From NCBI RefSeq assembly GCF_018499875.1, contig NZ_JAHBAY010000005.1, positions 310,001 to 374,000 on the forward strand: a DNA stretch of 64,000 bases. The letters run 5' to 3'. The position numbers and the translations under genes are program-made. The stretch is from Kineosporia corallincola. GTDB taxonomy: Bacteria > Actinomycetota > Actinomycetes > Actinomycetales > Kineosporiaceae. Below are positions 1 through 64,000 of this stretch, one piece after another (positions within the stretch are counted from its first letter, which is position 1; each line of letters opens with the position of its first letter). A model generated the notes under the pieces. That model was not told where the DNA came from. It searched no databases and was given only the letters and a program-made list of their open reading frames with translations.

Positions 1-1729
1 GCAGCCTCATCACGTCGGTGAGCGCACCGCCGTAGATCACCTCGGCCTCGTTCTCGTCCCACTCGCCCTCGTCCTGGGTGTACACGGTGGTGTGCACCGG
101 GGCCACGATCCGCGCACCGGGCAGCTTCTCCTGCATGCGGTCGATGTCGCCGAGACTGATGCCCGGGGCTCCGTCGGGGGCGATCGTGAAGGGCGCGGTG
201 ACCCGGTTGCGCACGCCGTTGTCGCGGGCCAGGCCGACCGAGGCGGTGGCGCCCAGCAGCGAGGTGGCGATGCCGACGGTGAGCAGCACCGGCGCGGCGG
301 TGGCGGCGGTGCGGCGCCGGGCGGTGAGGGTGCTCTGGCGCACCAGCATCGGCCCGGCGTGCCGGGACCCGGCCAGGGGACGCATCAGCACCCGGGTGAG
401 CGGGCCGACCGCGACCGGGGCCAGCAGTGCGAACGCGATCACCGGCACCAGCAGCAGGGGCACATAGTTGTTGGGCGACAGGGTGATCCGCGGATCGAGC
501 CAGCCGATCCACACCACCACCCCGAGCGCGGTGGCCAGCGCCAGGCCGCCGACCACGCGGCGCCCGTTCTGGCCGGCCGTGTCGTCGGTGTCGGCCTCAC
601 GCAGCGCCTCCAGCGGGCGGATCCGCGAGGCCCGGCCGGCGGCCACCACCACGCCGAGCACCGCCATCAGCACCCCGCAGGCGAACGCCGCGACCAGCGG
701 CAGCACCACCAGCGTCAGGTAGGGGCCGTGGATGCCGAAGCCCTCCGGCGAGACCCCGAGCCGGTGCAGCCATCCGGCCAGGACGTTCGCACCGGCCAGG
801 CCCAGCGCGCAGCCGGCCAGCGAGGCACCGGCACCGACCAGCACGGCCTCCCCCAGCACCATCCGGCGCACCTGCCGGCCGGTGGCGCCGACGGCGCGCA
901 GCAGGGCGATCTCGCGGCGGCGCTGCACCACGGTGAAGGCGAAGGTGGAGGCCACCACGAACACCGCGGTCACCCCGGCGACGCTGGCCATCACCGGCAG
1001 CAGGGTCACGGTGTTGTCGATGTCTTCCAGGTCCTGTGCCCGGCTGTCGTCGAGGATGTGCCTGCGCTCGCCGGTGAGCACCTGGGCCCGGTCGCCGGTG
1101 ACCTGCCGCACCCGCTCCAGCGTGGCGGTGGGCACCACGGCCTGGATCCGCGGCGAGATGCGGGCTGCCTCGGCGGCGCTGAAGAACACCGCGTCCTCGT
1201 AGCCCACGTCGTTCGTGATGCCGCTGACCGTATAGGTGTTCGCGCCGTCGGCGGTCCACACCCCCACCCGGTCACCGACGTCCAGGCCGGTCGCCCGGGG
1301 GACGACGATCTGGCCGTTCCCGGCCGGCGCCGCGCCGGACTCCAGGTCGTAGCCGCCGTAGCGAGCCACCTCCCACGGGTGGCCCAGGCCGTTCTCCGGG
1401 CCGCCGGCGATGCGGGCCTCGAAGCTGCGGTCGACCGCGACCGGCCCGGTCTCCCGCAGGTCGGTGAGCAACGCCGGGTCCACCCCCTGCGCCTCCTCCA
1501 GCGAGCGCTGATGCAGGTCGTGCTGCACCGGGTTCCAGGACGGGTCGGTGGCGAACACCACGGCCGGGGCGGAGGCGAAGCGTTCCGGGGCGCGGTCGGG
1601 CCGTGACGCGGTGGCGCACAGCAGAAGGCCGACGGCGGCGATCTGGGCCACGCCCAGGACGAGGGCCAGCACGCTGCCGCTGAACCCGACCCAGCGGGCG
1701 CGCAGGGTCTGTGCGGCGACGGTCAGCAC
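1..1729 (-). CDS. FtsX/MacB-family ABC transporter permease (3' end outside window)
   Basis: The reading frame starts at a GTG (1729) overlapping the last codons of the ATP-binding gene and stays open to base 1, so the C-terminus is missing. An N-terminal membrane segment (about residues 15-40) is followed by a large extracytoplasmic domain. A conserved FtsX core with the [17 protein letters not shown] signature then leads into further hydrophobic segments. This order is typical of MacB/LolCDE-like permeases that act mechanically on envelope substrates rather than as ordinary importers. It would pair with the ATPase encoded just upstream and is probably controlled by the adjoining two-component system. 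The substrate cannot be read from the sequence. Family assignment is firm; export of a peptide, lipid or antibiotic is only a guess from context. Confidence 0.9.
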
Positions 1730-2559
1730 CGGTCCGACTCCAGACCCGTCATCCGGGCCGCCACCTGCGCGGCGGTCGGTTCGGTCAGTTCGCCCACCAG
1801 CCGGCCGTCGGCGAGGAACACCACCCGGTCGGCGTGCGCGGCGACCACCGGGTCGTGGGTGACCATCACGATGCTGTGCAGGCCGCCGCCGGGCGCCCCG
1901 AGCAGGTCGCGCAGGGTGGTCAGCAGTTCCCGGCCGGTGGTGGCGTCGAGGGCACCGGTCGGCTCGTCGGCGAACAGCACGGCCGGGCGGGCCACCAGGG
2001 CCCGGGCGATCGCGACCCGCTGCTGCTGGCCGCCGGAGAGCTGGTTGGGCCGGTGCCCGGCCCGGTCGGCCAGGCCGACGTCGGCCAGCGCCCGGGCCAC
2101 CAGGTCGCGGTCGGGGCGGCGGCCGGCCAGGCGCAGCGGCAGTTCGACGTTCTGCGCGGCGGTGAGCGAGGGCAGCAGGTTGAACGCCTGGAAGACGAAA
2201 CCGATGTGGTCGCGCCGCAGAAGGGTGAGGGCGGTCTCGTCGAGGCCGGTCAGGTCGGTGCCGCCGACCACCACCCGGCCGGAGTCGGGCCGGTCCAGCC
2301 CGGCCGCGCACTGGAGCAGGGTGGACTTGCCGGAGCCGGACGGCCCCATGATCGCGGTGAAGGCGCCCACCGGGAAGGTGATGCTGACCCCGTCCAGGGC
2401 CCGCACCTCGGTGCCCCCGGTGCGGTAGGTGCGGGTCAGGCCGGTGATCTGCACGGCCTCCGGCCGCCCGGAGCCGGAGGCCGGCTCCCACTGTTCCTGC
2501 ACGCGGACCTCGGTGCTGACGTCCACGTCGCTGCTCTTGCCTCGCATGGTTCCCCCCAC
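1723..2559 (-). CDS. ABC transporter ATP-binding protein, MacB/LolD type
   Basis: A 278-residue ATPase. Walker A (GPSGSGKST) lies at residues 72-80, followed by a Q-loop in '[13 protein letters not shown]', the signature LSGGQQQR near 168 and Walker B plus D-loop '[11 protein letters not shown]' near 188. The '[17 protein letters not shown]' stretch is characteristic of the MacB/LolD/FtsE branch that works with FtsX-like permeases. An extra N-terminal tail of about 35 residues precedes the fold, so a start at the internal ATG (2547) is equally possible. The stop codon overlaps the GTG of the permease, which implies translational coupling. It lies 13 bp after the DUF4097 gene in what looks like one operon with the kinase and regulator. 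Confidence 0.95.
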
Positions 2560-2572
2560 TGTTCGTTGGTCC

Positions 2573-3352
2573 TCAGTCGCGGTACCCGACCTCGACGCTG
2601 CCGGCGTCCACGGTGGCCGTGATCGTCGCCTCGGCGTCCGGGTCGGGGGTGAAACCCACTGTCGCCTCCTGGGAATCGGAGTGCGCCACGACCGCGTAGG
2701 CGCCGCTCGGCACCAGCACCGAGACGTCCCCGGCGCTGGTCACCGCCCGCACCCGCCGCGGTGGTGACGCGTAGCTCAGCTCCGCGTCACCGGCCTGGGC
2801 CTCGACGTCGGTGCTGGTGGCGTTCAGATCGTCACCGCTGATGCTGCCCTTCTGGGTGCGGGCGTGGATGCTGCCGCCCACCCCGGACAACTCGATGTCG
2901 CCGGCGCTGCTGCTGAGCCGGACGTCGCCGCCGACGCCGGTGACGCTGAGCGTGCCCGCCTCGGTTTTCGCCTCGACGTCGGCACCGGCCGGGACCTGGA
3001 TCTCGAAATCGGCCGAGCAGTCGTCGATCCCGGCCACCCCGCCCTCGGGACAGCGGACGTCGAGGTGCAGGACGTCGCCCTGCCAGTGCTGCTCGACCCG
3101 GGGCCGGGCCCCGATCGACCAGGTGGTCCGGCGGGACAGGGTGACCTGGCCGTCCGGGCCGTCGGTCACGGTGGCGTCGCCGGCGTTGGAGTCCACCACC
3201 ACCTTGCTGACCGGGTGGGTGAGGGTGGCGTCGTCCTCGCCGTGCTGGGCCGGGACGGCGGCACCGGCGAACACCCGGCCGACCGACACCAGCACGATCA
3301 CGGTGGCCACGGCCCCCGCCGCCAGCCAGACCGCGCGCAGTTGCATGTTCAT
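2573..3352 (-). CDS. Membrane-anchored DUF4097-type beta-helix protein
   Basis: A 259-residue protein with a single N-terminal membrane segment (about 7-29) and no lipobox. The extracytoplasmic part consists of repeated short strands such as 'VEAKTEAGTLSVTGVGGDVRLSS' style turns, with alternating D-V-x-L/V-S-S-A-G-D-I units typical of DUF4097 (putative adhesin) domains. Such proteins often accompany two-component systems and ABC exporters in actinobacteria and may sense or buffer envelope stress, but no activity is established. Its ATG overlaps the stop of the response regulator gene (ATGA), so it is translationally coupled to it. The domain call is good; the role is inferred from context. 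Confidence 0.8.
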   Translation of the reverse strand: MNMQLRAVWLAAGAVATVIVLVSVGRVFAGAAVPAQHGEDDATLTHPVSKVVVDSNAGDATVTDGPDGQVTLSRRTTWSIGARPRVEQHWQGDVLHLDVRCPEGGVAGIDDCSADFEIQVPAGADVEAKTEAGTLSVTGVGGDVRLSSSAGDIELSGVGGSIHARTQKGSISGDDLNATSTDVEAQAGDAELSYASPPRRVRAVTSAGDVSVLVPSGAYAVVAHSDSQEATVGFTPDPDAEATITATVDAGSVEVGYRD

Positions 3353-4026
3353 GGCCGTCCCCCGCCGCTCGCCCGGTCGGTGGGGTCCTCCACGCCCAGG
3401 TACCGCAGCACTGCGAGCACCCGGCGGTGGTCCTCCTCGCCCCCGGTGATGTCCAGTTTCGTGAAGATCGCGTTGATGTGCTTGGCCACCGCGCTCTCGC
3501 TGATCGACAGCGCGCCGGCGATACCGGAGTTGGACCGGCCCTGGGCCATCACCTCGAGCACCTCGCGCTCGCGGGGCGAGAGCCGCTCGATCGGGCTGCG
3601 GCGGCGCAGCAGCAGCTGCGACACCACCTCCGGATCGAGCGCGGTGCCGCCGCCCGCCACCCGGCGCACCGCGTCGATGAACTCCTGGACGTCGGCCACC
3701 CGGTCCTTCAGCAGGTAGCCGACGCGTTCGGTGCCGGTGGCGAGCAGCTCGTTGGCGTAGCGTTCCTCCACGCTCTGGGAGAGCACGACGATGGCGACAC
3801 CCGGCTGCTCGCGGCGGATCCGGATCGCGGCCCGCAGCCCGTCGTCGGTCAGGTCGGGCGGCATCCGCACGTCGATGACGGCCAGGTCGGGCGGGTCCTG
3901 GGCGACCGAGGCGACCAGCGCGTCGGCGTCGCCCACGGCGGCCGTCACCGACAGCCCGTTCATCTCCAGCAGTCTGGCCAGGCCCTCGCGCAGCAGCACC
4001 GAGTCCTCGGCGATCAGAACGCGCAC
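3349..4026 (-). CDS. NarL/FixJ-type response regulator
   Basis: A 225-residue regulator. The receiver domain (1-120) has the acidic pair E7/D8, phosphoacceptor D52 in 'DLAVIDVRMPP' and the conserved Lys near 107 (LLKD). A C-terminal LuxR-type helix-turn-helix (about 155-215) carries the 'LSPREREVLEVMAQGRSN' recognition pattern. The GTG start lies 13 bp inside the 3' end of the kinase gene, so the two proteins are a cognate pair. It would activate or repress the downstream DUF4097/ABC genes, with which it is co-transcribed. The call is secure; targets are inferred. Confidence 0.96.
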   Translation of the reverse strand: MRVLIAEDSVLLREGLARLLEMNGLSVTAAVGDADALVASVAQDPPDLAVIDVRMPPDLTDDGLRAAIRIRREQPGVAIVVLSQSVEERYANELLATGTERVGYLLKDRVADVQEFIDAVRRVAGGGTALDPEVVSQLLLRRRSPIERLSPREREVLEVMAQGRSNSGIAGALSISESAVAKHINAIFTKLDITGGEEDHRRVLAVLRYLGVEDPTDRASGGGRP

Positions 4027-5303
4027 GGCAACTCCGCGGTGATCGTGGTCGGTCCCCCGGCGGGGCTGTCGATGCGCAGCGTGCCGTCCACCGAGGCGAC
4101 CCGGTCGGTCAGCCCCTTCAGGCCGCTGCCGCCGCCGACCCGGGCCCCGCCCACGCCGTCGTCGGTGACCTGCACCCGCAGTACCCCGTCGGCCTCATGC
4201 ACGGCGATGTCGACGGTGGTGGCACCGGAGTGCCGCACGGCGTTGGTCAGGGTCTCGGCGACGACGAAGTAGGCGACCGCCTCCAGGGCGATCGGCGGGC
4301 GCTGCTCGGGCAGGTCGACCTCCAGCCGCACCGGCACGGCCGAGCGGGCGGCGATGCCGGACAGCGCGGCGTCGAGGCCACGGTCGTCGAGCACCGCCGG
4401 GTACAGCCCGCGCACCAGGTCACGCAGCTCCGACAGCACCAGCTTGGCCTCCTCGTGGGCGTCCTGCACCGCCAGCTTCGCGCCCTCGGGCAGGTCGGGG
4501 TGGGCGGTGCGCAGGATGCCGAGGTTCATCGCCAGCGACATCAGCCGCTGCTGGACGCCGTCGTGCAGGTCGCGCTCGATGCGGCGGCGCTCGGCGTCGG
4601 CGGCGCTGACGGCGGCGGCCCGGCCGGCCCCGACCGCGGTGAGCCGCTGCCCCAGCTGGATGCGGCGGTTGACGCCCAGCAGCGCCTGCGCGGCGCGGGA
4701 GTCGGCCTCGGCCAGCCCGGCGGCCAGCAGCGGGGTGGCCAGCAGGATCACGACGCCGGCCAGGCAGAACCCGATCTGGGTGACGGCCAGGTGCAGGTCG
4801 GTGCCGAACGGTCCGCCGGACGGCAGCGACCAGCCGTAGGACGGCAGCAGTGTGAGTGCCACGCCCGCCACCCAGCCCAGCCCCACCAGCAGGGCGCCGG
4901 CGCCGGAGGCCGCGGCCAGCAGGTGGTAGCCGGTCTGTCGCCAGAAGCCCTCCGAGCGCAGGTCGGTGAGCCGCCGGCCGAACCATCCCCGTTCGGCGTA
5001 GTCGGGCCGGTCGGGCGGGATCGGCACGCCGCGGAACGCCAGGTGCCGGGAACGTTGCAGATCGGTCAGGACCCGCACGAGGAACAGCAGCAGCCCCGAC
5101 GCCACCAGCCCGCCGACCACGCTCACCGCGAGCGTGGCGGCCAGGGTGATCAGGACGAGCACCCCGGCCGCCCCGGCGATCCCCAGCGGCACGTTGACGC
5201 AGAGATAGGCGGTGTCGAGCCAGGCCTGACGGCTGACCGGGCCGCGCGCCACGGCGAGGGCGGCCTGCCGGCCGCTCACCGTGCGCACTTCCCCCTCATC
5301 CAT
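4014..5303 (-). CDS. Sensor histidine kinase, HisKA_3/NarX-type
   Basis: A 429-residue kinase with two pairs of N-terminal hydrophobic segments (about 45-80 and 120-200). The dimerisation helix contains the phosphorylated His247 in 'ERDLHDGVQQRL', and the HATPase_c domain has N-box 'ETLTNAVRHS' and G-box 'DDGVGG...GSGLKGL'. I place the start at the ATG (5303) of M-D-E-G-E-V-R, because the open frame upstream of it has poor coding character. The membrane arrangement without a large loop suggests sensing within or at the membrane, as in cell-envelope-stress kinases. It is the first gene of the 5-gene operon running to the window edge and overlaps its regulator by 13 bp. Confidence 0.93.
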   Translation of the reverse strand: MDEGEVRTVSGRQAALAVARGPVSRQAWLDTAYLCVNVPLGIAGAAGVLVLITLAATLAVSVVGGLVASGLLLFLVRVLTDLQRSRHLAFRGVPIPPDRPDYAERGWFGRRLTDLRSEGFWRQTGYHLLAAASGAGALLVGLGWVAGVALTLLPSYGWSLPSGGPFGTDLHLAVTQIGFCLAGVVILLATPLLAAGLAEADSRAAQALLGVNRRIQLGQRLTAVGAGRAAAVSAADAERRRIERDLHDGVQQRLMSLAMNLGILRTAHPDLPEGAKLAVQDAHEEAKLVLSELRDLVRGLYPAVLDDRGLDAALSGIAARSAVPVRLEVDLPEQRPPIALEAVAYFVVAETLTNAVRHSGATTVDIAVHEADGVLRVQVTDDGVGGARVGGGSGLKGLTDRVASVDGTLRIDSPAGGPTTITAELPCAF

Positions 5304-5393
5304 GCGTCGACCGTAGGCAACCCCGGCGGTGACCCGCGAGTACCCCAGCACCCGTTTCCGCCCTGTACCCAGCTCCACCCCTGTTCCGGCTCG

Positions 5394-5441
5394 GCCTTCA
5401 CCCGGGCCTTCATTCAGACCTTCACTCGAGCCTTCATTCAG
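5394..5441. repeat. Four 12-bp imperfect tandem repeats
   Basis: Four consecutive units (5394-5405, 5406-5417, 5418-5429, 5430-5441) follow the pattern RCCTTCAYYCRR; units 2 and 4 are identical (GCCTTCATTCAG). The array lies between the stop of the oxygenase gene and the kinase gene. No hairpin is evident, so it is not an obvious terminator. Confidence 0.85.
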
Positions 5442-5447
5442 GCAGGC

Positions 5448-6431
5448 CTACGGCGTCCCGGCGGCGGTCCGGGCGGCCGTCAGGTCCACCACCGGCCGCG
5501 AGGACGGCTCGGCCATCGCCACCGCGATCCGCCGGGGGCCGGTGAACGGTTCCCGGCCGTGCGCGGCCGCCATGTTGTCCACCACCAGCACGTCGCCCTG
5601 CCGCCAGTCGAAGCGGGTGGACGCCTGGCGGTAGCAGGCGCGCAGGTGGTCCATCACGTCGTCCGGGATGCGCCCGCCGTCGCCGAAGTAGGTGTTGGTC
5701 GGCAGGTCCGGCTCGTCGAAGATGCCCAGCAGTCCCTCCCGCACCTCGGCGGCGAGGGTGCCGACGTGGAAGAACGTGGCGTGGTTGAACCACACCGGCT
5801 CACCAGTCACCGGGTGCGTGTGGACGGCGTCCCGGACCGCGGTCGTGCGCAGTCCGTCGTCCCCCAGCCACTCCGATCGCATGCCCCGGTCCCGGCAGTA
5901 CCGCTCGACCCGGGAGCGGTCGCCGGTGCCGAACAGCTCGCGCCAGGGCACCCCGAACCCGGGACGGAAGTTGCGCACCACCCGCCAGCGGCGGCGGGTG
6001 AACTCCTCGCGCACCGACTCGTCGACCGTGCGCCAGACCCGCCGGATGTCGGCCAGCGGCGTGGCGCCCTGGGTGAGCGGCTCACGCAGGCAGTGGAAGA
6101 ACAGCGTGCGCGGCCACACGGCCTGGTACGAGTTCTCGTTGTGCAGGAAGATCTCCTCGGCCGGCGGGTAGTCGGTCGAGGTGTAGATGTCGCCCTTGAT
6201 GCTGTGCCGCGGCGAGGACCGCTCGGCGTAGGTGAGCGGGTCGTCGCCCGACACCGCCCGCACCACGTCGGCGAAACCGTCCACCCCGCCGATCGCGAAC
6301 CCGCGCAGCAGCACCGCCCCGCGCTCGGCCAGATCGCGCCGCAGCGCCGGGCGGTCCTTCGAGATGCGTTCCAGCACGGACGTTCCCGACCCGTCGTCCT
6401 CGAACAGGGCGGGCAGCAGGTCCTGGCTCAT
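5448..6431 (-). CDS. SyrP/TauD-type Fe(II)/2-oxoglutarate oxygenase 1
   Basis: A 327-residue non-haem iron oxygenase, the usual length for SyrP-like amino-acid hydroxylases. Visible features are the iron ligands H97 and E99 in 'FLHNENSYQ', the W-P-R-T-L-F-F-H-C strand after it, the distal ligand H291 in 'AAAHGREPFTGPRR' and the 2-oxoglutarate-binding Arg just downstream. H-x-E instead of H-x-D is known in SyrP, AsnO, VioC and clavaminate-synthase relatives. It would hydroxylate a free or carrier-bound amino-acid side chain, most plausibly for the neighbouring NRPS. It follows the second oxygenase by 13 bp with a good GGGGGA ribosome site and is co-transcribed with it. Substrate and stereochemistry cannot be read. 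Confidence 0.9.
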   Translation of the reverse strand: MSQDLLPALFEDDGSGTSVLERISKDRPALRRDLAERGAVLLRGFAIGGVDGFADVVRAVSGDDPLTYAERSSPRHSIKGDIYTSTDYPPAEEIFLHNENSYQAVWPRTLFFHCLREPLTQGATPLADIRRVWRTVDESVREEFTRRRWRVVRNFRPGFGVPWRELFGTGDRSRVERYCRDRGMRSEWLGDDGLRTTAVRDAVHTHPVTGEPVWFNHATFFHVGTLAAEVREGLLGIFDEPDLPTNTYFGDGGRIPDDVMDHLRACYRQASTRFDWRQGDVLVVDNMAAAHGREPFTGPRRIAVAMAEPSSRPVVDLTAARTAAGTP

Positions 6432-6444
6432 CGTCGTCCCCCGT

Positions 6445-7374
6445 TCAGTCCGACATCGCGACGAGAACCCGCCGCGGCCCGGTGAACGATCGCCGGCCGT
6501 GCCCGACCGAGATGTTGTCGATGAGCATCAGGTCGCCGGTGTTCCAGTCCACGTCGACGGCGGCCTCCAGACCGCGGTCGCGCACCTGGATCGCGTACTC
6601 CCCCGGGATCGGGCTGCCGTCGGCGAACCTGACCGACTGCGGCAGCTCGTCCTCCGGCATGATCTTCGCCAGCGCCGCGGCGGTCTCGTCGCCGAGGGCG
6701 GCGGCGTGCCACTGGTCGGACTGGTTGAACCACACCTCGTTCTGGTTCACCGGGTGCTTGATCGTGGCCGGGCGCACCATGTCGACCCGCAGGCCGCCGT
6801 CGCCCTTCCACTCCCAGGTGGCGCCGGAGGCGGTGAGCAGCTCCTGCACCTGGTCCCGGTCGGTGGACTCGAAGGTGGCCTGCCAGCTCTTGCCCAGGCC
6901 CAGCCCGTCGTGCAGGTTCTGGGTGTAGCGCACACCGCCGGCGAACGCGTCGCGCACCTCGTCGTCGAGGGCCTCCAGCCAGGCGGTGCCGTCCACGATC
7001 GGGGTGGCGCCACCGGTGGCCGGCGCGACCTCGCAGAAGAACATCAGCCGGGCCGGCCAGCTGGCCGCGTAGGACAGCTCGTTGTGCATGGAAATGGTGT
7101 ATTCGGGCGGGTACTCGGTGGAGGTGTAGACGTTCTTGCCCACCTTGGTGCGCGGCGAGTTGCCGTGCACGTAGGCCAGGCGGTTGGGCAGCAGCAGGTC
7201 GATGGCGCTCTCCAGGGTGCCGGGGGTGACCCCGAAACCGCGGAACACCAGCGCCTTGTGCTCGGTCAGCAGGGAGTCCAGCGCGGCCTCGGCGCGCAGG
7301 TACTCGACCAGACCCGCGGCGGTGGCGGGCGCGCGGACGGTGCCGGGCGTGATCTCCAGTGGTTGCCAGCTCAT
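6445..7374 (-). CDS. SyrP/TauD-type Fe(II)/2-oxoglutarate oxygenase 2
   Basis: A paralogue of the next gene with near-identical spacing. H97 and E99 lie in 'SMHNELSYA', H292 in 'ISVGHGRRSFTGPRR', and the T-S-T-E-Y-P-P motif precedes the first ligand pair. The start at ATG 7374 (M-S-W-Q-P-L) gives 309 residues, typical for the family; the longer open frame upstream runs through the promoter region and was not used. It heads a two-gene unit separated from the exporter gene by 79 bp that contain the 20-bp element shared with the main operon. Two paralogous hydroxylases suggest either two hydroxylated residues or successive oxidations of one residue. Confidence 0.9.
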   Translation of the reverse strand: MSWQPLEITPGTVRAPATAAGLVEYLRAEAALDSLLTEHKALVFRGFGVTPGTLESAIDLLLPNRLAYVHGNSPRTKVGKNVYTSTEYPPEYTISMHNELSYAASWPARLMFFCEVAPATGGATPIVDGTAWLEALDDEVRDAFAGGVRYTQNLHDGLGLGKSWQATFESTDRDQVQELLTASGATWEWKGDGGLRVDMVRPATIKHPVNQNEVWFNQSDQWHAAALGDETAAALAKIMPEDELPQSVRFADGSPIPGEYAIQVRDRGLEAAVDVDWNTGDLMLIDNISVGHGRRSFTGPRRVLVAMSD

Positions 7375-7431
7375 GATCGGTGAACTGCCTTTCTCTGAGC
7401 GCGGTCTCCGGTGGTGCACGACGGTGTCACG

Positions 7432-7451
7432 GGGGTCTATACGTTTCCGAT
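7432..7451 (-). promoter_or_regulatory. Copy 1 of a 20-bp cluster motif
   Basis: The plus strand reads GGGGTCTATACGTTTCCGAT. It matches the site at 20812-20831 at 16 of 20 positions, with the cores CTATA and GTTTCC identical. On the transcribed (minus) strand the core is ATCGGAAACGTATAG, ending about 58 bp upstream of the oxygenase start at 7374. Either an activator operator or a promoter element would fit. Confidence 0.6.
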
Positions 7452-7453
7452 AC

Positions 7454-8770
7454 TCAGCGGCTGTGCCGGCCACCGGCCAGGTGCCGGCCCCTGCTCCTGC
7501 GGCGGCCGGCGCGGGGGCCGAACACCAGCGCGGCGACGGCGGCCAGGCCGGCCATGACCGCCGAGAAGACCAGCATCGCGGTGCGGGTTCCGGCCTCCTG
7601 CAACAGATATCCGGCCCCGAGCGCCCCGAAGGCGCTGAAGCCGGAGACCATCAGGAACACCACACTGCCGACCCGGCCCTGCAACCGGTCGGGGGTGACC
7701 CGCATCTGGTGCACGGTGCCGGCCACGGTGACCGACGCGCCGATCCCGGACATCAGCGCGAACAGGCCACCCAGCAGCCAGGCGTCGCGGGTGAGGGCCA
7801 TGCCGGGCAGCACCAGGGCCCAGACCAGGTAGGTGACCACCATGATCCGTTCCATCCCGGCGCGCTGGATCCAGCGGCCGCCGGCCAGGGCGCCGAGCAG
7901 GCCGCCGACGCCACCGGCGGCCAGGATCAGGCTGACCGAGACCGGCGACCGCCCGGTGTCTTTCGCGATGAACTGGAGAGCCAGGATGATGCCCTGGAAG
8001 ATCATGTTGCTGACGGCCACGAGCACCAGGGCGATCCGCAGGTCGCGCTCGCGCCACACCCAGGCCAGCCCTTCGCGCACCTCGGCCCACGGGGAACGGC
8101 GGGTCTTACCGGCCGGGTGCGGTGGCGGGGGCATCGGCCCGCGCAGCAGCAGGATGCTGATCAGCGAGAACAGGTAGAGGGCCGCGCTGCACGCGAACGG
8201 CGCCCAGCGCGTCAGCTCGTACAGGGCGCCGCCGGCCGGGTGCCCGCCGAGCGCGGCCGCGCGCGCCCTGGCCTCGTTGCGGGCCAGGGCGCTCGGCAGT
8301 TGCTTCCTGGGGACGACGAAACGGACCGCCCCGCGCTCGCTCAGCGTGTAGAACACCGTGAAGGTACCCTGCACGAAGGCCACGACGGCGAGGTGCCACA
8401 GCCACACGTGCCCGAGCACCAGCGCGAGCGCCACCGAGCCGATACCGGCCAGGCGCACCAGGTCGGCCACGATCATCACCCGGCGCCGGTCCCAGCGGTC
8501 CACGAGCACCCCGGCCGGCAGCTGCACCAGCAACTGGGGCAGCAGCGCGGCGAACGCGACCAGACCGGCCAGGCCCTTGGCGTAACCCTCGTAGATCACC
8601 ACGAAGGTGAAGGGCGCGGCGCTGAACCGCTCGGCCAGCACCGCCGCCCCGGAACCGGCCCACATCAGCAGGAACTGGCGGTTGCGGCCGAGCGGGATCT
8701 CCTCCTGGTTCTCGTCGTCCCTGCCGTCCTTGCCGCCGGACGGGCGGGCGGCGGGCTCGGCCAGGGTCAC
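7454..8770 (-). CDS. MFS exporter of the biosynthetic cluster
   Basis: A 438-residue transporter with about twelve hydrophobic segments. After the first helices it carries the MFS loop 'LLVDRWDRRRVMIVADLVRLAG', related to the drug-efflux motif found in macrolide/enterobactin-type exporters (EntS/MefA branch). The GTG at 8770 overlaps the TGA of the carbamoyltransferase gene (GTGA) and was chosen over the longer frame upstream, which would lie inside that gene. As the last gene of the long operon, it most likely exports the product and confers self-protection. The family is clear; the role is from context. Confidence 0.88.
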   Translation of the reverse strand: MTLAEPAARPSGGKDGRDDENQEEIPLGRNRQFLLMWAGSGAAVLAERFSAAPFTFVVIYEGYAKGLAGLVAFAALLPQLLVQLPAGVLVDRWDRRRVMIVADLVRLAGIGSVALALVLGHVWLWHLAVVAFVQGTFTVFYTLSERGAVRFVVPRKQLPSALARNEARARAAALGGHPAGGALYELTRWAPFACSAALYLFSLISILLLRGPMPPPPHPAGKTRRSPWAEVREGLAWVWRERDLRIALVLVAVSNMIFQGIILALQFIAKDTGRSPVSVSLILAAGGVGGLLGALAGGRWIQRAGMERIMVVTYLVWALVLPGMALTRDAWLLGGLFALMSGIGASVTVAGTVHQMRVTPDRLQGRVGSVVFLMVSGFSAFGALGAGYLLQEAGTRTAMLVFSAVMAGLAAVAALVFGPRAGRRRSRGRHLAGGRHSR

Positions 8771-9657
8771 CGGGACCCGGCCAGGCACCACTCCAGCACC
8801 GCCATCGCGCTGTACAGCTTGTTGCCGGCCTGCTCGAAGGCGATGCTGTGCGGGCCGTCCAGCACCCCGGCGGTCACCTCCTCGCCACGGTGAGCCGGAA
8901 GGTCGTGCAGGAAAACGGCTTCCGGGCTTCCGTCCCACAGCTGCGGGCCCACCCGGAACGGCTCGAACAGCCGCCGCCAGTGCGGGTCGGGCTTGCTGGT
9001 GCCGGTGGTCTGCCAGCGGGTGGTGTACACCACGTCGTACCCCGTGGCCAGGTCGTGCAGGTCGTGTCGCTGGGTGACACCGTCACCGGTGACCAGCTCG
9101 TCCGGCACCCCGTAGCCGGGTGGGGTGCGCAGGTCGAGCAGGGTGCCGGGGAACCGGGGCAGGGCCCGGGCCAGGGCGGCCGCGGTGTTGTTGCCCTCGC
9201 CCAGGTAGAGCACGCGCAGCCCGTCGATCCGGCCGAAATGCCGCAGCAGCGTGGTCAGGTCGGTCAGGGCCTGGGTCGGGTGCTCCTCGGTGGTCATCGC
9301 GTTCACCACGCCCATCCGGTGCTGCCCGGTCCAGGCGCGCAGCTCGGCGGCCGGGGCCGCGGTGCGGGCGACCAGGCCGTCGAGCATGCGGGAGAACACC
9401 TGCCCGGTGTCGTCCAGCGTCTCGCCGGTGTTGGTCTGGAGGTCGTCGGGTCCGTAGGCGACGATCCGCGCGCCCAGCCGCAGTGCGCCGCTGGAGAACG
9501 CGGTGCGGGTGCGGGTGGACGTCTTCCGGAAGTAGATGCCCACCACCGCCTCGTCCAGGGCCCGGGACCGCTCGCCGGCGGCGAAGGCGGCGCCCCGTTC
9601 CACGATCTGCCGCAGCTGATCGTCGGTCAGATCGGCGATCGAGATCAGGTGACGCAT
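8767..9657 (-). CDS. Ornithine/aspartate-carbamoyltransferase-like enzyme, probable Dap carbamoyltransferase
   Basis: 296 residues with the full transcarbamoylase fold. The carbamoyl-phosphate motif S-T-R-T-R is at 47-51 and H-P-T-Q at 126-129. A C-terminal H-D-L-P at 251-254 replaces the H-C-L-P of ornithine carbamoyltransferases, so the amino-acid side differs from the arginine enzyme. Since the operon also encodes diaminopropionate synthesis, carbamoylation of Dap to beta-ureidoalanine (as proposed for VioL-like proteins of tuberactinomycins) is the best guess. A carbamoyl transfer to the peptide or to another amino acid cannot be excluded. The start overlaps the NRPS stop (TGATG), showing translational coupling. 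Enzyme class is sure, substrate inferred. Confidence 0.85.
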   Translation of the reverse strand: MRHLISIADLTDDQLRQIVERGAAFAAGERSRALDEAVVGIYFRKTSTRTRTAFSSGALRLGARIVAYGPDDLQTNTGETLDDTGQVFSRMLDGLVARTAAPAAELRAWTGQHRMGVVNAMTTEEHPTQALTDLTTLLRHFGRIDGLRVLYLGEGNNTAAALARALPRFPGTLLDLRTPPGYGVPDELVTGDGVTQRHDLHDLATGYDVVYTTRWQTTGTSKPDPHWRRLFEPFRVGPQLWDGSPEAVFLHDLPAHRGEEVTAGVLDGPHSIAFEQAGNKLYSAMAVLEWCLAGSR

Positions 9658-12600
9658 CAGGAGTTTCCTTCCTCCGGCGGGTTCACGTCCGGCATCCCGG
9701 CCTGGGCCAGCAGGTCGGACTCGGACATCTGCTCGATCTCCTCGCGGATGCCGGCCTCGATCCCGGCGGCCAGCTCCGCCACGGTGGGCCGCTCGAACAC
9801 CGACCGGATCGACAGCTGCACCCCGAAGGCGCTCTTCAGCCCGGAGATCAGCTGCACCGCGCGGATCGAGTGACCACCGGCCGCGAAGAACCCGGTGTGC
9901 ACGTCCACGTCGCGCTCGTCGGTGCCGAGCACGCCGGCCCAGACCCGCGCGACCCGTTCCTCCACCGGGTTGCGCGGTGCCGTGCGCCCGGCCCCCGGCG
10001 TCTGCGGCGCGGGCAGGGCGCGGCGGTCCACCTTGCCGTTGGCGTTCAGCGGGATCGAGGTCAGCGGCACGAACACGGACGGCACCAGGTAGGCGGGCAG
10101 CCGCTGCGCGCAGTAGCCGGCCAGATCGGCCAGATCGGCCGGATCGCCCTCGGCCCCGCCGGCCGGGACGTAGTAGGCCAGCAGCCGCCGGTCGGCGGGG
10201 GACCCGTCCGCGACCACCACGGCGTCCACAATTTCGGGGTTCTCCAGCAGCCAGGCGCGGATCTCGCCGGGTTCCACCCGGTGGCCGCGGATCTTCACCT
10301 GATCGTCGATCCGGCCGAGAAAGCCGACCGCGCCGCCGTCGAGCACCCGGGCCAGGTCACCGGTGCGGTACATCCGGGCGCCGGGCGGCCCCCACGGGTC
10401 GGGCAGGAACCGCTCGGCGGTCAGGTCGGGACGTCCCGCGTAGCCCCGGGCCACTCCGGTGCCGCCGACCCACAGCTCGCCCGGCACCCCGATCGGGGCC
10501 CGCCGGCCGGCCGGGTCGAGCACATGCATGGTCAGGTTCGGCAGCGGCCGGCCGATCGGCACCACGTCCGCGGTCACCCGCCCGGCGACCGGCTGCACGC
10601 AGGTGCCGACCGAGGCCTCGGTGGGCCCGTACTCGTTGATCAGCCGGCCGTCGCCGAGCACGTTGCGCCAGCGCTGGGCCAGCGGCCCGGACAGCGCCTC
10701 ACCGGCCACCACGACCACCTCGGCCAGGGCGTCCATCCGGGCCGGGGTGAGCTGGTGCTCCAGCAGTTCCAGGTGCCCCGGGGTGAGTTTCACGAAACTG
10801 AACCGCCCGGCTCCGGCCAGCGCCGCGCCCAGCGCGTCGAGACCGGCGTGCTGCGGGTACATCCACACCCGCTGGCCGGTGACCAGCGGCGCCCACAGGT
10901 TGGGCACCACCAGGTCGAAGGCCACCGAGGAGAACACCGGCGCCCCGCCCACGCCCTGGCCGGCCAGCTCGCGGGCGGCCCAGTGCACGTGGTTGGCCAG
11001 GCCGCGGTGGGTGACGGTCACGCCCTTGGGCCGGCCGGTCGAGCCGGAGGTGAAGATGACATAGGCCGGCCGGTCCAGGTCGGGCCGCTGCGGCAGGACG
11101 GTGTCCGGGCGGCCGGCGATCTCCTGCCGGTCCGCGCCGTCCAGCACGACGGTGCGCAGGTTTGACGAGAACCGTTCGGCGTAGCCGGAACTCGTCACCG
11201 CGACGGTGCTGCCCGCGGTGTCCGTCATGTCGGCGATCCGGTCGGCCGGGTAGGACGGGTCGAGCGGCACGTAGGCGGCCCCGGCCTTCCAGACGCCGAG
11301 CAGGGTGGCGATCAGGTCGGGACCGCGCTCCAGCAGCACCGCGACCGTGGCCTCGGTGTTCTCCGAGATGCCGAGATCCCGCAGGTGGTGGGCGATCCGG
11401 TTGCTGTGCGCCTCCAGCTCCGCGTAGGTCACCGACAGCAGCCCGGCCGTGACCGCCACGGCCCGCGGGCTGATCGCGCCGGCCGCCCGCACGTCCTCGT
11501 GCACGCAGGTGAGCGGGAGCGGTCCCGGGTTGGCCGACCAGCCCTCCAGCTGCCGCCGCTCACCGGCCGGCAGCAGATCGAGCGCGGACAGCCGGCTGCC
11601 CGGTTCGCCGACCAGGGCGTGCAGCAGCCGCACGTAGCGGTCGGCCAGGCGGCGCACCGTGGTCTCGTCGAAAAGGGCCGTGGCGTACTCGAAGGCGGCG
11701 CTCAGCCCGCCCTGAGCGTCCCGCCGCACGAACAGCGTCAGGTCGGTCTTCGACACCTTCCAGGCCTGCTGGAACGCGGCGGTCGCCAGCGGGTCACCGG
11801 TCATCGTGGTCGCGCCCTCCTCCTGGAGGTCGAACGCCACCTGGTACAGCGGGGTGCGGGACAGGTCACGGGCCGGGCGCAGCTCGGTGACCAGCCGCTC
11901 GAACGGCACCGCCTGGTGGGCGAGGGCGTCCCCGCAGGTCTTCTTCACCCGGGCCAGGGCGGTCAGCACGTCCGGGTCGTCGTCGAGCCGGCAGCGCAGC
12001 ACCACCGAGTTCAGGAAGAACCCGACGACGCCGTCCAGCTCCCGCCGGTCGCGGCCGGCCACCGGGGTGCCGATCACCACGTCCCCGGAACGGGTGTGCC
12101 GGGCCAGCAGCGTAGCCAGCGCGGTGAGCAGGATCATGAACGGGGTGACGCCGTGGGCCCGGCCGAACTCGCCGACGGCCCGGGCCAGCGGCGCCGGGAT
12201 GCGCACCTCCACCCCGGCTCCCGCCGCGTCCCGCCGGGCCGGCCGGGGGCGGTCGGTGAGCAGCTCGGTCGGCTCCGCCCCGGCCAGTTCCTCACGCCAG
12301 AAGGCCAGGTCACCGGCGAGCGCCTGGTCGGTGGTGCTGTCGCGACGCCACACCGCGTAGTCGGCGTACTGCACCGGCAGGTCCGGCAGCACCGCCTCGC
12401 GACCGCCGAGCCCGGACGAGACCAGCTGCCGCAGTTCACGTTCCAGCACGGCGGTGGACCAGCCGTCGGAGGCGATATGGTGGATGGTGACCAGCAGCAC
12501 CGGTTCCTGGCCGGGCAGCAGCACCAGCAGGGCGCGCCACAGCGGGCCCTCGGCCAGGTCGAAGCCGCGGGCGAACTGCTCGGCGAACAGCCCGCTCAGG

Positions 12601-15101
12601 GCCGCGGCCGAGGCCTGCTCCACCCGCAGCTCGACCTCGCCGGGGGCCACCACGACCTGCCCGGGCTCGCCGTCGCGCACCGGGTAGCGGGTACGCAGCG
12701 ACTCGTGCCGGGCCTCGATCCGGTGCAGGGCCCGGCGCACGATCTGCTCGTCGGCGCCGCCGGGCAGGCGCAGGAACAGCGGGGCCACCCACTCCGGGCT
12801 GCCCGGGTGCATGCTGTCGAGGAACCACAGCCGGTGCTGGCCGGGCGAGAGCGGCAGCGGGCCGGTGCGCGGAACCGGTCGCGGGCCTTGGTCTTCCGGC
12901 ATGCTGTGGCCGGGGACGGTGGCGGTGCGCGGAACCGGTTGCGGACCTTGGTCTTCCGGCATGCTGTGGCCGGGGACGGTGGCGGTGCTGCTGCCGATTC
13001 CGGTGTCGGTGCTGTTGCCTGTGCCGGTACCGATCGCGGCCATCTCACCGGTCACGGCCGCCTTCCCGGTCACGGCCGCCTTCCCGGTCACGGCCGCCTT
13101 CCCGATCGCGGCCATATCGCCGATCGCGGCCGTCTCCCCGGTCAGGGCCGCCTCGCCGATCAGGGCCGCCTGGCCGGCCAGGGTGGAGGTGCCGAACAGG
13201 CCGGGCAGGTCCACACTTCCGCAGCGGGCCCGCAACCGGGTGGCCAGGCGGGTGACGTCGAGGGAGGTGGCGCCGAGGGCGAAGAAGTCGTCGTCCACCC
13301 CGATCTCGTCCACGTTCAGCAGCTCGCGCCAGATCCCGGCGACCATCTGCTCGGCGGGGGTGCGCGGCGGCACCACCGCCCGGCCGACCGGCTCGCGCGG
13401 GGCCAGGGCGGCCAGCGCCCGACGATCGGTCTTGCCGCTGGGGTTCAGCGGGAACTCCTCCAGCCGCACGAACCGGGCCGGCACCATCACCTCGGGCAGG
13501 CGCTCGCGCAGGAACGCACGCACCGAGGTGTCGCCGGGCACGGCCGGCCCGGCCAGGTAGCCGGTCAGCCGCTTGCCCGGCCCGCGCTCCTCCACCAGCA
13601 CGGCGGCGGAACGGATTCCGGGATGCGCCAGCAGTGCGGACTCCACCTCGCCGGGCTCGATCCGGACGCCGTTGATCTTCACCTGACCGTCCAGGCGGCC
13701 GAGGAACTCCAGGCTGCCGTCCTGCCGCCAGCGGGCCCGGTCGCCGGTGCGGTACAGCCGAGATCCGGCCGCGCCGTAGGGGTCGGGCACGAACCGGTCG
13801 GCGGTCAGCGCGGCCTGATTCAGGTATCCGCGGCCCAGACCGGCCCCGCCCACGTGCACCTCGCCCGGCACCCCGACCGGCACCGGCTCGCCGCCCGGCT
13901 CCAGCAGCAGGATGCGCAGGTTGTCGAGCGGCCGGCCGATCGGGACCGGGCCCTCCTGCTGGTCTTTCGCGTAGTGGTGGGCCGTGACGTCGATCGAGCA
14001 CTCGGTCGGGCCGTAGGTGTTCCAGACCTGCGCCGCGCCGGAACCGCCCAGGGCCCGGGCCAACTCGGCGTCCAGCGGCTCACCGGCCGAGAACACCAGC
14101 CGCAGCGAGTCGCAGCCGCTCCAGCCCGGCTCGGCCACCAGCCGCCGCAGCACCGAGGGGACGCCCTGGAGCACGGTGATGTCGTGCCCGGTGATCGCGT
14201 CGACCAGGAGCGCCGGGTCACGCTCGGCCCCGTGCGGCGCCAGCACCACCGTTCCACCGGCGACGAGCGGGGCGAAGAACTCCCAGACGGCCGCGTCGAA
14301 GCCGGTGGAGGTCTTCTGGAGCACCCGGTCGGCCGAGCCCAGTCCGTGCGTGCGCACGGTCCACAGCACCCGGTTGGCGATGCCGCCGTGCCCGATCACG
14401 ATGCCCTTGGGCCGGCCGGTCGACCCGGACGTGTACATCACGTAGGCCGCGTCGTCGGCACTCAGCTCCAGCAGCGGGCCGGGCTGCCCGGCCTGCGGGG
14501 AGGCATCTTTCGGGAAGGCGGCCTGCGAGGAGACGGCCTGTGCTGGGGCGGCCTGTGCCGAGACGGCCTGTGCCGGGGCGGCCTGTGCCGGGGCGGCCTG
14601 CGCCGGGGCGGCCTGCGGGGTGGTCAGGCCGTCGAGCAGCAGCACCCGGGCGCCCAGCCCGTGGGCCCGGCCGGCCAGGTCGTCGCGGCTGATCACCACC
14701 CGGGTCCCGGTGTCGGCGACCATCCACTCCAGCCGCTCGTCCGGGTGGGCCGGGTCGAGGGGCACGTACGCCGCCCCGGCCCACCAGACCCCGAGCAGGG
14801 CGGCCACCAGATCGGGGTGCCGGTGCAGGTGCACGCCGACCGGGTCACCGCGTCGCACACCGAGTCTCCGCAGTTCACCGGCCACCGCCCCGGCCCGGGC
14901 ACCGAGCGCGGCGTAACCGGTGACCTGCTCGCCCGACACGACCGCCGGAGCGTCCGGGTCCCGCCGGATCCGGGCGGCCACCAGGTCGGGCAGCAGGTCG
15001 GGCAGCAACTCCTGCGCCCGGCCGGGCGTCGTGCCGGGTACCTCTGAACGCTCGCTCCCGCTGACCGCCGGCTCCGGCGATGTGGTGCCCAGGGGTTTCA
15101 T
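9657..15101 (-). CDS. Two-module NRPS, A-T-C-A-T, without thioesterase
   Basis: A 1,814-residue synthetase. A1 spans about 30-555 (A3 motif Y-T-S-G-S-T-G-R-P-K-G near 224, N-T-Y-G-P-T-E, Y-R-T-G-D-R). T1 has its carrier Ser near 611 (G-A-T-S-L-D). A repeat-filled linker (633-757) is followed by a C domain with H-H-I-A-S-D-G-W-S near 875, A2 (A3 motif near 1352; N-E-Y-G-P-T-E; Y-R-T-G-D-L) and T2 (G-G-H-S-I near 1741). There is no N-terminal C domain and no TE, so module 1 loads the first residue and the product must leave by another protein. By-eye specificity residues: A1 D-A-W-S-F-A-T-I-D, A2 D-L-P-G-V-A-E-V-G; the latter's tail recalls Asn/Asp-type pockets. The start at ATG 15101 has AGAGGA 8 bp upstream. 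Confidence 0.95.
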   Translation of the reverse strand: MKPLGTTSPEPAVSGSERSEVPGTTPGRAQELLPDLLPDLVAARIRRDPDAPAVVSGEQVTGYAALGARAGAVAGELRRLGVRRGDPVGVHLHRHPDLVAALLGVWWAGAAYVPLDPAHPDERLEWMVADTGTRVVISRDDLAGRAHGLGARVLLLDGLTTPQAAPAQAAPAQAAPAQAVSAQAAPAQAVSSQAAFPKDASPQAGQPGPLLELSADDAAYVMYTSGSTGRPKGIVIGHGGIANRVLWTVRTHGLGSADRVLQKTSTGFDAAVWEFFAPLVAGGTVVLAPHGAERDPALLVDAITGHDITVLQGVPSVLRRLVAEPGWSGCDSLRLVFSAGEPLDAELARALGGSGAAQVWNTYGPTECSIDVTAHHYAKDQQEGPVPIGRPLDNLRILLLEPGGEPVPVGVPGEVHVGGAGLGRGYLNQAALTADRFVPDPYGAAGSRLYRTGDRARWRQDGSLEFLGRLDGQVKINGVRIEPGEVESALLAHPGIRSAAVLVEERGPGKRLTGYLAGPAVPGDTSVRAFLRERLPEVMVPARFVRLEEFPLNPSGKTDRRALAALAPREPVGRAVVPPRTPAEQMVAGIWRELLNVDEIGVDDDFFALGATSLDVTRLATRLRARCGSVDLPGLFGTSTLAGQAALIGEAALTGETAAIGDMAAIGKAAVTGKAAVTGKAAVTGEMAAIGTGTGNSTDTGIGSSTATVPGHSMPEDQGPQPVPRTATVPGHSMPEDQGPRPVPRTGPLPLSPGQHRLWFLDSMHPGSPEWVAPLFLRLPGGADEQIVRRALHRIEARHESLRTRYPVRDGEPGQVVVAPGEVELRVEQASAAALSGLFAEQFARGFDLAEGPLWRALLVLLPGQEPVLLVTIHHIASDGWSTAVLERELRQLVSSGLGGREAVLPDLPVQYADYAVWRRDSTTDQALAGDLAFWREELAGAEPTELLTDRPRPARRDAAGAGVEVRIPAPLARAVGEFGRAHGVTPFMILLTALATLLARHTRSGDVVIGTPVAGRDRRELDGVVGFFLNSVVLRCRLDDDPDVLTALARVKKTCGDALAHQAVPFERLVTELRPARDLSRTPLYQVAFDLQEEGATTMTGDPLATAAFQQAWKVSKTDLTLFVRRDAQGGLSAAFEYATALFDETTVRRLADRYVRLLHALVGEPGSRLSALDLLPAGERRQLEGWSANPGPLPLTCVHEDVRAAGAISPRAVAVTAGLLSVTYAELEAHSNRIAHHLRDLGISENTEATVAVLLERGPDLIATLLGVWKAGAAYVPLDPSYPADRIADMTDTAGSTVAVTSSGYAERFSSNLRTVVLDGADRQEIAGRPDTVLPQRPDLDRPAYVIFTSGSTGRPKGVTVTHRGLANHVHWAARELAGQGVGGAPVFSSVAFDLVVPNLWAPLVTGQRVWMYPQHAGLDALGAALAGAGRFSFVKLTPGHLELLEHQLTPARMDALAEVVVVAGEALSGPLAQRWRNVLGDGRLINEYGPTEASVGTCVQPVAGRVTADVVPIGRPLPNLTMHVLDPAGRRAPIGVPGELWVGGTGVARGYAGRPDLTAERFLPDPWGPPGARMYRTGDLARVLDGGAVGFLGRIDDQVKIRGHRVEPGEIRAWLLENPEIVDAVVVADGSPADRRLLAYYVPAGGAEGDPADLADLAGYCAQRLPAYLVPSVFVPLTSIPLNANGKVDRRALPAPQTPGAGRTAPRNPVEERVARVWAGVLGTDERDVDVHTGFFAAGGHSIRAVQLISGLKSAFGVQLSIRSVFERPTVAELAAGIEAGIREEIEQMSESDLLAQAGMPDVNPPEEGNS
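12863..12982. repeat. 60-bp direct repeat inside the NRPS linker
   Basis: Two adjacent 60-bp units (12863-12922, 12923-12982) differ at only two positions and keep the reading frame. They encode a 20-residue Pro-rich unit of the type T-A-T-V-P-G-H-S-M-P-E-D-Q-G-P between T1 and C. Near-identity at the DNA level points to a recent duplication. Confidence 0.92.
13024..13167. repeat. 18-bp in-frame repeat array in the NRPS linker
   Basis: Three identical 18-bp units (13048-13065, 13066-13083, 13084-13101; CCGGTCACGGCCGCCTTC) are flanked by degenerate copies. They encode hexapeptides of the form A-A-V-T-G-K and A-A-I-G-D-M in the linker after T1. Confidence 0.88.
14521..14625. repeat. 15-bp in-frame repeat array in NRPS domain A1
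   Basis: Six consecutive 15-bp units (14521-14610) plus a partial one follow the consensus GCCTGTGCCGGGGCG. They encode A-P-A-Q-A / V-S-A-Q-A pentapeptides inserted in A1 before motif A3. Confidence 0.92.
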
Positions 15102-15209
15102 GACATGTCCTCTCACGGCCTTCGCGGGCCTTCGCGGTGCGGCGGGTCGGTACAGCGGGTCGATACGGCTCGGAGCGGCTCACCAGCGGGTCGCTGCCGG
15201 CCGAGTCGC

Positions 15210-15298
15210 GTTCAGGCCCAGACGTGTTCAGGCCCACACGCGTTCAGGCCCAGGCGCGTTCAGGCCCACACGTGTTCAGGCCCAGGCGCGCTCAGGCC
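15210..15298. repeat. 16-bp tandem repeat, 5.5 copies
   Basis: Units at 15210, 15226, 15242, 15258 and 15274, with a partial copy at 15290, have the consensus GTTCAGGCCCASRCGY. The last copy overlaps the stop of the SbnB-like gene. The array fills half of the 190-bp gap before the NRPS start, the largest gap in the operon. Confidence 0.92.
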
Positions 15299-16287
15299 GG
15301 GCCGGGCAGGAAGCCGTCCACGGCCACGCCCAGACCTTCGCGGCGGGCCCGGGTCACCACCAGGTCGGCCAGAGCCAGGTCGAGCACGCCCAGCCCGAAC
15401 GGCGAGAAGATCACCGGCCGGGTGCGGGCGGACGGCGGGCGGAACCTCCCGCGCACCAGAGAACCGATCGTCGCGGTGACGAAATCCCTTGACCCGGTCT
15501 CCTTCTCGGCCAGGTGCAGGGAGGTGTTCTCGCGGCACACGTGGTCGGTGTCGTCCACGATGTTGTCGGCCGACAGCACCGTCTCCACGGTCAGGTCACG
15601 CAGCGACACGTGCAGCACGGTGGTAGCCGGGTCGGCCCCGGACAGGTCCAGGTGCGGTGTGCCGGCGTTGGTGGCCAGCGACACCAGCGGATCGGCGGCC
15701 AGGGCCGGCCCGATCCCGGGCGCCGTGCTCACCTCCAGGGCGGGCAGTTGCTCGCGCACCCGCCCGGCGAAGGCCGCGGCCCGGTCCGGGTCGGCGTCGT
15801 ACAGGGTGACCCGGCGGATCTCCGGCAGCGCCGCGACGGTGAACCGGAGCACCTCGAAATTGATCACGCCGCAACCGATCAGCACGATGCCGCGGGCACC
15901 GCCCGGCACCCCGATCTCGCGGGCGGCCAGGGCGGCGCCGGCCGCCGTGCGCCGCGCCGAGATCAGCGAGCCCTCGACCAGCGCCTCGGGCCGGCCGGTG
16001 CTCATCGAGTTCAGGATGATGGCGGCGCTGGCCCGCTCCCGGCCCTCGCCGATGTTGCCCGGGAACGACGAGATCCACTTGATCCCGGCCCGTGGCGGGC
16101 CGCCGAGGTAGGCCGGCAGCCCGATGATCCGGTTGCGCGGATCGTCGGGGAAGCGCAGGAAGATCGAGTGCGGCAGCACGCTGCCGCCCTGGTCGTGCTC
16201 GGCGTAGGTCTGCCCGACCAGGTCGATCAGCTCGCGCTCGCACCCGTCGAGCACCCGGCGCACGGTGGTGTGGTCGACGATCAGCAC
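15292..16287 (-). CDS. SbnB-like ornithine-cyclodeaminase-family dehydrogenase (Dap synthesis)
   Basis: 331 residues from the GTG at 16287, close to the length of SbnB. It belongs to the ornithine cyclodeaminase/mu-crystallin family. The substrate-side motif 'AGIKWISSFPGN' is near 65-80, and the Rossmann motif G-I-V-L-I-G-C-G-V-I-N-F is near 140. In SbnB, NAD-dependent oxidation of N-(1-amino-1-carboxyethyl)-glutamate releases L-2,3-diaminopropionate and 2-oxoglutarate. Adjacency to the SbnA homologue (7 bp overlap) is the strongest argument for that role here rather than proline formation. The longer in-frame start lies inside the SbnA-like gene and is less likely. Confidence 0.88.
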   Translation of the reverse strand: MLIVDHTTVRRVLDGCERELIDLVGQTYAEHDQGGSVLPHSIFLRFPDDPRNRIIGLPAYLGGPPRAGIKWISSFPGNIGEGRERASAAIILNSMSTGRPEALVEGSLISARRTAAGAALAAREIGVPGGARGIVLIGCGVINFEVLRFTVAALPEIRRVTLYDADPDRAAAFAGRVREQLPALEVSTAPGIGPALAADPLVSLATNAGTPHLDLSGADPATTVLHVSLRDLTVETVLSADNIVDDTDHVCRENTSLHLAEKETGSRDFVTATIGSLVRGRFRPPSARTRPVIFSPFGLGVLDLALADLVVTRARREGLGVAVDGFLPGPA

Positions 16288-17291
16288 GGGCTCACCTGCC
16301 CGGCCGGCTCCCGGTCGCGCCACAGCCCGGACACGTCCCCGAAGTGGTGCTCCACCCAGGCGTCCGAGTACACGGTGTCGAGGTAACGGTCCCCGCCGTC
16401 CGGGAAGATCATCACGCAGTGCGAGCCCGGCGGGATCCGGGTGGCCAGCCGGTGCAGGCCGGCCACCGCCGCCCCCGACGAACCGCCCGCCAGGATCGCC
16501 TCGGACCGGGCCAGGCGCCGGCAGGCCACCACACAGTCCAGGTCGGTGACGTGCACGACGTCGTCGGCGAGGGTGTCGTCGAGCAGGGGCGGGCGCACCG
16601 AGGCGCCGTGCCCGGGGATCAGCCGTGGGCCCGGCGGCAGGCCGAACAGCACGCTGCCCACGGCGTCCACCGCGACGATCCTCGTGTCCAGGCCGTTGAC
16701 CCGCACGTAGCGGGCGCAGCCGACCAGCGTGCCGCAGCTGCCGGTCGGGAACAGCACGTAGTCCACCCGGCCGTCCAGGGCCTGAGCGATCTCGTGCATG
16801 GTCTCGTGGTGGGCGCGGGCGTTGAGGGGGTTCGCGTACTGGTTCGGCCAGAACGAGCCCGGCAGTGTGGCGTTCAGCTCCCGCACCCGGCGCAGCCGGG
16901 CCGGCAGGAACTCACCGGTCAGTTGGTCGGGCTCGGTGATCACCTCGACGGTGGCGCCGAGCGCCCGCAGCAGCCGCAGGTTGGCGGCGGTGGTCTTGGC
17001 GTCCACCACGCAGACGAAGTCCAGCCGGTGGTAGAGGCAGAACTGGGCCAGGCCGACGGCGAGGTTGCCGGAACTCGACTCCACCACCGTGGAGCGGCCG
17101 GGCACCAGGTCGCCGTCGCGCAGGGCCGCGCGCAGCATGCTGACCGCGGTGCGGTCCTTCACACTGCCGCCCGGGTTGAACCGCTCCAGCTTGGCGTAGG
17201 CGGTGAGGCCCAGTTCGGCCGACAGCCGGGTCAGCCGCACCAGGGGGGTGTCGCCGACCGCCCCCAGCACCCCGTCCACCGGCGGCCTCAT
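16281..17291 (-). CDS. SbnA-like PLP-dependent 2,3-diaminopropionate synthase subunit
   Basis: 336 residues of the cysteine-synthase family (fold type II PLP). The PLP lysine is K45 in 'NPGGSVKDR', the substrate loop is S-S-S-G-N-L near 74, and the phosphate-binding loop is P-T-G-S-C-G-T. The C-terminal half has the 'GGSSGAAVAGLHRL' and 'FPDGGDRYLDT' signatures typical of SbnA. SbnA condenses O-phospho-L-serine with L-glutamate; the adjacent SbnB-like enzyme then releases Dap. The start at ATG 17291 overlaps the stop of the condensation-domain gene (ATGA); the open frame further upstream is only antiphase coding of that gene. Dap supply for the NRPS or the carbamoyltransferase is the natural inference. 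Confidence 0.9.
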   Translation of the reverse strand: MRPPVDGVLGAVGDTPLVRLTRLSAELGLTAYAKLERFNPGGSVKDRTAVSMLRAALRDGDLVPGRSTVVESSSGNLAVGLAQFCLYHRLDFVCVVDAKTTAANLRLLRALGATVEVITEPDQLTGEFLPARLRRVRELNATLPGSFWPNQYANPLNARAHHETMHEIAQALDGRVDYVLFPTGSCGTLVGCARYVRVNGLDTRIVAVDAVGSVLFGLPPGPRLIPGHGASVRPPLLDDTLADDVVHVTDLDCVVACRRLARSEAILAGGSSGAAVAGLHRLATRIPPGSHCVMIFPDGGDRYLDTVYSDAWVEHHFGDVSGLWRDREPAGQVSPC

Positions 17292-18655
17292 CGCGCACCG
17301 CCCAGGGCCAGCAGGCGTTCCCGTTCGTCGGCGGCGACCATCGCCAGCCGGCCGGCCGGCTCGTGCGGGCGGCGGGCGGCGTCCTCGGTCAGGGTGAGGA
17401 AGTGGCCGAGCATCGCCTCGATCGTGGCCGGCTCGAAAAGGTCGGTGTCGTAACGGAAGGCGACGGTGAGCGTGTCGGCGCCCTCGGTCACCTCGACCGA
17501 CAGGTCGCACTGGCCCTCCAGGTGCGGCACCTCGAAGTACGACAGCAGGCGTCCCCCCACCTCGACCTCGTGGTCGTAGACCTGCTGCATGCGCCCGCCG
17601 AGCCGGTCGGCGGGCACCATCGTCATCGACACCCGGAAGGCGCCGTGCTCGTAGGGGCAGGCGGCCCGGGCCATCCCGCCACGCAGCTGCCCGGCGGCCT
17701 CCGCGATCACCTCGGTCACCGGCGTGGCCGGGCCGAACCGGGCGCGCACCGTGATCGGGTTGACGAAATAGCCCACCACCTCGGCACTCTGGCGCCTGCG
17801 GGTGGACGCCGGGCAGACCAGGGTGAAGTCGTGCTGCCCGGTGTAGCGGTGCAGCAGCACCTGGAAGGCGCCGATCAGGTGGGCGAAGGGCGAGACCCCG
17901 GCGCGGGCCGCGGCCTCCCGCACCGCCCGGGTGAGCGGCGCCGGCACCCGGCGGGCCACGGTGCGCCCGTGGTACGACGGTGCGGCCGGGCGCGGCCGGT
18001 CCAGCGGCAGCTGCACGGCGTCGGCGCCGTCCGTGACCGAGCGCCAGTACTCCCGCATCCGGGCGCCCCGGGGTGAGGCGACCAGGTCCTCCTCCCGGGC
18101 CACGTGGTCGTGGTAGCCGGTGTGCGCCGGGTACCACAGCGGCCCCCGGCCCGACCCCGCGTAGGCCTCGTAGGCGTCCATCAGGTCCCGCCAGATCAGC
18201 CACTGCGAAGTGGCGTCGGAGGCGATGTGGTGCGTGCCGAGCAACAGCACCGCGTCGTGCGGGCGGCGCAGCAGCACGGCCCGGAAGGCGCCCCGGCCGG
18301 ACAGGTCGTAGGGCTCGCGGGAGGCCGCCGTGACGGCCCGGTGCAGCTCGCCGTCGTCGGCGTCGCCCAGGTCGACCACCCTCAGCCGGGCGTGTTCCCG
18401 CTCGTCGCGCACGATCCGGCGCACCACGCCGTCGTTCTCGACGAAGACCGAGCGCAGCATGTCGTGCCGCCGCACCACGGCCCGCACGGCCCGGGTCAGC
18501 ACCGGCAGGTCCGGGCCCGGGCGGAAACGGCCCGCCCCGCCGGCGTTGTAGGCCGAGCTGCCCGGCGCCATGGTGTGCAGCAGCCAGAGCGAACGCTGCC
18601 CCTGCGACAGCGCGTGTTCCACCGGCTCGGTGTCGTTCACCAGGACCTCCGTCAC
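17288..18655 (-). CDS. Free-standing NRPS condensation domain
   Basis: A 455-residue single condensation domain. The N-terminal 'LSQGQRSLWLLHTMAP' is the C1 motif, the catalytic H-H-x-x-x-D is at 142-147 (H-H-I-A-S-D, followed by Ala instead of the usual Gly), and 'VGYFVNPITVRARF' is the C5-like motif. It has no adenylation or carrier domain of its own. It sits directly after the free ACP gene (5 bp), so it may condense the ACP-bound acyl or aminoacyl group with an NRPS-bound amine, or release the peptide from T2 in place of a thioesterase. Start with ATG and coupling to the SbnA-like gene are clear. Which reaction it performs is open. Confidence 0.9.
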   Translation of the reverse strand: MTEVLVNDTEPVEHALSQGQRSLWLLHTMAPGSSAYNAGGAGRFRPGPDLPVLTRAVRAVVRRHDMLRSVFVENDGVVRRIVRDEREHARLRVVDLGDADDGELHRAVTAASREPYDLSGRGAFRAVLLRRPHDAVLLLGTHHIASDATSQWLIWRDLMDAYEAYAGSGRGPLWYPAHTGYHDHVAREEDLVASPRGARMREYWRSVTDGADAVQLPLDRPRPAAPSYHGRTVARRVPAPLTRAVREAAARAGVSPFAHLIGAFQVLLHRYTGQHDFTLVCPASTRRRQSAEVVGYFVNPITVRARFGPATPVTEVIAEAAGQLRGGMARAACPYEHGAFRVSMTMVPADRLGGRMQQVYDHEVEVGGRLLSYFEVPHLEGQCDLSVEVTEGADTLTVAFRYDTDLFEPATIEAMLGHFLTLTEDAARRPHEPAGRLAMVAADERERLLALGGAR

Positions 18656-18660
18656 GGGGC

Positions 18661-18906
18661 TCAGGCTGCTGCCCGGGTCAGCAGCACGAAGTCGACGAGG
18701 TCACGCACCCGCACCAGCGATCCCACCTCGTCGTCGGGAACCTCGATGCCGAAAGACATCTCGGCGGCCGAGAGCAGGTCGACCCGGGTCAGCGAGTCCA
18801 TACCGAGTTCCTCGAACACGGTCTCCAGGTGGATGTCCTGGTCGAGGCCAGGCATCAGGATCCTGATCTGCCGGTCGATCTCGCCGAGGATCTGGTCGTT
18901 CGTCAT
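18661..18906 (-). CDS. Free-standing acyl/peptidyl carrier protein
   Basis: An 81-residue carrier. The phosphopantetheine attachment Ser38 lies in 'ELGMDSLTRVDLL', followed by the helix III motif 'FGIEVPDDEVGSLVRVRDLVDFV'. The G-M-D-S-L loop and acidic composition (pI well below neutral by inspection) look more like an ACP than an NRPS PCP. It has a strong GGAG ribosome site 6 bp before ATG. Its place between KAS III and a free C domain suggests it holds the intermediate passed from one to the other. Confidence 0.93.
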   Translation of the reverse strand: MTNDQILGEIDRQIRILMPGLDQDIHLETVFEELGMDSLTRVDLLSAAEMSFGIEVPDDEVGSLVRVRDLVDFVLLTRAAA

Positions 18907-18948
18907 GGTGTTCTCCGTTCGTGAAATGATGTGTCTTCGCCGGTGCTC

Positions 18949-19899
18949 TCAGGGCATCCGGACGACCTGGCCCGAATAGGTGAGCCCGGCGCCGAATCCG
19001 AGCAGCAGCACCAGGTCTCCGGGTGTGGTGCGGCCGCTCTCGTAGAGCCGCGACAGAGCCAGCGGCACCGAGGCGGCCGAGGTGTTGCCGGCGTCGACGA
19101 CGTCCCGGACCACCTGGTCCTCGGCGAAACCGAGCCGACGGGAGAGGGTGTCGATGATCCGGCAGTTGGCCTGGTGCGGCACGAACCAGCGGATGTCGGC
19201 GAGCGTGACGCCGGCCGCCACGCAGGCGCGCTGCGCGGCCTCGGGCATCGCCGAGGTGGACCACTTGTACACCAGCGGCCCGTTCATGCCGACGTACTCC
19301 CGGCCGTCCTCGGCCTCCGCGAGCTCGAGCACGGCGTGCCGATCGCCGTCACTGCCCCAGATCGACGGCCCGACACCCCATTCCGGCGAACGAGAGACGA
19401 CGACCGCACCGGCGCCGTCACCGAAGATGACGAAGGTGTCCGGGTCGGCCGGGTTGATCCAGTCGCTGACCCGCTCCACGCCGATCACCAGGGCGTGGGT
19501 GGTCTCACCGGAGCGCACGGCGTTCGAGCCCATCGCCACCGCGTAGGTGAACCCGGCGCAGACGGCGTTGAGGTCGAAGGCCCCCGAGGCGGGCAGCCCG
19601 ATCCGGCTGGCGACCTGCGGGGCGATGCCGGGCATCCGCTGCTTGCGGGTGGCGGTGGCCAGCACCACCAGGCCGATGTCGGCGGGGTCGGCGCTGGACA
19701 TCGCGATCGCCTTGCGGCCGGCCTCGGCGGCCATCGTGACCAGGTCCTCCTCCGGGCCGGCGTGACCGCGCGTGCGGATGCCGGTGCGTTCGACGATCCA
19801 GCTCGGCTCGACCGTGGTGCGCGCGGACACCTCCTCGTTGGTCACCAGCCGGGACGGCCGGTAGGCGGCGATGCCGCTGATCCGGGACTCGTGGGGCAT
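18949..19899 (-). CDS. Beta-ketoacyl-ACP synthase III (FabH-like)
   Basis: 316 residues with the complete thiolase-fold triad: C114 in 'DLNAVCAGFTYA', H242 in 'WFVPHQANCRIID' and N272 in 'DAGNTSAASVP'. Spacing matches housekeeping FabH, so it should be a true decarboxylative condensing enzyme rather than a Cys- or His-altered acyltransferase. Within a cluster it would prime the adjacent ACP by condensing an acyl-CoA with malonyl-ACP; alternatively it transfers an acyl group, as some cluster KAS III proteins do. It has a strong GGAGGAG ribosome site. The gene lies in the same operon as the FabG-like reductase and ACP. Confidence 0.92.
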   Translation of the reverse strand: MPHESRISGIAAYRPSRLVTNEEVSARTTVEPSWIVERTGIRTRGHAGPEEDLVTMAAEAGRKAIAMSSADPADIGLVVLATATRKQRMPGIAPQVASRIGLPASGAFDLNAVCAGFTYAVAMGSNAVRSGETTHALVIGVERVSDWINPADPDTFVIFGDGAGAVVVSRSPEWGVGPSIWGSDGDRHAVLELAEAEDGREYVGMNGPLVYKWSTSAMPEAAQRACVAAGVTLADIRWFVPHQANCRIIDTLSRRLGFAEDQVVRDVVDAGNTSAASVPLALSRLYESGRTTPGDLVLLLGFGAGLTYSGQVVRMP

Positions 19900-19942
19900 G
19901 TCTCCTCCTCGTCGAAAAGTGAAGCACGTCAGGCATTCCGGA

Positions 19943-20773
19943 TCAGAGCGCGATGCCGCCGTCGACCTGGATCACCTGGCCGGTGATGTACGAGGCCTGG
20001 CCGGAGGCCAGGAACGAGACCGTGCCCGCCACCTCGTGCGCCTGCCCGAAACGGCCCAGCGGGATCTGCCCGAGCAGCCCGCCGGCGGCCTGTTCCGGCA
20101 GGCCGGCGATCATGTCGGTCTCGATCAGGCCGGGGGCCACGACGTTGGCGCGCACGCCGTAGCGGCCGACCTCCTTGGCCATCGCCCGGGTGAAGCCGAT
20201 GATCCCGGCCTTGGACGCGGAATAGTTGGTCTGCCCGGCGTTTCCGCTCACCCCGGAGACCGAGGAGACGGTGATGACGCTGCCGGCCCGGCGGCGGATC
20301 AGCTTCCGGACCACGGCCCGGCAGATGTGGTAGGTGCCGTCCAGATTCACCCGCAGCACGTCGTCCCAGCTGGCGTCGTCCATCAGTGCCAGCGGGCTGT
20401 CGCGGATGATGCCGGCGCAGGTGACGACCGTGCTGACCGGGCCGAGTTCGCGCTCGGCGGCGGCGACGAAGTCCTGGGCCGCCGCCCGGTCGGACACGTC
20501 GACCCGGCGTTCCAGCACCCGGCCGCCGTGCTCGCGGGCCTGCTCGGCGACCAGCGCGCCGGCCTCGGAACTGGAGGCGTAGCAGAAGGCCACGTCGTGA
20601 CCGTCGCGGGCCAGCCGGGCCACGATCGCGGCGCCGATCCCCCGCGAGCCGCCGGTGACCAGGGCGACCGGGCGCCTGGCGCCGGGTCGCTCCTCGGACT
20701 GCGCGTCCGGCCGTGCGTCAGGCCGAGCGCCCGGCTGGGCATCAGGCTGGGCAACAGGCTCTGCATCAGGCAT
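19943..20773 (-). CDS. FabG-like 3-oxoacyl-ACP reductase (SDR)
   Basis: A 276-residue classical short-chain dehydrogenase. Its cofactor loop G-G-S-R-G-I-G is at 41-47, the N-A-G-like strand appears as 'VVTCAGIIRDSPL', the catalytic Y184-x-x-x-K188 lies in 'NYSASKAG', and the C-terminus is 'YITGQVIQVDGG'. A 35-residue Pro/Asp/Ala/Gln repeat tail precedes the fold; no better start is visible close to it. It is the first gene of the long operon and would reduce the ketoacyl-ACP made by KAS III. The 20-bp motif lies 39-58 bp upstream of the start. Confidence 0.92.
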   Translation of the reverse strand: MPDAEPVAQPDAQPGARPDARPDAQSEERPGARRPVALVTGGSRGIGAAIVARLARDGHDVAFCYASSSEAGALVAEQAREHGGRVLERRVDVSDRAAAQDFVAAAERELGPVSTVVTCAGIIRDSPLALMDDASWDDVLRVNLDGTYHICRAVVRKLIRRRAGSVITVSSVSGVSGNAGQTNYSASKAGIIGFTRAMAKEVGRYGVRANVVAPGLIETDMIAGLPEQAAGGLLGQIPLGRFGQAHEVAGTVSFLASGQASYITGQVIQVDGGIAL

Positions 20774-20811
20774 GGCGAAAGCCTGCGCCCCGCGCCTATC
20801 CCCGATCTATC

Positions 20812-20831
20812 GGGACCTATATGTTTCCTAT
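20812..20831 (-). promoter_or_regulatory. Copy 2 of the 20-bp cluster motif
   Basis: The plus strand reads GGGACCTATATGTTTCCTAT, 16/20 identical to 7432-7451. It lies between the DUF1203 gene and the fabG-like start. Two further GATAG-type words occur just downstream on the transcribed strand and could form a promoter. Confidence 0.6.
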
Positions 20832-20845
20832 CGGCCGGGAGGGCA

Positions 20846-21397
20846 TCAGCTTTCGCAGGCCGCCGACCGGACCACCTCACACAGGAAACACCCGTCGTCG
20901 GCCCTGCGCACGTGCAGGTACGCCGTCGACGGGGAGCTGAAGAGGTGAGCCGCGGCCTCGCGTACGCCGGCCGCACCGGTGGCGACCCGGGTCTGGGAGA
21001 CCGCCCGCCCGACGTCCCGGCCGCCGGGCACCGGGCCACCGAAAGCCGTTCCACCGGAAGCGATGACGTCCGGGTATCCCTGGAGGGTGACGGTCAGGTC
21101 GTCCGGGAAGACACCGGAGTCCAGCCCGGCACCGGAACTCTCGTAGGCCGGGCAGCCTTCCTCGTGGATCTGGACGGGGCCGGGCAACGGCGCCGGGACC
21201 CGCCCGCGCACCGGGTCGTAGACGAACCAGACGGCCCGGTCGACGCCGGCCCGGAACGGGGTGAGGCAGACCCGGCAGGGGCCGCCGCCGGTGGCCAGGT
21301 CGACGTAGGCCGGGTAGTCGCACTCCGGTGACCGCAGCGTCGCCCGCACGCGCCAGGCGACGCCCTGATCGATCGGCACCACACGGTAGGTCTGCAC
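20846..21397 (-). CDS. DUF1203 family protein
   Basis: 183 residues, probably from a GTG at 21397. The pattern 'GGGPCRVCLTPFRAG', a following Y-D-P-V strand, the 'IHEEGCPAYE' segment and the C-terminal 'AYLHVRRADDGCFLCEVVR' match DUF1203, a small cytoplasmic family with conserved Cys/His and no known activity. The conserved Cys residues (C-R-V-C-L, E-G-C-P, C-F-L-C) could bind a metal. It is on the same strand as the cluster and lies between the SARP gene (63 bp away) and the main operon, so it may be expressed with either. Its link to biosynthesis is only positional. Confidence 0.75.
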   Translation of the reverse strand: MQTYRVVPIDQGVAWRVRATLRSPECDYPAYVDLATGGGPCRVCLTPFRAGVDRAVWFVYDPVRGRVPAPLPGPVQIHEEGCPAYESSGAGLDSGVFPDDLTVTLQGYPDVIASGGTAFGGPVPGGRDVGRAVSQTRVATGAAGVREAAAHLFSSPSTAYLHVRRADDGCFLCEVVRSAACES

Positions 21398-21460
21398 CCT
21401 GAAAAGCTAGGCGGGACGGGACGGTGCGGCAATGGCGCCCGGGGCAGTACGGGGCTGTAG

Positions 21461-24001
21461 TCAGCTCCACCCCGCGGCTGCGGCTCCCTGCACCCCGTCC
21501 TCGCCCGTCCCGCCCTGACGCTCCAGCACCTGGAGCAGCAGACCGGCCTTGTTCTCGTAACCGCGCCGGGCACCCTCGTCACCGAGAACCGCCGACAGCT
21601 CGGCCAGTCCGCGCAGAATCACCGTCTGCCCCAGCAGGTCACCGCCGGAACAGGCCACGGTCCAGGCCCGCTGGTAGGTGTAGCGCCAGTCGTCGTGCCG
21701 GCCACGCAGGCCGAAGTAGCCGGTCATGCTCCGGGCCGTCTCCCATGCCTGGGCGATCCGGCCGGTCCGCACCGCCTGGTCGAGCACGGCCACCAGTGCG
21801 GCCCGTTCCTGGTCGAACCAGTCCAGCGGATCCGCGAGCAGCGACCGCACGTGCGTGGCCCCCAGACGCCAGCGGGTGGCCCCGCCCGAGCGCGCCGAAA
21901 CCCCTGGTGGCCCGGCCTTCCGGACCGCGAGGCCCGCTCCTGGCCCGTCCGGCCGATCACCCAACCAGGGCCGCTCACCCCCACCAGACCCGCCAGGCCG
22001 GTCCGCCGTCAGACGCCGGTCCGCCTCGTTCGCCAGGGCCAGCCAGGCCCCCATCGCCCGGTCCACGGCGGCCCGGCGCCCGGCCACCGGCTCCTCCCCC
22101 ACGGCCCGCTCGCGCGCCATCAGCCGCACCAGGTCGTGCAACCGGTACCGCACTCGCGCCGCATCACCCGGCACCGGCAGCACCGTCACCAGCCGGGCCC
22201 CGACCAGCGCGTCCATCACGTCCTCGGCGTCTTCCTCGCTGACCTCCAGCACCGCGGCCGTCACCCAGCTGGCGAAGTCCGGCACGTCGAGCAGCGCCAG
22301 CCGGCGCAGCCCGGCCCGGGCCCGCGGGTCCAGGTCCCAGTAGGCGCTCTCCAGGCTGGCTCTCACGTCCATGCTGCCCAGACGCAGCTGGTCCAGGCGA
22401 CCGGACTCGTCCCGCAGCCGGTTCAGCAGACGCCCCGGCGAATGATGGCTGCCGCTCGACAGCCGGGCTCCGGCCACCCGGATCGCCAGGGGCAGCCCAC
22501 CGCAGGCCGCGGTCAGCGCGCGGGCCGCCCCGGCCTCCGCCGCCACCGGCACCTCACCGATGATCGCGGCCAGCATCACCACCCCGTCCGGCCCGTCCAT
22601 CGGCTCCAGGTCGACCAGGTGCGTGCCCTCCAGCGTGGTCAGCGGCGAGCGGCTGGTGATCAGCACCCCGCAGCCCGGGCCGGAGGGCAGCAGGCAGCGC
22701 ACCTGCCGGTCGCTGGCGGCGTTGTCGAGCACCACCAGCACCCGGCGGTCGGCCAGCAGGCTGCGGTAGCAGCGGATCCGCTCGGCCCGCTCCTGCGGCA
22801 CCTCGCTCTCGGCCATGCCCAGCGAGCGCAGGAACGAGCCGAGCACCTGGTAGCAGTCCGCCGGGGCGCCGTTCGGCTCGCGCAGGTCGGCGTAGAGCTG
22901 GCCGTCGGGGAAGGCGTCGCGGCAGCGGTGGGACACGTGCACGGCCAGGGCGCTCTTGCCCACGCCGGGCATGCCGGTGATCATCGCGATGCCGGAGCTG
23001 CCGCCGCCGTGCGCGGGCACCAGCAGGTCGGCGAGCTGCCGGGCCGGTTCCTCGCGGCCGGTGAAGTCGGGGACGCCGGAGGGCAGGGTGGCCGGGCGGC
23101 GGTCGCTGAGCACCGGTTCGGGCGGCGTGACGCGCAGGGGTGAGCGCTCGGCGACCGGGCCGACGTCCGGCTCACCGCTGAGGATGTCCTGGTAGAGGCC
23201 GGTCAGGGCGGGGCCGAGGTCGACGCCGAGTTCCTCGGCCAGCAGGGTGCGGCCGTCGTGGTACACGCCGAGGGCGTCGGCCTGCCGGTCGGCGCGGTAG
23301 AGCGCGACCATCAGCTGGCCGCGCAGCCGCTCGCGCAGCGGGTAGGCGGTGACCAGGCCGGTCAGCTCGGCCAGCAGCTGGTTGCCGTGGCCGAGGGCGA
23401 GGTCGGCCTCGATCCGGCTCTCCAGCGCGACCATCCGGGCCTCCTCCAGCCCGGGCAGTCCCATGCCGGCCAGGTGCTCGGTGACGTTGGCCAGGGCCGG
23501 GCCGCGCCACAGCCGCAGCGCGCGGCCCAGGGTGCCGGACGCCTCCTGGTGTGAGCCGGCGGCCAGGGCGGCCCGGCCGGCGGCGCTGAGCCGCTCGAAC
23601 TCGACGTGGTCGCTGAGCGCGGTGCCGATCTCGATCAGGTAGCCGGGACGGTGCCGGCGGATGGCCGCCCTGGCGCCCAGCAGCTTGCGCAACCGGGAGA
23701 CGTGCGTGTAGAGCTGGGCCGCCGCGGTGTTCGGCGGTTCCTCGCCCCACAGAAAGGAACTCAGTTTCTCGTCGGCCAGGATGCGGCCCCTGGCCAGCAG
23801 CAGCGAGGCCAGCACCGTGCGCTGCTTGGACCCGTCGAGCGTGTACTGCTCGCCGTCCAGCCAGACCTCGACCGGGCCGAGGATCCGGAACTCCACCTGC
23901 CCCTCGCCGGTGCCCCCCGTTCCGGGGTTCGTGCTGTTCCCGTGCGCCGCCGGCGCCGTGCCCTCCCGGCACACCGTCAGGCGGCCGGTTCCCTCCCCCA
24001 T
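21461..24001 (-). CDS. SARP-family transcriptional activator with NB-ARC ATPase domain
   Basis: An 846-residue AfsR-like regulator. The winged-helix OmpR-type DNA-binding domain (about 36-130, 'GSKQRTVLASLLLARG') is followed by the bacterial transcriptional activation domain (130-275), then an NB-ARC-like ATPase with P-loop G-M-P-G-V-G-K-S near 348. A helical C-terminal region carries an unusual Gly/Arg/Pro-rich insertion around residues 670-730. SARPs bind short direct repeats and switch on antibiotic clusters, so this is the probable pathway activator. ATG 24001 has AGGA a few bases upstream; an adjoining GTG at 24004 is an alternative. Direct repeats at 24275-24313 lie far upstream of it. 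Confidence 0.92.
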   Translation of the reverse strand: MGEGTGRLTVCREGTAPAAHGNSTNPGTGGTGEGQVEFRILGPVEVWLDGEQYTLDGSKQRTVLASLLLARGRILADEKLSSFLWGEEPPNTAAAQLYTHVSRLRKLLGARAAIRRHRPGYLIEIGTALSDHVEFERLSAAGRAALAAGSHQEASGTLGRALRLWRGPALANVTEHLAGMGLPGLEEARMVALESRIEADLALGHGNQLLAELTGLVTAYPLRERLRGQLMVALYRADRQADALGVYHDGRTLLAEELGVDLGPALTGLYQDILSGEPDVGPVAERSPLRVTPPEPVLSDRRPATLPSGVPDFTGREEPARQLADLLVPAHGGGSSGIAMITGMPGVGKSALAVHVSHRCRDAFPDGQLYADLREPNGAPADCYQVLGSFLRSLGMAESEVPQERAERIRCYRSLLADRRVLVVLDNAASDRQVRCLLPSGPGCGVLITSRSPLTTLEGTHLVDLEPMDGPDGVVMLAAIIGEVPVAAEAGAARALTAACGGLPLAIRVAGARLSSGSHHSPGRLLNRLRDESGRLDQLRLGSMDVRASLESAYWDLDPRARAGLRRLALLDVPDFASWVTAAVLEVSEEDAEDVMDALVGARLVTVLPVPGDAARVRYRLHDLVRLMARERAVGEEPVAGRRAAVDRAMGAWLALANEADRRLTADRPGGSGGGERPWLGDRPDGPGAGLAVRKAGPPGVSARSGGATRWRLGATHVRSLLADPLDWFDQERAALVAVLDQAVRTGRIAQAWETARSMTGYFGLRGRHDDWRYTYQRAWTVACSGGDLLGQTVILRGLAELSAVLGDEGARRGYENKAGLLLQVLERQGGTGEDGVQGAAAAGWS

Positions 24002-24274
24002 CACTTTCCTTCCCGCACCGAGGTTTCAGCGTCACACCCCGCACGCCCCCTGCATCGGCTCAGGAGCGCCCTCCGTGCTCACGTGACCGAATCCCGCCGG
24101 GCATCGCCCCTGATCCCGTTCTCCCCCGGATCCGGGTGCCCGATGAACTGAGACCCGCGCCGCCGCCCTGATACAGGCACCGGCAGGCTCTTGCGCGAAA
24201 GCTAGCCGTGGGCGGCAGCTACCGCCGGTCCCATCGTGCCGCACGGGCCCGGCGGGGGTCCAGACACCCGGCCG

Positions 24275-24313
24275 GTTCTTGACAGATCACGAAAACGGCC
24301 ACCGTTCTTGACA
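24275..24313. promoter_or_regulatory. Direct repeat GTTCTTGACA x2
   Basis: GTTCTTGACA occurs at 24275-24284 and 24304-24313, 29 bp apart and on the same face to a first approximation. On the plus strand it contains a consensus-like -35 TTGACA, but no plus-strand gene follows. On the minus strand it reads TGTCAAGAAC and lies upstream of the SARP gene. An operator is possible. Confidence 0.4.
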
Positions 24314-24424
24314 ACTGACCAGTATGTGACGGGTGTGGCGAAGGTGCAGCGTCGGGGCGTTCATCGGCAGGCGCCGTGCCATGTCGCTCGTAAACCCCGT
24401 CCGCCGTCTGGTATTCGCGCGAAC

Positions 24425-24478
24425 AACAATGGTGGACGACGCCGGGCCGGCCCGGGCCCCACGTCGTCCACCATTGTT
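24425..24478 (-). terminator. Hairpin terminator of the PL11 lyase gene
   Basis: Perfect 17-bp arms (24425-24441 and 24462-24478) contain the word AACAATGGTGGACGACG, with a 20-nt GC-rich loop. It lies 10 bp beyond the stop of the lyase gene. There is no T-tract, as is usual in high-GC actinomycetes. Confidence 0.85.
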
Positions 24479-24488
24479 CACGCAATCG

Positions 24489-26801
24489 TCAGTTGCGGCC
24501 CGGCAGAGGAACCTTCGACCAGTCCGCCGCGGTCATGTCCGACGCCAGGTAGAACCCGGGGTAGGACGGCTGGTTGTAGGTGGTCTGCTGGCGCGCCACC
24601 TCCACCCGGTACTGCGGGTCGTGCATCAGCGTGTAGAGCTTGTGCTCCGTGACGTCGGTGCTCAGGTAGAAACGGATGGCCGAGCTGTCCTGGGTGCGCA
24701 CCAGCAGCTCCTCCCGCCAGTCCCCGAGCACGTCGGCGACCAGGCCGGCCGTGCCCTTGGTGCCGTTGTTGGTGTAGGTGCCGGTGGCCGTCAGCAGGGT
24801 GCCGTCGGTCCAGTCGTCGATCGTCGGGGTCACGGTGCCCGAGCCGTTCAGGATCTGCGTGGTGAGATCGCCCTTCCAGCGGATGCTCTGGTTGGTGCCC
24901 GGGATCGAGTCGGTGACCCGCTCACCCTGCGCGGTGTGCAGTCCCAGGGCGCCGGAGCCGCCCGGCATGCTGGCCCAGGTCTCCAGACCACGCTGCCCGC
25001 CGAGCACGTCGCCGACCATGCCCCGGCCGGTGTCCGCGCCGGAGTAGGCGCCGTAGAGGACCTCGCCGGTCGCGGCGTCGCGCAGCGCCATGCCGTACGG
25101 TGCCGAGGTGGCACCCTCGTGCACGGTGAAGATCTCCAGGCCCGGACGGTCCGGGTCGATGTCGGTGACGTGCATGGCGTCACCGTGGCCGAGCCGGGCG
25201 ACGGTGCCGGGTGCCGCACTGCCGGCGGGCATTTCGTCGAACGACGAGTACAGCAGGCTGCCGTCGTCGTCGATCGTCGCACCGCCGTAGACGATCTCCT
25301 GCCTGCCGTCACCGTCCACGTCGGCCGCACTCAGCGAGTGGAAGCCCTGCGTGGTCAGGGTGCCGTACTCCTGACTGGTCCCGTCCCGGCCGTGCGGCGA
25401 GTCGTTGAACGGGTTGGTCATCGGCGTGAAACCGCTGTCCACGTACCAGTCCTGGGTGATCTTCCTGCCGTTCCAGTGGTACGCCACCAGCGTGGTGCGG
25501 GTGTAGTAGCCGCGGGCGAAGACCGCCGAGGGACGCTTGCCGTCCAGGTAGGCGACGCCGGCCAGGAACCGGTCCACGCGGTTGCCGGGCTCGATCCGGG
25601 CCATCGCGTAGTCGCCCCACAGCAGCCCGTCGTCCGTGCGTCCCGGCTTGTAGTCGACGGTCTGGAGCTCCTTTCCGGTGGCCCCGTCGAACACCGTGAG
25701 GTATTCCGGGCCGTCCACGATGAAGCCCTCGAACGACCGCAGCGCGTTGCGCGTGCTGCGCGAGGGCGCGTAGACGTCGATGAAGTAGTCGACCAGCGCC
25801 TGCGCGTCCGCCGTGCTGAGCGGGTAGTCGTACTCCGGCTCGATCCCGAAGGCGGCCTCGAGCGTCTTCGGCCACTGCCCCGACGTCACCTCGGGCCGGG
25901 TGCTCCAGCCCTGGAACATGTCGACCAGGTGGTCGTAGTAGCCGGCGGCGCTGAGCCGGTAGTCGTCGGTGTTCGCGTAGCCGGCCTTCACGTCCGACTT
26001 CGGCAGCGAGATGTACTTCTCCGAGACGATTCTGCCGTTCTTGCCGTACCGGGTGATCTTCGTGCCGGGGGCGGTCTTGAACATCATCTCCGACCGGCCG
26101 TCGCCGTCGAAGTCGTACACCAGGAACTGCGTGTAGTGCGCCCCGGCCCGGATGTTCCTGCCGAGATCGATGCGGCTGAGCAGGGTTCCGTCGAACCGGT
26201 AGGTGTCGATGTACACGTTGCCGGTGTAGCCGACCTGCGACACGTCCTTGGAGTTGGACGGGTCCCACTTGACGACGTACTCGTACTGGCCGTCACCGTC
26301 CACGTCGCCGACGCTCATGTCGTTGGCCGAGTAGGTGTACGCCTCGCCGGCCGGGGTGGTGCCGCCCGCCGGCTTCTGGAGCGGCAGATCGTAATGATCA
26401 CCGCCCCAGGGGGTCACGGTGGCGGCCGGGCCGCTCTCCTTCTTGCCCTTCAGCGGCACCACCCGGTAGGTGGACGTCGACGTGCCGCCCGCGTCCAGGT
26501 AGTTCGTGCTGTCGGTGACCGTGGCGAGCTTCCTGCCACCCCGGTACACGTTGAAATTCGTTCCGGTGAGGCCGGTCTCCGAGGAACCGGTCGCCTCCTC
26601 ACCGAGCAGGCGCCAGCTCAGGAACACGCCCTCGCCGGTGACCGCGGCCACCAGCCCGCGGTCGAGCTCCTCCAGCCGGGGACCGGAGGTGCGGGCGGCC
26701 GCCGCCGCGGGTGAACCGGCCGGGCCGGTGAGCAGCAGCCCGGCGGCACAGGCCGCGGCCAGGCCCACTCCGAGCAGGCGTTTCGTGCGGGGACTCGTCA
26801 T
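24489..26801 (-). CDS. Secreted rhamnogalacturonan lyase, PL11 family (YesW/YesX-like)
   Basis: 770 residues. The signal peptide (about 1-36) has basic T-K-R, a hydrophobic core and an A-A-A-A-A cleavage region. A small beta-domain is followed by an eight-bladed propeller rich in calcium-binding D-x-D-G-D-G loops (e.g. 'VGDVDGDGQYE', 'VYDFDGDGRSE', 'AADVDGDGRQE'), as in PL11 rhamnogalacturonan lyases. It would cut the rhamnogalacturonan I backbone of pectin outside the cell. It has a strong GAGGAG ribosome site and is a single-gene unit ended by the 24425-24478 hairpin. Endo- versus exo-mode cannot be decided. Confidence 0.93.
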   Translation of the reverse strand: MTSPRTKRLLGVGLAAACAAGLLLTGPAGSPAAAAARTSGPRLEELDRGLVAAVTGEGVFLSWRLLGEEATGSSETGLTGTNFNVYRGGRKLATVTDSTNYLDAGGTSTSTYRVVPLKGKKESGPAATVTPWGGDHYDLPLQKPAGGTTPAGEAYTYSANDMSVGDVDGDGQYEYVVKWDPSNSKDVSQVGYTGNVYIDTYRFDGTLLSRIDLGRNIRAGAHYTQFLVYDFDGDGRSEMMFKTAPGTKITRYGKNGRIVSEKYISLPKSDVKAGYANTDDYRLSAAGYYDHLVDMFQGWSTRPEVTSGQWPKTLEAAFGIEPEYDYPLSTADAQALVDYFIDVYAPSRSTRNALRSFEGFIVDGPEYLTVFDGATGKELQTVDYKPGRTDDGLLWGDYAMARIEPGNRVDRFLAGVAYLDGKRPSAVFARGYYTRTTLVAYHWNGRKITQDWYVDSGFTPMTNPFNDSPHGRDGTSQEYGTLTTQGFHSLSAADVDGDGRQEIVYGGATIDDDGSLLYSSFDEMPAGSAAPGTVARLGHGDAMHVTDIDPDRPGLEIFTVHEGATSAPYGMALRDAATGEVLYGAYSGADTGRGMVGDVLGGQRGLETWASMPGGSGALGLHTAQGERVTDSIPGTNQSIRWKGDLTTQILNGSGTVTPTIDDWTDGTLLTATGTYTNNGTKGTAGLVADVLGDWREELLVRTQDSSAIRFYLSTDVTEHKLYTLMHDPQYRVEVARQQTTYNQPSYPGFYLASDMTAADWSKVPLPGRN

Positions 26802-27049
26802 CGGGTCTCCTCAGAGGGTCCGTGAATCGTTTCAACTCATGGTGCGGTTCCACTCCACCCGGACATTTTGTCCATGTCAACCACCTGTGAGCCGGACGGG
26901 CCCGGATCGGCCCGCAAGGCCGCTCCGTCGCGCGCCTTTTCGCGGGCACCGGGTGACCGGAGGCCCGGCGGGGACGTCCCTGACGCCTCTGGCCGGGCCG
27001 CCGTCATCGCCGTCCGGCAGGCCTCGAACGATTCAGCACCCGCCCCCGA

Positions 27050-27862
27050 TCACGACACCCGGCCGGACTCCTTCGCCGTCTTCGAGACACCGCAGGTGAC
27101 CGACCGGGCTGCCGTGATCTGCTTGCTGTCGGTCATCCAGATACCGGTGTCGGTCTCGGCGCCGTTCGTGGCCGAGCGCCCGCCGTCACTCAGTTCGATC
27201 TTCGTCCGCAGCACGGTGAAGCCGTCGTCGTGCTGATCCCCCACGTTGTAACCGGCCAGGATCTTCTGGTCCTTCACCGTGGGGCAGCCGACGCCGGTGC
27301 CGTAGCCGGTGAAGCCCTCGTCGAAGGTGTACTGCTCGCCCTTGACGTTGGTGGTCGCCACGATCTCGCAGCCCACCACGGTGTAGAGCGCCGCCGATCG
27401 GCCGGTGTCGAGCAGAATCACCGCGGTGCCGTCGGACAGCGTGTCGCCCACCGCACTGGCCGCGATCGGCGAGGCGCTCTCGAAGGTGGTGGAGAACGTG
27501 GCGCCGCTGGCGGTGTGCACGCCCAGGTAACGCTCGTCGTCCTCGTCCGCGAGCCAGATCTGGTCGCGCGCGCCGTCGCCGTCGAGGTCACCGGCCAGGG
27601 CCGTGCCGGCCTGGTCGGGCACCGCGTCGCCGGTCGCGGCGCAGCCCTCGCCGTCGTCCGTGGTCGTGGTCTTCGTCGAGGCCGGCGAACTGGTGGACGA
27701 CGAGGAGCCCGTGCTGCCCGCCGCCGGCGTCGTGGTCTGGGCGCCGGCCACCCCGGCCGGGCCGGCCGTGCCGTCCACCGTGACGGTGCCGCTGGCCCCG
27801 CCGCAGCCGGCCAGCAGAACGAGCGCCACCGGCGCCCCGAGCAGTGCTGCTGCCCTCTTCAT
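27050..27862 (-). CDS. Lipoprotein with FG-GAP/VCBS-like segment
   Basis: 270 residues from ATG 27862, which has GGA 7 bp upstream (an ATG at 27874 is possible). The signal sequence ends in a lipobox L-L-A-G-C at about residue 20. A low-complexity Ser/Thr linker is followed by a domain beginning 'LAGDLDGDGARDQIWLADED', like one blade of an integrin-type repeat, and a C-terminal part with several Cys. It would be tethered to the outer face of the membrane. No function is recognised. It is transcribed alone, with a 250-bp gap to the lyase gene. Confidence 0.75.
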   Translation of the reverse strand: MKRAAALLGAPVALVLLAGCGGASGTVTVDGTAGPAGVAGAQTTTPAAGSTGSSSSTSSPASTKTTTTDDGEGCAATGDAVPDQAGTALAGDLDGDGARDQIWLADEDDERYLGVHTASGATFSTTFESASPIAASAVGDTLSDGTAVILLDTGRSAALYTVVGCEIVATTNVKGEQYTFDEGFTGYGTGVGCPTVKDQKILAGYNVGDQHDDGFTVLRTKIELSDGGRSATNGAETDTGIWMTDSKQITAARSVTCGVSKTAKESGRVS

Positions 27863-27939
27863 GTGCTTGTCCATTCTTCCCGTTGCCGGATACCGCCGCT
27901 GCGTTGGATGCACGCCGGACCGGAAAAGTTCGGCGATGT

Positions 27940-28605
27940 TCAGTCCTCGATGCCGATGCCCAGTTCGTGGGCCAGGCTGGGAGCCAGGCCGATCAGGTCG
28001 CGGGCCTGCACGGTGGCACCCCTGAGCCCGGTCACCCCGCCCACGCCGTCGAGGGTGCAGTCGGTGAACATCACGCCGGACATGCGGGCGTTGGCGAACT
28101 GGGCCGCGCTCAGGTCACAGCGGGTGAACTCCACGTGACTGAACTCGGCCCACTGGAAGTCGGCCCCCCGCAGGTTGCAGTCGGTGAACGCCACCGAGCG
28201 CAGCTTGCCCTGCCGGAAGCGGGTCAGGTCGGCGCGGCAGTCGGTGAGGGTGACGTCACGGAACAGCCCGTCGCTCCACGACGACCCGGTGAGCCGGCAG
28301 GCGTCCAGCAGCACCTGGAGCAGCGACACCCCGCGGCAGCGGGCGTTGGCCAGGTCGGAGCGCTCCAGCACGGTGTCGGAGATGATCACCTGGTCGAGCT
28401 CGACGTCGCCCAGCCGCACCGCCTCCAGCCGGCTCTCCTCCACGTCGCAGCCGTAGACGCTGCGACCGGCGAAGTCAGAACCCTGGTAAATCAGTGCCCT
28501 GAGGGTCTTCTCGTCGTCGAGGTCGTCGGCGGGCGAGACCGCCGGGGTGAAGGTGCGGTGCCCCTGGGGCTTCTTGGGTCTGCGGATGCGAACAGGGGCT
28601 GCCAT
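27940..28605 (-). CDS. Pentapeptide-repeat protein
   Basis: 221 residues. From about residue 50 to 200 the sequence follows the A(D/N)LxX five-residue rhythm, e.g. 'CNLRGADFQWAEFSHVEFTRCDLSAAQFANARM', forming a right-handed quadrilateral helix. The N-terminus is basic. No signal peptide or membrane segment is seen. Some relatives (Qnr, MfpA) protect DNA gyrase, but most members have no known role and nothing here points to gyrase. The gene is alone between the lipoprotein and HxlR genes. Confidence 0.85.
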   Translation of the reverse strand: MAAPVRIRRPKKPQGHRTFTPAVSPADDLDDEKTLRALIYQGSDFAGRSVYGCDVEESRLEAVRLGDVELDQVIISDTVLERSDLANARCRGVSLLQVLLDACRLTGSSWSDGLFRDVTLTDCRADLTRFRQGKLRSVAFTDCNLRGADFQWAEFSHVEFTRCDLSAAQFANARMSGVMFTDCTLDGVGGVTGLRGATVQARDLIGLAPSLAHELGIGIED

Positions 28606-28696
28606 GCCCCGAGACTAGGGGTGCGGTCGCAGAGCTCGCAGCCCCGCCCGGTAGCTGCCCGGCAGTGGCTCAGCCGGTCGCCACCGCCTGGGCTTT

Positions 28697-29071
28697 TCAG
28701 GCGTTTCGGGCATCGAAGGATCGCTGCCGCTCTTCGATCTCGTCGCTGTTGGCCAGCGCCCATTCGTACAGGCGAGTGAACGGCTCACGGAAGGACTCGC
28801 CGAGAGGGGTCAGCGAGTACTCCACCCCGACCGGCGAGGTCTCCAGGACGCGCCGCACGACCAGCCCGTTGCGCTCCAGACGGCGCAGCGTCTGGGTGAG
28901 CACACGCTGAGTGACGCCTTCCAGCTGCCTGCGGATCTCGTTGAACCGGGTGGGCTCTTCCAGCACGGCCAGCACCATCATCGTCCACTTGTCGGCGACC
29001 TGGTCGAGAATCGGCCGCGTCGGGCAGTTCGCCACGAACCGTGGAGTCGCCACCGAAGCCTTCGAGTTCAT
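28697..29071 (-). CDS. HxlR-family transcriptional regulator
   Basis: A 124-residue winged-helix protein with the family hallmark 'CPTRPILDQVADKWTMMVL', the recognition segment 'RFNEIRRQLEGVTQRVLTQTLRRLERNGLV' and the C-terminal 'SLTPLGESFREPF'. Cys16 is at the position used by redox- or aldehyde-sensing HxlR proteins. The nearest upstream gene on the same strand is the enoyl-CoA hydratase, 199 bp away; the target is unknown. Confidence 0.93.
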   Translation of the reverse strand: MNSKASVATPRFVANCPTRPILDQVADKWTMMVLAVLEEPTRFNEIRRQLEGVTQRVLTQTLRRLERNGLVVRRVLETSPVGVEYSLTPLGESFREPFTRLYEWALANSDEIEERQRSFDARNA

Positions 29072-29270
29072 CCGTCTTCCTCTCGGTGCCCGATCGCGTC
29101 CAGGGCCACCCTGGTATTCTCCAGGAACCTACATGCCTGACGCGTACCGCGACAGGCTGTGGCAACGGTGTGGAACGTCTCACCCCGTTGTTGACGGGGA
29201 TTCCCGGCCGGCCCCCGGCCCCACGATGCGCCGTGTGGGTGCCGACCGGAAACCCGCACGGCATATCACC

Positions 29271-30107
29271 TCAGGCGTCGGCCGCCACCTTGCGCAGGAA
29301 GCCCTCAAGGTCCCTTTCGGACTCCACCGTCTGAAGATTGCGCTCCATGGCCAGCTTCATCTTCCCGACCGGGAGTTCCCCCTGGACGAGCCGGTTCCAC
29401 TCGTCGTGTTCCAGATTCAGGCCACGGGTCAGATCTGCTGCCGGGAGGGCACGCTTCGCACCCTCGATCACTCCTGGGTCGAGCGCCGCGATGTTGGCGG
29501 CGATCCGCGCCACGAAGGCATCGAGCTCGGCATCGGCAACCGCACGGTTGATCCAGCCGTAGAGGGCAGCGGTCTCCGCATCGAGCAGGTCGGCCCCCAG
29601 CACCGCCTCCAGCGCGCGATTGCGCCCGGCCCTCTCCAGCAGATACTGAGTTCCACCACCACCGGGAAGAATCCCGAGCAGCACCTCGCTCTGCGCGATC
29701 TTGCCCCGCTCGATACCGGCGAAGGTCATGTCCGCGGCGGCGACGAACTCTGCACCACCCGCGCGGGCGATTCCCGCCAGCTTCACGATGGTGACCTGCG
29801 GCTGGCTGCGCAGCAGCTCACCGATCCCCTGATGAACGTTGACGTGCGGATAATCCTTCTTGACCGCCTCCAGAGCGGGATAGCTCTCGAAGATCCCGAA
29901 ATCGACGTGCGCCAGGAAGAATTCGTCATGACTGCTCTCGAAGACGATCACCCGGGTGGCGTCGTCCGCACGCAGCCGCCCGAGCAGGTCGTGCAGTTCG
30001 AGCATCATCGGCCCGTCCAGGGTGTTCACCGGTGGATGGTCGAGCGACACGGTGGCGACCCCGGCGACGATGCCGACGTGCAGAGACTTGTAGTCAGGCA
30101 GTTCCAT
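29271..30107 (-). CDS. Enoyl-CoA hydratase/isomerase family protein
   Basis: 278 residues of the crotonase fold. The oxyanion-hole strand (I-V-K-L-A-G-I-A-R-A-G-G-A-E-F) and the second active-site region 'QSEVLLGILPGGGGTQYLLERAG' are visible. The A-R-A-G-G-A-E-F segment replaces the more usual G-x-A-x-G-G-G, so hydratase activity on standard enoyl-CoA is uncertain. Base composition appears slightly less GC-extreme than the neighbours. It is a monocistronic unit, and 180 bp upstream lies the beta-galactosidase terminator. Confidence 0.85.
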   Translation of the reverse strand: MELPDYKSLHVGIVAGVATVSLDHPPVNTLDGPMMLELHDLLGRLRADDATRVIVFESSHDEFFLAHVDFGIFESYPALEAVKKDYPHVNVHQGIGELLRSQPQVTIVKLAGIARAGGAEFVAAADMTFAGIERGKIAQSEVLLGILPGGGGTQYLLERAGRNRALEAVLGADLLDAETAALYGWINRAVADAELDAFVARIAANIAALDPGVIEGAKRALPAADLTRGLNLEHDEWNRLVQGELPVGKMKLAMERNLQTVESERDLEGFLRKVAADA

Positions 30108-30249
30108 GAACTTCTTCCGCTCAGTTGTCGATGTGCGTGTAGGTGTTCAACGCATACCAATGATTGGGCGGGGTGAACCGCGCTCACAAGAAGGCACTTT
30201 CGGGATACCAGGGATCAGCGCCGGTACCGGATGAGCACGAGGAAGGTCT

Positions 30250-30282
30250 GTCCCGGGGTGGAACTCGCCCACCCCGGGACAG
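30250..30282 (-). terminator. Hairpin terminator of the GH42 gene
   Basis: Perfect 13-bp arms TGTCCCGGGGTGG (30250-30262) and its complement (30270-30282), with a 7-nt loop, lie 5 bp past the stop of the beta-galactosidase gene. Confidence 0.85.
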
Positions 30283-30287
30283 CATCT

Positions 30288-32363
30288 TCATGACTGCCGG
30301 AGGAAGGCGAACGCCTGCGGCGCGAGCTCCCGGGTGCCGAACTCCTCACCGGTGAGCAGGTCATGTCCCGGCAGGCTGACGGCCGCCGGGCCGTCGCCGT
30401 GGTTGATCACCGTGAGCAGGTCGCCCCGGCGGGCCACCTCGACCCCCGCCGGCAGCGTCAGGCTCTCGACGCCGGCGGCCTGCAACAGCCCGCCCACCAC
30501 CGTGTCGAGGCCGGAACGGTCCGGCATGGTCGCGATGTACCAGGCCTGGCCGGCGCCGTGGTCGCGGCGGGTCAGGGCGGGGCGCCCGGCGCTGGGGCCG
30601 TCGGCGAAGGTGGCGACCACCTCGGCGGCGTCGGCCCAGAGTGCCTCGGCCACATGGGTTCCGGTCAGGCCGGTACCGTCGCTGAAGGTCACCCTGACCC
30701 GGGAGCGCGCGTCGTCGGTCGTCTCGTCGTCCACTGTTGTGCTCTGCCCCGCGCGCTCGGCGACCTGGGCGCCCGACGGCAGCGGCAACGGGCGGAAGTC
30801 TTCCAGGCCGATGCCGAGCACCGGACCCAGCCGGGTGACGAAACCGCCCTCGCAGAAACGGTCGTTGGCGTCGACGATGTCGCTGAACGGACCGGTGAGC
30901 AGGGTGCCGCCGGACTCGGTGAACCGGGTGAGGGCCGAAACCCCCTCGTCGCGCAGCAGATACAGGAACGGGGCGATCGCCAGCCGGTAGCGGCCGTCGA
31001 CCTGCTCGGGCGGCACCACGTCGACCGCGACACCCCGCCGGTGCAGGGCGCCGTACCAGTCCCGCACCAGCGCCAGGTAGTCGAGAGTGTTCGGGTGGTC
31101 GGGGTTCTCGACCGCCCACCAGTTCTCCCAGTCGAACACCAGGGCAACCGGGGCGTCGTCACCGGGGGCGGGCAGGTCGGGCAGCCGGGTCAGCAGGTTG
31201 CCGAGCCCGGACGCCTCCTGCCAGGTGCGGGAGCGGGTGCCGGCGTGCGGCAGCATGGCCGAGTGGAACTTCTCGCTGCCCGCCCGCGACTGGCGCCACT
31301 GGAAGTAGAAGATGCCGTCGGCGCCCCGGCCGATCGACTGGGCGGTCTCGGCGGCGAGCTGCCCCGGCTTCTTGGAGGGGTTGCTGCGGCGCCAGTTGAC
31401 GGCGTCCGTGGCCTGTTCCATCAGCAGCCAGGGCGTGCCGCGCTTGAGCGAGCGGATCAGGTCGCGCTGAAAAGCCGTGTTGCGTGCCCGGTCCGGGTCG
31501 AGCGGGTCGGGATAGCAGTCGTCGGTGATGACGTCGATGTGCGGGGCCCAGGCGGCGTAGTTGCCCGGCTTGAACGCGCCCATCATGTTGGTCGAGATCG
31601 GCTGCGTGGCGCCGGCGGCCCGGATGATGTCACGCTCGGCCAGGTAGCACTCCAGCCACATGTCCGACATGAAGCGCTGATAGTCCAGCAACTGGGCAGG
31701 GTTTCGGCTGTACGGGGCCTTCAGCGGGGGCATCACCTCGCGCCACGCCGCGTAGCGCTGCGACCAGAACGCGGTGCCCCAGGCCTGGTTCAGCTGCTCG
31801 ATGCCGGAGTAGCGTTTCTCCAGCCAGTCCCGGAACGCGGTCTGTGCCGAGGCCGAGTACTCGACCGGCAGGTGGCAGCCGAACTCGTTGTTGACGTGCC
31901 ACATCACCACGGCCGGATGGTGCGCATAGCGCTCGGCCAGGCGCCGCACCAGCTCGCCCGCCAGACGGCGGTAGGTGGGCGAGGCCGGGGAGTAGTGCTG
32001 CCGCGAGCCGTGCCAGTAGGTGGCGCCGTTCTCGTCGGTGGCCAGCACGTCGGGGTGCTCCACGCTCACCCACGGCGGGGGCGAGGCGGTGGCCGTGGCC
32101 AGGTTCACCCCGATGCCACCCGCGTGCAGCTTGTCGATCACCGTGTCGAGCCAGGCGAAGTCCCAGGTGTCGGGGCCGGGCTGGAGCCGGGACCAGGAGA
32201 AGATGCCGAGGCTGACGGTGGTCACCCCGGCCTCCCGCATGAGGCTCACGTCTTCGTCCCAGACGTCGTGCGGCCATTGTTCGGGGTTGTAGTCGGCACC
32301 GTAGAGCATGGGTACGTCAGCGTCCTTGCTACTCGGGATCGGTTTCCGAGCAGACTCTTTCAC
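30288..32363 (-). CDS. Beta-galactosidase, GH42 family
   Basis: 691 residues. The N-terminal TIM barrel begins 'YGADYNPEQWP', the acid/base Glu sits in 'HVNNEFGCH' near 160, and the nucleophile Glu in 'LLMEQATDAVNW' near 315. A trimerisation domain and a beta C-terminal domain follow. There is no signal peptide, so it acts on galactosides taken into the cell. The GTG at 32363 lacks a good ribosome site; ATG 32309 (M-L-Y-G-A-D-Y) may be the real start. The PL11 lyase nearby suggests use of plant cell-wall galactan, but the genes are separate units. Confidence 0.93.
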   Translation of the reverse strand: MKESARKPIPSSKDADVPMLYGADYNPEQWPHDVWDEDVSLMREAGVTTVSLGIFSWSRLQPGPDTWDFAWLDTVIDKLHAGGIGVNLATATASPPPWVSVEHPDVLATDENGATYWHGSRQHYSPASPTYRRLAGELVRRLAERYAHHPAVVMWHVNNEFGCHLPVEYSASAQTAFRDWLEKRYSGIEQLNQAWGTAFWSQRYAAWREVMPPLKAPYSRNPAQLLDYQRFMSDMWLECYLAERDIIRAAGATQPISTNMMGAFKPGNYAAWAPHIDVITDDCYPDPLDPDRARNTAFQRDLIRSLKRGTPWLLMEQATDAVNWRRSNPSKKPGQLAAETAQSIGRGADGIFYFQWRQSRAGSEKFHSAMLPHAGTRSRTWQEASGLGNLLTRLPDLPAPGDDAPVALVFDWENWWAVENPDHPNTLDYLALVRDWYGALHRRGVAVDVVPPEQVDGRYRLAIAPFLYLLRDEGVSALTRFTESGGTLLTGPFSDIVDANDRFCEGGFVTRLGPVLGIGLEDFRPLPLPSGAQVAERAGQSTTVDDETTDDARSRVRVTFSDGTGLTGTHVAEALWADAAEVVATFADGPSAGRPALTRRDHGAGQAWYIATMPDRSGLDTVVGGLLQAAGVESLTLPAGVEVARRGDLLTVINHGDGPAAVSLPGHDLLTGEEFGTRELAPQAFAFLRQS

Positions 32364-32403
32364 GGACCGCCGGGGACGCGGGAACTGAGCGGTGTGAAGC
32401 CCA

Positions 32404-33165
32404 CTACTCGGCGCAGCACGCGCACCCGGTTGCCGGGGAACGTCCTGACGGCGGCGCGCAGCAGGCGTCGCCGCGCCAGGCGTCCCGCCCCTCCTTCACC
32501 GCGACCGCCGCGATCACCAGGGCCGCGACCGGATCGGCCCAGGTCAGGCCGAACAGGCTGTTGACGGCGAGCCCGAGCAGCAAAATGGCGGACAGGTAGG
32601 TGCACAGCAGCGTCTGCCGCGAGTCGGCGACGGCGCTGCGGGAGTCCAGAGCCCGGCCGGCGCGGCGCTGGGCCGCGGACAGGAACGGCATGACCAGCAG
32701 CGACAGTGCGGCCAGCAGCAGGCCTGGGGTGGAGTGGGCGGCCTCGGCGTGGCCGGTCAGGGCCCGCACCGATCCGGCCGTCACGTAGGCCGCGAGCGCG
32801 AAGAACGACAGGGCGATGACGCGCAGGGCAACCCGCTCGCGGGTCTGTGGGTCGCGTGCGGCGAACTGCCAGGCCACGGCGGCCGCGGAGGAGACCTCGA
32901 TGACTGAGTCGAGACCGAAGGCGATCAGGGCGGTGGACGAGGCGAGCGCCCCGGCGGTGAGGGCGACGCCGGCCTCGATCACGTTGTAGGCGATGGTGGC
33001 GGCGACCAGCAGTCGCACCCGGCGGGTCAGGCGGGCCTGTTCGGCGGCGGTGTTGCCGGGGGGACGCTGGTCTCCGGGACGCTGGTCTCCGGGACGCTGG
33101 TCTCCGGGACGCTGGTCTCCGAGACACTGGGTGAGCGTCAGGGGTGTGGGGGCTGGGTCGGGCAT
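32404..33165 (-). CDS. CDF-family cation efflux protein
   Basis: 253 residues with six hydrophobic helices. Acidic residues sit in the metal-site helices ('AFGLDSVIEVSSA' and 'AVADSRQTLL'). The usual His of the H-x-x-x-D pairs is absent, as in one branch of CDF-like transporters. The N-terminus holds four G-D-Q-R-P repeats, and the C-terminus ends in a Cys-rich tail (two C-C pairs). It starts with ATG overlapping the stop of the CmtR-like gene (TGATG), so it is the regulated partner. Export of Cd, Pb or Zn is inferred from the sensor. Confidence 0.88.
   Translation of the reverse strand: MPDPAPTPLTLTQCLGDQRPGDQRPGDQRPGDQRPPGNTAAEQARLTRRVRLLVAATIAYNVIEAGVALTAGALASSTALIAFGLDSVIEVSSAAAVAWQFAARDPQTRERVALRVIALSFFALAAYVTAGSVRALTGHAEAAHSTPGLLLAALSLLVMPFLSAAQRRAGRALDSRSAVADSRQTLLCTYLSAILLLGLAVNSLFGLTWADPVAALVIAAVAVKEGRDAWRGDACCAPPSGRSPATGCACCAE
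33061..33120. repeat. Four perfect 15-bp tandem repeats in the CDF gene
   Basis: GGGACGCTGGTCTCC occurs four times without mismatch and in frame, giving four G-D-Q-R-P units near the protein's N-terminus. A slippage-prone tract. Confidence 0.95.
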
Positions 33166-33494
33166 CAGCAGCATCCCTCCTGATCGGAGACCGGGCAGGC
33201 GGCGGGGTCGACGGCGAGAACCAGGCCGAGCAGGTCGCCGAGGGCATGGGCCAGGCGACCGTGGCTCAGTTCGTAGCGGGTGCGGCGGCCGTCGGGCACC
33301 GCGACCACGAGTCCGCACCCGCGCAGGCAGGCCAGATGGTTGGAGAGGTTCTGCCGGGTGACGCCCAGCTCGTCGGCGAGTTCGGCGGGGTAGCCGGGTT
33401 TCTCACGCAGGGCCAGCAGCAGCCGCGACCGGGTGGGATCGGACAGGGCGTGGCCGAATCGGGCGAGGACCTGGCCGTCGGTGAGCGTCTCCAC
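33165..33494 (-). CDS. cmtR: CmtR-type ArsR/SmtB metal sensor
   Basis: 109 residues. 'SNHLACLRGCGLVV' and the following 'RRTRYELSHGRLAHALGDL' closely match mycobacterial CmtR as I recall it. Cys56 and Cys60 correspond to the Cd/Pb ligands C57 and C61; a third ligand can come from Cys100 or the C-terminal C108-C109 pair. It should repress its own operon and release DNA on binding Cd(II) or Pb(II). The neighbouring CDF transporter, coupled by a 1-bp overlap, is the expected target. The recognition of the ligand set makes this assignment more specific than ArsR alone. Confidence 0.88.
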   Translation of the reverse strand: METLTDGQVLARFGHALSDPTRSRLLLALREKPGYPAELADELGVTRQNLSNHLACLRGCGLVVAVPDGRRTRYELSHGRLAHALGDLLGLVLAVDPAACPVSDQEGCC

Positions 33495-33511
33495 GCGTTG
33501 ACAGTACAGCC

Positions 33512-33847
33512 TCAGCTGAATACAGCAAAGAGTGAACTATGTATCGCAGTGCCCCCCGGACCCCGGCATCGCACGCCGCGCCACGGCGACGAGCAGGAGT
33601 ACAGCGGCCGCAGTGCCCCACCCGCAATCCCGAAAGTCGCTGCGGCAGAGACCGAGAGGCGAAAGGACAGGGCCGCCATGCCCAGCACGCCACCGATGTC
33701 GGTCCCGGCCCGACGCAGGGTCATCACGCGCAGACGGTCCGGGCCGGCCAGCCGGTCGAGTTCTGTGGCCAGGGCGACGTCCCCGAGCGGACCGAGTCCC
33801 CCGGGGCCCACCCCACGACTGCGGCCGGCCCTAGAGCACGACGTCAC
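33512..33847 (-). pseudogene. Possible remnant of an MFS-type membrane protein
   Basis: In this stretch the minus strand encodes up to 111 residues. The central part 'ATELDRLAGPDRLRVMTL', followed by 'GGVLGMAALSFRLSVSAAATFGIAGGAL', resembles one loop and two helices of an MFS protein. The frame overlaps the end of the ADP-ribosylglycohydrolase gene, has no proper N-terminus and stops abruptly. A decayed gene or chance reading are both possible. Nothing else is seen in 33495-33830. Confidence 0.25.
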
Positions 33848-34754
33848 CCGGAGACATCTCCGGCAGCGCGAAGTGCGGCAGCGGTTCGCGGGCGGTCAGC
33901 CAGGCGTGCGGGACACCGTTCCCCCCGGTACCGGTGAAGGCGGCGACGATCCCGCCGACGATGGCGGCGGTGGTGTCGACGTCCCCGCCCGCCTCCACGC
34001 AGGCCGTGATCGCCGCGGGGTAGTCGTGCAGGTAAGTGGCGGCGGCCCAGAGGGTGAAGGGAACGGTGTCGTGGGCCAGAACCCTTGCTCCGTTGCCCAG
34101 TTCGTAGGCCACCTCGGCCACGCTCGCCCCCAGCATCCCGCGGGCCCGCTCGACACCGGCGCGCACCCGGCTCTCCACCAGGACGTCCAGCACCGCGTCC
34201 AGAAGCCGGGCCGGTTCCGGGCGCTCCCCCGCCAGGCGCGTGGCACCGGCGTGCGCGGCTGCCACCGCCACGGCCACCGCGCCGAGGATCGCCTCCGGGT
34301 GAGTGTGGGTGATCTCCGCCGAGCGCATCGCCTCCAGGGCGGCGGTGCGCGGATCGGTCGCGTGGAAAGCACCGAGCGGAGCCACCCGCATGGCCGCCCC
34401 GTTGCCCATCGACCCCTGACCGTCGAACGCGGCGGGCGCGGCCTTCCGCCACGACGCGCCGTCGCGCAGTTGCCGCAGCAGAACGATCGAACCGGCCCCG
34501 TAGCCCCGGTAGGGTTCATGGCGCTGAGCGAAGGCGGTGGCGAGGCGATCTTGGTCGAGGGCGCCCCCAGCACTCAGCTCGGCGACGACCGAGCAGGCCA
34601 TCTCGGTGTCGTCGGTCCAGGGCCAGGGCGCCGCGGGCGGGCGTCCGGCCAGGAGATCATCGAAAGAGTTTCCCGGGACGAAGAACTGGGCGCCCAGGGC
34701 GTCGCCCACGGAGAGGCCGTCAAGACTGTCACGGCACAGGTGATGAGATGTCAT
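33831..34754 (-). CDS. ADP-ribosylglycohydrolase (DraG-like)
   Basis: 307 residues from ATG 34754. The N-terminal metal motif is 'WTDDTEMACSVV' and the C-terminal one 'EAGGDVDTTAAIVGGI' (G-G-D-x-D-T), which together bind the two Mg ions of ADP-ribosylhydrolases. Typical helical spacing and length fit the DraG/ARH3 group. It would remove ADP-ribose from proteins, nucleic acids or small molecules. It is divergent from the small gene at 34794, with only 39 bp between starts, so the two share a promoter region. Confidence 0.92.
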   Translation of the reverse strand: MTSHHLCRDSLDGLSVGDALGAQFFVPGNSFDDLLAGRPPAAPWPWTDDTEMACSVVAELSAGGALDQDRLATAFAQRHEPYRGYGAGSIVLLRQLRDGASWRKAAPAAFDGQGSMGNGAAMRVAPLGAFHATDPRTAALEAMRSAEITHTHPEAILGAVAVAVAAAHAGATRLAGERPEPARLLDAVLDVLVESRVRAGVERARGMLGASVAEVAYELGNGARVLAHDTVPFTLWAAATYLHDYPAAITACVEAGGDVDTTAAIVGGIVAAFTGTGGNGVPHAWLTAREPLPHFALPEMSPGDVVL

Positions 34755-34793
34755 GGAGCGCCCCAGTATGCCACCGACCAGAAAGCCGAGACC

Positions 34794-35243
34794 ATGACTA
34801 CCGTTTACGTCGTCCCGGGGGCCGAACCCCTCGAAGGCCACGCCCAGCCGATCGAGTTACGGCCCTGGCCGGGAAGATTGAACGGTTCACTGATCGGGAT
34901 TCTCACTGATCCCGTTGTCACCGTGCCCGGAACGCCCCTGACCGAGGACTCCATCCTCCTCCAGCATGTCGGCAATGTGCAGAGCTTCCTCCTGAACGAC
35001 GTGCTGTCCCCGGTCAGCGACCTGCCTCAGCGAGAGGTCATGGACGTCGTCCTGGACGAACTCCCGAACGCCGAATTCCGTTCCGCCGTCATCCATCTGG
35101 ATCATCGGAACGTGCAGGCGTCCTGCCTGACCTACCGGGGCCTGGAATTCCTGCTGTCCAGGGAGTACCGCGAGCATCCGGTCGCGCTCGTGCGTGAACC
35201 CGGCGGGCCGCCCTGGCCGGCGGTCGTGTCGCAGGAGACATGA
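34794..35243 (+). CDS. Hypothetical protein, 149 residues
   Basis: An acidic, soluble protein without signal peptide or membrane segment and no motif I recognise. Coding character is good, with strong third-position GC, and the ATG is preceded by a weak GAAAG/GAG site. It is divergently transcribed from the ADP-ribosylglycohydrolase gene, with 39 bp between the two starts, and ends at the bidirectional hairpin 35269-35309. A functional link to ADP-ribose removal is possible but unsupported. Confidence 0.7.
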   Translation: MTTVYVVPGAEPLEGHAQPIELRPWPGRLNGSLIGILTDPVVTVPGTPLTEDSILLQHVGNVQSFLLNDVLSPVSDLPQREVMDVVLDELPNAEFRSAVIHLDHRNVQASCLTYRGLEFLLSREYREHPVALVREPGGPPWPAVVSQET

Positions 35244-35268
35244 TTCATCGACGATCGCCCCTGACAAA

Positions 35269-35309
35269 CAGAACAGCCGACGCCGGGGCATCGGCGGTCG
35301 GCTGTTCTG
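35269..35309. terminator. Bidirectional hairpin between convergent genes
   Basis: Arms CAGAACAGCCGAC (35269-35281) and complement (35297-35309) are perfect over 13 bp and extend inward by GCCG/CGGC with one bulged G. It separates the plus-strand hypothetical gene from the CotH gene and can serve both. Confidence 0.88.
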
Positions 35310-35339
35310 CCACGGACGTCGTCGTCCATGAGGTGTGGG

Positions 35340-37394
35340 TCAGTCAGCGGTGCTCTTCGCCCCCGTCCCCGCACTCGACGTCGCCTGCGGGGTGGACGTC
35401 GCCCCGGAGTCCGAGCCGGAGCCCGAGCTCGTGGTGGACGACGTTCCGGTGATGAACTCGCTGGTGGAGAGGTACTGCTGACGCTGGGTCAGCAGCGTGC
35501 GCAGCTGTTCGGCCTCGGAGGTGGTGGTCGCCTCGTCGTAGCCGTCGGCGGTGGAGAGCACCTGGACGGCGGCGTCCAGCGCGTCCAGCGCCGAGCCGTC
35601 GGCGTACATCTTCTGGTACAGCTCCTGGTACGCCTCCTGGTAGACCGCCGAGAACGCGTCGCTCTCCAGGAACCGCTCCTTCAGCACGTGGCCGCTCATG
35701 CCACCCATCCCACCGCCGCCACCGGCGTCGTCGTTGTCGGTGGCACCGCCGGGCATCTGCGCGCCGTCCGGAAGTTGCATCCCCTCAGGCAGTTCCATGC
35801 CCTCGGGCATCTCGCCGCCGCCGAAACCGCCACCGCCTCCTCCGCCGCCACCGATGCTGGCCGAGTCCTCGGGGCCCAGCTCGGCGTTGTTCGACAGCGT
35901 GAGGTTGTAGTCCCACCCGATCACCGAGAACTTCTTGGTGTCCAGGTCGTACCACAGATAATAATTGCGGCCCGGTCCCGCCATGTCGTCAGAATTGAGC
36001 AGAAGATTCTGCGTCGCAACGTATCTGGCGAACGACTCGACGTCGACGTGGTCGGCGAGTTCCTCGTCGAACTCCTCGTCACTGGCGTCGTTGACCCAGC
36101 GGATCAACTCGATGACGGGCTGGAGATCCTGGCTGCCCTTCATCGTGATCTGCTTGAAATCGTCCTCGTAGTCGGTCTGGTCGTCACCCTGATCGGTGAA
36201 CTGGCTGTTGGCCATACTCTTGTACAGCACGCCGTTGTCACCGATACCGCCGGCGAAGTCCTCGTCCGGGTGCTCGACCACCAGACGCGTGGTGGTCGGC
36301 CGGTCGTTCACCGTGAAGCTGGTGTAGGCGTACTTCTCGGCCGTCTCCCCCGCGTCGGCGATGGTCTGGAGCGAGACCGCCTCGTTGAGCACGTTCTCAC
36401 CACCGCCCTGGCCGGACACCCGGACACTGATCTCCCGGTGCCCCTGGTAGTAGCGGCCCTCCACGAACTCGTCGAAACGAATCAGCCACGGCAGCGTCTC
36501 GGGTTCCTCGGTCTTGAGGGACGACGAACCGAACCCGCCGCCGCCCTGCCCCATCCCGCCCTGACCGGTCTGGCCGTCCTGACCCGTCTGGCCGGCCTGG
36601 TCGCTCGCCTGGGCCTCGGTGGTGGGCTGGGCAGAAGCCGTGGACGTCGCGCCACCGCTCGCCTGAGGCGCACCGCTCGCCTGCGCACCCGAACTGGCCT
36701 GGACGCCCGACGGTGGCTTGGCACCCAAAGTCGCCTTGGCACCCGAAGTCGCCTTGGCACCCGAGGTGTCCTGAGCATCCGACGTGGCCTGAGCATCCGA
36801 CGTGGGCTGAGCCGTCGGCGTCACCTGACCCGCCTGCCCCTGATCGGCCTGGCCGTCCTGCCCCTGCGGGAAGCCACCCTGACCACCAGGTCCGCCCTGA
36901 CCACCAGGTCCGCCCTGACCACCAGGTCCGCCCTGACCACCCTGACCAGCGCCACCCCGGCCGCCGCCCGTCCCGGTCTGCCGGCTCTCCCCGTCCCGGG
37001 TCAGCCCCTGGAGCGTGGAATTGCCCTTCAGCCGGATGCCGACGCTCGGAACGGTGGTGCCGTCGATCGTGAGATCGGCCTCCACGTAGTCTTTCTCGCC
37101 GTCGTCCCAGAAGCTGTCCAGCATGCTCTGATAGTCCGCGTCGCGGAAGGTGATCTCGATGCTGTGCGCCACGGTCGCGTCGAACAGGTCGGTGTCGCCC
37201 AGCACGTTGGTCGTCATCCCGCTGGTGCTCGCCGACGTCGTGCTGGTGACCAGCGGCGCGATCCGCACGGTGCTGAACACCACCCCGACCGTGAGGGCGA
37301 AGGCCAGGCAGAGCGCGAGCAGCTTCCAGTAGTGCCGGATCCGGACCGGGATCCGGTGCCGGAGAAGCCTCTTGGGAGCCGATGCCTCGGGCAT
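35340..37394 (-). CDS. CotH-family protein kinase-like membrane protein
   Basis: 684 residues with one N-terminal membrane segment (about 24-46), so the bulk is outside. The CotH fold begins 'HSIEITFRDADYQSMLDSFWD'. The catalytic region includes 'LLLNSDDMAGPGRNYYLWYD' and 'GWDYNLTL', matching the Asn/Asp metal-binding positions of CotH kinases. A long insertion (about 150-290) is built from collagen-like G-G-Q-G-G-P units and A-x-x-T-S-G hexapeptides. A second Gly/Met-rich insertion follows near 500-560. It is third in an operon with VTC and DUF4956 genes (TGATG overlap). The substrate is unknown. Confidence 0.9.
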   Translation of the reverse strand: MPEASAPKRLLRHRIPVRIRHYWKLLALCLAFALTVGVVFSTVRIAPLVTSTTSASTSGMTTNVLGDTDLFDATVAHSIEITFRDADYQSMLDSFWDDGEKDYVEADLTIDGTTVPSVGIRLKGNSTLQGLTRDGESRQTGTGGGRGGAGQGGQGGPGGQGGPGGQGGPGGQGGFPQGQDGQADQGQAGQVTPTAQPTSDAQATSDAQDTSGAKATSGAKATLGAKPPSGVQASSGAQASGAPQASGGATSTASAQPTTEAQASDQAGQTGQDGQTGQGGMGQGGGGFGSSSLKTEEPETLPWLIRFDEFVEGRYYQGHREISVRVSGQGGGENVLNEAVSLQTIADAGETAEKYAYTSFTVNDRPTTTRLVVEHPDEDFAGGIGDNGVLYKSMANSQFTDQGDDQTDYEDDFKQITMKGSQDLQPVIELIRWVNDASDEEFDEELADHVDVESFARYVATQNLLLNSDDMAGPGRNYYLWYDLDTKKFSVIGWDYNLTLSNNAELGPEDSASIGGGGGGGGGFGGGEMPEGMELPEGMQLPDGAQMPGGATDNDDAGGGGGMGGMSGHVLKERFLESDAFSAVYQEAYQELYQKMYADGSALDALDAAVQVLSTADGYDEATTTSEAEQLRTLLTQRQQYLSTSEFITGTSSTTSSGSGSDSGATSTPQATSSAGTGAKSTAD
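36882..36935. repeat. Three perfect 18-bp tandem repeats in the cotH-like gene
   Basis: ACCACCAGGTCCGCCCTG is repeated three times (36882, 36900, 36918) with degenerate neighbours and encodes G-G-Q-G-G-P. A separate degenerate 18-bp array at about 36690-36820 encodes A-T/Q-x-S-G-A-K units. Confidence 0.93.
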
Positions 37395-38071
37395 CACAGG
37401 TCCGTCTGGTCGTATCCGGTCAGGACCGTGACCCGCTGGCCACCGGTGCGCTCCCCCAGGGCGGAGATCAGCTGACCGGGCTCGTGACCCGACTTCAGGC
37501 GCACCGTGTACATCATCTCGGTCATCGCACCGCCGCGGATCGATTCCATGCTGACCAGCTCGAACTCACTGGTGTGCGCGATCAGCACGTCCTGGATGGC
37601 GTCGGTGTAGAAGCCCTCGGAGGGCACCTGGAGCTTGACCACCTGGCGCTGCACGTGGGAGGCGAACCAGTTGAACCGGAACATCACGACGATGACCAGG
37701 CAGATCGAGATCGCCGCCACGACCGCCAGCGAGTAGAACCGGGTGCCGGTGGCCATGCCGATGCCCATCACCACGAAGATGAACCCGACGTCACGGGTCT
37801 CCTTGATGGCGTTGCGGAACCGGACCACCGACAGCGCGCCGACCAGGGCGAACGCCCGGGCGATGTTCGACCCGACGATGAGCATGATCAGCGAGATCAG
37901 CATGCCGAGCACGACGAGCGTCTGCACGTAGGACTGGCTGTACGACACGTTCCGGTGAGTGAACCGGTAGACCCAGGCCACCGCGGCGCTGAGCACGAAC
38001 GACAGGGCCAGGGACAGGGCGATGTCGCCGGCACTGAACGTCCCGGACAGATCCTGCACTTCCAGGTTCAT
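37394..38071 (-). CDS. DUF4956 membrane protein
   Basis: 225 residues. Three to four membrane helices (about 15-110) are followed by a cytoplasmic C-terminal domain of roughly 100 residues. The 'GALSVVRFRNAIKETRDVGF' loop is the signature of DUF4956. It overlaps the VTC gene by 4 bp (ATGA) and the cotH-like gene by 1 bp, so the three are one translationally coupled unit; the same trio recurs in many bacteria. Transport or regulation of polyphosphate is often suggested but not proven. Confidence 0.9.
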   Translation of the reverse strand: MNLEVQDLSGTFSAGDIALSLALSFVLSAAVAWVYRFTHRNVSYSQSYVQTLVVLGMLISLIMLIVGSNIARAFALVGALSVVRFRNAIKETRDVGFIFVVMGIGMATGTRFYSLAVVAAISICLVIVVMFRFNWFASHVQRQVVKLQVPSEGFYTDAIQDVLIAHTSEFELVSMESIRGGAMTEMMYTVRLKSGHEPGQLISALGERTGGQRVTVLTGYDQTDL

Positions 38072-38985
38072 GAACCAGACCTCACTGTTTCTGCGTCACC
38101 GGCCGGGACGCCGGCCGGTTGCTCGTCGGGAATGTGGAAGATGGAGCGCGGGGCCCGTTCGTAGGCCTCGACGCCCTGGCAGTACTTGGACACCCGCACC
38201 ACCGACATGTTCAGCCGGCCGGCCAGGTCGGTGAGCCAGTACGGAACCCGCTCGTTGGCCTTGAACTCGACCACGGACAGGTGGGCCGGCACGATCAGCC
38301 GGTTCTCGGCGTCCGCGGCGAAGTGAAAGTCCCGGTCCCGGCCACGAACTCGCTGGTCGAAGGTGACCCGCAGACCGGTGTCGGCCTCGGTCCCCTCGAA
38401 CGCCTCACGCTGGTAACCGGTCATCATCACCGGTGCCAGGTCGAGCAGCGTGACCAGCTCCAGCACCTCCTCGACGAAGGCCTTCGACGAGGAGCCGTGC
38501 TCGATCATGACCCGCCGGTCGCAGAGGTCTCGGGCCACGCCGTAAGGCAGCGCGACACGCCGTTTCTGGGTAACCCGGTTGACCCGCTGCTTGATCTCGA
38601 CGTGCACGACGGTGTCGTCGTCCACGTCGAACCGGTTGCCGTAGTGCCGCACCCGCAGCTTGCGCCGGAATTTCAGGCCCTCGATCTTCTCCCAGTAGAA
38701 ACGCAGGTCGCGGGTGTCGTAATAGGTGCTCCAGACCCCGTAACCGCCGTTGACGCCGTGGGTGTCGCTCTTCAGCCGGCGCCCCAGTTCCTCACGCAGC
38801 CGGGGAATCTCCACCACCGGCATCAGGTACTTGATCTCGTACCGGTTGAAGGAACGCAGCGCGCGGCCGGACTCGAGTTCGCTTCCGCTGGCCGCAGAAG
38901 GGTTTTCGGCGGAGGACGACGAGGGCCCGGCCTCCTCGGGTGCAGGCCCCGACGCGTCGGCCGTTCGGCGAAGGCGCAGTCGCAT
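38068..38985 (-). CDS. VTC-domain protein (polyphosphate polymerase-like)
   Basis: 305 residues from ATG 38985. The tunnel-type (CYTH superfamily) fold has clear basic and acidic strands: 'FNRYEIKYLMP', 'WSTYYDTRDLRFY', 'KFRRKLRVRHYG', 'VHVEIKQRVNR' and a C-terminal 'SVVEFKANERVPYWL'. In yeast Vtc4 this domain makes polyphosphate from ATP. There is no SPX domain and no membrane helix; the adjacent DUF4956 protein may provide the membrane part. It is first in its operon. Confidence 0.9.
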   Translation of the reverse strand: MRLRLRRTADASGPAPEEAGPSSSSAENPSAASGSELESGRALRSFNRYEIKYLMPVVEIPRLREELGRRLKSDTHGVNGGYGVWSTYYDTRDLRFYWEKIEGLKFRRKLRVRHYGNRFDVDDDTVVHVEIKQRVNRVTQKRRVALPYGVARDLCDRRVMIEHGSSSKAFVEEVLELVTLLDLAPVMMTGYQREAFEGTEADTGLRVTFDQRVRGRDRDFHFAADAENRLIVPAHLSVVEFKANERVPYWLTDLAGRLNMSVVRVSKYCQGVEAYERAPRSIFHIPDEQPAGVPAGDAETVRSGS

Positions 38986-39237
38986 GACATCCAATCGGTC
39001 GGCTCACCGGCGGGTGAGGGATGCCGTCCGGTGTGCCTGCGACATGGTTATCGGCAATTGAACACGACATGGACGGCCGGTGTACGCCGGACGACGCCAA
39101 ACATGACCGAGAACCGGCATTCTCGCAACACCCTCACATCCGCCACCCAGCGTTCCGTACTAATGGGTAAAGCGCAGGTGAACCGCATATGTGCAGCACA
39201 TTCACGGCTTCGGGGGCGGCACTCCGGGCGAAAAAGA

Positions 39238-39258
39238 AATAGCCGCCTCACGGCTATT
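39238..39258 (-). terminator. Intrinsic terminator with T-tract
   Basis: On the minus strand AATAGCCG-TGAGG-CGGCTATT is followed by TCTTTTT, a classical Rho-independent terminator and the only one with a clear T-run seen in this window. It lies second in tandem after the TetR gene. Confidence 0.85.
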
Positions 39259-39284
39259 CACAGCCAATTCATAGGGCAAAAGCA

Positions 39285-39331
39285 AAGGGTGGACGACGAA
39301 AGGCCGGTCGGCCTCCCCGTCGTCCACCCTT
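39285..39331 (-). terminator. Hairpin terminator of the TetR gene
   Basis: Perfect 14-bp arms AAGGGTGGACGACG (39285-39298) and complement (39318-39331) lie about 40 bp after the TetR stop, with a short nested stem in the loop (AGGCC/GGCCT). Confidence 0.87.
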
Positions 39332-39370
39332 GGAGGGCTCCGGACGAAATGTCTCAGCGCACGCCGGACT

Positions 39371-39952
39371 TCACACCACCGCGTCGAGAACACCGGAGAA
39401 CAACTGCCACACCCGATCGCTGAAGGCCCGCACCTCGGTCTCCGGCGCCGCCTCGGCCGGGACCAGCCAGAGCGCCAGCAGGGCCAGCGCACCGCCGGAC
39501 ACGAACCGGGCGATCTCCTGCGCGCGCTCCGCCGGGACGTCGGGACGCCGCACCACGACCTGCTCGTGCAGCCGGGCGGTCAGATACCCCTCGACCTCCT
39601 CGCGACTGCGGCCGAACTGGGTGCTCTGGCCGATCAGCCGGCGGTACAGCCAGCGCAGCCGGTTGAGCTCGGCGACCAGCTCGAACAGCACCTCCTGCGG
39701 GCACAGCCGGGCGGCGTTGAGGCCCAGGGCGTGCAGGTCGTGCCGCACGGTCTCGGCCAGCAGGTCGTCGGCGCTGCTGTAGTGCAGGTAGAACGTGGGC
39801 CGGCTGACCCGGGCCACGGTGGTGATGTCGGTGACCGAGATGCTCTCCAGATCGCGCTCCCGCAACAACTGCTGGGCTGCCGTGCTCAGCCGCTCGCGCG
39901 TGCGCCTCACCCGTGGATCCAGCAGTTCCTCAGTCACGATCCCATTGAACAC
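39371..39952 (-). CDS. TetR-family regulator
   Basis: 193 residues. The N-terminal helix-turn-helix (about 15-60) has 'ISVTDITTVARVSRPTFYLHYSSADDLLA'. The C-terminal ligand domain has no motif I can match. The next gene on the same strand (MetF-like) ends 90 bp upstream of its start, so it may have its own promoter. Terminated by tandem hairpins. The target is unknown. Confidence 0.93.
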   Translation of the reverse strand: MFNGIVTEELLDPRVRRTRERLSTAAQQLLRERDLESISVTDITTVARVSRPTFYLHYSSADDLLAETVRHDLHALGLNAARLCPQEVLFELVAELNRLRWLYRRLIGQSTQFGRSREEVEGYLTARLHEQVVVRRPDVPAERAQEIARFVSGGALALLALWLVPAEAAPETEVRAFSDRVWQLFSGVLDAVV

Positions 39953-40042
39953 CCCAGCTGGGCGAATGTTTTCGGGTCTTATGGTCCACCGCTCGGGGGA
40001 CCAAGATCCTGAGTTGCCCGGCCGGGTCCGGACGATGCCGGG

Positions 40043-41017
40043 TCAGCCGAGCAGGGCCCGCACCTCCCGGGCCAGGTCCACCGAGGCCTCGATCTCCACC
40101 TTGCGGTTGGTCAGGCTCTCCACATTGACGCCGAACGGCAGCCCGAGCCGGCGGCAGAAGGCGATCAGCACCCGGGCGTTGATCAGGCACTGCTCGTACG
40201 ACTCGGCCAGCGGGTCGTCGGCGCGGGTGATCTCGGTCCGCAGCCAGCGCGGCACCTCGATGCCCAGCCAGGCCATGAACTCCAGGGTCTTCGCCGAACC
40301 GCACGGCGCCAGCGTCAGGATCACCGGGCGCGGCGCCACCCCCTGGTCGCGGCAGGTGTAGGCGTAGTCGGACAGCAGGTCGCGGGTGTGGTCCAGGTCG
40401 TAACACACCTGGGACACGAAGAACTCGCAGCCGCCGGCCTGCTTTCGCAGCATCCGCTCGTGCTCCTGCCCGGAGGAGGCGTGGCGCTCGGCGATCAGCA
40501 CCCCGCCCAGCGTGGGCCGCCGCTCCAGGCCCGCGTGCAGGCGGTAGGCGTCGCCCAGCCGGGTCTTCACGCTCTGGTTCCGTGACGCCGCGCCGACCAG
40601 CACGGTCAGCACCCGCTCCGGGTCGGTGCCGGCCATCCAGCGTTCCAGCTCACCGGTCTCGTACTTGCCCACGGCCCGGTACACCACGACCGGCCCGTCC
40701 CAGCCGGCCAGGTGCTCGTCGTGGAAACCGGCCGGGTCCATCATCGGCATGAACGGGAACGGCCGGGGCACCTGCGCCCGGTCCGCCTCGGCGTCCACGT
40801 CGTAGACGATCAGCCCGTCCACCCCCACGCCCTCCAGCCGGGCCAGGGTGGCCGCCGCGATCTCACCGGCCCGCTCGGTGGCCGTGCCCTCGCGGGGCGG
40901 GGTCAGGCCGTAGAGCAGCACGCCGTCCTGCGCCCGCGCCAGCAGGGCGGCGGCCCGGTCGGCCGTGCCGCCGGAGTCGCCCACACCGCTCGTGCCGTTG
41001 CTCATGCCCTGGCTCAT
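40043..41017 (-). CDS. Methylenetetrahydrofolate-reductase-like (MetF-fold) protein
   Basis: 324 residues from ATG 41017. Strands and loops follow the MetF TIM barrel: 'LLYGLTPPREGT', 'VDGLIVYDVDAEADR', 'CEFFVSQVCYDLD' and 'VILTLAPCGSAKTLEFMAWLGIEVP'. Key MetF positions such as the Glu that protonates flavin are not clearly identifiable, so true reductase activity is uncertain. The start overlaps the thymidine kinase stop (ATGA), an unusual and suggestive pairing, since thymidylate synthesis uses the same folate pool. Confidence 0.75.
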   Translation of the reverse strand: MSQGMSNGTSGVGDSGGTADRAAALLARAQDGVLLYGLTPPREGTATERAGEIAAATLARLEGVGVDGLIVYDVDAEADRAQVPRPFPFMPMMDPAGFHDEHLAGWDGPVVVYRAVGKYETGELERWMAGTDPERVLTVLVGAASRNQSVKTRLGDAYRLHAGLERRPTLGGVLIAERHASSGQEHERMLRKQAGGCEFFVSQVCYDLDHTRDLLSDYAYTCRDQGVAPRPVILTLAPCGSAKTLEFMAWLGIEVPRWLRTEITRADDPLAESYEQCLINARVLIAFCRRLGLPFGVNVESLTNRKVEIEASVDLAREVRALLG

Positions 41018-41661
41018 GCCGGGCCGGCCGGGCTGGCCGCCAGCCGCAGGTCCACCGCGCTCGCGGCGGTCTGGCGGCGCATGTGATGACGACGGCACAG
41101 CACCTCGTAGGCCACCGAACCGGTGGCGCCGCTGGTGATGTCGCCGACGACCACCTGCTCACCGGCCACCACCATCACGCCGTCCACCGTGCGGGCGTTG
41201 TGCGTGGCCCGGGCCCCGCACCAGCACAGCGCCTCGGCCTGCGACCCGGCGATCCGGTCGGCCAGCTCGATGAAGCGGGCCGAGGCCGGGAACAGCCGGG
41301 TGCGGAAGTCGGCCATCAGGCCGAACGCGAACACGTCGATGCCGTGGTCGTCCACCAGCAGGGCCAGCTGCTCCACGTGGGCGGGCGTGTAGAAGTGCAC
41401 CTCGTCGCAGACCAGGTAGTCGATCCGCTCACCGGCCTCGATCCGCGCGGTGACGTTCTGGTGCAGGTCGGTCTCGTCGTGCACCTCGATCGCCGGGCGG
41501 GACAGCCCGATGCGGCTGGAGATCACCGCCTCGCCGGACCGGTCGAACCGGGAGAACAGCAGGCCCTTACGGCCGCGGATGCGATGGTTGTGATCGGTCT
41601 GAAGGGCGACGGTCGACTTGCCGCAATCCATCGTTCCGGAGAAGAACACGAGTTCGGACAC
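41014..41661 (-). CDS. tdk: Thymidine kinase (TK1 type)
   Basis: 215 residues from GTG 41661, which has AGGA 7 bp upstream. The P-loop G-T-M-D-C-G-K-S-T is at 9-17, the Walker-B-like catalytic region 'VCDEVHFY' follows, and the zinc-binding Cys/His set is 'CWCGARATH' with 'CRRHH' at the C-terminus. It phosphorylates thymidine in the salvage pathway. The open frame upstream of the GTG is antisense to the AraC-side intergenic DNA. It is translationally coupled to the downstream MetF-like gene. Confidence 0.95.
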   Translation of the reverse strand: MSELVFFSGTMDCGKSTVALQTDHNHRIRGRKGLLFSRFDRSGEAVISSRIGLSRPAIEVHDETDLHQNVTARIEAGERIDYLVCDEVHFYTPAHVEQLALLVDDHGIDVFAFGLMADFRTRLFPASARFIELADRIAGSQAEALCWCGARATHNARTVDGVMVVAGEQVVVGDITSGATGSVAYEVLCRRHHMRRQTAASAVDLRLAASPAGPA

Positions 41662-41719
41662 CGGGACATCCTGCCAGCCGCGGGCCCTAGGTCCCGCCAT
41701 CGGCGAGGTCCCCGCTCGT

Positions 41720-42481
41720 TCAGGACGACGCGGCCCGCAGCGAACGCTGGTAGCGGCCCGGGCTCTGACCCACCAGCGTGGTGAACGCCTCGATGAACGC
41801 GCTCGGGTTGGCCCAACCGCAGGCGGCCGCCACGCCGGTGACCGGAACACCGTCGGTGAGCAGCAGCAACGCCCGGTGGATGCGCAGCTGGGTGCGCCAC
41901 TGCCGGAACCCCATCCCGGTCTCCTGCACGAACAGCCGGCTCAGCGTGCGCTCGCTGGCCCCGGCCCGGCGGCCCAGCTGCCCGAGGGTGGCCGGGCCGG
42001 ACAGGTCCTGCTCGACCAGCCGGGTGACCGCCAGCAGCCGGTCGTCGCGCGGCTGCGGCAGGTGCAGCGGCTGCTCGGGGGCGGCGGTGAGGTCGTCGAT
42101 GATCACCCGTCGCAGCCGTTGCCGGGCTGCGGCGTCGCGCTCGGCCGGGCCGGTCAGCGCCAGCGTGGCCTCCCGGGCCAGCGGCGTGACCGCCAGCACC
42201 GCCGGGTGCGGCGGCAGCAGGCCGGCCAGCTCCGGCGGCATGATCACCAGCCGCATGTCGGTCACGCCGTGCGCCCGGTGGTGGTGCTCGAAACCGCCCG
42301 GCACCCAGACCGCCCGGTTGGGCGGGGCGATCCACGAGCCCTCGGCGGTGAGCAGGGCCAGCACGCCGGTGGCCGGGTAGACCAGGTGGCCGTGATCGTG
42401 CGAGTGCCCGGGGGTGCGCTCGTCGTGCCCGAGCAGATGGGCCTGCTCCGGGTTGTTCCAGTCCTGGCGGGATTCGGGCAT
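41720..42481 (-). CDS. AraC-family regulator with N-terminal cupin
   Basis: 253 residues. The cupin-like N-terminal half has 'HSHDHGHLVYPATG' and 'WVPGGFEHHHRA', with several His that could bind a metal or ligand. The C-terminal double helix-turn-helix includes 'ATLGQLGRRAGASERTLSRLFVQETGMGFRQW' and ends 'AFIEAFTTLVGQSPGRYQR'. It is divergent from the MFS gene, with 53 bp between starts, a layout typical of a regulator controlling its transporter. Confidence 0.94.
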   Translation of the reverse strand: MPESRQDWNNPEQAHLLGHDERTPGHSHDHGHLVYPATGVLALLTAEGSWIAPPNRAVWVPGGFEHHHRAHGVTDMRLVIMPPELAGLLPPHPAVLAVTPLAREATLALTGPAERDAAARQRLRRVIIDDLTAAPEQPLHLPQPRDDRLLAVTRLVEQDLSGPATLGQLGRRAGASERTLSRLFVQETGMGFRQWRTQLRIHRALLLLTDGVPVTGVAAACGWANPSAFIEAFTTLVGQSPGRYQRSLRAASS

Positions 42482-42534
42482 CGCCCGTCAGTCTACCGGT
42501 GGCGCGCCGCGGGGTGGCCGGGTGGGATGGACTG

Positions 42535-43776
42535 GTGACCGCTCCACACCGGGCCCCCGCCCCGCCCGAGACCAACGCCCCGCCGAAGCTGCTGCTCGGC
42601 GCCGGCCTGCTGCTGATCGGCCTGAACCTGCGCATCGGCGTGGCCTCGGTCGGGCCGGTGCTCACCGAGATCCGCGACGGCCTCGGCCTGCCCGACACCG
42701 CCGCCAGCCTGCTCACCACCATCCCGGTGGTGGCGTTCGGCGCCTTCGCCTTCCTCACCCCGCCGCTGAGCCGGCGGATCGGCATGCAGCGCCTGCTCGG
42801 CGCCTCGATGGCGGCGCTGGCGGTGGGCATGCTGATCCGGCTCGCCCCCGGCCTGCCCGCGCTGTTCGCCGGGACCGTGGTGGTCGGGGCGGCGATCGCG
42901 ATCGCCAACGTGGTGATGCCCGCCGCGATCAAGCACGACTTCTCCCGCCAGGCCGGGCTGATGATGGGCCTGTACTCCACCACCCTGTTCGCCGGGGCCG
43001 CGCTGGCCTCCGGGCTGACCGCACCGCTGCTGCCGGTGGTCGGCGGCAGCTGGCGGGCCGCGCTGGCGGTGTGGGCGGTGCCCGCCGTGCTCGCCGTGCT
43101 GCTGTGGCTGCCGCAGCTGCGCCGGGGCCCGGGCGCCGGTGCCGCCGGAGGTGAGGGTGAGCCGTCGTTCCGGTCCGTGCTCACCGACCCGGTCGCGCTG
43201 GCCGTCACCGCGCACATGGGCTCGCAGAGCATGAGCTACTACGCCACGCTCACCTGGATCCCGACCCTGCTCCAGAACAGCGGCATGAGCGCGGGCGAAG
43301 CCGGCTGGATGCTGTCGTTCTCGGCGTTCCCCGGCATCGTCGGTTCGCTGGTCTCGCCCGGCCTGGCCCGCCGGGTGCGGCCGGCCTGGCTGCCGGTGCT
43401 CATCGCCGTCGCACTGATGGGCGTGGCCTACCTGGGACTGGCCGGCGACCCGAAGCCGCTGGCCTACCTGTGGATGACGCTGCTCGGGCTGGGGCAGGGC
43501 GCCTCGATCAGCCTGGCCCTCAGCTACATCGTGTGGCGCTCGCCGGACGCCCGGCACACCGGGCACGTGTCCACCATGGCCCAGGGGTGCGGTTACCTGC
43601 TGGCCGGTCTCGGGCCGGTGGGAATCGGCGCCCTGCACTCGGTCTCCGGGGGATGGACGCTGCCGCTGGCCGCTCTGGGCGGGCTGCTGGCCGTGCAGCT
43701 GGGCGCGGGCGTGGCCGCGAGCCGGGACCGGCACGTGCTGGCGGCCACCCCCCGGCCGGCCGCGGAACCGGCGTAG
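42535..43776 (+). CDS. MFS transporter, CynX/NimT type
   Basis: 413 residues from GTG 42535 with GGGA 7 bp upstream (an earlier GTG at 42499 lacks a ribosome site). About twelve helices; the first region 'LLLGAGLLLIGLNLRIGVASVGPVL' and 'LTTIPVVAFGAFAFLTPPLSRRIGM' are typical of the cyanate/2-nitroimidazole CynX family. The substrate is unknown. It should be under control of the divergent AraC regulator. The multicopper oxidase gene starts 12 bp after its stop, so both may be co-transcribed. Confidence 0.92.
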   Translation: MTAPHRAPAPPETNAPPKLLLGAGLLLIGLNLRIGVASVGPVLTEIRDGLGLPDTAASLLTTIPVVAFGAFAFLTPPLSRRIGMQRLLGASMAALAVGMLIRLAPGLPALFAGTVVVGAAIAIANVVMPAAIKHDFSRQAGLMMGLYSTTLFAGAALASGLTAPLLPVVGGSWRAALAVWAVPAVLAVLLWLPQLRRGPGAGAAGGEGEPSFRSVLTDPVALAVTAHMGSQSMSYYATLTWIPTLLQNSGMSAGEAGWMLSFSAFPGIVGSLVSPGLARRVRPAWLPVLIAVALMGVAYLGLAGDPKPLAYLWMTLLGLGQGASISLALSYIVWRSPDARHTGHVSTMAQGCGYLLAGLGPVGIGALHSVSGGWTLPLAALGGLLAVQLGAGVAASRDRHVLAATPRPAAEPA

Positions 43777-43788
43777 GACACTGGCCGG

Positions 43789-45360
43789 ATGCTCCACACC
43801 CGTCGTGATCTGCTGCGCCTCACCCTGCTCGGCGCCACCGCCCCCGCCCTGCTGACCGCCTGCGGCGGGAGCACCGAACAGACCAACGCCGGCACCGAGG
43901 GCAGCGCCGGGCGGCTGCTGGCCAGCCAGGCCCCGCTGCCCGAGCCGTTCACGCGTCCCCTGCCGTTGCCCCGCGTGCTGGAGCCGGTGCGCAGCGAGTC
44001 CGGCACCGACTACTACGAGATCACCCAGAAGGCCGGGAAGGCCAGCATCCTCGACGGCCTGGACACCGAGGTGTGGGGCTACGACGGCACCTTCCCCGGC
44101 CCCACGATCGTGTCGCGGCGCGGGCGCCGCACCGTGGTGCGCCACACCAACGAACTGCCGGTGCCGGTGGTGGTGCATCTGCACGGCGGCCGGATCGCCG
44201 CCGACCAGGACGGCTACCCGACCGATCTGGTGAACCCGGCGCAGGGCACCGCCACCACCCACACCGGTACGGCGGGGATGGAGGGGATGGAGATGTCCGG
44301 CGAAACCGGTTCGCGCGACTACGTGTACGACCTGGACCAGCCCGCGGCCACCCTCTGGTACCACGACCACCGGATGGACTTCACCGGCCCGCAGGTCTAC
44401 CGGGGCCTGGCGGGTTTCCATCTGATCGAGGACGACGAGGAGGCCGCCCTGGGCCTGCCCTCGGGCGAACGGGACGTGCCGCTGATGATCGTCGACCGCT
44501 CGTTCGCCGCCGACGGGTCGTTCCGCTACCCGTCCACCGATCCCACCCTGACCGGGACCCCCGGTGTGACAGCCGATTACATGAGCGGCGTGCTGGGTGA
44601 CTGCGTCCTGGTCAACGGCGCGGCCTGGCCGGTGATGGAGGTGGAGGCCGTGCGCTACCGCTTCCGCATCCTGAACGCCGCCAACGCCCGGCGTTTCCGG
44701 CTGCGGCTGGACGGCGGGCCCTCGTTCGTCCAGATCGGCAGCGACCAGGGCCTTCTCGCGGCGCCGGTGGAGCTGGTCCGGATCGACGTGGCCCAGGGCG
44801 AGCGGTTCGACGTGGTGGTCGACTTCTCCGGGCAGGCCGCCGGCGACGAGATCACCATGGTGAACGACCGGGGCGAGGGCGGCACCGCCCAGGTGATGCG
44901 GTTCCGGGTGACCGGCACCGCGACCGACGACAGCCGGGTGCCCGAACGGCTGGCCGACCTGGAACAGCTCAGCGAGGCGGATGCCGTGGCCAGCCGGACG
45001 TTCACGTTCCGGCGCGGTGGCGCCGAGGCGCACGGGATGACGCTGTGGACCGTGAACGGCGAGGCGTTCGACCCGGACACGGTGATCGCCTCACCGAAAC
45101 TCGGCACGGTGGAGCGATGGACGATCGTGGCGCAGAACAACGAGCACCCGTTCCACGTGCACCTCGGCGCCTTCCAGGTGCTCGCCAGCAGCACGGCCGG
45201 GCGCAACGACGAGGGCTGGAAAGACACCGTGAACCTCGACAACGGCGGCCGCGCCGAGATTCTCGTGCGGTTCGACGGCCACCGCGGCAAGTACGTGCTG
45301 CACTGTCACAACCTGGAGCACGAGGACATGATGATGATGGCGAACTTCGAGGTCGTCTGA
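43789..45360 (+). CDS. Tat-exported multicopper oxidase lipoprotein
   Basis: 523 residues. The N-terminus combines a twin-arginine motif (R-R-D-L-L-R-L) with a lipobox L-L-T-A-C at about 25, so folded enzyme would be exported and anchored. All four copper motifs are present: H-L-H-G-G near 130, W-Y-H-D-H near 192, H-P-F-H-V-H near 453 and H-C-H-N-L-E-H-E-D-M-M-M-M near 505. The latter includes the axial Met of type 1 copper. A Met-rich G-M-E-G-M-E-M loop near 165 recalls copper-handling oxidases such as CueO, suggesting copper oxidation or detoxification. Confidence 0.95.
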   Translation: MLHTRRDLLRLTLLGATAPALLTACGGSTEQTNAGTEGSAGRLLASQAPLPEPFTRPLPLPRVLEPVRSESGTDYYEITQKAGKASILDGLDTEVWGYDGTFPGPTIVSRRGRRTVVRHTNELPVPVVVHLHGGRIAADQDGYPTDLVNPAQGTATTHTGTAGMEGMEMSGETGSRDYVYDLDQPAATLWYHDHRMDFTGPQVYRGLAGFHLIEDDEEAALGLPSGERDVPLMIVDRSFAADGSFRYPSTDPTLTGTPGVTADYMSGVLGDCVLVNGAAWPVMEVEAVRYRFRILNAANARRFRLRLDGGPSFVQIGSDQGLLAAPVELVRIDVAQGERFDVVVDFSGQAAGDEITMVNDRGEGGTAQVMRFRVTGTATDDSRVPERLADLEQLSEADAVASRTFTFRRGGAEAHGMTLWTVNGEAFDPDTVIASPKLGTVERWTIVAQNNEHPFHVHLGAFQVLASSTAGRNDEGWKDTVNLDNGGRAEILVRFDGHRGKYVLHCHNLEHEDMMMMANFEVV

Positions 45361-45366
45361 GACGAA

Positions 45367-45416
45367 ACCGGCGCCCGCCGGCGTCCATTCATTGATGGAC
45401 GACGACGGGCACCGGC
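45367..45416. terminator. Bidirectional hairpin between multicopper oxidase and protease genes
   Basis: 22-bp arms (45367-45388, 45395-45416) pair at 18 positions, with further G:U pairs, around a 6-nt loop; the top of the stem is CGTCCAT/ATGGACG. It sits between convergent stops and can end both transcripts. Confidence 0.88.
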
Positions 45417-45422
45417 TCACGG

Positions 45423-47660
45423 TCAGTCCGTGGCGCTACCGCTGCCGCCGGGCTGGAGCGTGCCGTTCACGGTGAGCGTGTACGGCGCGTACTGCTGCAC
45501 CTGCTCGGTCGGCTCGTCGTAGGCCACGATCGCCACGACCTGGTCGAAACCCTTGAGCCGGCGCAGCTTCTTACGGTCGAGGGTGACGGTGTCCTCGCCG
45601 TCGAACGCCACCTGGACCGCCTCGTGCCGCCGGCTGTCCAGGCCGACCAGGCGCAGGTTCCAGTTGTGCACCGTCACCGGGACGATCTCGGTGGTCGAGT
45701 CGAACGGCTCCAGGCTGGACCCGTCACTGACCACCGTGCCGCCGACGGTGACGTCGTCGATGAGCAGGCCACCCTCGTTGACCCCGCCGTCGCTGACGTA
45801 GCGGATGCTGATCAGCACGTCCTGCCCGGCGTAGGCCGACAGGTCGTACTCCTGCTGCTCGAACCCGGTGGTGGTGCCGTTCAGGCCGGGGCCGAGCGGT
45901 CCGTCGTCCACCGTGTTGGTCCCCGGAATCGGCGCGCTGTAGGTCTTTCCGCCGTCGGTGGAGACGCTCACATAGCCGTAGTCGTAGGTGGCCTCCGCCC
46001 CGTACTTGGCCAGGAACCTCAGCGTCGGGTCGGTGGTGGGCACCGTGACCGCGGTGACCGCGGCGGCGTCCGTGTTGTTGTCGTTGCCGGAGAACAGCAC
46101 CGGGTTGCCGGGCCGGTCCGGGTCGTCGTCCACGACCGTCCACGACAACGGTACCGGGGGCAGGGTCTTCGCGCCGCTGAACTCCAGCGACTTCAGGTCC
46201 TTGCCGCGAATGTCCTTGCCGCCGGCGCGGATCGGCACGTAGTCGGCGCCGTTCGGGGCCGCGCCCGGCTCGGCGTACGACTGCGGGTTGTCCAGGTTGA
46301 CCGACGACTCCAGGCTCTCACTGGTCACCCGGGACCTGGTGATGCCGGAGATCCTCGACCTGCGGGACGCGTCGAGGAAACCGTCGAGCAGGGTGGAGGA
46401 CTGGAAGTCGTGCAGGACGTCGTAGACCTCGTCGTCCCCGCTCTTGCCCAGCAGGGCCTCCAGACTGGCCAGGCCCTGGAGCTCGCCGTCGTTGTGCAGG
46501 GCGGTCAGCAGGTCCAGGCCGTAACGGTCGTGCAGGAACAGCATGAACGAGAACGCCTGGCCGTAGTCGGCCAGCACCGCGTTCGGGTTGTCGCCGTCCT
46601 CGCCCCAGAGGTTGAGGGAGTTCTGTGCCCCGCCGCAGTCACGCGGGTTGGGGTTGTAGTCGGTCTCGACGGTGCCGTAACCCTGGTAGCAGATGATGTG
46701 GTTGTCGAAGCCCGCCTCGGTGACGGCCGCGGTGGTGTCGGCGTAACCGTCCAGCGCGATCGCCAGGTCGGACAGCCCCTCGTTGACCCAGGTCACCTCG
46801 TTCGGGTCGGTGTAGTAGTGCAGCAGGTGCTGCCACTCGTGGCCGAAAACGCCCTCGTAGAGCCAGGGCCGGGCCGGGCGGCTGGTGCAGGGGTCGCTGG
46901 TGGACGCGTCCTGCGGGTCGGCGGTGGTGCGGTGCGTCCAGTCGAACGCGTCGATCGTCATGGTGTTGCGGTCGAACAGCTCGGTCAGGTACGACGAGAA
47001 GAAACCGGCCGTGTAGGTCTGCACGGCCGGGAAGTCGTAGTAGTTGTCGTCGCGGACGTTGTCGACCAGGGTGACGGTCTTCTCGCCACCGCCGGTGTAC
47101 ACGCCACCGTTGCCGTTCTTGTCCGGCCCCAGGAGCGAGTTCGACCCGTCGCGGTCGGGCGGCGTGCTGAAGGCCGCCGTCTCGGTCGGGTACATGGTCG
47201 TGTCGAACTGCTCGACCAGCTCCGTCACCTGCGCGTCGGTGACCGTGGTGCTGCCCTCGACGGCGTTGCGGCAGTCCCCCTCGGGGAAGGCCAGATCGTT
47301 GGCGACCCACACCTCGATGTGGTCGCCCACGCCCCGCAGCGTGTAGTCCTTGCGGTAGTAGCCGGTGGTGTCGTCGGAGGCGATCCACTGCCGCACCGTG
47401 CCGACCTCCGGCGTCGGGTCGGCCGCGGCGCTCGACGTGCGCAGCTTGCTCCTGGCCGGCGCCGTGTAGGTGCTGGGTGCGGGCACCTTCTCGCCGTCGA
47501 CCAGACGCGGGGCCTTCTCGCCCAGGGTGATGTCGGAGGCGGCGGCACCGCTGCGACCCGGGTCGGAGGCCGCGACGCCGGCGGTGGTGGGTAACGCCAG
47601 GCTGATGAGCGGCACCGCGAGGGTCACGGCCAGAGGTGCCGCCAGTCGTTTCCGGACCAT
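45423..47660 (-). CDS. Secreted M6-like (immune inhibitor A) metalloprotease
   Basis: 745 residues from ATG 47660, with GAGGAG 5 bp upstream. A Sec-type signal peptide (about 1-31) precedes the mature chain. The zinc site H-E-W-Q-H is near 274-278, with the third ligand in 'VTWVNEGLSDLAI' downstream. A C-terminal beta region contains 'LLIDDVTVGG', typical of MAM/immune-inhibitor-A-type modules. It is expected to be an extracellular protease. It is transcribed alone toward the bidirectional hairpin. Family M6-like is well supported; the substrate is unknown. Confidence 0.88.
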   Translation of the reverse strand: MVRKRLAAPLAVTLAVPLISLALPTTAGVAASDPGRSGAAASDITLGEKAPRLVDGEKVPAPSTYTAPARSKLRTSSAAADPTPEVGTVRQWIASDDTTGYYRKDYTLRGVGDHIEVWVANDLAFPEGDCRNAVEGSTTVTDAQVTELVEQFDTTMYPTETAAFSTPPDRDGSNSLLGPDKNGNGGVYTGGGEKTVTLVDNVRDDNYYDFPAVQTYTAGFFSSYLTELFDRNTMTIDAFDWTHRTTADPQDASTSDPCTSRPARPWLYEGVFGHEWQHLLHYYTDPNEVTWVNEGLSDLAIALDGYADTTAAVTEAGFDNHIICYQGYGTVETDYNPNPRDCGGAQNSLNLWGEDGDNPNAVLADYGQAFSFMLFLHDRYGLDLLTALHNDGELQGLASLEALLGKSGDDEVYDVLHDFQSSTLLDGFLDASRRSRISGITRSRVTSESLESSVNLDNPQSYAEPGAAPNGADYVPIRAGGKDIRGKDLKSLEFSGAKTLPPVPLSWTVVDDDPDRPGNPVLFSGNDNNTDAAAVTAVTVPTTDPTLRFLAKYGAEATYDYGYVSVSTDGGKTYSAPIPGTNTVDDGPLGPGLNGTTTGFEQQEYDLSAYAGQDVLISIRYVSDGGVNEGGLLIDDVTVGGTVVSDGSSLEPFDSTTEIVPVTVHNWNLRLVGLDSRRHEAVQVAFDGEDTVTLDRKKLRRLKGFDQVVAIVAYDEPTEQVQQYAPYTLTVNGTLQPGGSGSATD

Positions 47661-47663
47661 CAA

Positions 47664-48059
47664 ATCTCCTCGATCATGTGGGACGGAGGGTCGATGCGTG
47701 GCTGACGGCCGTCAGGTGCGGATAAGATCGACGTGGCCGTCACCCCGGACATGGACCGGTGTCCCCGGCCAGGGCTGCACTGAAGGTAGCCGAACTTCCA
47801 CGAATTGTCAGGACTTGACCTCGGGCATGTCCGGAGGCCGGAAAATCGGCGACTCTGCACGTCTCACCGCGCACCCTGACCCCTGGCCTCCCGCACTTCT
47901 CAGGAGAACCCGTAACCGGGCTTGCGGCAGCGGAACTCGCCGGGCGCCACGGCCCCACCGCGCGGCCGGTCCGGAAAGGCCGTCCGGCCGCCTCCGTCGC
48001 CCGCGTGCTCACGCCGTAGCATTTCCGGCTCGCCCCTCCCCCGACGAACGGCAGCACCC
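47664..48059. other. Divergent promoter region, protease/TSUP
   Basis: 396 bp between divergent starts. No gene, hairpin of note or repeat is recognised. Promoters for both neighbours must lie here. Confidence 0.5.
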
Positions 48060-48797
48060 GTGATCCTCCAGTCCGCCCCCACCGTCGTCATCTGGCTCGC
48101 GCTCGGAACCGCAGCACTGTGTGCGGGTTTCGCCAAGACGGCCGTGGGCGGGCTGGGCCTGTTCAGCGTCGTGCTGGCCGCGACGGTCATGCCGGCGGCC
48201 GAGTCCACGGCGGCGGTGCTCCTGCTGCTGCTCGTCGGCGACGCCTGCGCCGTGGCCCGCTACCACCGGGACGCCGACTGGAGACTGATCCGGCAGGTCG
48301 TGCCCGCCGTCCTGCCCGGGCTGCTGATCGGCGCGGTGCTGCTCGCCCACCTGCCCGACACCCTGCTGCGCCGCACCATCGGCGGAATCCTGCTGTTCAT
48401 GGTGGCGCTCCAGCTGCTCCCCCTGCCGCGGATGCCCCGGGGTTCACGGAGAGCGGCGACACTGGCCGGGCTGGGGGCCGGGGCCTGCACGATGACGGCC
48501 AACGCCGCCGGGCCGGTGATGACCCTCTACCTGGTGGCGCGCGGGCTGGACAAGCGCCGGTTCCTGGGCACGTCCGCCTGGTTCTTCGCCGGGGTGAACC
48601 TGTGCAAGGTGCCCTTCGCGGCGGGCCTGGGACTGTTCGACACGACGATGGTGCTGCGCGGCCTGGCCCTCGCCCCGGTCGTGGTGCTCGGGGCACTCAT
48701 CGGGGTGAAGGTGGTGAACCGGCTCGAACAGCGGGTTTTCGACCGGGTGGTGCTGGTGGCCAGCGGCGTCAGCGCGCTGGCGCTGATCCTGCTGTGA
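48060..48797 (+). CDS. TSUP-family (TauE/SafE) membrane permease
   Basis: 245 residues from GTG 48060. Seven to eight hydrophobic helices show the two TSUP halves: 'CAGFAKTAVGGLGLFSVVLAATVMP' in the first and 'GLGAGACTMTANAAGPVMTLYLVARGL' in the second. TSUP proteins move sulfite, sulfoacetate, taurine-related or other anions. The longer upstream frame is Arg/Pro-rich and unlike a membrane protein N-terminus. It ends at a pair of hairpins facing the PDH E2 gene. Confidence 0.9.
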   Translation: MILQSAPTVVIWLALGTAALCAGFAKTAVGGLGLFSVVLAATVMPAAESTAAVLLLLLVGDACAVARYHRDADWRLIRQVVPAVLPGLLIGAVLLAHLPDTLLRRTIGGILLFMVALQLLPLPRMPRGSRRAATLAGLGAGACTMTANAAGPVMTLYLVARGLDKRRFLGTSAWFFAGVNLCKVPFAAGLGLFDTTMVLRGLALAPVVVLGALIGVKVVNRLEQRVFDRVVLVASGVSALALILL

Positions 48798-48824
48798 CTA
48801 TTACCGCGTGAACTCCAGGACGGC

Positions 48825-48879
48825 CCGTTCGGGCCCGCATTCGCCGGTCGATTCGCCGAATGCCTTGGGCCCGAACGGA
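48825..48879. terminator. Hairpin 1 between TSUP and E2 genes
   Basis: Outer arms CCGTTCGGGCCC (48825-48836) and complement (48868-48879) are perfect, with an inner stem GCATTCG/CGAATGC (48837-48843/48858-48864) making about 19 paired bases. Confidence 0.88.
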
Positions 48880-48926
48880 TCACGCCGGAGAAGGTGGCGT
48901 TCTACCAGCTTCTCCGGCGTGATCCT
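48878..48926. terminator. Hairpin 2 between TSUP and E2 genes
   Basis: Perfect 17-bp arms GGATCACGCCGGAGAAG (48878-48894) and complement (48910-48926). It shares two bases with hairpin 1 and ends 23 bp from the E2 stop, so it probably serves the E2 side. Confidence 0.9.
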
Positions 48927-48949
48927 CGGACCGGTGACCAGACGATCGG

Positions 48950-50209
48950 TCAGGCCACGATCCGGAACGGGTTCTGGATCAGCTGGGTCAGCGTGGCCAG
49001 GAACTGCGCGGCCAGCGCACCGTCGATGATCCGGTGGTCGGCGGTCAGCGTGTAACGGATCCGCTTGCGCTCCACCACCTCACCGTCCACCAGGGCCAGC
49101 TCGGACGAGGCAGCGCCGACCGCGAGGATCGCGCCCTGCGGCGGGTTGATGATCGCGGTGAAGTGCTCCACCCCGAACATGCCCAGGTTGCTGACCGTGA
49201 ACGTGCCGTCGGCCATCTCGGTCGTGCTCAGCGTGCGGTCGTTCGCCTTGGCCACCAGCGTCTTGGTGCGCGCCGAGATCGCCGACACCGAGGCCTCGTC
49301 GGCGTCGTGGATGACCGGCACCATCAGCCCGGCCGGGGCGGCGACGGCCACCCCCACGTTGATCCGGTCGTGCAGCACGGTCTGGCCACGGCCCTCCGGG
49401 GAGTAGGAGGCGTTGATGCCCGGGTGCTCCCGCAGCGCGACGGCCACGGCGCGGACGATCAGGTCGTTGACGCTGACCTTCCGGCCGGTGCCGTCGAGAG
49501 CCTTGTTGAGCTGCGCCCGCAGCGCCATCAGCGCACCGGCCTCGGCCGAGGCGGTGACGGTGAACGTCGGGATGGTGGTGGCGCTCTCGGTGAGCCGGGT
49601 GGCGATCGCCTGCCGCACGGCGTCGAAAGGCACTGCCGTGGAACGGCGTCCGTCACCAATGGCCGGGGCGGCCTGAACCTGCTGGACCGGCTGAGCCGGC
49701 TGAGCCGCCGGGGCGGCCGGGGCAGCGGTGGCACCGGAGAGCGCGGCGTCCAGGTCGGAGCGGACGATCCGCCCACCCGGACCGCTGCCGGTCACGGTGT
49801 TCAGGTCGATCCCGTTCTCGCGGGCGACCTTTCGCACCAGCGGCGTGGCGGCGCGGCGCTCGCCGTCGTTGGTGACGGGTGCGGCCGGGGCGACGACGGG
49901 AGCGGCGGCCGGCGCGGGCGTCTCGGCGACGGCGGGGGCCGCAGCGGCGGCGGGGGCCGCCGGGGCGTCACCCGTCCCGTTGTCGAGACGCGCGATCGGC
50001 GTTCCGATGGCGACGTTCTCGCCCTCGGCGACGAGGATCTCGGCGAGCGTCCCGGCCTCGTAGGCCTCCTGCTCCATGATGGCCTTGTCGGTCTCGATCT
50101 CGACCAGCAGGTCACCGGCGGCCACGGCCTCGCCGGGCTTCTTGTGCCACGCCGAGACGGTTCCCTCGGTCATCGTGTCCGAGAGGCGGGGCATGAGGAT
50201 GTCGATCAT
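48950..50209 (-). CDS. pdhC: 2-oxoacid dehydrogenase E2 (dihydrolipoyl acyltransferase)
   Basis: 419 residues. A single lipoyl domain (1-75) has Lys42 in 'ETDKAIMEQEA'; an Ala/Pro hinge is followed by the peripheral-subunit-binding domain (about 118-160, 'ATPLVRKVARENGIDL'), a second Ala/Gln/Pro hinge and the catalytic domain with His392 in 'ADHRIIDGALAAQF'. It transfers the acyl group from E1 to CoA. It is third in a tight operon (12 bp after E1beta). There is no E3 gene nearby, so dihydrolipoamide dehydrogenase comes from elsewhere. Pyruvate is the likely substrate, by the E1alpha sequence; branched-chain or acetoin complexes are alternatives. Confidence 0.93.
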   Translation of the reverse strand: MIDILMPRLSDTMTEGTVSAWHKKPGEAVAAGDLLVEIETDKAIMEQEAYEAGTLAEILVAEGENVAIGTPIARLDNGTGDAPAAPAAAAAPAVAETPAPAAAPVVAPAAPVTNDGERRAATPLVRKVARENGIDLNTVTGSGPGGRIVRSDLDAALSGATAAPAAPAAQPAQPVQQVQAAPAIGDGRRSTAVPFDAVRQAIATRLTESATTIPTFTVTASAEAGALMALRAQLNKALDGTGRKVSVNDLIVRAVAVALREHPGINASYSPEGRGQTVLHDRINVGVAVAAPAGLMVPVIHDADEASVSAISARTKTLVAKANDRTLSTTEMADGTFTVSNLGMFGVEHFTAIINPPQGAILAVGAASSELALVDGEVVERKRIRYTLTADHRIIDGALAAQFLATLTQLIQNPFRIVA

Positions 50210-50221
50210 GGTGCGGTCCTC

Positions 50222-51217
50222 TCAGCGACGCCGGGCTACGGCGTCGAGGGTTTCACGGATGGCGTTGGCCGCGTCGTCGGCCGAGGGCAGGGCGGCGGTC
50301 TCCAGGGACTTGGCGTAGGGCAGCGGGACCTCGGCCATCGCGACGCGGCGCACGGGCGCGTCGAGGTAGTCGAAGGCACCGTCGGAGATCGTCGCGGCGA
50401 TCTCCGCGCCGATCCCGTAGGTGAGCCAGTCGTCTTCGAGAACCACGGCGCAGTTGGTCTTCTTGACCGACTCGACCACCGTGTCCCGGTCCAGCGGGCG
50501 CAGGCTGCGCAGGTCCACGACCTCCACGTCGATGCCGTCCTCGGCCGCCAGTTTCTCGGCGACCTGGAGCGCGACGGCGGCCATCCGCGAGTAGGCCACG
50601 ACGGTGATGTCCTTGCCCTCGCGGGTGACGGCGGCCTTGCCGATCTCGGCCGGCTCGTCGTGGTCGGGCACCTCACCGGTGGTGTTGTAGAGGGCGAGGT
50701 TCTCCAGCACGAGAACCGGGTCGTCGTCACGGATGGCGGCGAGCATCAGGGCCTTGGCGTCGGCCGGGCTGGAGGGCGCGACCACCTTCATGCCGGGCAC
50801 GAAGGCGTAGAACAGCTCGATGTTCTGCGAGTGCGTGGCGCCCAGCTGCTGGCCACCGCCGCCGGGGGTCCGGATGACCAGCGGCACGCGGGCCTGGCCA
50901 CCGAACATGCCGTAGATCTTGGCGGCGTGGTTGATGATCTGGTCGATGGCGATGAGCGAGAAGTTGATCGTCATCAGCTCGACCACGGGGCGCAGGCCGA
51001 GCATGGCCGCACCGACGGCGGCGCCGGCGAAGCCCTCCTCGGCGATCGGGGTGTCACGCACCCGCTTCTCGCCGAACTCCTCCAGCATGCCGGCGGTGAT
51101 CTTGTACGAGCCCTCGAAGAGCCCGATCTCCTCGCCGATCAGGAAGACGTTCTCGTCGCGCAGCATCTCGCCGCGCAGCGCGTCGTGCAGGGCCTGGCGG
51201 TAACTGATGACGCTCAT
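50222..51217 (-). CDS. pdhB: 2-oxoacid dehydrogenase E1 beta subunit
   Basis: 331 residues. It has the thiamine-dependent transketolase pyrimidine-binding fold ('NVFLIGEEIGLFEGSYKITAGM', 'TPIAEEGFAGAAVGAAMLGLRPVVELMT' and 'GGGGQQLGATHSQNIELFYAFVPGMKVV'), followed by the C-terminal regulatory domain ending in the 'RRVAMAEVPLPYAKSLE' region. It pairs with E1alpha to decarboxylate the 2-oxoacid. Its start overlaps the E1alpha stop by 4 bp. Confidence 0.95.
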   Translation of the reverse strand: MSVISYRQALHDALRGEMLRDENVFLIGEEIGLFEGSYKITAGMLEEFGEKRVRDTPIAEEGFAGAAVGAAMLGLRPVVELMTINFSLIAIDQIINHAAKIYGMFGGQARVPLVIRTPGGGGQQLGATHSQNIELFYAFVPGMKVVAPSSPADAKALMLAAIRDDDPVLVLENLALYNTTGEVPDHDEPAEIGKAAVTREGKDITVVAYSRMAAVALQVAEKLAAEDGIDVEVVDLRSLRPLDRDTVVESVKKTNCAVVLEDDWLTYGIGAEIAATISDGAFDYLDAPVRRVAMAEVPLPYAKSLETAALPSADDAANAIRETLDAVARRR

Positions 51218-52278
51218 GCCGAGACCCCCGTGCTGCTCGGGCGCGGCGCGGCGGGGTACAGGGCCTGGCCCGGCAGGCGGCGCGAGTCGTTCGCCACGGG
51301 CGTGGCGTACGTGTAGTCGAACAAGGTCTTGACCTCCGGGTGCGGGCTGGCGTCGGCGAACGCGGCCGCGGCCTGCACCTGGGCCACCGCCTCGGCGTCG
51401 ATCTGCGCGACGAGCTCGTCGCTGAGCACACCGGCCTCGGTGAGGCGGGCGGCGTAGGCGGCGACCGGGTCACCGGCGCGGGCGGCCTCGGTGGCCTCCT
51501 TGCTGCGGTACTTGGCCGGGTCGACGACCGAGTGGCCCTTCATCCGGCCGGAGACGGTCTCGAGCAGGTAGGGCTTGCCCTCGCGGGCGCTGGCCAGCGC
51601 GACCTGAGTGGCTTCGTGCACGGCCTCGGGGTCGTTGCCGTCGACGCGGGCCGACGCCATCCGGTAGGAGGAGGCGCGCTTGTACAGCTCGGGCTCGGCC
51701 GAGGACTTGTCCACGGTGGTGCCCATGCCCAGGCCGTTGTTGATGACGACGTAGACGATCGGCAGGTTCCACAGGGCCGCGATGTTGAGCGACTCGTGGA
51801 AGGCGCCGATGTTGGTGGTGCCGTCACCCATCTGGCAGATCACGGCCTCGGATCCGCCGCGGTAGTTGATGGCGAGCGCGGCGCCGGTCGCGAGCGGCAC
51901 CTGTCCGCCGACGATGCCGTAGCCGCCCATGAAGCGGGACTCGATGTCGAACATGTGCATCGAGCCGCCCCAGCCGCGCGAGACGCCGTCGCTGCGGCCG
52001 TAGAGCTCGGCCATGACGCGTTCGGGGGCGATGCCGCGGGCGATGGCGTAGCCGTGCTCGCGGTAGTTGGTGAAGATGTAGTCGTCGTCCTGCATGGCGG
52101 CCATGAGACCCGCGACGGTGCCTTCCTCGCCCAGGTTCAGGTGGCAGTACCCGCCGATCTTCGCCTCGGTGTAAGCGCGGGCCGCGCGCTCCTCGAAGCG
52201 ACGCACCAGCACCATCTGCCGATAGAACGCGAGTTGCTGTTCTGGCGTGTGAGCACCGGGTTTGGTCTTCCGGGGCAT
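51214..52278 (-). CDS. pdhA: 2-oxoacid dehydrogenase E1 alpha subunit
   Basis: 354 residues from ATG 52278, preceded by an excellent AAAGGAG site. The thiamine-diphosphate motif runs from 'GDGTTNIGAFHES' to 'VYVVINN', and the phosphorylation-loop region reads 'SYRMASARVDGNDPEAVHEAT'. 'NGLGMGTTVDKSSAEPELYKRA' is what I associate with pyruvate-specific PdhA rather than branched-chain E1. It is the first gene of the operon. The palindromic site 91-113 bp upstream suggests control by the divergent TetR protein. Confidence 0.93.
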   Translation of the reverse strand: MPRKTKPGAHTPEQQLAFYRQMVLVRRFEERAARAYTEAKIGGYCHLNLGEEGTVAGLMAAMQDDDYIFTNYREHGYAIARGIAPERVMAELYGRSDGVSRGWGGSMHMFDIESRFMGGYGIVGGQVPLATGAALAINYRGGSEAVICQMGDGTTNIGAFHESLNIAALWNLPIVYVVINNGLGMGTTVDKSSAEPELYKRASSYRMASARVDGNDPEAVHEATQVALASAREGKPYLLETVSGRMKGHSVVDPAKYRSKEATEAARAGDPVAAYAARLTEAGVLSDELVAQIDAEAVAQVQAAAAFADASPHPEVKTLFDYTYATPVANDSRRLPGQALYPAAPRPSSTGVSA

Positions 52279-52368
52279 GGGATCTCCTTTGTGCCCAGAT
52301 CTGGCGTGGCCGGGCTGGTCCACGCCGTGCGGATCGCTGCCGAGGGTGTTCGGGTGCGGCGACCCCTT

Positions 52369-52391
52369 AATGAACCGAAGTTCGTTTCATT
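52369..52391. promoter_or_regulatory. Palindromic operator between pdhA and tetR
   Basis: The 23-bp site has half-sites AATGAACCGAA and TTCGTTTCATT around a central G, with 10 of 11 pairs matching. It lies between divergent starts and overlaps a plausible -10 box (TATAGGAT) just downstream on the plus strand. It is probably bound by the adjacent TetR protein. Confidence 0.8.
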
Positions 52392-52431
52392 ATAGGATCG
52401 CGGTGATCATAGGGCCGTTGAGGGGGTGCTC

Positions 52432-53016
52432 ATGACGGACCGCGGTGGATCAGCACCCCGCAAGCGTGGCCGGCCGACGGCGGCGGAGCGCGCCCGGCGT
52501 CGCGACGACATCCTGGACGCGGCTGTGCGCCTGCTCGTCGAGGGTGGGTACAACCAGGTGACGCTCGACGACATCGTGGCCGAGGCCCGCGTCACCAAGC
52601 GCACCATCTACGGCTACTTCGGCGACCGCACGGAGATCTTCCTGGCCGCCGTCGAGCGGTTGCGCCGGCGCACGCTGGAGCAGCCGACCACGGAGGGCAG
52701 CCTGGAAGAACTGGCCATCAACATCGTGGTCACGGCGCACTCGGACCAGTCGGTCGGGCTGCACCGGCTGATGATCATCGAGTCGCACAGCTTTCCCGAG
52801 CTGGCCCAGCGGTTCTACCGCGAGGGACCGATGGGGTACATCCAGGCGATCGAGGCCCGCATGCCCCGTCCCGACCGGGAGCGGGCGACATCCCTGTTCA
52901 CACTCCTGCTCGGCGAGGCGCACCGGCAGCGGCTGCTGGGACTCAAGCGGGCGCCGAGCCGGGACGAGGCGGTCGCCCACGCGCGCAGGGCCATGGACCA
53001 TCTGGGGCTGCGTTAG
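52432..53016 (+). CDS. TetR-family regulator, divergent from the PDH operon
   Basis: 194 residues from ATG 52432 (a GTG six bases earlier is possible). The helix-turn-helix segment is 'VTLDDIVAEARVTKRTIYGYFGDR', followed by a helical C-terminal domain ending 'AVAHARRAMDHLGLR'. The position suggests it represses itself and the PDH operon through the 52369-52391 palindrome, perhaps releasing on an acyl-CoA or fatty-acid-like ligand. The ligand is not predictable. Confidence 0.94.
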   Translation: MTDRGGSAPRKRGRPTAAERARRRDDILDAAVRLLVEGGYNQVTLDDIVAEARVTKRTIYGYFGDRTEIFLAAVERLRRRTLEQPTTEGSLEELAINIVVTAHSDQSVGLHRLMIIESHSFPELAQRFYREGPMGYIQAIEARMPRPDRERATSLFTLLLGEAHRQRLLGLKRAPSRDEAVAHARRAMDHLGLR

Positions 53017-53212
53017 CTGCCGTGGAACCGGCCAGGCCGACTGCGGGCGGAGGGCGATCCCATCACCACGCTCCACCGGTTCCGGGCTCAGGGAGTGTGG
53101 TGGTCACCATCGACTCCACCCGCGACCGGCTCAGCTCGAGACGCGCGAAGACCCAGACGTGCAGCGGGTTCTCACGCTCGCCGTTCTGAAGAGACCGAAA
53201 GGCCAACGGCAA

Positions 53213-53247
53213 AGCCGGAGGCCATGGCCAACGCCCGGCCTCCGGCT
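53213..53247. terminator. Hairpin between TetR and coiled-coil genes
   Basis: Perfect 11-bp arms AGCCGGAGGCC (53213-53223) and complement (53237-53247) lie between convergent genes. The 53017-53290 gap holds nothing else recognised. Confidence 0.75.
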
Positions 53248-53290
53248 CACTGCTCCCGGTTTACCCCCGCGACCTACCCCGCGACCCGAA

Positions 53291-53614
53291 TCACCTGACG
53301 TCCGGATCCGACGGCTCGCGATCGATCAGCGTGGTCAGCATGCCCACGATCATCTGCTGGCCTTCGCGGATCTCATCGAGTTGCCTCGTGTGCTCGTTCA
53401 GCAAGGCCGTGTGGTCGTTCAGCAAGGCCGTGTGCTCGGCCTGCCGTTCCTGGACCGCCTGAAGCATGGCGGTGTGCGATTTGACCGTCACCGTCAGGTC
53501 GGCCAGGTCGCGGTCGCGACTGGCCGCCAGGCCGGCTTCCAGTGCTACTCGCTCTTCCAGGCGATCGGTACGTTCCTCCACAACCGTCACCCGTTCTTCC
53601 AGACTCGCCGTCAC
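53291..53614 (-). CDS. Small coiled-coil protein, 107 residues
   Basis: Starts at GTG 53614 with a GGTGGA site 5 bp upstream. Nearly the whole protein is heptad-like and highly charged, with leucines and valines at a/d spacing and an internal duplication (H-T-A-L-L-N-D, H-T-A-L-L-N-E). There are no Cys, signal or membrane segments. It resembles short cytoplasmic coiled-coil proteins described only as hypothetical. It is convergent with the TetR gene and diverges from the aldo/keto reductase gene, with 206 bp between starts. Confidence 0.7.
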   Translation of the reverse strand: MTASLEERVTVVEERTDRLEERVALEAGLAASRDRDLADLTVTVKSHTAMLQAVQERQAEHTALLNDHTALLNEHTRQLDEIREGQQMIVGMLTTLIDREPSDPDVR

Positions 53615-53820
53615 TGCATTCCACCCGTTTCCGCCGCAACAACTTACCCGGACGGCACCCGGACACGGAGCCCAGGCCCGCCGTCGTCCATCCTCGTCGA
53701 CGCCCGACCGAAGACCACCCTGCCAGGCAATTCGGCAAAAAAACAAACGCCGGTATTCCGGCCGAAGGGGGTAACGACGTTCCCTCCATGCCGGGGCGGG
53801 CCGGGTCTAGCGTGGAGGTC

Positions 53821-54708
53821 ATGAACCCCACGCTCACTCTGAACAACGGTGTGACCATGCCGGCGATCGGCCTCGGCGTGTTCCAGAGCGAACCGGCCGA
53901 GACCTCGCAGGCCGTGCGCACGGCTCTGGAGACCGGCTACCGCCACATCGACACGGCCGCCGCCTACGGCAACGAGCGCCAGGTCGGTGAGGGCATCGCG
54001 GCCTCCGGGGTGGACCGGTCGGAGATCTTCGTCGAGACCAAGATCTGGGTCAGCGACTACGGTTTCGACCAGACGCTGCACGCCTTCGACAAGGCCACCG
54101 GCAAGCTCGGCCTCGAGCAGATCGACCTGCTCATCCTGCACCAGCCGGCCACCGACCGGTTCCCGGCCACGGTCGAGTCCTACCGGGCGCTGGAGAAGCT
54201 GCTCGCGCAGGGGCGGGTGCGCGCCATCGGGGTCAGCAACTTCACCCCGCGCCACCTGACCGACCTGTTCGCCGCCACCGAGGTGGTGCCCGCCGTCAAC
54301 CAGGTCGAGCTGCACCCGTACTTCGCGCAGCCGGAGCTCCAGGCGTTCCACGCCGAGCACGGCATCCTCACCCAGGCCTGGTCGCCGATCGGCGGCATCA
54401 CCTTCTACCCCGGCTGGGGCGAGGAGCGGGTCAGCGTGATGGACGACGAGACGATCGCGGCCGTCGCCAAGGAGCACGACCGCTCCCCCGCCCAGGTGAT
54501 GCTGCGCTGGCACCTCCAGCAGGGCCGCTCGGCCATCCCGAAGTCGACCAACCCCGAGCGCATCGCGCAGAACTTCGCGGTGTTCGACTTCGAGCTCAGC
54601 GCCGGGGAACTGGCCCGCATCGACGCCCTCGACCGGGGTGTGCGCAGCGGGCCCGACCCCGACGTGCCGCGGCCCGAGCGGTTCGCGATGGTGATCCCCG
54701 AGGCCTGA
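53821..54708 (+). CDS. Aldo/keto reductase
   Basis: 295 residues with the full catalytic tetrad: Asp44 and Tyr49 in 'HIDTAAAYGNE', Lys74 in 'VETKIW' and His107 in 'LILHQP'. The C-terminal NADP(H)-binding region is 'AIPKSTNPERIAQNFAVFDFELS'. It is a (beta/alpha)8 oxidoreductase for aldehydes, ketones or keto sugars; the diketogluconate reductase-like group is the closest by overall pattern. ATG 53821 follows GGAGG. It is ended by the 54738-54779 hairpin. Confidence 0.94.
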   Translation: MNPTLTLNNGVTMPAIGLGVFQSEPAETSQAVRTALETGYRHIDTAAAYGNERQVGEGIAASGVDRSEIFVETKIWVSDYGFDQTLHAFDKATGKLGLEQIDLLILHQPATDRFPATVESYRALEKLLAQGRVRAIGVSNFTPRHLTDLFAATEVVPAVNQVELHPYFAQPELQAFHAEHGILTQAWSPIGGITFYPGWGEERVSVMDDETIAAVAKEHDRSPAQVMLRWHLQQGRSAIPKSTNPERIAQNFAVFDFELSAGELARIDALDRGVRSGPDPDVPRPERFAMVIPEA

Positions 54709-54737
54709 TCCGCCGGGCAGCCTCGAAAACCGAAAAT

Positions 54738-54779
54738 TGACGGACGACGCGGGGCCCGCCGGCCCGGCGTCGTCCGTCA
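54738..54779 (+). terminator. Hairpin terminator of the aldo/keto reductase gene
   Basis: Perfect 13-bp arms TGACGGACGACGC (54738-54750) and complement (54767-54779), with a 16-nt GC-rich loop, lie 29 bp after the stop. Confidence 0.88.
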
Positions 54780-55016
54780 TTGTTCCCCAGGACCTTTCGA
54801 GGCCCGGGAGCGAACCACCAGGACGGACGTCACGACGGCGACCAGCACGCCCGCGCCGCACACCAGGAGGGTGACGCTCACTGGATCCGGCCCCCGGGAC
54901 GCCAGGTTGACCACCGCCGAGGTGGACGACAGGCCGACGGCGAAACTGCCGAGGACGGCGGACGGCCAGGCGGGAAACCGGTTCTCGCGTGGCCCCGCCG
55001 CCCTTCCGGCGAAAAG
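54777..55016 (-). pseudogene. Remnant of a small membrane protein
   Basis: One minus-strand frame reads like a real protein: 'GPRENRFPAWPSAVLGS' leads into a hydrophobic helix, and a second helix 'VTLLVCGAGVLVAVV' ends in the basic V-R-S-R-A-S-K before a TGA. However, a TGA lies just upstream and no ATG or GTG stands before the first helix. The N-terminus therefore appears lost or frameshifted. The family is not recognised. Confidence 0.35.
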
Positions 55017-55230
55017 TCACACCGCCCAATGGGTCTCGCGCAACTGGACCAGGGCGGGCCTGACCGACCGGGCGGATGCACACGCCCGAGGCGGTGACGC
55101 TGGACGTTCCGGGCCGGTCGGCCGCCTCGTCCCGTACTTCACGAAGGGGCACGAAACGGGTGTTGCACGGCTCACTGCTCGTGACGCATGATCATTGATT
55201 GTCGACGACGTCGTCGGCCGTCAAGGGGAC

Positions 55231-56364
55231 ATGGATGTGGTGATGGCTGTGCTGGGGGCAAGCAGGGCGGGCGGCGGACGGGCACCTGATTGCAGTGCCC
55301 CACGGGGATGTTCGCCGAGAAGGGCCCGACTGGTCGCGGCCCTGCTCGCGCTGGCCGCCCTGGTCACCGCAGGCTGCACCGACCGCGGCGCGGACGAACC
55401 CACCTCCGACGGCGGGCCGATGCGGCTGAACGTCGGCCGCACCGGCGACTCGGTGGCGCTCTTCCCGCTGTTCGTGGCCGAGCAGGAGGGCTATTTCGAG
55501 GACGAGGGCCTCACCCTGGGCGAGCGCCCGCAGCTGGACACCGGCACCGAACTGGCCGCCGCCCTGCAATCGGGCAGCATCGACGTGGCGGCCGGGGTGA
55601 TGACCGACGCCTTCAACCAGTTCCGGATCGACGGCGGCACCAAGCTGATCGGCTCACTCACCGACGAGTTCTACGTGGACGTCGTGGCGGGCGACTCGAT
55701 TGCCGCCACCGTGGACGGCAAACCGCTGGCCGATCGGGTGAAGGCGTTGCGGGGCAAGAAGATTGGCATCACCGGACCGGACAGCAGCACCGAAGGGCTC
55801 ATCGTCTACCTGTTCCGGCAGCAGGGCCTCGACCCCGCCACCGACGTCACCACGGTGAACCTGGGCTCCGACGCCTCCGCCGCCCTCGAGGCGCTGAAGT
55901 CCGGCCGGGTGGACGCACTGTCGTACTACCAGCCGGCCGGGCAGCAGGCCGAGGTCACCGGGGTGGGGCGCGTCCTCATCTCCCCCGCCCACGGCGACGT
56001 GCCGCCCATGCAGAACCAGACCCACGGCGCCGTCTTCACCACCCAGGAAGACCTGGACGCCAAACCCGCTGCGGTGAAGGCGTTCCTGCGGGCGATCGCC
56101 CGGGCGGAGAAGACGATCAACGACGAGGACCGGGCCCGGGTCACCGGGCTGTTCGAGAAGTACCAGGGCACGCTGGACCCCGAGGTGGTCGAGACCCTGA
56201 TCCCGACTCTTCAGCTCGACATCCCCGACGACCCGTCGCCGCGCACCGACGGCTACGACGCGTCCGTGGCCTTCCACCAGGACAGTGGAATGATCGAGGC
56301 CGCACCGGCATACGACTCCCTGGTGCCCACCGCGTTCATCATCGACGCCCTGAGCAGCCGCTGA
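55231..56364 (+). CDS. Lipoprotein substrate-binding protein, NMT1/SsuA-like
   Basis: 377 residues from ATG 55231, preceded by AAGGGGA. A long basic N-terminal region is followed by a hydrophobic core and a lipobox V-T-A-G-C near 49. The mature part has the periplasmic-binding type II fold of NMT1/THI5/SsuA proteins ('FPLFVAEQEGYFEDEGL', 'ALQSGSIDVAAGVMTDAF', 'LRGKKIGITGPDSSTEGLIVYLFRQQGLDP', 'KSGRVDALSYYQPAGQQAE'). These bind thiamine precursors, sulfonates, nitrate or similar small ligands for ABC import. No permease or ATPase gene is adjacent, so it works with a distant system or is an orphan receptor. Confidence 0.9.
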   Translation: MDVVMAVLGASRAGGGRAPDCSAPRGCSPRRARLVAALLALAALVTAGCTDRGADEPTSDGGPMRLNVGRTGDSVALFPLFVAEQEGYFEDEGLTLGERPQLDTGTELAAALQSGSIDVAAGVMTDAFNQFRIDGGTKLIGSLTDEFYVDVVAGDSIAATVDGKPLADRVKALRGKKIGITGPDSSTEGLIVYLFRQQGLDPATDVTTVNLGSDASAALEALKSGRVDALSYYQPAGQQAEVTGVGRVLISPAHGDVPPMQNQTHGAVFTTQEDLDAKPAAVKAFLRAIARAEKTINDEDRARVTGLFEKYQGTLDPEVVETLIPTLQLDIPDDPSPRTDGYDASVAFHQDSGMIEAAPAYDSLVPTAFIIDALSSR

Positions 56365-56387
56365 AAGTGTCCTTCGAACAATCCTTC

Positions 56388-57950
56388 TCAGCCGAAACAG
56401 ACCCGGTTGCGGCCACCCGACTTGGCCGCGTACAGCCGTTGGTCGGCGCGCGCGAGCAGACTGTCGTAGGTGTCGCCGGGCAGCCGGGCCACCAGCCCCG
56501 CGCTGAGGGTGATGCCGCGGCCCGGGGTGAGCGTGCTCCAGTCGTGCTCCTGCACCGTGCGGCGCACGTCCTCGACGATGTCGTGGGCCTGGCCGCGGTC
56601 GTCCGTGACCAGCACGAGCAGCAGCTCCTCACCACCGAAACGCGCCGCGAACGAACCGGTCTCGCCGGCCGGGGTGGCGGCCTCCAGCAGCCGGGCCACG
56701 GCCTGGAGCACCCGGTCGCCGGCCTCGTGCGAGTAGCGGTCGTTGACCGACTTGAAGTGGTCAAGGTCGAGCAGGGCGATGCTCAGGCAGCCACCCGGCT
56801 GGGGCAGGCCGCCGGCCAGCAGCTCGCCCAGGCGCTCCTGCACGTAGAGCCGGTTGCGCAGGCCGGTCAGCGGGTCCCGCCGGGCCTCCTCGCGGTAGCG
56901 GGCGGCCTCCTGCCGGGCGGTCACGGTCTCGAAGAGCGTCTGGCGGATGCGGGCCTGGGCCTCGCGCTGGCGGGAGAGCAGTTCCCGGTCGGCCACGCAG
57001 AAGGCCTTGAGCATCTCGTAGGCCGCCCGGTGGTCGCCGAGCGCGGCGCGCACCTCCGCCTCCTCGCGCAGGATCTCGTTCTTGACCCGGGCATAGCCCT
57101 GTTCGGTGCAGGCCCTGCGGGCCTGCTCGAGGGTGGCCGAGGCGGCCTCCAGCCGGCCCAGGGCCCGTTCGGCCACGGCCAGGGTGAGCAGGTAGTAGGG
57201 CAGGCCGTCGGCGGTGCGGAAGTCGACGTGCTCGGTGGCGCGCACCGCCTGGCGGGCCAGGTCGGCCGCGAGCGCCGGGTCGCCGGCCAGCAGGTGGATG
57301 CGGGCCACGGTGTCGAGGCTGGCGGCGTTCAGCGGCTGGCCGTAGCGGGCGCTGAGGGCGGCCAGCTGCCGGGCGCCGGCCAGCGCGGCGTCGACCAGCC
57401 CGTCTTCGAGCGCGGTGTAGGCCCGGTTGTTGGCGACCAGCAGGTGCATCTGGGCGTCGCCGACCGCGAGCGCCTCGGCCCGGGAGTACCACAGCAGCGC
57501 GTCGTCGGCGGCGCCGAGGTCGTGCAGCAGGTCGGCGGCCTTGTTCAGCACCCGCACCCGCAGCGCGCGGGGAACCTCGTCGGTGAAGGCCGTGACGGCG
57601 TCCATGGTGTGGTGCAGGGCGGTGGACTCGTCGGCCAGGTCGTTGTAGACGAATGACTTGAGCAGGGACGCCCGCACCTGGTTCTCGCCGGACAGCGGGG
57701 CGGTGGGGTCGCAAGCCCGGTTGATCAGGGCGACGGCGGCGGCCAGCTCGCCGGTGCGCTGGCAGGCCTCGGCCCGGCAGAGCAGGGCGCCCGCCACCGT
57801 CTCCCGCTGGCCGGCGCTCTCGGCGCGGTGCTGGAGGTCGGCGGCCAGGCGCCCGGCCGTGGCGGGCTCGGAGGTGACCAGGTGGTGCAGGCCCTCCAGC
57901 TCCGCCCGCAGGTCGATGACCAGGGCGAGCGGGTCGTGGGCAGGCTCCAC
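56388..57950 (-). CDS. TPR-containing diguanylate cyclase (GGDEF)
   Basis: 520 residues, probably cytoplasmic (no membrane segment). The N-terminal 340 residues are helical TPR-like repeats. A short coiled connector ('RQREAQARIRQTLFETVTARQEAARYREEA') is followed by a GGDEF domain with the active loop G-G-E-E-L, the substrate motif 'DLDHFKSVNDRYSHEAGD' and the C-terminal 'ADQRLYAAKSGGRNRV'. The Arg-x-x-Asp inhibitory site that normally stands five residues before the active loop is absent. It should make cyclic di-GMP, with the TPR part sensing a partner. It starts with GTG after AGAGG. Confidence 0.93.
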   Translation of the reverse strand: MEPAHDPLALVIDLRAELEGLHHLVTSEPATAGRLAADLQHRAESAGQRETVAGALLCRAEACQRTGELAAAVALINRACDPTAPLSGENQVRASLLKSFVYNDLADESTALHHTMDAVTAFTDEVPRALRVRVLNKAADLLHDLGAADDALLWYSRAEALAVGDAQMHLLVANNRAYTALEDGLVDAALAGARQLAALSARYGQPLNAASLDTVARIHLLAGDPALAADLARQAVRATEHVDFRTADGLPYYLLTLAVAERALGRLEAASATLEQARRACTEQGYARVKNEILREEAEVRAALGDHRAAYEMLKAFCVADRELLSRQREAQARIRQTLFETVTARQEAARYREEARRDPLTGLRNRLYVQERLGELLAGGLPQPGGCLSIALLDLDHFKSVNDRYSHEAGDRVLQAVARLLEAATPAGETGSFAARFGGEELLLVLVTDDRGQAHDIVEDVRRTVQEHDWSTLTPGRGITLSAGLVARLPGDTYDSLLARADQRLYAAKSGGRNRVCFG

Positions 57951-58061
57951 GGCTCACCTCTCCCCCGGCGGTTCCGGCAACGACCCGACATCAGCGGCAA
58001 TGCGCGTTTCGCACCCCTGCTGCACAGTGTCGCAGCCGGGCGCCCGGAAAGGACGCATCCG

Positions 58062-58871
58062 CTACTTCTTGCGTTTCCAGGTGCCAATGAGCAGTGGGGG
58101 AAGCAGGGGCCGGTCCGGGTGGGCGTCCGCCTCCTGCGCGACCCGGGCCAGCACGGCCTCCGCCCGCGCCGGGTCGACGGCACCCCGGGCCACGGCGGCG
58201 GGCAGCACGCCGCGCACCACTCCCTCGAGCATCGCCCGGCCCGGGCCGAGGGCCGACAGGGTGCCGGCGATGTCGCTGCCGTCCGGTGCGCCGATGCCGG
58301 CCTCGGCGAACAGCGAGCCCAGCTTGGCGCCGGTGCGGATGTCGCAGCCGATGGCGCCGAACGCGTCGGCCAGCAGGGCGTTCACGTCGTCGGAGGCGGG
58401 TGACGGCGGCACCGATCCGACCACGCCCAGGTCGTAGTCCTGCACCAGCAGGTAGCCGCCGGGTGCCACCGCGTCCCACAGCCGGGCCAGCACCTGCGCG
58501 CGGTGCGGCAGGTGGAACAGCAGCAGCCGGGCGAAGACCAGGTCGTAGGGGCCGTCCGGGATCGGCTCGGCGCCGATCTCGTAGCTGCGCACCCGGCACT
58601 GGGTGTGGCCGAGCCCGTGCAGCATGTCCTGCGCCGACGCGCCGAGGGCGGCGTCGGAGTCCAGGCCGGTCACGCTGCCCGAGGGCCCGACCCGCTCGGC
58701 CATCAGGCGCATCGCCTCGCCCGGCCCGCAGCCGGCGTCGAGGCACGAGGCCCCCTCGGCGAGGCCGAGCCGGCCGAGCAGGCGCCCGGTCGCGTCCTCC
58801 CAGATCCGGGCCTGGGCCCGCAGGCGCTCGTACTCCTCGGGGGTGCGGCGCATTCCGTAGTTCTCCGGCAT
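58062..58871 (-). CDS. Class I SAM-dependent methyltransferase
   Basis: 269 residues from ATG 58871, with AGGA 8 bp upstream (58889 and 58907 are other in-frame starts). Motif I 'CLDAGCGPGEAM' is at 43-54, the acidic loop 'VTGLDSDAA' at about 65, and motif post-I/II 'DLVFARLLLFHLPH' near 115. The C-terminal helices are not diagnostic. It is likely a small-molecule methyltransferase of UbiE/type-11 style. Neighbours give no clear substrate. Confidence 0.9.
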   Translation of the reverse strand: MPENYGMRRTPEEYERLRAQARIWEDATGRLLGRLGLAEGASCLDAGCGPGEAMRLMAERVGPSGSVTGLDSDAALGASAQDMLHGLGHTQCRVRSYEIGAEPIPDGPYDLVFARLLLFHLPHRAQVLARLWDAVAPGGYLLVQDYDLGVVGSVPPSPASDDVNALLADAFGAIGCDIRTGAKLGSLFAEAGIGAPDGSDIAGTLSALGPGRAMLEGVVRGVLPAAVARGAVDPARAEAVLARVAQEADAHPDRPLLPPLLIGTWKRKK

Positions 58872-58933
58872 GCGCCGATCCTGGGACATACCGGTCTGCG
58901 GGCACAAGCGGCGCCCCTACCCCAGGGGTCGTG

Positions 58934-61303
58934 TCACTCTCCGGTCTCCGCGCGGATGGCCGCCAGCAGCTCCTCCACCTGCGCGTCGGTGAAGCTGATC
59001 CGGAAGCGCCGTTCCAGCGTGGCGACGATGCCGAAGAAGGAGTCCCGGCTGTAGTCCAGCATCCGGTCCATCTCCTCCGGGCTGTGCCCGAGGGTCCTGG
59101 CCAGGAACCCGGCGGTGGCGCGGCGGGCGGGCGGGTTGTCGAGGATGAACACCGGCTGGGTGTCACGCCGCACCGGGCGGTGCCGCGAGACCGTGCTCGT
59201 GGTCGTGACCGTCACGCTGGAGACCAGGTCGCGGCTGGAGCGGGCGGCGTGCAGGCGCACCTCCTCGTCGTCCAGAACCCAGGCCTGGCGCGAGGTGTCC
59301 CAGAATCTCAGGTCCTCGGCGGGCACCGGGATGCGGACCTCACCCGTCTGCCCCGGCTCCAGCTCGATCCCGGCGAAGGCCACCAGCTCGCGGGGTGCGC
59401 GCCGCACCCGCGGGTCCAGGTGCTCGGCGTAGATCTGCACGGTCTCGCGACCGCGGCGGGCACCCGTGTTCGTCACCGGCACCACCAGCTCGATCACGTC
59501 GTCCGGGCCCACGACGGTGGACGACGAGGAGACCGGGCCGAGCTCGAACGTGGTGTAGCCGAGGCCGAATCCGAAGCAGAACAAGGGGTTCCGGGCGAGG
59601 GCGTCGTAGGAGCGGTAGCCGATGTGGATGCCCTCGGAGTAGACGTGCCGGCCGTGCTCGCCCGGATAGGTCAGCCAGCCCGGGATGTCTTCGATGCGGG
59701 CCGGGAAGGTGGTGGTCAGCCGGCCGGACGGCTCGGCCGCACCGGTGAGCAGATCGGCCACGGCACGCCCGGCGCCCTGACCGGCCAGGAACGTCGCGAC
59801 CACCGCGGACACCTCGTCCAGCCAGGGCATCACGACCGCGTCCGGGCTGGCGACCAGCACCACCACCTGCGGGCAGACCGCGGCCAGCGCGCTCACCAGC
59901 TCGTCGTGGCCGTCGGACAGGTCCAGCGTGGTGCGGTCGGTGCCCTCGCCGTCGTAGGCCACGTCGGTGTGCACGAACACGATCGCCACGTCGGTGCCCC
60001 GGGCGGCCTCGACCGCCTCCGCCAGCAGCCGCTCACGCAGCACCGGGTCGGTGGAAGTGCCCTGCACCTGCACGATCTCGGTGTCCTGGCCGAACGCCGC
60101 GCGCAGCTCCACGATCGGGACGTCGACCTGGGTGGGCGCGGTGGTGGCGCAGCCCGAGCCCTGGATGATCGGGTCGTCACCCGCCCCCTCGCCGGCCACC
60201 AGGATGCGGCGCGGGGCCGCCGGGTCGAGCGGCAGCACGCCGCCGTCGTTCTTCAGCAGCACCATCGACCGCGCGGCCATCTCCTGGGCCAGCCGGTGGT
60301 GGGCGGCCCGGTCGAACGACGTGGGGCGGGTGGCCCGGGCCGCGACCGCACGGTGCACGAACTCCAGCACCCGGCGGCAGGCGGTGTCGAGAACCTCTGC
60401 CGTCAGGCGTCCTTCGGCGATCGCGCGGCGCAGGGCGGCCTTGCGGCTGGGGCTCTCGGGCATGTCCAGGTCGTTACCGGCCTCCAGCGAGGCGGGCCGG
60501 TCCTTGATGCCGTGCCAGTCCGACACCACGGTGCCGCGGTACCCCCAGTCGTCGCGCAGCACCTCGGTGAGCAGCCACGGGTCCTGTGACGCCTGGACGC
60601 CGTTGAGCCGGTTGTACGAGCTCATGATCGTCCACGGGTCGCTCCGCCTCACGACCTTCTCGAACGCCCTGAGGTAGCCCTCCCGCAGCGCGCGCTCCTC
60701 CACCACCGAGTCCATCGTGGTGCGCTCGACCTCGCAGTTGTTGGCCGCGAAGTGCTTCAGCGAGGCGCCGACGCCGTTCTCCTGGAGGCCCTCCACCACG
60801 GCGGCGGCGATCTCCGCCGTCACCACCGGGTCTTCCGAGTAGTACTCGTAGCTGCGCCCGCCCAGCGGCGTGCGGCGCAGGTTGATGCCCGGGCCCAGCA
60901 GCATGTCGACGCCCAGCTCACCGCACTCGGCGGCCAGCGCCTCACCCAGCCGGCGGGCCAGGGCGGGGTCCCACGAGCAGGCCATCGCGGCGCCGGTCGG
61001 GAAGCAGGTGGCCGGCTTGGTCTCGCCCCAGGCGGTGGAGACGCCGTTGGCGCGGCGGTTGACCACGGACAGGAAGTCGTCGAGGTCGAAGCCGCCCTTC
61101 TCGTCGCCGTCGATCTGCGGCACCGAGTAGCGCACTCCGTAGGTGCCGTCGGTCATCACCGTGGCCGGCACGCCCAGGCGCTCCACGCCGGCGGTCTTCC
61201 ACATGCCGTATCCGGAGAGCAGATCGACCTTCTCGTCGTCGGTCAGCCGCCGCAGCACATCCTCGACATCGAAAAGATCACTGCTGGACGCGTTCTTGCT
61301 CAC
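58934..61303 (-). CDS. Beta-glucosidase-like GH3 glycoside hydrolase
   Basis: 789 residues from GTG 61303 with AGGAG 5 bp upstream; the longer frame starting at 61357 has no such site. The TIM barrel contains the nucleophile Asp in 'GTVVSDWHGI' near 262 and 'GASLKHFAANNCE'. The alpha/beta sandwich and a C-terminal fibronectin-III-like domain ('ELVVPVTNTGARRGRETVQIY') follow, plus an additional 90-residue C-terminal domain. There is no signal peptide, so it acts on imported oligosaccharides. The divergently placed LysR and sugar-binding genes nearby suggest a carbohydrate-use locus. Confidence 0.93.
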   Translation of the reverse strand: MSKNASSSDLFDVEDVLRRLTDDEKVDLLSGYGMWKTAGVERLGVPATVMTDGTYGVRYSVPQIDGDEKGGFDLDDFLSVVNRRANGVSTAWGETKPATCFPTGAAMACSWDPALARRLGEALAAECGELGVDMLLGPGINLRRTPLGGRSYEYYSEDPVVTAEIAAAVVEGLQENGVGASLKHFAANNCEVERTTMDSVVEERALREGYLRAFEKVVRRSDPWTIMSSYNRLNGVQASQDPWLLTEVLRDDWGYRGTVVSDWHGIKDRPASLEAGNDLDMPESPSRKAALRRAIAEGRLTAEVLDTACRRVLEFVHRAVAARATRPTSFDRAAHHRLAQEMAARSMVLLKNDGGVLPLDPAAPRRILVAGEGAGDDPIIQGSGCATTAPTQVDVPIVELRAAFGQDTEIVQVQGTSTDPVLRERLLAEAVEAARGTDVAIVFVHTDVAYDGEGTDRTTLDLSDGHDELVSALAAVCPQVVVLVASPDAVVMPWLDEVSAVVATFLAGQGAGRAVADLLTGAAEPSGRLTTTFPARIEDIPGWLTYPGEHGRHVYSEGIHIGYRSYDALARNPLFCFGFGLGYTTFELGPVSSSSTVVGPDDVIELVVPVTNTGARRGRETVQIYAEHLDPRVRRAPRELVAFAGIELEPGQTGEVRIPVPAEDLRFWDTSRQAWVLDDEEVRLHAARSSRDLVSSVTVTTTSTVSRHRPVRRDTQPVFILDNPPARRATAGFLARTLGHSPEEMDRMLDYSRDSFFGIVATLERRFRISFTDAQVEELLAAIRAETGE

Positions 61304-61454
61304 GGTGGCTCCTGACGTCGACGGACTCGTGCACAGTCTGCGCAGGACCTTCGTCATCGTTCAAATCGCTGAAGCGGGTGAAGAACATCACCATCGCAGA
61401 TGTGCAATCTCAGCGAAACGCGCTGGAAACACAAGGCTCCAGAAAAGTGATGGC
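61304..61454. promoter_or_regulatory. Promoter region of the GH3 gene
   Basis: 151 bp between the LysR stop and the GH3 start, AT-richer than neighbours. It contains the TTGCAC-type word (minus strand, about 61400) that could serve as a -35 box. No palindrome is clear enough to assign. Confidence 0.35.
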
Positions 61455-62390
61455 TCAGGACGCCGAGCGGTACTCGTCGGCCAGCGCCGTGGCCACCACC
61501 CGTACCGCGTCGGCCACGGCCCGCACCCGGGCCGTGGAACGCACCGACCGCAGCGTGGCCACCACCAGGGGCAGGCCGGGCGCCTCGTCGGCGATCGGGC
61601 GGGTCACCACGGACCGGCCGTCGTAGGTGGAGTCGTGCCGGGGACGCTGGTTGAGGATGGAGTAGCCGTACCCCTTGGCGACGAGGGAGCGCACCGTCTC
61701 GTAGCCGTAGGAGCGGTGCCGCACGACCGGTTCCACCCCCGCGGCACGCATCACGTCGAGGAAGTACTCACGGCTGTGCGGCAGGTCGAGCAGGATCAGC
61801 TGGTCGTGGGCGAGCTCGCGCAGCGGCACCTGGCGACGTGAGGCCAGCCGGTGCCCGGCGGGCAGCACCACGTGCGGCGAGACGGTGGCGACGACCTCGC
61901 GGCGCATCTCGTCACCGAAGCCGAAGTCGTAGCTGACAGCCATCTCCGCGCGTCCCGAGCGCAGCGCCTCCCGGGCCTCGTCGGCGTCCACCTCGACCAC
62001 GTCCACCTCCAGGTGCGGGTGGCGCTCGGCGATCAGCGTCATCATGTCGGCCAGCAGGAACGGCGCCAGGGTGACGAAGAAGGCGATCCGGATGGTGCCG
62101 CGCACCTGCTCGTCCATGCCGCGGGCGGAGTCGAGCGCCTCGTCGAGACTGCCGAGCACGGCCCGGGCATCGCCCAGCAGCTGCCGCCCGGCCGGGGTCA
62201 GGGCCAGGCCCTTGGACCGCATCCGGATGAAAAGCTGCGCTCCGACCTGGTTCTCCAGCTGCGCCACCGCGGAGGACACGGCGGACTGGGCAACCAGGAG
62301 GTTGGTGGCGGCCTGGGTCATGCTCAGGCAGGTGGCCGCCTCGACGAAGTAGCGCAGCTGCGCCAGCGTGATGTCCGCCTTGCGGGCCAT
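61455..62390 (-). CDS. LysR-family transcriptional regulator
   Basis: 311 residues. The N-terminal winged helix has 'LAQLRYFVEAATCLSMTQAATNLLVAQSAVSSAVAQLENQVGAQLF', the standard LysR pattern, followed by a periplasmic-binding-like effector domain with 'GTIRIAFFVTLAPFLLADMM'. ATG 62390 has GGAG 4 bp upstream. It is divergent from the sugar-binding protein gene and lies before the GH3 gene, so either may be its target. Confidence 0.94.
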   Translation of the reverse strand: MARKADITLAQLRYFVEAATCLSMTQAATNLLVAQSAVSSAVAQLENQVGAQLFIRMRSKGLALTPAGRQLLGDARAVLGSLDEALDSARGMDEQVRGTIRIAFFVTLAPFLLADMMTLIAERHPHLEVDVVEVDADEAREALRSGRAEMAVSYDFGFGDEMRREVVATVSPHVVLPAGHRLASRRQVPLRELAHDQLILLDLPHSREYFLDVMRAAGVEPVVRHRSYGYETVRSLVAKGYGYSILNQRPRHDSTYDGRSVVTRPIADEAPGLPLVVATLRSVRSTARVRAVADAVRVVATALADEYRSAS

Positions 62391-62751
62391 GGGTCTCCAC
62401 TCCGAGGCAGGGGGCGGGCCATCCGGCCCGCGCGGTCAGACCGGAAGACCACATCTGGATTTCCGATCCGCCCCGGCACTGTCGCCGATTCACCCGTCGT
62501 TCGTCAAAGACGGCTCCACCTGCGGCAATCCCTTCAGGTTTCGGCCATGTTTCCCAACCGTTAGCGGCGTGCTTCATCAGAAGAACAGATGTCCTTCCCC
62601 ACTGAATCCAGTTTTTACTCAGCAAGAATCCGCTCTTACGCTGATGCCCGGCCCGACGAAGTACCCCTGCCCCACGGCCGTCCGGCCCTACTGCCCATCG
62701 ACGATCGCGACCGGCTCCCCCGGTGACGCGATCCCTGCGCGGAGGTCCCCC
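62391..62751. promoter_or_regulatory. Divergent regulatory region, LysR / sugar ABC transporter
   Basis: 361 bp between divergent starts with a clearly lower GC content around 62540-62640. It should carry promoters for both genes and LysR-type T-N11-A boxes; I could not single out one. No gene is supported here. Confidence 0.5.
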
Positions 62752-64000
62752 ATGCGCTTTCCCCGACGTCGCACCACCACGGTCACCGGCGCGGTGTTCG
62801 CCGCCGTGTCGCTGACGCTGGCCGGCTGCGCCGACACCGGCAGCTCCACCACCGGTTCCGCCGCCTCCGGCACCGATCTGCCCGCCGACTACCTGAGCGC
62901 GGCGAAGACCTTCTCCGAGGCGCTGAACACCGGCGGCGAGAAGCTCGGCGGCACCGTGACCGTCGTCGGCACCCTGAGCGGGGCTGAGAAGGAGCGCCTG
63001 CTCTCGACCTTCGCGCCGTTCGAGGAGGCCACCGGGATCAAGGTCGACTACACCGGCACCGAGGACTACGCCACGGTCGTGCAGTCCGGCGTGGACTCCG
63101 GCAACCCGGTCGACGTGATGACCGTGACCAGCCTGGCGATGGTCAAGCAGTACGCCGAGTCCGGCGACCTGAAGGACGTCGGCGAGATCGTCGGCGAGGA
63201 CACGCTGAAGAAGAACTTCGGCCAGGGCCTGATCGACGCCGCCAGCGTGGACGACAAGACCTACGGCATCTACATGTCGATGGACAACTTCATGGTCTGG
63301 TACAACCCGGACACCTACGACGGCCCGACCGACGGCACCTGGGACGACCTGACGAAGTGGACCGACGAGCAGGCCTCCTCCGGCACCGCTCCCTGGTGCC
63401 TGGGCCTGAGCGCGGGCGCCAGCACCGGCTGGCCGGGCGCCTTCATGGTGCTCAACCAGCTGGTCAAGTCGGCCGGCCCGGACGTCGCGAACGGCCTGGC
63501 CACCGGTGAGACCAAGTGGACCGACCCGGAGGTCAAGGCCGCCTTCCAGACCGTCGGCGACCTGATCCAGAAGGACGGCTCGGTCTACGGCGGCGCCTCC
63601 GCCGCCCTGTCCACCGAGCAGGGCGCGGCCGGCAACGGCATGTACACCGACCCGCAGCAGTGCTCGCTGTTCGAGTGGGGCACCTACGGCGCCGCCACCC
63701 TGATCGCCGGCAACTCCGAGGTCAAGGCCGGCGAGAACCTCGACTTCATGCCGATCCCGGCGAGCAACGAGAAGTACGCCGACACCGAGGCCTACACCGG
63801 CACCGTGGTCTCCGCCTTCTCCGACCGTCCCGAGGTCAAGGCGTTCCTCAAGTACATGGCCTCCGACGAGGAGCAGACCCTGATCGCGGCCACCGGCAAC
63901 TACGTGGCCCCGAACAGCAACGTGCCCACCGAGGCCTACCCGAACGAGCTGCTCAAGCGGATCTCGACGGACATGCTGAGCAAGGACCTGACGCCGCTGC
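62752..64000 (+). CDS. ABC-transporter sugar-binding lipoprotein (3' end outside window)
   Basis: 416 residues are visible and the frame remains open at the edge. ATG 62752 follows GGAGG with 7-bp spacing. The signal sequence ends in a lipobox L-A-G-C with Cys26. The mature part is a type-I (MalE-like, family 1) binding protein with 'TFAPFEEATGIKVDYTGTEDY', 'SLAMVKQYAESGDLKDVGEIV', 'DKTYGIYMSMDNFMVWYNP' and 'NYVAPNSNVPTEAYPN'. Two permease genes are expected beyond the window. Alpha-glucoside or other oligosaccharide import is the family norm; with the GH3 enzyme nearby, beta-glucosides are possible. Confidence 0.93.
   Translation, partial: MRFPRRRTTTVTGAVFAAVSLTLAGCADTGSSTTGSAASGTDLPADYLSAAKTFSEALNTGGEKLGGTVTVVGTLSGAEKERLLSTFAPFEEATGIKVDYTGTEDYATVVQSGVDSGNPVDVMTVTSLAMVKQYAESGDLKDVGEIVGEDTLKKNFGQGLIDAASVDDKTYGIYMSMDNFMVWYNPDTYDGPTDGTWDDLTKWTDEQASSGTAPWCLGLSAGASTGWPGAFMVLNQLVKSAGPDVANGLATGETKWTDPEVKAAFQTVGDLIQKDGSVYGGASAALSTEQGAAGNGMYTDPQQCSLFEWGTYGAATLIAGNSEVKAGENLDFMPIPASNEKYADTEAYTGTVVSAFSDRPEVKAFLKYMASDEEQTLIAATGNYVAPNSNVPTEAYPNELLKRISTDMLSKDLTPL

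Follow-up and report, generated by a model that had tools for sequence, protein, structure and literature searches.

The nonribosomal peptide synthetase NRPS1 of Kineosporia corallincola, which on first reading seemed to lack both a start and an end, is most likely an ordinary initiating synthetase served by a discrete starting condensation (C) domain. The original prediction of a synthetase without release is mostly an effect of the edge of the window, i.e., of the 64,000-nucleotide stretch of DNA that was analysed (C5:310001-374000 of the 8.2-Mb, 53-contig genome; w denotes positions in the window). Observed domains, gene order, conservation and residues lead us to a proposal on catalysis and substrates that we regard as probable, in which three proteins would form a six-module line with an acyl start by the free C domain, release in cis by a PF00144 domain, editing by a type II thioesterase (TEII), and a supply of β-ureidoalanine.

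Domain Organization of NRPS1 and Genes Beyond the Window Edge

Pfam recognizes two A, one C, and two T domains in NRPS1, with an A domain first; no C domain precedes A1, and neither a thioesterase (TE) nor a reductase domain follows T2, the match of which ends 35 amino acyl residues before the C-terminus (Table 1). The A-T-C-A-T order, the missing initiating C domain and the missing terminal release domain that had been predicted are thus confirmed by Pfam. The gene predicted at 9657-15101 is real as well, although 15101 belongs to an ATG five codons after the GTG start at 15116.

In contrast, the claim that the cluster holds neither a thioesterase nor a reductase gene is an artefact because the window edge, 9.7 kb from NRPS1, cuts the cluster. 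Genes on the same strand continue outside, and they include those for an A-T-PF00144 protein (NRPS3) and for a PF00975 thioesterase with the serine motif GHSMG. A thioesterase elsewhere that acts on T2 had been named as an argument against the predicted lack of release; by location such a candidate exists, and its action on T2 is putative. NRPS2 consists of three C-A-T modules plus a final C domain and opens with a C domain, without a loading module. Three of its four C domains, those before A4, A5, and A6, carry CHxxxEGWS in place of HHxxxDG and keep the second His; this variant occurs in three Kineosporia species and in cluster B of genome G720 (see below), and cluster A of G720 has CHxxxDGWS once. 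No E domain was recognized in the assembly line, and reading the protein termini for docking domains gave no clear pair; both points count against the proposal.

Table 1. Features of the cluster and of NRPS1 (w, window position; C5, contig position).
Feature	Position	Strand	Remarks
TEII, PF00975	C5:293104-293757 (match)	minus	156.7 bits
FabA-like dehydratase gene	C5:293859-294803	minus	
NRPS3, A-T-PF00144	C5:294800-297787	minus	995 aa; PF00501, PF00550, PF00144
NRPS2	C5:297760-308943	minus	3727 aa; PF00668 x4, PF00501 x3, PF00550 x3
MbtH	C5:308874-309077	minus	66% identical to G720 MbtH
FtsX-type ABC permease	C5:309234-312491 (in window, w1-2491)	minus	crosses window edge towards MbtH, NRPS2, NRPS3, thioesterase
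Histidine kinase, response regulator, DUF4097 gene	w2573-5378	minus	conserved in three species
TauD-family dioxygenase 1	w5448-6431	minus	
TauD-family dioxygenase 2	w6445-7473	minus	
MFS exporter	w7454-8938	minus	
Carbamoyltransferase	w8767-9657	minus	STRTR and HPTQ kept; proposed conversion of Dap to β-ureidoalanine
NRPS1, A1-T1-C2-A2-T2	w9657-15116	minus	ORF from GTG, 1819 aa; Pfam
T2 of NRPS1	w9765-9959	minus	PF00550; residues 1720-1784, nothing recognizable beyond
C2 of NRPS1	w11547-12857	minus	PF00668; HHIASDG
A1 core of NRPS1	w13821-14975	minus	PF00501; residues 48-432
SbnB-type enzyme	w15292-16323	minus	2,3-diaminopropionate (Dap) route; TIGR03944 377 bits, cut-off 326.9
SbnA-type enzyme	w16281-17291	minus	Dap route; TIGR03945 411.6 bits, cut-off 349.95
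Free-standing C domain	w17288-18655	minus	PF00668; HHIASDA; conserved in three species; proposed chain-starting acyltransferase
ACP	w18661-18906	minus	81 aa
KAS III	w18949-19899	minus	Cys114/His242/Asn272 present
SDR	w19943-20773	minus	ketoreductase-like; YSASK
DUF1203 gene	w20846-21397	minus	
SARP-type regulator	w21461-24004	minus	last conserved gene at its end
Rhamnogalacturonan lyase gene	w24489-26801	minus	

Conservation of the Cluster

The gene order from the FabA-like dehydratase to the SARP-type regulator is identical in two other Kineosporia species (G003 and G001), where the thioesterase is present as well. Identities to NRPS1, NRPS2, and NRPS3 are 71, 77, and 74% for G003 and 75, 76, and 74% for G001, the best NRPS1 piece of the latter covering 1089 of 1819 residues. 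Outside the FabA-SARP block and the thioesterase gene the Kineosporia stretches have no genes in common except weak ABC-ATPase matches, and the edges are sharp. The rhamnogalacturonan lyase gene just past the SARP-type regulator marks the cluster edge, since it is absent from the two other stretches. A DUF1203 gene lies within the cluster and is conserved in all three species. The free C domain is found in 3/6 genomes of the genus at E≤1e-60 and in 3/13 genomes of the family at 1e-80.

Genome G720, a member of another family, harbors two related clusters, A and B. Cluster B has the compact order SDR, two TauD, KAS III, free C domain, SbnA, SbnB, NRPS1, carbamoyltransferase, MFS, ABC, NRPS2, and NRPS3; neither a FabA-like nor a TEII match was found in it, and consequently the acyl-supply set varies among the clusters, a point against the proposal, and release in cluster B cannot depend on a linked TEII. 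In cluster A, the genes for NRPS1 and NRPS2 stand back to back, meeting at base 2174673, and this adjacency is the best evidence that NRPS1 would feed NRPS2. In NRPS2 of cluster A, PF00144 directly follows the last T domain and so occupies the usual place of a TE. Cluster A also encodes TEII (41%), TauD1, MFS, carbamoyltransferase, SbnB, SbnA, and the free C domain, and its acyl genes code for a FAAL-like AMP ligase and two acyl-CoA dehydrogenases. The presence of a second NRPS and of the A-T-PF00144 protein, the conserved order and the back-to-back genes of cluster A together identify NRPS1 as an initiator.

Probable Chain Initiation and Precursor Supply

The free C domain is accompanied by ACP and KAS III genes here and in the two other Kineosporia species and by KAS III in cluster B of G720. 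Because it adjoins acyl-supply genes (KAS III, or the FAAL-like ligase in cluster A), its setting is one of chain initiation, and judged by this context it most likely starts the chain. Its sequence does not assign the starter type: the nearest PDB chains are internal PCP-C didomains, CDA-C1 ranks far lower, and a starter class receives no support. Release by the free C domain or by the ACP/KAS III system, as originally suggested, was set aside in view of this gene context and of the other release candidates past the window edge. Four bases are shared by the genes for SbnA and the free C domain, an arrangement typical of translational coupling.

Both the SbnA- and the SbnB-type enzyme exceed their NCBIfam cut-offs and are assigned to the Dap route. 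The neighboring carbamoyltransferase retains the motifs for carbamoyl phosphate and lacks those for ornithine (the SMG loop is absent, and HCLP reads HDLP), and with 204.6 against a TIGR00658 cut-off of 280.85 it was rejected as an ornithine carbamoyltransferase.

The PF00144 Domain of NRPS3

The PF00144 match covers residues 665-979 of NRPS3 (135-139.8 bits), and its motifs SISK and GHAG are kept, SISK in all three Kineosporia species. The nearest PDB chain is the Streptomyces R61 DD-peptidase (1sde, 1cef; 8.3e-18, 67.7 bits); SurE (6ksu; 2.1e-7, 33.4 bits) and ClbP (3o3v; 9.3e-7) are among the other relatives. On alignment to R61, SxxK and H-x-G match, whereas the Tyr of YSN is replaced without a gap by Lys, YSN corresponding to K-[ASN]-G. 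Thus, the domain has the SxxK serine-lysine pair of PBP-type thioesterases but lacks the catalytic Tyr of YxN-type class C and R61 enzymes. As the R61-type base Tyr is Lys, release activity cannot be assumed.

A search of 392 genomes of the genus of G720 with a five-row profile at 1e-40 recovered the fused domain in 28 genomes. Of the 33 sites, 30 lie within open frames of at least 900 aa. According to Pfam, the arrangement is A-T-PF00144 at 26/33 sites (22 of the 392 genomes); at four others (L081, L082, L083, and L085) PF00144 directly follows a C domain with no A-T in between, the Tyr being retained at three of the four. The remaining three sites lie at contig ends (L061, L074) or are partial (L086). 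When the three Kineosporia sites are included (n=36), the base position is occupied by Lys in 30, Tyr in 3, Val in 1, and Ser in 1, and is unaligned in 1; Lys is found at 24/26 A-T-PF00144 sites, and all three Tyr cases are of the C-PF00144 type. Ser and Lys of SxxK as well as H-x-G are present at 35/35 readable sites. Tyr is present in 11/11 stand-alone relatives examined, a count that leaves out L038-L046 and three matches without loci. At the readable sites, 0-44 aa follow the fused domain and no lipocalin domain is found there, compared with 140 aa past the matched part in 6ksu.

In the tree, the Lys sites form one group (97/89) with the Val and Ser sites nested inside; the separation of all fused from stand-alone domains has little support (89/47), and the position of some long branches is uncertain. 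In the wider order the domain occurs in 5/396 genomes, namely the three Kineosporia and two others in which it sits in a short stand-alone frame. In a sample of the phylum it occurs in 23/396 genomes, and among the 21 loci checked NRPS motifs adjoin it only in G000 and G720.

Pocket Codes and Predicted Substrates

Alignment to GrsA, using a fragment identical to 1amu, gives the codes DAWQFATID for A1, DLPKVAEVG for A2, A4, and A5, DFWNIGMVH for A3, and DIAQITLVW for A6, with all nine pocket positions of each code identical in the three Kineosporia species. The codes of cluster B of G720 are DALQFATVD, DLPKVAEVG, DMWNSGLVH, DLPKVAEVG twice, and DVAQVTLVW. Codes read previously by eye, DAWSFATID for A1 and DLPGVAEVG for A2, have 8/9 residues right each but are wrong at position 278, where the same +4 shift had put S and G in place of Q (A1) and K (A2). 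Different pocket residues after alignment, which would speak against the earlier reading, thus appear in both domains at this position only.

A1, said earlier to resemble no code that could be named with certainty, does have a nearest code in the Gln signature DAWQFGLINK (PMC3992020), 6/9 positions being common with DAWQFGLIN, and may be called Gln-like. A3 has the code predicted for Thr, whose signature is given as DFWNIGMVHK, and A6 has D, I, Q, L, and W in common with the Gly signature DILQVGLIWK (PMC4169593). For A2, the ending noted earlier as similar to Asn codes agrees with DLPKVAEVG. The pattern DLxK..EVG resembles Asn codes and is just as commonly read as Asn, which counts against an assignment to ureidoalanine. 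β-Ureidoalanine is isosteric with Gln and similar to Asn, and the Asn-like A2 perhaps selects this residue.

Genomic association bears on this choice. Where the terminal code is DLPKV[AG]EVG, a carbamoyltransferase is encoded within 60 kb at 14/14 sites, a count in which two codes were read in part and two sites share one gene; the corresponding figures are 0/2 for DLPKVASVG and 0/3 for DAWQ[CF]ATID. Among the fused sites in the genus of G720, a carbamoyltransferase lies within 60 kb at 22/33 and an over-cut-off SbnA at 21/33, the chance of an SbnA within ±60 kb being about 2% per site by a hand estimate (46 sites in ~265 Mb). The underlying distance table holds the 46 over-cut-off sites plus eight weaker ones chosen by hand on the same or related contigs, and only the 21/33 is unbiased. 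The link between code and carbamoyltransferase would favor β-ureidoalanine at A2, A4, and A5 over A1, and, the sites being related, it is a lead, not proof.

Proposed Assembly Line and Alternatives

The complete line would read A1-T1-C-A2-T2 (NRPS1), C-A3-T3-C-A4-T4-C-A5-T5-C (NRPS2), and A6-T6-PF00144 (NRPS3). An acyl group built by KAS III, SDR, ACP, and the FabA-like dehydratase would be moved by the free C domain from acyl-ACP onto the residue held on T1, and NRPS1 would add residue 2 and pass the product to NRPS2. After addition of Thr and two DLPKVAEVG residues, the last C domain of NRPS2 would couple the chain with the residue that A6 has loaded on T6 of NRPS3. The SISK serine of the fused domain would then take over the chain, to be released by water or an inner nucleophile, with the discrete TEII serving as editor. 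SbnA, SbnB, and the carbamoyltransferase would make the β-ureidoalanine for A2, A4, and A5. The head-to-tail macrolactamization that marks the SurE family would be precluded by an acylated N-terminus, a point against the proposal; what then remains is hydrolysis, a lactone formed on Thr, or the attack of a ureido or amino group.

It is unlikely, though worth considering, that TEII is the true releasing enzyme and that the PF00144 domain became inert or structural after loss of its Tyr. The Tyr to Lys exchange is in line with this, as is the retention of TEII with its GHSMG motif in the three Kineosporia clusters and, at 41%, in cluster A of G720, but cluster B has no TEII match, and the usual role of discrete PF00975 proteins encoded in NRPS clusters is editing. 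Moreover, an inert domain would not need SxxK and H-x-G, yet both are kept at every readable site. That the fused domain is a ClbP-like prodrug peptidase seems scarcely credible: such peptidases do occur in NRPS clusters and ClbP is among the PDB relatives, but the domain is fused C-terminally to a T domain at 26/33 sites by Pfam, and the at most 44 aa that follow leave no room for membrane helices, which ClbP possesses. This candidate was set aside for both reasons.

A joint line of NRPS1 and NRPS2 has to reckon with the 10.7 kb of transporter and regulator genes between them, which count against it. This gap, together with the presence of a free C domain, would suit a self-contained dipeptide synthetase released by that domain or by KAS III, the neighboring NRPS genes then belonging to another cluster. 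We consider this very unlikely in view of the gene order common to three Kineosporia genomes, the back-to-back arrangement in cluster A of G720, and the start of NRPS2 with a C domain instead of a loading module.

Relation to Known Systems

A release domain of the PBP type in cis is as such not new, as the biffamycin paper (2026, PMC13285481) indicates: it describes one cis-encoded SurE domain in BifB, structurally similar to SurE, calls it unique, and reports that its deletion abolished the product. According to this description, a PBP-type domain ends the last NRPS module, as in NRPS3, and a protein A1-PCP1-C-A2-PCP2 opens the line, as NRPS1 does here. Set against the published description of BifB, the NRPS3 domain differs in being closer to R61 than to SurE, in leaving no room for a lipocalin domain, in the exchange of Tyr for Lys, and in its linkage to genes for Dap and carbamoyl transfer. 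SurE, Ulm16, PenA, WolJ, and FlkO, covered in a 2024 review (PMC11735501), are serine enzymes of the β-lactamase/PBP superfamily that act on NRPS-bound peptides, as proposed for the NRPS3 domain. However, they are described as stand-alone, trans-acting enzymes with a lipocalin-like second domain, whereas the NRPS3 domain is fused in cis and has none. Membership of the NRPS3 domain in the SurE family was rejected for the missing lipocalin domain, the cis fusion to A-T and the ranking of R61 above SurE, all read from sequence. The same review states that characterized PBP-type TEs mostly call for a D residue or Gly at the C-terminus, which, no E domain having been recognized here, counts against our proposal.

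Among the open-access papers searched (as distinct from subscription papers), there was no report of the present cluster or of the codes DLPKVAEVG and DIAQITLVW, nor of cis-fused PBP-type domains as a family, biffamycin being the only case, nor of a lipocalin-free cis family with Lys for Tyr linked to Dap and carbamoyl genes. In the biosynthesis of viomycin/capreomycin and zwittermicin, SbnA/SbnB-type enzymes supply Dap, and a carbamoyltransferase yields a ureido residue. The present cluster resembles these systems in its Dap and ureido genes, as judged from descriptions and not sequences, and they are not known to have acyl-starting genes or a PF00144 release domain.

The chances seem about even that actinomycetes possess an undescribed family of release domains with PBP/β-lactamase fold, attached in cis behind the final T domain, free of lipocalin, with Ser-Lys and a second Lys for Tyr, and associated with Dap-derived (carbamoylated) peptides, in which the ureido nitrogen of a terminal β-ureidoalanine might attack the acyl-enzyme to form a C-terminal dihydrouracil ring. 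The apparently missing release step becomes a testable assembly line, and with 22/392 genomes of one genus cis-fused PBP-type domains are not a single oddity. They pose the chemical question of whether Ser-Lys-Lys can do the work of Ser-Lys-Tyr, are candidate cyclases or hydrolases acting inside a module, and, as an A-T-PF00144 end, provide a search key for the Dap/ureido peptide family. Sites L071-L073, L076, and L077, with the codes DAWQ[CF]ATID or DLPKVASVG and no carbamoyltransferase within 60 kb, may represent a kindred family of peptides in which Dap is left unmodified or converted to some other derivative.
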